Source of the DNA: Treponema sp.
GTDB taxonomy: Bacteria; Spirochaetota; Spirochaetia; Treponematales; Breznakiellaceae
NCBI GenBank assembly: GCA_031255875.1
Contig: JAIRRR010000307.1
Span: forward strand, 1-11,772
DNA: 11,772 nucleotides
Reading direction: 5' to 3'
The notes below the pieces were generated by a model that made no database searches, was not told where the DNA came from, and saw only the letters and a list, made by a program, of their open reading frames with translations. Of this stretch, positions 1 through 11,772 are shown one piece after another. Every line of letters begins with the position of its first letter. Position 1 is the stretch's first letter. The position numbers and the translations under genes were made by a program.

Positions 1-2856
1 GCGGGAAAGCATCTCTTTCAGGTAAACGCCGGTGTAGGATTTTGGATGTTTCGCCACTTCTTCCGGAGTACCGGTAGTAATGATGCTGCCGCCCTTGTCC
101 CCGCCTTCGGGGCCCAGATCGATGATATGGTCCGCCTGGAGCAGTACGTCAAGGTTGTGCTCGATCATCACAACCGTGTTCCCCTGATCCACCAGGCGCT
201 GGATCACCTCCATGAGCTGCTTTACATCCGCAAAGTGCAGCCCGGTGGTCGGCTCGTCCAGAATGTACAGGGTCCTGCCCGTGGAACGCTTGGACAGCTC
301 CAGCGCCAGCTTGACCCGCTGGGCCTCCCCGCCGGACAAGGTCAGCGCCGACTGGCCCAGCTTGACATACCCCAGGCCCACCGAAAGCAGGGTGCCCATC
401 TTACGGGCTATCTGCGGGATCGGGGCGAAAAATTCGGCGGCTTCCTCGATGGTCATGCCCAGCACGTCGGCAATGTTCTTCCCCTTGTAGCGTACTTCGA
501 GCGTTTCCCTGTTAAAGCGCTTTCCCCCGCACACATCGCAGATAATGTAGACATCGGGCAGGAAATTCATCTCGATTTTGATCGTGCCGTCCCCCTCGCA
601 GTTTTCGCATCTCCCGCCCCGGACATTAAAGGAAAAACGCCCGCTTTTATAGCCCCTCATCTTTGACTCAGGAAGGCTCGCGTACAGATTCCGTATCGCC
701 GTGAACACTTCCACATAGGTGGCCGGGTTCGATCGCGGGGTGCGCCCGATGGGGCTCTGGTCTATGTCGATCACCTTGTCCACAAACTCGGCGCCCTCTA
801 TCTTTTTATACGCCCCCTCGTGGTACGCGGAATTGTTTATCCGGTTGATCAGGGCGGGGTAGAGCACGTCGGAAAGCAGGGTTGATTTTCCGGAACCGGA
901 GACGCCGGTTATGCAGGTAAAGATGCCCAGCGGTATTTCCGCGTCAATATTTTTCAGGTTGTGTTCGCGCACCCCGTAAAGGCGGATGCAATTGCCGTTG
1001 CCTTCCCTGCGCTTCGCCGGGATGGCCATGGTAAGGGTCCCTGCCAGGTACCGGCCGGTAAGGCTCTTCTCCGCTTTCATCACGTCTTCCGGCGTCCCCT
1101 GTGCCACCACTTCCCCGCCGTGCACGCCCGCGCCCGGCCCCAGATCGACCAGGTAATCGGCCGTGCGCAGGGTCTGCTCGTCGTGCTCCACCACGATCAG
1201 GGTGTTGCCCAGATCGCGCAGGTGGATCAGCGTGTCGATCAGCCTCTGGTTGTCCCGCTGGTGCAGGCCGATCGACGGCTCGTCAAGGATGTACAGCACC
1301 CCCACCAGGCTTGAGCCGATCTGCGTGGCAAGCCTGATCCGCTGCGCCTCGCCGCCGGACAGGGTCGCCGACTTCCGTTCCAGGCTCAGGTAGTCAAGCC
1401 CGACGTTCTGCATAAACCCGAGCCTCGCGCGGATCTCCTTCAGTATCTGGCGGGCAATTTCCTTCTCCGTATTGGACAGTTTTACTGTTTCAAAAAATTT
1501 CAGCGAATCAATCACGGACAGCCCCGAAAGCTCCCAGATATTGCGCCCCCCGACAGTTACCGCCAGCGCCTCGGGCCTGAGCCTCTTCCCCCCGCAGTCT
1601 TCGCAGGGCTTCTGGCTCATGAACTTTTCGAGCCATTCCTTGACCCCCGGGGACTGGGTTTCAAAGTAACGGCGCCTCAGTTCCTCCAGGATGCCCGGGA
1701 ATTCGGATTTGTACGCCGCGTAATTGGTGCCGTCCCGGTTTTCGTATTTAAAGGTGATGGTATCCTCGGTGCCGTAGAAGATGATGTTTATTATTTTTTT
1801 TGGCAGGTCCCTGAACGGCGTGTCCAGGCTGAATTTGTAGTGCCTTGCCAGCGCCTCGAATTTGCTGCGGTACCAGGCGGAATCCGGGTTATAGGGGATG
1901 CAGCCCCCCTCGTTAAAGGAAAGGGATCTGTTGGGAATCACCAGGTTCGGATCGAATTCCATCTTTATCCCCAGGCCGGAACAGGAAGGGCAGGCCCCGT
2001 AGGGGTTGTTAAACGAAAAAAGCCGGGGCTGCAATTCCGGGATCGATACGCCGCAGTCCGGGCAGGCGTTTTTCCGGGAAAAGAAGTGTTCCGCCGTCCC
2101 GCCGTCGCCGCCCTCTCCTTTGCCGCTTTTCTGGACCGTGACCAGCATGATCCCGTCCGCCGCGTCAAGGGCGGTCTCTGCGGATTCCGCGAGCCGCGCG
2201 CGTATGCCCGGCCCGATAACCAGGCGGTCAACCACAATCTCTATCGTATGCTTTTTTTGCTTGTCAAGCTTGATAAGGCCCTGCCCCGAATCCTCGTCCA
2301 GATCCACCAAAATCCCGTCAACCCGCACCCGGGCAAAACCCGCCTTTCTCGCGTCCGCGATGATCTTCTGGTGCTCCCCCTTTTTCCCCCGGATCACCGG
2401 CGCCAGGAGCTGGATGCGGGCCCCTTCGCCCATTTGCAGGATAGTGTCGATAATCTGATCCACCGGCTGCTCCCGGATTTCCCTGCCGCATTCCGGGCAG
2501 TGGGGGATCCCGATCCGGGCGTAGAGGAGCCGGTAGTAATCGTATATCTCCGTCACCGTCCCCACGGTGGAGCGGGGGTTCTTGTGGGTGGTTTTCTGTT
2601 CGATGGAAATGGCGGGCGAAAGCCCCTCGATATAGTCCAGGTCCGGCTTGTCCATGCGCCCCAAAAACTGCCGGGCATAGGCCGAAAGACTCTCCACGTA
2701 CCGGCGCTGGCCCTCGGCAAATATAGTATCAAAGGCCAGGGAGCTTTTCCCGGAGCCGGAAAGCCCGGAAATAACGATTAGCCTGTCCCTGGGCAGCTCC
2801 AGATCGATATTTTTAAGATTATGCTCCCGCGCGCCTTTGATGATAAGCTTATCCAT
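1..2856 (-). CDS. uvrA: UvrA, excinuclease ABC subunit A (3' end cut by window edge)
   Basis: This is the ATPase that loads UvrB on damaged DNA in cytoplasmic nucleotide excision repair. The frame is open for 952 codons from the ATG at 2856 to the window edge and ends in [12 protein letters not shown], the usual UvrA C-terminus, so only a few residues are missing. Seen in order: N-terminal [17 protein letters not shown]; Walker A GLSGSGKS (31-38); a CPEC motif in the UvrB-binding region near residue 115; first ABC signature LSGGEAQR (Ser near 500); second Walker A GVSGSGKS (651-658); C-terminal zinc module with Cys 750, 753, 773 and 776; second signature LSGGEAQR (Ser near 841); LDEPTTGLH. 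All landmarks share one frame, so I see no frameshift. It lies 68 bp downstream of aat on the same strand. No clean Shine-Dalgarno is visible; a palindrome at 2860-2872 occupies that place. Confidence 0.97.
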
Positions 2857-2859
2857 AAT

Positions 2860-2872
2860 AGGATAATATCCT
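2860..2872 (-). promoter_or_regulatory. Short palindrome just upstream of the uvrA start
   Basis: AGGATA, one central base, then TATCCT form a perfect inverted repeat ending 3 bp before the uvrA ATG. It covers the position where a ribosome binding site would lie; AGGA is its outer arm. It could be a small operator, or an mRNA hairpin that hides the AGGA. A 6-bp arm is short enough to arise by chance, and it does not resemble a LexA box I know. Confidence 0.2.
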
Positions 2873-2924
2873 GCCACGCTTTAGGGGGGCAAGGGGGAGG
2901 AGTCTGCGGCGCGAAAAGCCGCAA

Positions 2925-3701
2925 TCAGCGGGCGGCGCTGCCCGGCCCGTAGCGCTCCGCCCAGTCCCCGCGCCTGTCGGCCTCGTCCAGGTTTCCCGCG
3001 CCGCGGCTTTCGGCCAGGCATGTTTCCAGGAGGGAGAGAAATTCCCGCCGCCCTATTTCCTCGCCGCCCAGGCTGGAAAGGTGCTGCGTGGGCGTCTGGC
3101 AGTCGATAAAGGCAAGGCCGTCGGCAAAGAGCTCGCGGGCCAGGGTAAGGAAGGCCGCCTTGGAAGCGTTCGGCCGCCTCGCGAACATGGATTCCCCGAA
3201 AAAAACGCTGCCCAGCCTAATGCCGTAACAGCCGCCGGCAAGGACGCCTTCCGCGTAGCTTTCCGCCGAGTGCGCCCAGCCCAGGCGGCGGAGTTCCGTA
3301 TACGCGGCAATAATGTCGTCCGTAATCCAGGTGCCGTCCTGGCCCTCCCGGTAAATTTCCGCGCAGCCCCTGATAACAGCCGGAAAATCCCGGTCAAAGG
3401 CGATTTCAAAATCCCCCCGTTTGAGCAGCTTTTTCATGGAGGACGAGACGCGGAGCTTTTGCGGGAAGATGACAAAACGGGGATCCGGCGACTGCCATAT
3501 CAGCGGGTCTTCCGGGTTGTACCAGGGGAAGATTCCCTGCTCGTAGGCGGAGAGGAGCATGCCCGGCGAAAGGTTCCCCCCGACGGCGACAACGCTGCCG
3601 CCCGCTTCTTCCGGGCGGGGGAAGGCAAAGCGTTCGTGTTCAGAAAGCCAGGGAAAGGCCGGGTCCGGCCCGGGCCTGAAATGCCGCCGCTTGCTCCGCA
3701 T
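2925..3701 (-). CDS. aat: Leucyl/phenylalanyl-tRNA--protein transferase
   Basis: Aat transfers Leu or Phe from aminoacyl-tRNA to proteins with N-terminal Arg or Lys, turning a secondary N-degron into a primary one read by ClpS. The 258-residue protein shows the family blocks in order: VGGNLSPGMLLSAYEQGIFPWY (spanning 40-61), WQSPDPRFVIFP (69-80), GTWITDDIIAAY (123-134) followed by GWAHSAE (141-147), GCYGI then FFGESMF (167-173), SKAAF (180-184), and IDCQTPTQHLSSLG (199-212) with the conserved Asp and Gln. It is slightly long because of about 20 extra N-terminal residues and a charged C-terminal tail after 230. The ATG at 3701 lies 27 bp after the clpA stop and has no obvious Shine-Dalgarno, so translation probably depends on coupling to clpA. 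No later Met would keep the N-terminal block. Confidence 0.95.
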   Translation of the reverse strand: MRSKRRHFRPGPDPAFPWLSEHERFAFPRPEEAGGSVVAVGGNLSPGMLLSAYEQGIFPWYNPEDPLIWQSPDPRFVIFPQKLRVSSSMKKLLKRGDFEIAFDRDFPAVIRGCAEIYREGQDGTWITDDIIAAYTELRRLGWAHSAESYAEGVLAGGCYGIRLGSVFFGESMFARRPNASKAAFLTLARELFADGLAFIDCQTPTQHLSSLGGEEIGRREFLSLLETCLAESRGAGNLDEADRRGDWAERYGPGSAAR

Positions 3702-3728
3702 TTCGCGCCAGGAAAGAACGCCGCCGGC

Positions 3729-6134
3729 CTATGCCTGGGGCCGGACTATGTCGATGCAGTATTCGCCGTCCCGCCAGTCCGCCCGGGCCTCGCCCCCCCC
3801 GCTCAGGCGGCCGAACAGGACCTCGTCCACAAAGAACCCCTTGATCTTGTCCTCGACAAGGCGCCCCACGTTCCGGGCGCCGAATTCCCGGCTGTAGCCT
3901 TCCTGCGCAAGCCGGGCTATGCAGGCGTCGCTTACCTCCAGCTCCACATTTTTTTCCGCAAGCTGGCCCCGGAAAAGATCAAGCTCTTTCCGTACAATGG
4001 AACCCATAATCTCCTGGGAAAGGTGGCTGAAGCGGACTACCGCGTCCAGCCGGTTGCGGAATTCCGGGGTGAATATCTTTTCGACCGCGCTGTCCACCTC
4101 GGACTCCCCGGCAACCCGTTCCCCGAAGCCGATAAGGTTTTTCCCTATGTCGCGCGCGCCGGCGTTGCTGGTCATGATAAGGACCACGTTCCTGAAATCC
4201 GCCTTCCTGCCGTTGTTGTCCGTCAGCGTGGCGTAGTCCATAATCTGGAGCAGTATGTTGTAGACATCCGGGTGGGCCTTTTCAATCTCGTCCAGCAGCA
4301 CCACCCCGTGGGGCTGCTTGCGCACCGCGTCGGTAAGGAGGCCGCCCTCCTCGTAGCCCACATAGCCGGGCGGCGAGCCGATAAGGCGGGAAACCGTGTG
4401 CCGCTCCTGGTACTCGCTCATGTCGAAGCGGTGCATGGATATCCCCAGGATATCCGCGAGCTGGCGGGCAAGCTCGGTCTTGCCCACCCCCGTGGGCCCG
4501 GCAAAGAGGAAGTTGGCCACCGGCTTGTTTTCCCCCCGGAAGCCCGCCCGCGAGCGCTTCACCGCCCTGACCACCGCCGCCACCGCATCTTCCTGCCCGA
4601 AAACCCGGGCCCGGAGCTTCTCCTCCAGGGACCTGAGCTTGTCCTTCTCGCTTTCCCCCACCGAACGTTCGGGAATACGGGCAATACGGGCGATCACCGT
4701 TTCGATCAGGGGAAGGCCGATATCGACCGTCTCGGCGGAGGCGTCCTGGGCGGCCTCCGCGTTTCCGGCTTTCGCGGCGTTATCCGCCCCGGCCCGCTTG
4801 AATGCCTCGATCCGGGCGAAGGCGCCGGCCTCGTCGATTACGTCGATAGCCTTGTCCGGGAGCCGCCGCTCGGTGATAAACTGGGCCGAAAGCCGCACCG
4901 CGCCTTCTATAGCCTCGTCGCTGTAGCGGACCTGGTGGTATTCCTCGTATTTTTGCTTAAGCCCCATAAGGATAGTCACCGAATCGTCCAAACCCGGCTC
5001 GTTTATGTCGATCTTCTGGAAACGCCGGGACAGGGCCCGGTCCTTGTCGAAAAATTTGCCGTATTCCTCGTGGGTGGTCGAGCCTATGCAGCGGATTTTG
5101 CCGGAGGTAAGCGCCGGCTTAAGGAGATTCGACGCGTCCAGGGCGCCCCCGGAAACCGACCCCGCTCCGACCAGGGTGTGAATCTCGTCGATAAAGAGAA
5201 TCGCCCGCTGCTTTTTGAACATCTCCTCGATAACCCGCTTGATCCGGTCCTCGAAATCGCCCCGGTACTTGGTCCCCGCGACCAGCGCGCCCATGTCCAG
5301 CGAGAATATCAGAAAATCCCTGAGCGTGGGGGGCACCTTCCCCTCCACAATACGCTGGGCAAGCCCCTCGGTAATCGCGGTCTTCCCAACCCCGGAATCG
5401 CCCACATGGACCGGGTTGTTTTTGAGCCGCCGGCAGAGCACCTGGACCGTGCGGTCCAGCTCCGCTTCCCGGCCGATTACCGGCTCAAGTTTCCCCTCCC
5501 TGGCCAGGGCGGTAAGTTCCGTAGCGTAGCGCTCCAGGGCGCTTTTTTTGCCGGGCCGCAGCTTCTGGGAACCGTCGGCCGCGCTGTCGGCCGCGCCGTC
5601 GGCAGTTTCCGGGCTGCCCTCCGCGCCCTCGTCGCCTGCGTATTCCTTGCCGTCCGAATACCCGGAACCGAAATTGATCACGTCCGGGCCCCGGTAGAGG
5701 CCTCCCTCGTTTTCCGGGCCGTGGCTTATGCTTTCCAGCAGCGTAATGCGGGTAGTTATCCCCGCCTTGCGGAGGTAGTAGGCGCAGTAGTTCCGCTCCT
5801 CGTCGTAGAGGGATACCAGGAGGTCGGCCACGTCCAGGGTATCTTTCTGGGAGGACTGGCTCTGGATAACCGCCCTTTCCAGGACGCTCTGGAAACCCAC
5901 AGTCTGGGTAGGCTCGATATTGTCCATAACCGGGACCTTCTGGTCAAAGTAGTTTTCCATACCGTGCTTAAGCTGATCCAGGTTGGCCCCGCAGTTCGAA
6001 AGTATGCCCTGGACCTCGTCAAAAGCCAGGGCCGCATAGAGAACATGTTCCGGGGTAAGATACTCGTGGTTCCGTATCTTGGCCTCGTTATAGGCAGCGT
6101 TGATAATAGCCTGCACATGGCGGCTGATTTTCAC
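3729..6134 (-). CDS. clpA: ClpA, AAA+ unfoldase of the ClpAP protease
   Basis: ClpA unfolds substrates, including N-degron proteins delivered by ClpS, and threads them into ClpP. It has 801 residues against about 758 in E. coli. Domains: Clp N-domain (1 to about 138); first AAA+ module with Walker A GDSGVGKT (245-252) and Walker B ILFIDEIH (312-319); second AAA+ module with Walker A GPTGVGKT (546-553) and VVLLDEIEKAH (611-621); an IGF tripeptide (668-670) where ClpP-binding loops lie; C-terminal small domain with YSREFGARNVGR. The absence of a ClpB-type coiled-coil and the clpS neighbour favour ClpA over ClpB or ClpC. Extra length comes from an acidic Gly/Ala/Asp-rich linker (about 140-195) and an Ala-rich stretch (about 447-470) between the AAA+ modules. 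The start is GTG at 6134, with GAGAGGA about 8 nt upstream. Its own promoter is predicted at 6155-6183. Confidence 0.96.
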   Translation of the reverse strand: MKISRHVQAIINAAYNEAKIRNHEYLTPEHVLYAALAFDEVQGILSNCGANLDQLKHGMENYFDQKVPVMDNIEPTQTVGFQSVLERAVIQSQSSQKDTLDVADLLVSLYDEERNYCAYYLRKAGITTRITLLESISHGPENEGGLYRGPDVINFGSGYSDGKEYAGDEGAEGSPETADGAADSAADGSQKLRPGKKSALERYATELTALAREGKLEPVIGREAELDRTVQVLCRRLKNNPVHVGDSGVGKTAITEGLAQRIVEGKVPPTLRDFLIFSLDMGALVAGTKYRGDFEDRIKRVIEEMFKKQRAILFIDEIHTLVGAGSVSGGALDASNLLKPALTSGKIRCIGSTTHEEYGKFFDKDRALSRRFQKIDINEPGLDDSVTILMGLKQKYEEYHQVRYSDEAIEGAVRLSAQFITERRLPDKAIDVIDEAGAFARIEAFKRAGADNAAKAGNAEAAQDASAETVDIGLPLIETVIARIARIPERSVGESEKDKLRSLEEKLRARVFGQEDAVAAVVRAVKRSRAGFRGENKPVANFLFAGPTGVGKTELARQLADILGISMHRFDMSEYQERHTVSRLIGSPPGYVGYEEGGLLTDAVRKQPHGVVLLDEIEKAHPDVYNILLQIMDYATLTDNNGRKADFRNVVLIMTSNAGARDIGKNLIGFGERVAGESEVDSAVEKIFTPEFRNRLDAVVRFSHLSQEIMGSIVRKELDLFRGQLAEKNVELEVSDACIARLAQEGYSREFGARNVGRLVEDKIKGFFVDEVLFGRLSGGGEARADWRDGEYCIDIVRPQA

Positions 6135-6154
6135 TATGGCATCCTCTCTTTAAA

Positions 6155-6183
6155 ATAATAGCAGAAAGCTCTCTATAATACAA
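6155..6183 (-). promoter_or_regulatory. Predicted sigma-70-type promoter for clpA-aat
   Basis: On the minus strand, TTGTAT (6178-6183) and TATTAT (6155-6160) are separated by exactly 17 bp in an AT-rich island inside the 85-bp clpS-clpA gap. The expected start point would give a short leader that still includes the GAGAGGA ribosome binding site of clpA. This would let clpA and aat be transcribed apart from clpS. The -35 box is weak (3 of 6 consensus bases); the -10 is good (5 of 6). Confidence 0.5.
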
Positions 6184-6219
6184 ACCAATACAAGCCTTTT
6201 AATTGTTCTTCTTTCGGGA

Positions 6220-6531
6220 TCATTCCGGCTCCACCACGCAGCGCAGGGGGAACTGGCGTTCCCGGGCCAGGGAGTGGACCTGCTCCGCCTTGGTCTGGGC
6301 TATATCCCAGGGGTAGACGGCCACAACCCCCCGGCCCTTGCAGTGGACGTCCATCATGATCCTGCCGGCTTCTTCCGCGGATTTATGGAACACCAGCATA
6401 AGTATCTCTACGACAAAATCCATGGTGGTATAGTCATCGTTGAGGAGGATGACCCGGAATTTCCCGGGTTCTTTAAGCTTTTCCGTCCGCCTTACGGCAA
6501 ATTTGGCCCCGCTTCCCCGATTTTCCGCCAT
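6220..6531 (-). CDS. clpS: ClpS, N-degron adaptor of ClpA
   Basis: ClpS binds the N-terminal residue of primary N-degron proteins and docks on the ClpA N-domain to hand them over. At 103 residues it is of normal family length: a flexible tail (1 to about 22) then the core. Visible binding-pocket signatures are VILLNDDYTTMDFV (27-40), including the Asn31-Asp32-Asp33 triad, and DVHCKGRGVV (61-70) with His63, matching the residues that hold the alpha-amino group in characterised ClpS proteins. TKAEQVHSLARERQFPL near the C-terminus is also typical. It precedes clpA on the same strand with an 85-bp gap. The ATG at 6531 has only AAGG immediately before it, too close to serve as a ribosome binding site. 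A predicted -10 box ends 6 nt before the ATG, so the mRNA may be leaderless. Confidence 0.95.
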   Translation of the reverse strand: MAENRGSGAKFAVRRTEKLKEPGKFRVILLNDDYTTMDFVVEILMLVFHKSAEEAGRIMMDVHCKGRGVVAVYPWDIAQTKAEQVHSLARERQFPLRCVVEPE

Positions 6532-6537
6532 ACCTTG

Positions 6538-6566
6538 AGCATAGCCAAAAAATACCGGGAAGACAA
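6538..6566 (-). promoter_or_regulatory. Predicted clpS promoter giving a leaderless mRNA
   Basis: On the minus strand, TTGTCT (6561-6566) and TATGCT (6538-6543) are 17 bp apart, each matching the sigma-70 consensus at 4 of 6 positions. The -10 box is followed by CAAGGT and then the clpS ATG at 6531. With a usual start 6-8 nt after the -10 box, transcription would begin at or next to the A of the ATG. Confidence 0.5.
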
Positions 6567-6632
6567 GCCGCGCCGGTTGGGCGGGGGGCCGGTTTCAAAA
6601 CTGTTTTTTGGAGCAGCTTCGTTTCTTGCTGG

Positions 6633-6769
6633 TTTTGGGCGCATCCGTCCGCCCCGCGTGCCGTCCTGCGGTACGCGGGGCGGACGGACCGGGCTATCCG
6701 CTCTTATACCATGGGGCGGGAAACCCGCCCCATGGTATACCGCTTCTATCCCTTGCGCGGGGCTTCGCC
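6633..6769 (+). repeat. Two-hairpin repeat element, copy 1
   Basis: This 137-bp unit recurs inverted at 11275-11411 without indels and with 11 mismatches (126 of 137 identical). It begins TTTTGGGCGCATCCGTCCGC. Hairpin A spans 6644-6688: 20-bp arms, loop TCCTG, one G-T pair. A 16-nt joint CCGGGCTATCCGCTCT follows and is identical in both copies. Hairpin B spans 6705-6739: perfect 16-bp arms TATACCATGGGGCGGG and the complement around an AAA loop. A tail CCGCTTCTATCCCTTGCGCG follows. It lies 71 bp past the stop of the upstream gene and 66 bp before the -35 box of clpS. No transposase is nearby. It is best described as a REP/MITE-like palindromic element; its function is unknown. Confidence 0.9.
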
Positions 6770-6840
6770 ACGGTAAACCGGCTCATACCCGCGCCGCCTT
6801 GGGCCCGCGCATGGGCCGCGCCGGTAACTCCCGGCGCCTT

Positions 6841-7233
6841 TCAGGCGCTGAGGCTGAATACCGCCCCGGCGGTTGACGGGGGCGCGGGCCGGTAAGGCAT
6901 GGCGGTGTTGGCCGCCCGCGCCGCCCGGATCTGGGACTCGTACTGTTCGATCAGGGCGTCGATCTGTTCATCGGAAAGGGCGTCCGTTGTAAGCCCGGCG
7001 TCGGGCTTTTTTTTGATCCGGGCAAGCTGCTCGATAAGCACGTCAAGAATCTTGAGCTTGCTGATGGCCACGCCCCTGCTGCCCTCGGGGGCGGGAACGC
7101 CGGAAACATGGCGGAAATGGGAATAAATATAGGCCGAGGGGGCGACGGGCAGGGACATTTTCCCGCCTGCCGATGCGTTAATCGCGTAGCCGATGCTTGG
7201 AAAAGCGGATGTTCGCAGGATACCGCCGACCAT
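6841..7233 (-). CDS. Small conserved-looking protein of unknown function
   Basis: I do not recognise this 130-residue protein with confidence. The N-terminal 30 residues are rich in Ser, Ala and Gly with no clear signal peptide. The middle contains YIYSHFRHVSGVPAP and GVAISKLKILDVLIEQLARI, the latter predicted helical. DALSDEQIDALIEQYESQIR then forms a second helix, followed by a Pro/Ala-rich tail. The order of polar and hydrophobic residues looks like a real cytoplasmic helical protein and not a shadow frame. The start is ATG at 7233: AAGAGGAGAG lies 8-9 nt upstream, whereas the in-frame TTG at 7239 would sit too close to that site. It is transcribed away from the FecR-like gene and toward clpS. 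A sigma-28-like promoter is possible upstream, which would hint at a motility-linked role. Confidence 0.72.
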   Translation of the reverse strand: MVGGILRTSAFPSIGYAINASAGGKMSLPVAPSAYIYSHFRHVSGVPAPEGSRGVAISKLKILDVLIEQLARIKKKPDAGLTTDALSDEQIDALIEQYESQIRAARAANTAMPYRPAPPSTAGAVFSLSA

Positions 7234-7257
7234 GATCAATCTCTCCTCTTGTTTGTA

Positions 7258-7283
7258 TATCGGACAGGGAAAACAAAAGATTA
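7258..7283 (-). promoter_or_regulatory. Possible sigma-28-like promoter for the small gene
   Basis: On the minus strand, TAAT (7280-7283), 14 bp, then GTCCGATA (7258-7265) resemble the FliA consensus TAAA-N15-GCCGATAA with one mismatch in the first box, two in the second and a spacer shorter by 1 bp. The distance to the ATG at 7233 is 24 nt, leaving room for a leader containing the AAGAGGAGAG ribosome binding site. I saw no convincing sigma-70 promoter in the same place. The match is imperfect. Confidence 0.3.
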
Positions 7284-7406
7284 GCGTAACTATTCAGCTG
7301 TAGCGCGATTTGGGCCTTTTCCCGTTCTCCGGTATTCTGCCCTTTGGATAATGGCCTCAGGCCGGCACAGGCCCTCGCGGACGAAAAGGGGAATTACCGG
7401 CCCCGG

Positions 7407-7430
7407 CGGTTTTCATGGGCCGGTTTTCAT
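7407..7430 (+). repeat. Tandem 10-bp direct repeat CGGTTTTCAT in the FecR-like gene promoter
   Basis: CGGTTTTCAT occurs exactly twice in a row, at 7407-7416 and 7421-7430, with a 14-bp period. The first copy overlaps the predicted -35 box and the second fills the spacer up to 2 bp before the -10 box. Such placement suits a regulator binding site, but it could also be a small duplication without function. Confidence 0.5.
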
Positions 7431-7438
7431 AGTATAAT
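7410..7438 (+). promoter_or_regulatory. Predicted promoter of the FecR-like gene giving a leaderless mRNA
   Basis: A perfect -10 box TATAAT (7433-7438) lies 17 bp after TTTTCA (7410-7415, 4 of 6 consensus bases). Only GATATT separates the -10 box from the ATG at 7445, and there is no purine-rich ribosome binding site, so transcription should start at or beside the start codon. Confidence 0.65.
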
Positions 7439-7444
7439 GATATT

Positions 7445-8539
7445 ATGGAAAAAAGAAATATTTTGCTTGTTTCCGTTCTGCTCGCGCTTCCCTTTTTTTT
7501 ACGCGCCCAGGAAGCGCCCGTGCTCTGGCTCTACTATGCCGAGGGCGAAGAGATCACGCTGACCATTGCGGGCCAGGGGCAGGTTTACTCGGGGTACGAT
7601 TTTCCCGGGGAGGGCGCCGCGCTTGACCCCGGGGATCTGGTCATGACCGGAAGGGAAAGCTCTGCGGAATTGCAGCTGCTCCCCGGCGCCTGGGCGGCTG
7701 CGGACGAATACGCGGGCCAGGAATGGGAGCCCCGCCCGCTTGTCAAACTCGCCGAAGGCTCGACTCTGCGGTTTCATTCATTTTCGGGCGGGGCGGCCAC
7801 GCTGGAGATCCTCTACGGCCAGATGCGGGTGGTATCCGCCGGGCCGCAGGATTTCGGGGGCTTGAAGATAAAGGCGGGAAACGCGGTAATGGATGTTTCC
7901 GGCGGGGATTTTAACGTGGATTACATGATCCACCCCGGGGAATCCCTCATCGAAAGGGGCAGGAACGGCAGTATGCGGCTCCAGGTGTATAGCTTCCGCG
8001 GCTCCACGGATATCGCCCTTTCCGGGGCCAGCGGCGCTACTGTTTTTACCGTTGGCGAATACGAAAGGGTGGCCATCGAGGCCGGGAGCACCCGCTCGGT
8101 GATAGAGCGGAAGCCGCTGGACCCGGCGATCCTTTACTTCTGGGAGAGCATGCCTTTCGCCGGAGAGTCCCCGGGCGTCGCCCCCGATACCGCGCTGCCC
8201 AGGCAGGGTTCCCGCCTGGTGATGAACGAAAGCGGCGAGGAGCGCTACGTGATATTCCCCGTCATCGACGGCGAAAGCGCCGCCCTTGCCGGGGAACGCC
8301 GCCAGGCCGCCGCTGCGGAGATTCCTCCCCCTTCCGGCGGGCGCAAAAGGCTGCTCCTGAAGAACGCTTTCCTTATTGCCGGCACGGTACTGAGCGGCAT
8401 TAGCCTGGGGGCGAATTTGTACGGGATTTACGGCAGCGGCCCCTCGGCGGAAATGGCCGCCAGTTACGGGTATATTCCCCTTGGGGTCGGGGTGGCGTCG
8501 CTCATCGTGGCGTGCATTATCAACCCCAAAATTCCCTGA
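7445..8539 (+). CDS. Exported FecR-like domain protein with C-terminal membrane hairpin
   Basis: This 364-residue protein starts with a signal peptide: MEKRN, hydrophobic ILLVSVLLALPFFL, likely cleavage after Ala21. Residues about 35-220 resemble a FecR-type beta-rich domain: an early part with a GDLVMTGRESSAELQL segment, then LRFHSFSGGAATLEILYGQM, AGNAVMDVSGGDFNV and FTVGEYERVAIEAG, the usual run from a threshold or marker strand to a charged turn. A Pro/Ala/Gly-rich linker with a basic GGRKR patch (298-302) precedes two hydrophobic segments, about 305-328 and 342-359, that can form a membrane hairpin. The protein should be anchored in the inner membrane with its beta domain in the periplasm. 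FecR proteins in iron signalling contact TonB receptors and anti-sigma partners, but neither is here, so that role should not be assumed. The DUF2804 gene follows 13 bp later. The domain call is by pattern only. Confidence 0.8.
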   Translation: MEKRNILLVSVLLALPFFLRAQEAPVLWLYYAEGEEITLTIAGQGQVYSGYDFPGEGAALDPGDLVMTGRESSAELQLLPGAWAAADEYAGQEWEPRPLVKLAEGSTLRFHSFSGGAATLEILYGQMRVVSAGPQDFGGLKIKAGNAVMDVSGGDFNVDYMIHPGESLIERGRNGSMRLQVYSFRGSTDIALSGASGATVFTVGEYERVAIEAGSTRSVIERKPLDPAILYFWESMPFAGESPGVAPDTALPRQGSRLVMNESGEERYVIFPVIDGESAALAGERRQAAAAEIPPPSGGRKRLLLKNAFLIAGTVLSGISLGANLYGIYGSGPSAEMAASYGYIPLGVGVASLIVACIINPKIP

Positions 8540-8552
8540 CAGCAGGACATTT

Positions 8553-9581
8553 ATGCCGCAAATCGAGATCAGCGAGCCCCTTTCGGTTTTGGACGATTCC
8601 GGCCGCCCGGTAAATTTCGGCTGGGCCCGCTCGCCGGTATTCAACTACGCAACGCCCCTGCTCAAAACCCCTGCCCGGCGGGCCAGCGCTTCCGACAGGT
8701 ACATCGTCTTCTCCGCCACCCACATGCTGACCATGCAGGTCCTCGACGACGGGTATCTGGGTTATGTGGGCGTTTCGGTAATTTCCCTGAAAGACAAGAA
8801 ACGGTCCACCCAGTACTACAACTTCCCCTTTTCGCTGGGCTCGCTCAATTTGCCCGATTCAAGCGAAAAAGGTTCCGTGCGTATACAGCAGAAAAGGTTT
8901 TTCCTGGAATTTACGGTTATGGGCGGCGGCATCCGGATTATCCGGCTCGACTTTCCCAAATTCGGGCATCACCGCTACCTTCGGGGGGAATTGGTGCTTA
9001 CCCCCATTCCCGGCTCGGAATCTTTGGTAACCCACATGCCCTGGGCGCGTCAGAAAACCTCCTTTATCCTCTCCCAGAGATCCCCCTGTTTCTGCACCGA
9101 GGGCGTGATACAGTTCGGCATCTCGGAGATAGTCTTTTCCCAGGGCAAGGGCTGGGGAATTCTGGACTGGAGCCGGGGGGCCCGCCCCGCCTCCGATGTG
9201 CGGTGGTGGGCTTCCGCCTGCGGCTATGCCGGCGACGACAAGGTCGGCTTTAGCGTGGGGTACAGCGGCGCCGATTCGAGCCTTGGCACGGACAACGCTT
9301 TTTTCCTGAACGGCAAGATACACAAACTGGATCAGGTTACCTTTCACCTGACTCCGGCCGACTGGATGAAGCCCTGGCGCTTTTCCGGCAACGACAACCG
9401 GCTGGAAATGGCCTTTGTCCCCTTCCAGGAACGTGTCGAGCGGAACCGCATGCTTGTCCATTCGCTTAACCGCCGCCAGGTATTCGGCACGTTTTCGGGC
9501 AAGGTTATACTGGATGACGGCGCCCCCTTCGTGTTCCGCGATCTTACCGGCGTTGCCGAGCGCCGCAAGTCGGTTAGGTGA
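8553..9581 (+). CDS. DUF2804 family protein
   Basis: This 342-residue protein has the features I associate with DUF2804, a family without established function: IEISEPLSVLDDSGRPVNFGWAR at the N-terminus, a beta-rich middle, WGILDWSRG with a Trp-rich stretch (VRWWASACGYAG), and NRQVFG-type residues near the end, seen as LNRRQVFGTFSGKVILDDG. It has no signal peptide or membrane segment. I take the ATG at 8553 as start, because AGGA lies 5 nt upstream and the first family residues follow at once. The in-frame ATG at 8481 would lie inside the previous gene and add 24 residues unlike the family. The gene begins 13 bp after the FecR-like stop, so the two are probably one operon. Its last 8 bp overlap the 3' end of murE on the other strand. 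Confidence 0.88.
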   Translation: MPQIEISEPLSVLDDSGRPVNFGWARSPVFNYATPLLKTPARRASASDRYIVFSATHMLTMQVLDDGYLGYVGVSVISLKDKKRSTQYYNFPFSLGSLNLPDSSEKGSVRIQQKRFFLEFTVMGGGIRIIRLDFPKFGHHRYLRGELVLTPIPGSESLVTHMPWARQKTSFILSQRSPCFCTEGVIQFGISEIVFSQGKGWGILDWSRGARPASDVRWWASACGYAGDDKVGFSVGYSGADSSLGTDNAFFLNGKIHKLDQVTFHLTPADWMKPWRFSGNDNRLEMAFVPFQERVERNRMLVHSLNRRQVFGTFSGKVILDDGAPFVFRDLTGVAERRKSVR

Positions 9582-11226
9582 GCAGTTCTTCCAGCGCCTT
9601 TTCCGCTTCGCCAATTTCGTCGTAAGGGCGGGTATAGCCGTCGTATATGATCGAATTTTCGTGGCCCTTCCCCAAAAGCAGGACCAGGTCGCCCGCTGCC
9701 GCCAGGGAGAAGGCCCTGCGTATCGCTTCGGGCCGGTCCGGGATGAGGAAGAGGTTTTCCCCCCTCCTGGCGGTTTTCGCGCCCGGCCTCCCGGTTTCCG
9801 CAAGCCCCCCGGCCCTGTCCCCGTCGATGCCGCGGGCTATCTCTTCAAGGATGGCCAGGGGTTCTTCCCCCCGGGGGTCCTCGTCGGTGAGGATCACGAT
9901 GTCCGACCATTCCCAGGCAATGCGGCCCTGCTCGCTCCGTTTCGCGGTGTCCCGCTCCCCTGCGGAGCCGAAGAGGCTGATGATCCTGCGCCGGCCGGCC
10001 CGCCCGCGCAGGGGCGGGAATATGGTCCTGAACGACGAGGGGGTGTGGGCGTAGTCTACGAGTACCTCGAAATCCTGGCCTTTGTCCACCGCAGTCATGC
10101 GCCCCCGGACGCTCTCAAGGCGCGGGACCAGCGGGGCCAGTTCCGGCACGGGCAGGGCGAGTATATGCGATACGGTTAGCAGCGCGGCGAGTACGTTCCC
10201 CGCGTTAAAGGCCCCGGGCAGCCTGTCCTCGATTTCGAGCGTTGTATTGCCGGCCGCGTCCCGGACCCGGTAGCGGTTCCCCCCCGCGCCGCTTTCGACG
10301 CGGGCCAGGGAAAGATCCGCCGCGCCGCCGAGGGCGCTGTGCGAAAAACAGGGGAAGCCGCCCGTTCCCCCCGCGCCCGCCGTCCGCGCAGCTTCCGCAA
10401 AAAAAGAGGCGCTGGGGTCGTCGGCGTTTACCACGCCGAAAGCGGGGATTTCAACAGGCGCGTCCCCCCCTCCGGCGCGGCATACGGCCTTTGCGTGGGG
10501 GAAACGGCCAAGGGCGCGGAAAAGGCCGGCCTTATCGTCGCGGTACTGTTCCCAGCTGCCGTGGAATTCCAGGTGCTCATGGGTTACGTTGGTCATCAGC
10601 GCCGCGTCAAAGGCTATGTCCCCCAGCCGGTTGGTTCGCGGGGAAAGGCCGTGCGAGCTTGCCTCGATGACCGCGTATTCCGCGCGCCGGGCCAGCATCC
10701 CGGCGAGCATGCCCTGGACAACGGTCGCTTCCGGCGTGGTCTGGTGCTCGCTGTTCCACTCCGCCCCGGCCCCCAGGGAATACTGCACCGTGCTGATAAA
10801 GCCCGCCTTTTTTCCAAGGAGCCGGAGGAGCTGCCAGATCAGGTAGACCGTGGTGCTCTTTCCCTCGGTACCCGTTACGCCGATAACGCCCAGACGCCGG
10901 GACGGACTCCGGTAGTAGGCGTCCGCGATGGGGGACATGGCAAAACGCGCGTCTTTTACCCGTATGTACGCCGGCCCCGGGGGGAAGGATTCCCGCTCGC
11001 CCTGGTACACAACGGCCGCGGCCCCGCGCTTTACCGCATCGGGAATAAAAGCGCGGCCGTCAGCGTGCAGCCCCGGCAGGGCGAAGTAACAGCAGCCCGC
11101 TTTGACCCTGCGGGAATCGTACTCGAGCCCGCTTATCTCCGTATCGCCGCCGGCGCGGTCGATAACGCCCGCGCGCGCCGCGACATCCGGCGTAAGAAAA
11201 TCCGGCAGTTTTCGCGTGTTTGTCAT
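9574..11226 (-). CDS. murE: MurE, UDP-MurNAc-L-Ala-D-Glu--diamino acid ligase
   Basis: MurE adds the diamino acid at position 3 of the peptidoglycan stem peptide in the cytoplasm, using ATP. Seen in order: N-terminal substrate-binding domain with ISGLEYDSRRV (31-41); ATP loop GVTGTEGKST (116-125); HQTTPEA (161-167); EASSHGL (188-194); THEHLEFHGSWEQYRDDKAGLF with Lys232, the likely carbamylated lysine; NADDPS; DYAHTP (391-396); a specificity segment TDEDPRGEEP (447-456); and LLGKGHE (517-523). At 550 residues it is about 50 longer than most MurE proteins, with Gly/Ala-rich additions near 280-320 and 468-490. The DPR and GKGHE motifs are those of meso-diaminopimelate enzymes, but ornithine has been reported in Treponema walls, so the added residue is uncertain. 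The ATG at 11226 has AGGA 8 nt upstream. Repeat copy 2 ends 48 bp upstream. Confidence 0.95.
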   Translation of the reverse strand: MTNTRKLPDFLTPDVAARAGVIDRAGGDTEISGLEYDSRRVKAGCCYFALPGLHADGRAFIPDAVKRGAAAVVYQGERESFPPGPAYIRVKDARFAMSPIADAYYRSPSRRLGVIGVTGTEGKSTTVYLIWQLLRLLGKKAGFISTVQYSLGAGAEWNSEHQTTPEATVVQGMLAGMLARRAEYAVIEASSHGLSPRTNRLGDIAFDAALMTNVTHEHLEFHGSWEQYRDDKAGLFRALGRFPHAKAVCRAGGGDAPVEIPAFGVVNADDPSASFFAEAARTAGAGGTGGFPCFSHSALGGAADLSLARVESGAGGNRYRVRDAAGNTTLEIEDRLPGAFNAGNVLAALLTVSHILALPVPELAPLVPRLESVRGRMTAVDKGQDFEVLVDYAHTPSSFRTIFPPLRGRAGRRRIISLFGSAGERDTAKRSEQGRIAWEWSDIVILTDEDPRGEEPLAILEEIARGIDGDRAGGLAETGRPGAKTARRGENLFLIPDRPEAIRRAFSLAAAGDLVLLLGKGHENSIIYDGYTRPYDEIGEAEKALEELLT

Positions 11227-11274
11227 TAGAGTCTTCCTGTTATAGTTGTTTTACGCCTGCCGGCCCGCATGGAG

Positions 11275-11411
11275 GGCGGAGCCCCGCGCAAGGGATAGAA
11301 GCGGTATACCTTCGGGCGGGTTTCCCGCCCGGAGGTATAAGAGCGGATAGCCCGGTCCGTCCGCTCCGTGTGCCGCAGGGCGGAACGCGGGGCGGACGGA
11401 TGCGCCCAAAA
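11275..11411 (-). repeat. Two-hairpin repeat element, copy 2 (inverted)
   Basis: This is the reverse complement of 6633-6769 with the same 137-bp length. Hairpin B is at 11305-11339: 16-bp arms, TTT loop, one T-G pair on the plus strand. Its variable triplet differs from copy 1 on both arms: ATG/CAT in copy 1 becomes TCC/GAA here. Hairpin A is at 11356-11400, with two T-G pairs and one G-A mismatch on the plus strand. The 16-nt joint and both flanks are conserved. It lies 67 bp after the AMMECR1 stop and 48 bp before the murE start. Both copies occupy gaps between minus-strand genes but point in opposite directions relative to transcription, which argues against a dedicated one-way terminator. 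No target-site duplication is obvious. Confidence 0.9.
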
Positions 11412-11478
11412 TTCCATAGAAAATTGACGCTTCCCGGAACTTCCCCCGGCGTTCCCGCGCGGCAAGGGCCGGCATCGT

Positions 11479-11772
11479 TCACCCCTTGCGCTCAAGCGGC
11501 CCGGGCTTTTCCCCGAATACAACGGCGGTAAAAGTCAAAAGATTCGCCCCGGGCTTTTCCCAGGATTTGGACGGGACGCCGGCTTTTACGCAGATATAGT
11601 CCAGGTATTCGCCGAGATCCCATCCCTGCTCAACCGGGACCTGGGGAAGCAGCACCCCGGAACGCCCGGCATAGCTCAGGTAAAGCCCGTGCAGCCCCAC
11701 CTTGATCTGCCGGGGATCCGGGCAGCTTTCCATGGGGGAAAGGGCCGATATTTCGATATCGCAGAGGGAAAG
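11479..11772 (-). CDS. AMMECR1-domain protein, C-terminal part (5' end beyond window)
   Basis: Only the last 97 residues are in the window; the frame is open to the right edge. They match the C-terminal half of the AMMECR1 fold: DIEISALSPMES near the edge, then IKVGLHGLYLSYAGRSGVLL, LPQVPVEQGWD, a YICVKAG segment and a final FTAVVFGE. AMMECR1 proteins occur in all domains of life. In bacteria they often sit with Memo-like and radical SAM genes, but their biochemical role is not settled. The partner genes, if present, would be upstream, outside the window. The internal ATG at 11733 should not be taken as the start, because the preceding 13 residues (LSLCDIEISALSP) are also family-like. The 252 bp between its stop and murE hold repeat copy 2. 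Confidence 0.85.
   Translation of the reverse strand, partial: LSLCDIEISALSPMESCPDPRQIKVGLHGLYLSYAGRSGVLLPQVPVEQGWDLGEYLDYICVKAGVPSKSWEKPGANLLTFTAVVFGEKPGPLERKG

Follow-up and report, generated by a model that had tools for sequence, protein, structure and literature searches.

Gene setting of an inverted repeat pair

The window, by which we mean the whole 11,772-nt stretch of DNA analysed, is contig C94 of G000, a 1.91-Mb assembly in 319 contigs that is 76% complete. We take it to be that of a spirochaete, probably a treponeme-like one. Pfam domains found in it are those of UvrA, leucyl/phenylalanyl-tRNA transferase, a Clp-type AAA protein, ClpS, DUF2804, a Mur ligase and AMMECR1, together with a sub-threshold match to FecR. 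Two copies of a 137-nt unit lie between these genes in inverted orientation. Copy 1 is located between clpS and a small gene without a Pfam match (6841-7239, encoding a protein of 132 amino acids), and copy 2 between the AMMECR1 gene and the Mur ligase gene, here called murE. The Rfam family Flavo-1 matches copy 1 on the minus strand and copy 2 on the plus strand; with all four neighbouring genes encoded on the minus strand, copy 1 reads in the direction of its neighbours (sense) and copy 2 against that of its own (antisense). The parts of both copies, named according to the predicted fold, are as follows.

6633..6769, minus strand: copy 1 in Flavo-1 sense, 137 bp
6683..6768, minus strand: match of copy 1 to Rfam RF01705 (Flavo-1), 37.4 bits, curated cut-off 42
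6761..6769, minus strand: P0, small 5' hairpin GGC-GAA-GCC
6754..6758, minus strand: 5' strand of P1, GCGCA
6691..6752, minus strand: P2, short helices with purine-rich internal loops between them and hairpin B as cap
6705..6739, minus strand: hairpin B, the apical part of P2, a variable palindrome
6644..6688, minus strand: hairpin A (P3), 45 nt, a variable palindrome outside the Rfam model
6639..6643, minus strand: 3' strand of P1, TGCGC, followed by CC and an A-rich flank
11275..11411, plus strand: copy 2 in Flavo-1 sense, 137 bp
11276..11361, plus strand: match of copy 2 to RF01705, 40.6 bits, curated cut-off 42
11286..11290, plus strand: 5' strand of P1
11292..11353, plus strand: P2, with hairpin B at 11305-11339
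11356..11400, plus strand: hairpin A
11401..11405, plus strand: 3' strand of P1

The two copies are 92% complementary and differ by 11 substitutions without gaps, five of them in hairpin A, five in hairpin B and one in the small 5' hairpin. The original prediction, a pair of equal length with 11 differences, ten of which fall within the two hairpins and none in the 16-nt joint between them, agrees with the alignment. So does its claim that an ATG/CAT pair of triplets in hairpin B is replaced by TCC/GAA with pairing kept but for one T-G wobble: on the Flavo-1 strand A-T becomes T-A, G-C becomes C-G and T-A becomes the T.G wobble. Among the hairpin A differences, several of which had been taken for wobble pairs, two are C to T changes opposite G and form G.T wobbles on the Flavo-1 strand; the remaining four differences fall on positions that the predicted fold leaves without a partner, three of them within hairpin A and one in the loop of the 5' hairpin. 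The 30 nt outside each edge of both copies appear unrelated. Chance similarity and a larger duplicated block were both rejected, as homology stops at both edges and many further copies exist.

Compared with dinucleotide shuffles, copy 1 folds with z-scores of -8.1 and -8.6 on its two strands and copy 2 with -4.4 and -6.5, and none of 200 shuffles folded as well as either copy on either strand. The predicted energy of copy 2 is clearly better on the Flavo-1 strand than on its complement (-87.4 versus -73.1 kcal/mol), while the strands of copy 1 are about equal (-91.0 and -93.8 kcal/mol). In both copies the Flavo-1 strand is predicted to form a short 5' hairpin followed by a GCGC:GCGC helix around two arms. 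The short helix closing a junction around both hairpins, and a fold better kept on one strand, go beyond what had been proposed for the pair.

Relation to Rfam Flavo-1

An Rfam scan of the window at the curated threshold gave no match. In a search of 401 bases, the minus strand of copy 1 spans positions 1-76 of RF01705, that is, the full model (E 1.5e-6), with the conserved internal-loop letters and pairs present. Both copies score under the curated 42-bit cut-off (37.4 and 40.6 bits), and we therefore call them below-threshold relatives of Flavo-1. Assembly G000 holds 16 Flavo-1 matches at E<=1, of which three exceed the cut-off with 52-54 bits and one is doubtful; copy 1 aligns to these three passing copies by BLAST with E values of 2.4e-22, 1.4e-20 and 1.5e-7. 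The original prediction of a dispersed family in place of one recent duplication is supported by the further copies in the assembly and its relatives. That of an undescribed family of this lineage is not: hairpin B matches RF01705, the core is related to Flavo-1, and it also occurs in relatives and in a second, distant genome group, taken to be Bacteroidota.

Flavo-1 was graded in 2010 as probably RNA and probably not cis-regulatory, in Bacteroidetes (Weinberg 2010, PMC2864571). Matches in Flavobacterium psychrophilum were reported to occur 'indistinctly' in either orientation, sense or antisense, to transcribed regions, with many outside such regions, which gave no clue to function (PMC9723704), and a 2022 review places the family among abundant sRNA families without function (PMC9029176). 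In the titles and abstract openings of the papers found, with few subscription journals among the sources, Flavo-1 is not described as mobile or as a three-way junction.

In a distant genome with only two Flavo-1 matches (G037), one match lies upstream of clpS (locus L250, from position 1245) and shares the sense orientation of window copy 1 (6683-6768); this may be coincidence or a shared old site.

Extended architecture and covariation

A single core is visible in 15 of the 16 Infernal matches of G000 and in 56 of 60 copies fetched from three relatives. Its usual frame consists of an optional P0, GCGCA, AGGGATAGAAGCGG, hairpin B, AGCGGATAGCCCGG, hairpin A and TGCGCCC, with a longer P0 in many copies of the relatives G001 and G019. 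In the modelled fold, hairpin A belongs to the unit and helix P1 (GCGCA:TGCGC here) closes a three-way junction. The frame is kept with other P1 helices, for example GCGTG:CACGC, GCATG:CATGC, GGGTT:AACCC and GCGCC:GGCGC, in more distant spirochaete relatives and in the phylum of a Saprospiraceae contig (taken as Bacteroidota). Flavobacterial-type copies (n=57) mostly read TAGCCC...GGGAAATAGCTCC, have no hairpin A and show a possible, invariant P1, AGC:GCT.

All 73 copies with GCGCA have TGCGC downstream and are therefore uninformative on covariation. Among the 18 copies that lack both GCGCA and the flavobacterial form, an exact downstream complement occurs in 12, compared with a mean of 3.0 and a maximum of 8 in 1000 shuffles; with four letters in place of five the signal is weaker (14 of 18 versus a mean of 7.3 and a maximum of 13), and these shuffles, like those for P2, ignore the relatedness of copies. 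The six misses are L085, probably a locus without a true element, L144 and L158, spirochaete copies with a changed 5' strand opposite TGCGC, two stretches at L210, and L212. Five P2 positions are Watson-Crick paired in 144, 146, 147, 146 and 143 of 148 distinct copies, the respective shuffle maxima, wobble included, being 95, 89, 93, 136 and 126; collection by the Rfam model may favour P2-paired copies, and hairpin A and P1 lie outside that model. One P2 pair uses all four Watson-Crick combinations (AT 84, TA 51, GC 9, CG 3) with a single mismatch. Control column pairs stayed within the shuffles in four of five cases, and the fifth was slightly above them (50 versus a maximum of 49). Covariation across many copies, which had been proposed as a check, is thus strong, and it supports the original prediction that the structure is under selection.

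The arms vary most: 141 copies of hairpin A comprise 123 distinct sequences, 98 of which are perfect palindromes over the outer six pairs. How near-perfect palindromes arise in ever-changing sequence is a question that these arms pose. Their scored helices contain 1228 Watson-Crick pairs, 13 G.T, 6 A.C and 24 others. The excess of G.T over A.C (13 to 6, p 0.17; pooled with P2, 19 to 7, p 0.03) is a weak sign that the Flavo-1 strand may be the folded one. G.T is less common in P2 (6 of 740) than G.U is in tRNA stems at those loci (9 of 189, with p 0.0008 by Fisher's test), a comparison of nine tRNAs with model-selected P2 copies; this is a weak sign in favour of DNA over RNA.

Conservation, judged by eye in 35-40 copies of G001, 14-15 of G000 and only 5 of G019, extends beyond the unit for about 40 nt on the upstream side and for a few nt on the downstream side. 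A larger parent element was rejected for this reason.

A long form missed by Rfam

Some copies keep P1, the P2 base and hairpin A and carry GGATWGGAGGGG...CCCC with a multi-hairpin domain in place of the P2 apex. The interior of this long form is built of recurring hairpin modules, combined differently. An Rfam search of five long-form loci returned no Flavo-1 match; its single hit to another family was at chance level. N4-N7, the P2 pair for which all four Watson-Crick combinations occur, is kept in 46 of 47 long-form copies, and these were recognised by sequence patterns and not by the Rfam model. A search for a 19-base signature of the long form, tolerating at most one mismatch, found it in 59 of the 291 genomes of the order, with 15 places in G000, 162 in G001 and 88 in G019, against two matches in all for the reversed signature; one mismatch admits short forms, so these counts are upper bounds for the long form. 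At least 12 of the G000 places are exact and one of those listed is a short form, all 13 places listed for G012 are short forms, and among the 30 of the 59 genomes with listed places 24 have an exact match.

In G001, a hairpin-rich repeat of about 150 nt is nested inside the long form (L424 and L194).

Distribution and turnover at orthologous sites

Short-form matches were found in 24 of 58 genomes, G000 included, at E<=0.01, and in 23 of 198 genomes of the second phylum, taken as Bacteroidota, at E<=1e-5. Within one family the copy number ranges from 0 or 1 up to at least 67; this value, for G001, and those of at least 22 for several Bacteroidota are Infernal counts that equal the number of candidates scored and are hence lower bounds. 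One 121-base flavobacterial query had no match in plasmid and phage collections and two patterns had none in viral contigs, and the frame was found in none of 14 viral contigs with the 16-base long-form pattern. Such absence would be odd for an active element, though these few queries were run without a positive control.

Orientation to genes, based on rough gene finding, was scored for 55 copies (70 loci minus 12 without a recognisable core and 3 duplicates): 19 are antisense to both neighbours, 11 sense to both, 16 lie between divergent and 8 between convergent genes, and one was left undetermined. A predicted open reading frame, mostly short, overlies the element at 10 of the 55 loci.

Filled and empty alleles of orthologous sites were found at two sites compared between G000 and its sister genome G001 and at two flavobacterial sites. 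In the murE neighbourhood, a pattern search of 30 murE loci, some cut by contig ends, detected the element in the window only. The aligned blocks flanking this site are 234 nt apart in the window versus 42 nt in G001, where the site is unfilled despite the at least 67 short copies of that genome. At the second site, which holds a long form in G000, G001 has 159 nt of unrelated sequence. The intergenic DNA at both unfilled sites is too diverged to align, and in the comparison of these two sites no target-site duplication or clean insertion boundary was found.

The flavobacterial sites were mapped by eye in 10 loci from 14 genomes searched, with three of the 10 unmapped at site 1 and two at site 2. 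Site 1 is filled in G126, G200, G079 and G212 and short in G115, and it is occupied by different palindromic DNA in G083, G228 and G232. Intergenic sites thus seem to accept several palindrome families. At site 2, G126 has an intact element and G200 a decayed one, and seven other genomes have none. The different palindromic repeat DNA of site 1 is that of loci L334, L335 and L337. At site 2, locus L336 (G212) has another hairpin-like element; it contains GCGGATAGC and may be one more relative of the Flavo-1 frame.

Ten orthologous groups were drawn from 14 locus pairs and compared by eye. The inner type differs between species in four of the ten aligned sets, and stems change on both sides. 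In several sets the core seems to have been preserved better than the DNA around it, which may point to a local function. The mixed orientation and the turnover at sites fit a dispersed repeat and argue against a locus-bound regulator, with local roles possible.

Nature of the repeat

We consider it probable that the family is a dispersed, non-coding, mobile structured repeat whose short form is related to Flavo-1, and this reading fits the data better than that of a regulatory RNA. The unit would fold on the Flavo-1 strand, with P1 closing the junction, P2 as an arm capped by hairpin B and hairpin A as third arm. A trans-acting factor would recognise the constant parts (P1, the P2 base, the internal loops and the A-rich 3' flank), and the hairpin arms would be interchangeable palindromes, free to turn over. 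The family would most likely spread as a non-autonomous mobile element, by means of an enzyme that recognises the folded single strand, be it DNA or RNA, and copies or inserts it into intergenic DNA; each copy would then be kept or lost site by site. What the comparisons show is covariation, dispersal, and presence or absence, replacement and decay at orthologous sites, from which active mobility, its direction at a given site and the enzyme are to be kept apart as inferred. Counting against the mobile-repeat reading are that neither an enzyme nor a target-site duplication or clean insertion boundary was found, that the core seems well preserved in several orthologous sets, and that the long form, with its many hairpins, resembles a folded RNA.

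A genuine non-coding or cis-acting RNA, with a Flavo-1-sense transcript from each copy serving as small RNA, leader or 3'-UTR structure, is favoured by the strong covariation, by purine-rich internal loops of a kind seen in structured RNAs, by the better folding of copy 2 on the Flavo-1 strand and by the pooled excess of G.T over A.C, according to which one strand may matter. It also accords with the grading as probable RNA (PMC2864571). We nevertheless hold it to be unlikely, as orientation to genes is mixed with 16 of 55 copies between divergent genes, copies are present or absent at orthologous sites, G.T in the model-selected P2 is rarer than G.U in the nine tRNAs, and a simple scan, itself a weak test, found neither a sigma-70 promoter-like nor a terminator-like site at the two window copies. 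The F. psychrophilum matches in either sense, many outside transcribed regions, point the same way (PMC9723704). A chromosomal architectural or protein-binding site, bound for instance by a nucleoid or topology protein and maintained in its copies for that role, would suit the mixed orientation, the conserved core at orthologous sites and the absence from the plasmid, phage and viral collections, for which few queries were run. The great differences in copy number between relatives (from 0 to at least 67) and the presence or absence at sites argue against an essential site, and we give such a role little credence.

Slightly less credible still is a REP-like element mobilised by a REP-associated tyrosine (Y1) transposase, the link suggested by the original prediction. 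Its intergenic, palindromic and abundant copies would fit, CGTC-tagged REPs are reported in Bacteroidetes and Spirochaetes (PMC3733652), and a Y1_Tnp domain (PF01797) occurs in 19 of 23 genomes with Flavo-1 versus 12 of 20 listed without it, one of which (G058) in fact holds a weak copy. However, no Y1_Tnp domain was found in G000, G019, G142 or G196, all of them rich in copies (G000 and G019 are incomplete), and a strict pattern detected the Flavo-1 frame in none of 40 Y1_Tnp loci, taken together with flanks of up to 1.5 kb. Moreover, the relatives richest in Y1_Tnp genes, G024 (28) and G028 (at least 62), have no Flavo-1 match at E<=0.01, and the constant frame letters contain neither GTAG nor CGTC. 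Y1_Tnp thus tracks the repeat poorly, and a Y1/RAYT transposase is not supported. The abundance of Y1_Tnp genes in G024 and G028 suggests a separate REP-like system there.

A driver gene between inverted G001 copies was sought and rejected, the spaces holding ordinary genes for MnmG, a GGDEF protein and an M20 peptidase. Elsewhere, the four neighbours that were checked encode a P-type ATPase, a penicillin-binding protein, an RtcR-like regulator and a protein without a Pfam match, and the open reading frames beside flavobacterial copies were looked over by eye only. An integron attC site was considered unlikely because copies are single and dispersed.

Going further than a mobile structured repeat, we can propose only tentatively that the family represents a previously unrecognised class of bacterial mobile element, modular and purely structural. 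Its members would consist of a fixed three-way-junction frame fitted with interchangeable hairpins and, in the case of the long form, with a whole multi-branched domain, and some enzyme would move them as a folded single strand. If so, the Flavo-1 'sRNA' of Rfam would be a fragment of such an element. The filing of the family as probable RNA in 2010 may be mistaken; its nature can be tested directly by way of the extended fold, the long form and the filled and unfilled sites.

Comparison with known systems

The window copies share the P2 letters and pairing of the Rfam Flavo-1 model. In contrast to that 76-position model, which comprises the P2 hairpin only, they have P1 and hairpin A, which would give a three-way junction, and a possible 5' hairpin P0; the family also includes a long form without an Rfam match and behaves as a dispersed repeat rather than as an sRNA. 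With REP, REPIN and BIME sequences it has in common that it is short, intergenic, palindromic and abundant and that the stems keep their palindromicity (PMC2817692). It differs from these elements, which are tied to RAYT genes, in that no linked Y1 transposase was found, in the lack of GTAG and CGTC among the constant letters and in a predicted three-way junction instead of a single hairpin.

The nearest behavioural analogue, as far as we are aware, is the palindromic GC clusters of yeast mitochondria, which like the present family are dispersed GC-rich hairpin elements; double-hairpin elements, mentioned in PMC2800124, are a related comparison. They differ in residing in organelle DNA, in their shorter units and in their flanking short direct repeats, of which none were seen around the window repeat family, and no kinship in sequence is claimed. 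Some GC clusters have a constant 13-nt end and a variable rest, with merging and shuffling, and clusters differ at homologous sites; the authors of that work lean to RNA-mediated ligation and retrotransposition (PMC4478555). If the proposed class exists, it might be regarded, by analogy, as a bacterial counterpart of the mitochondrial GC clusters.
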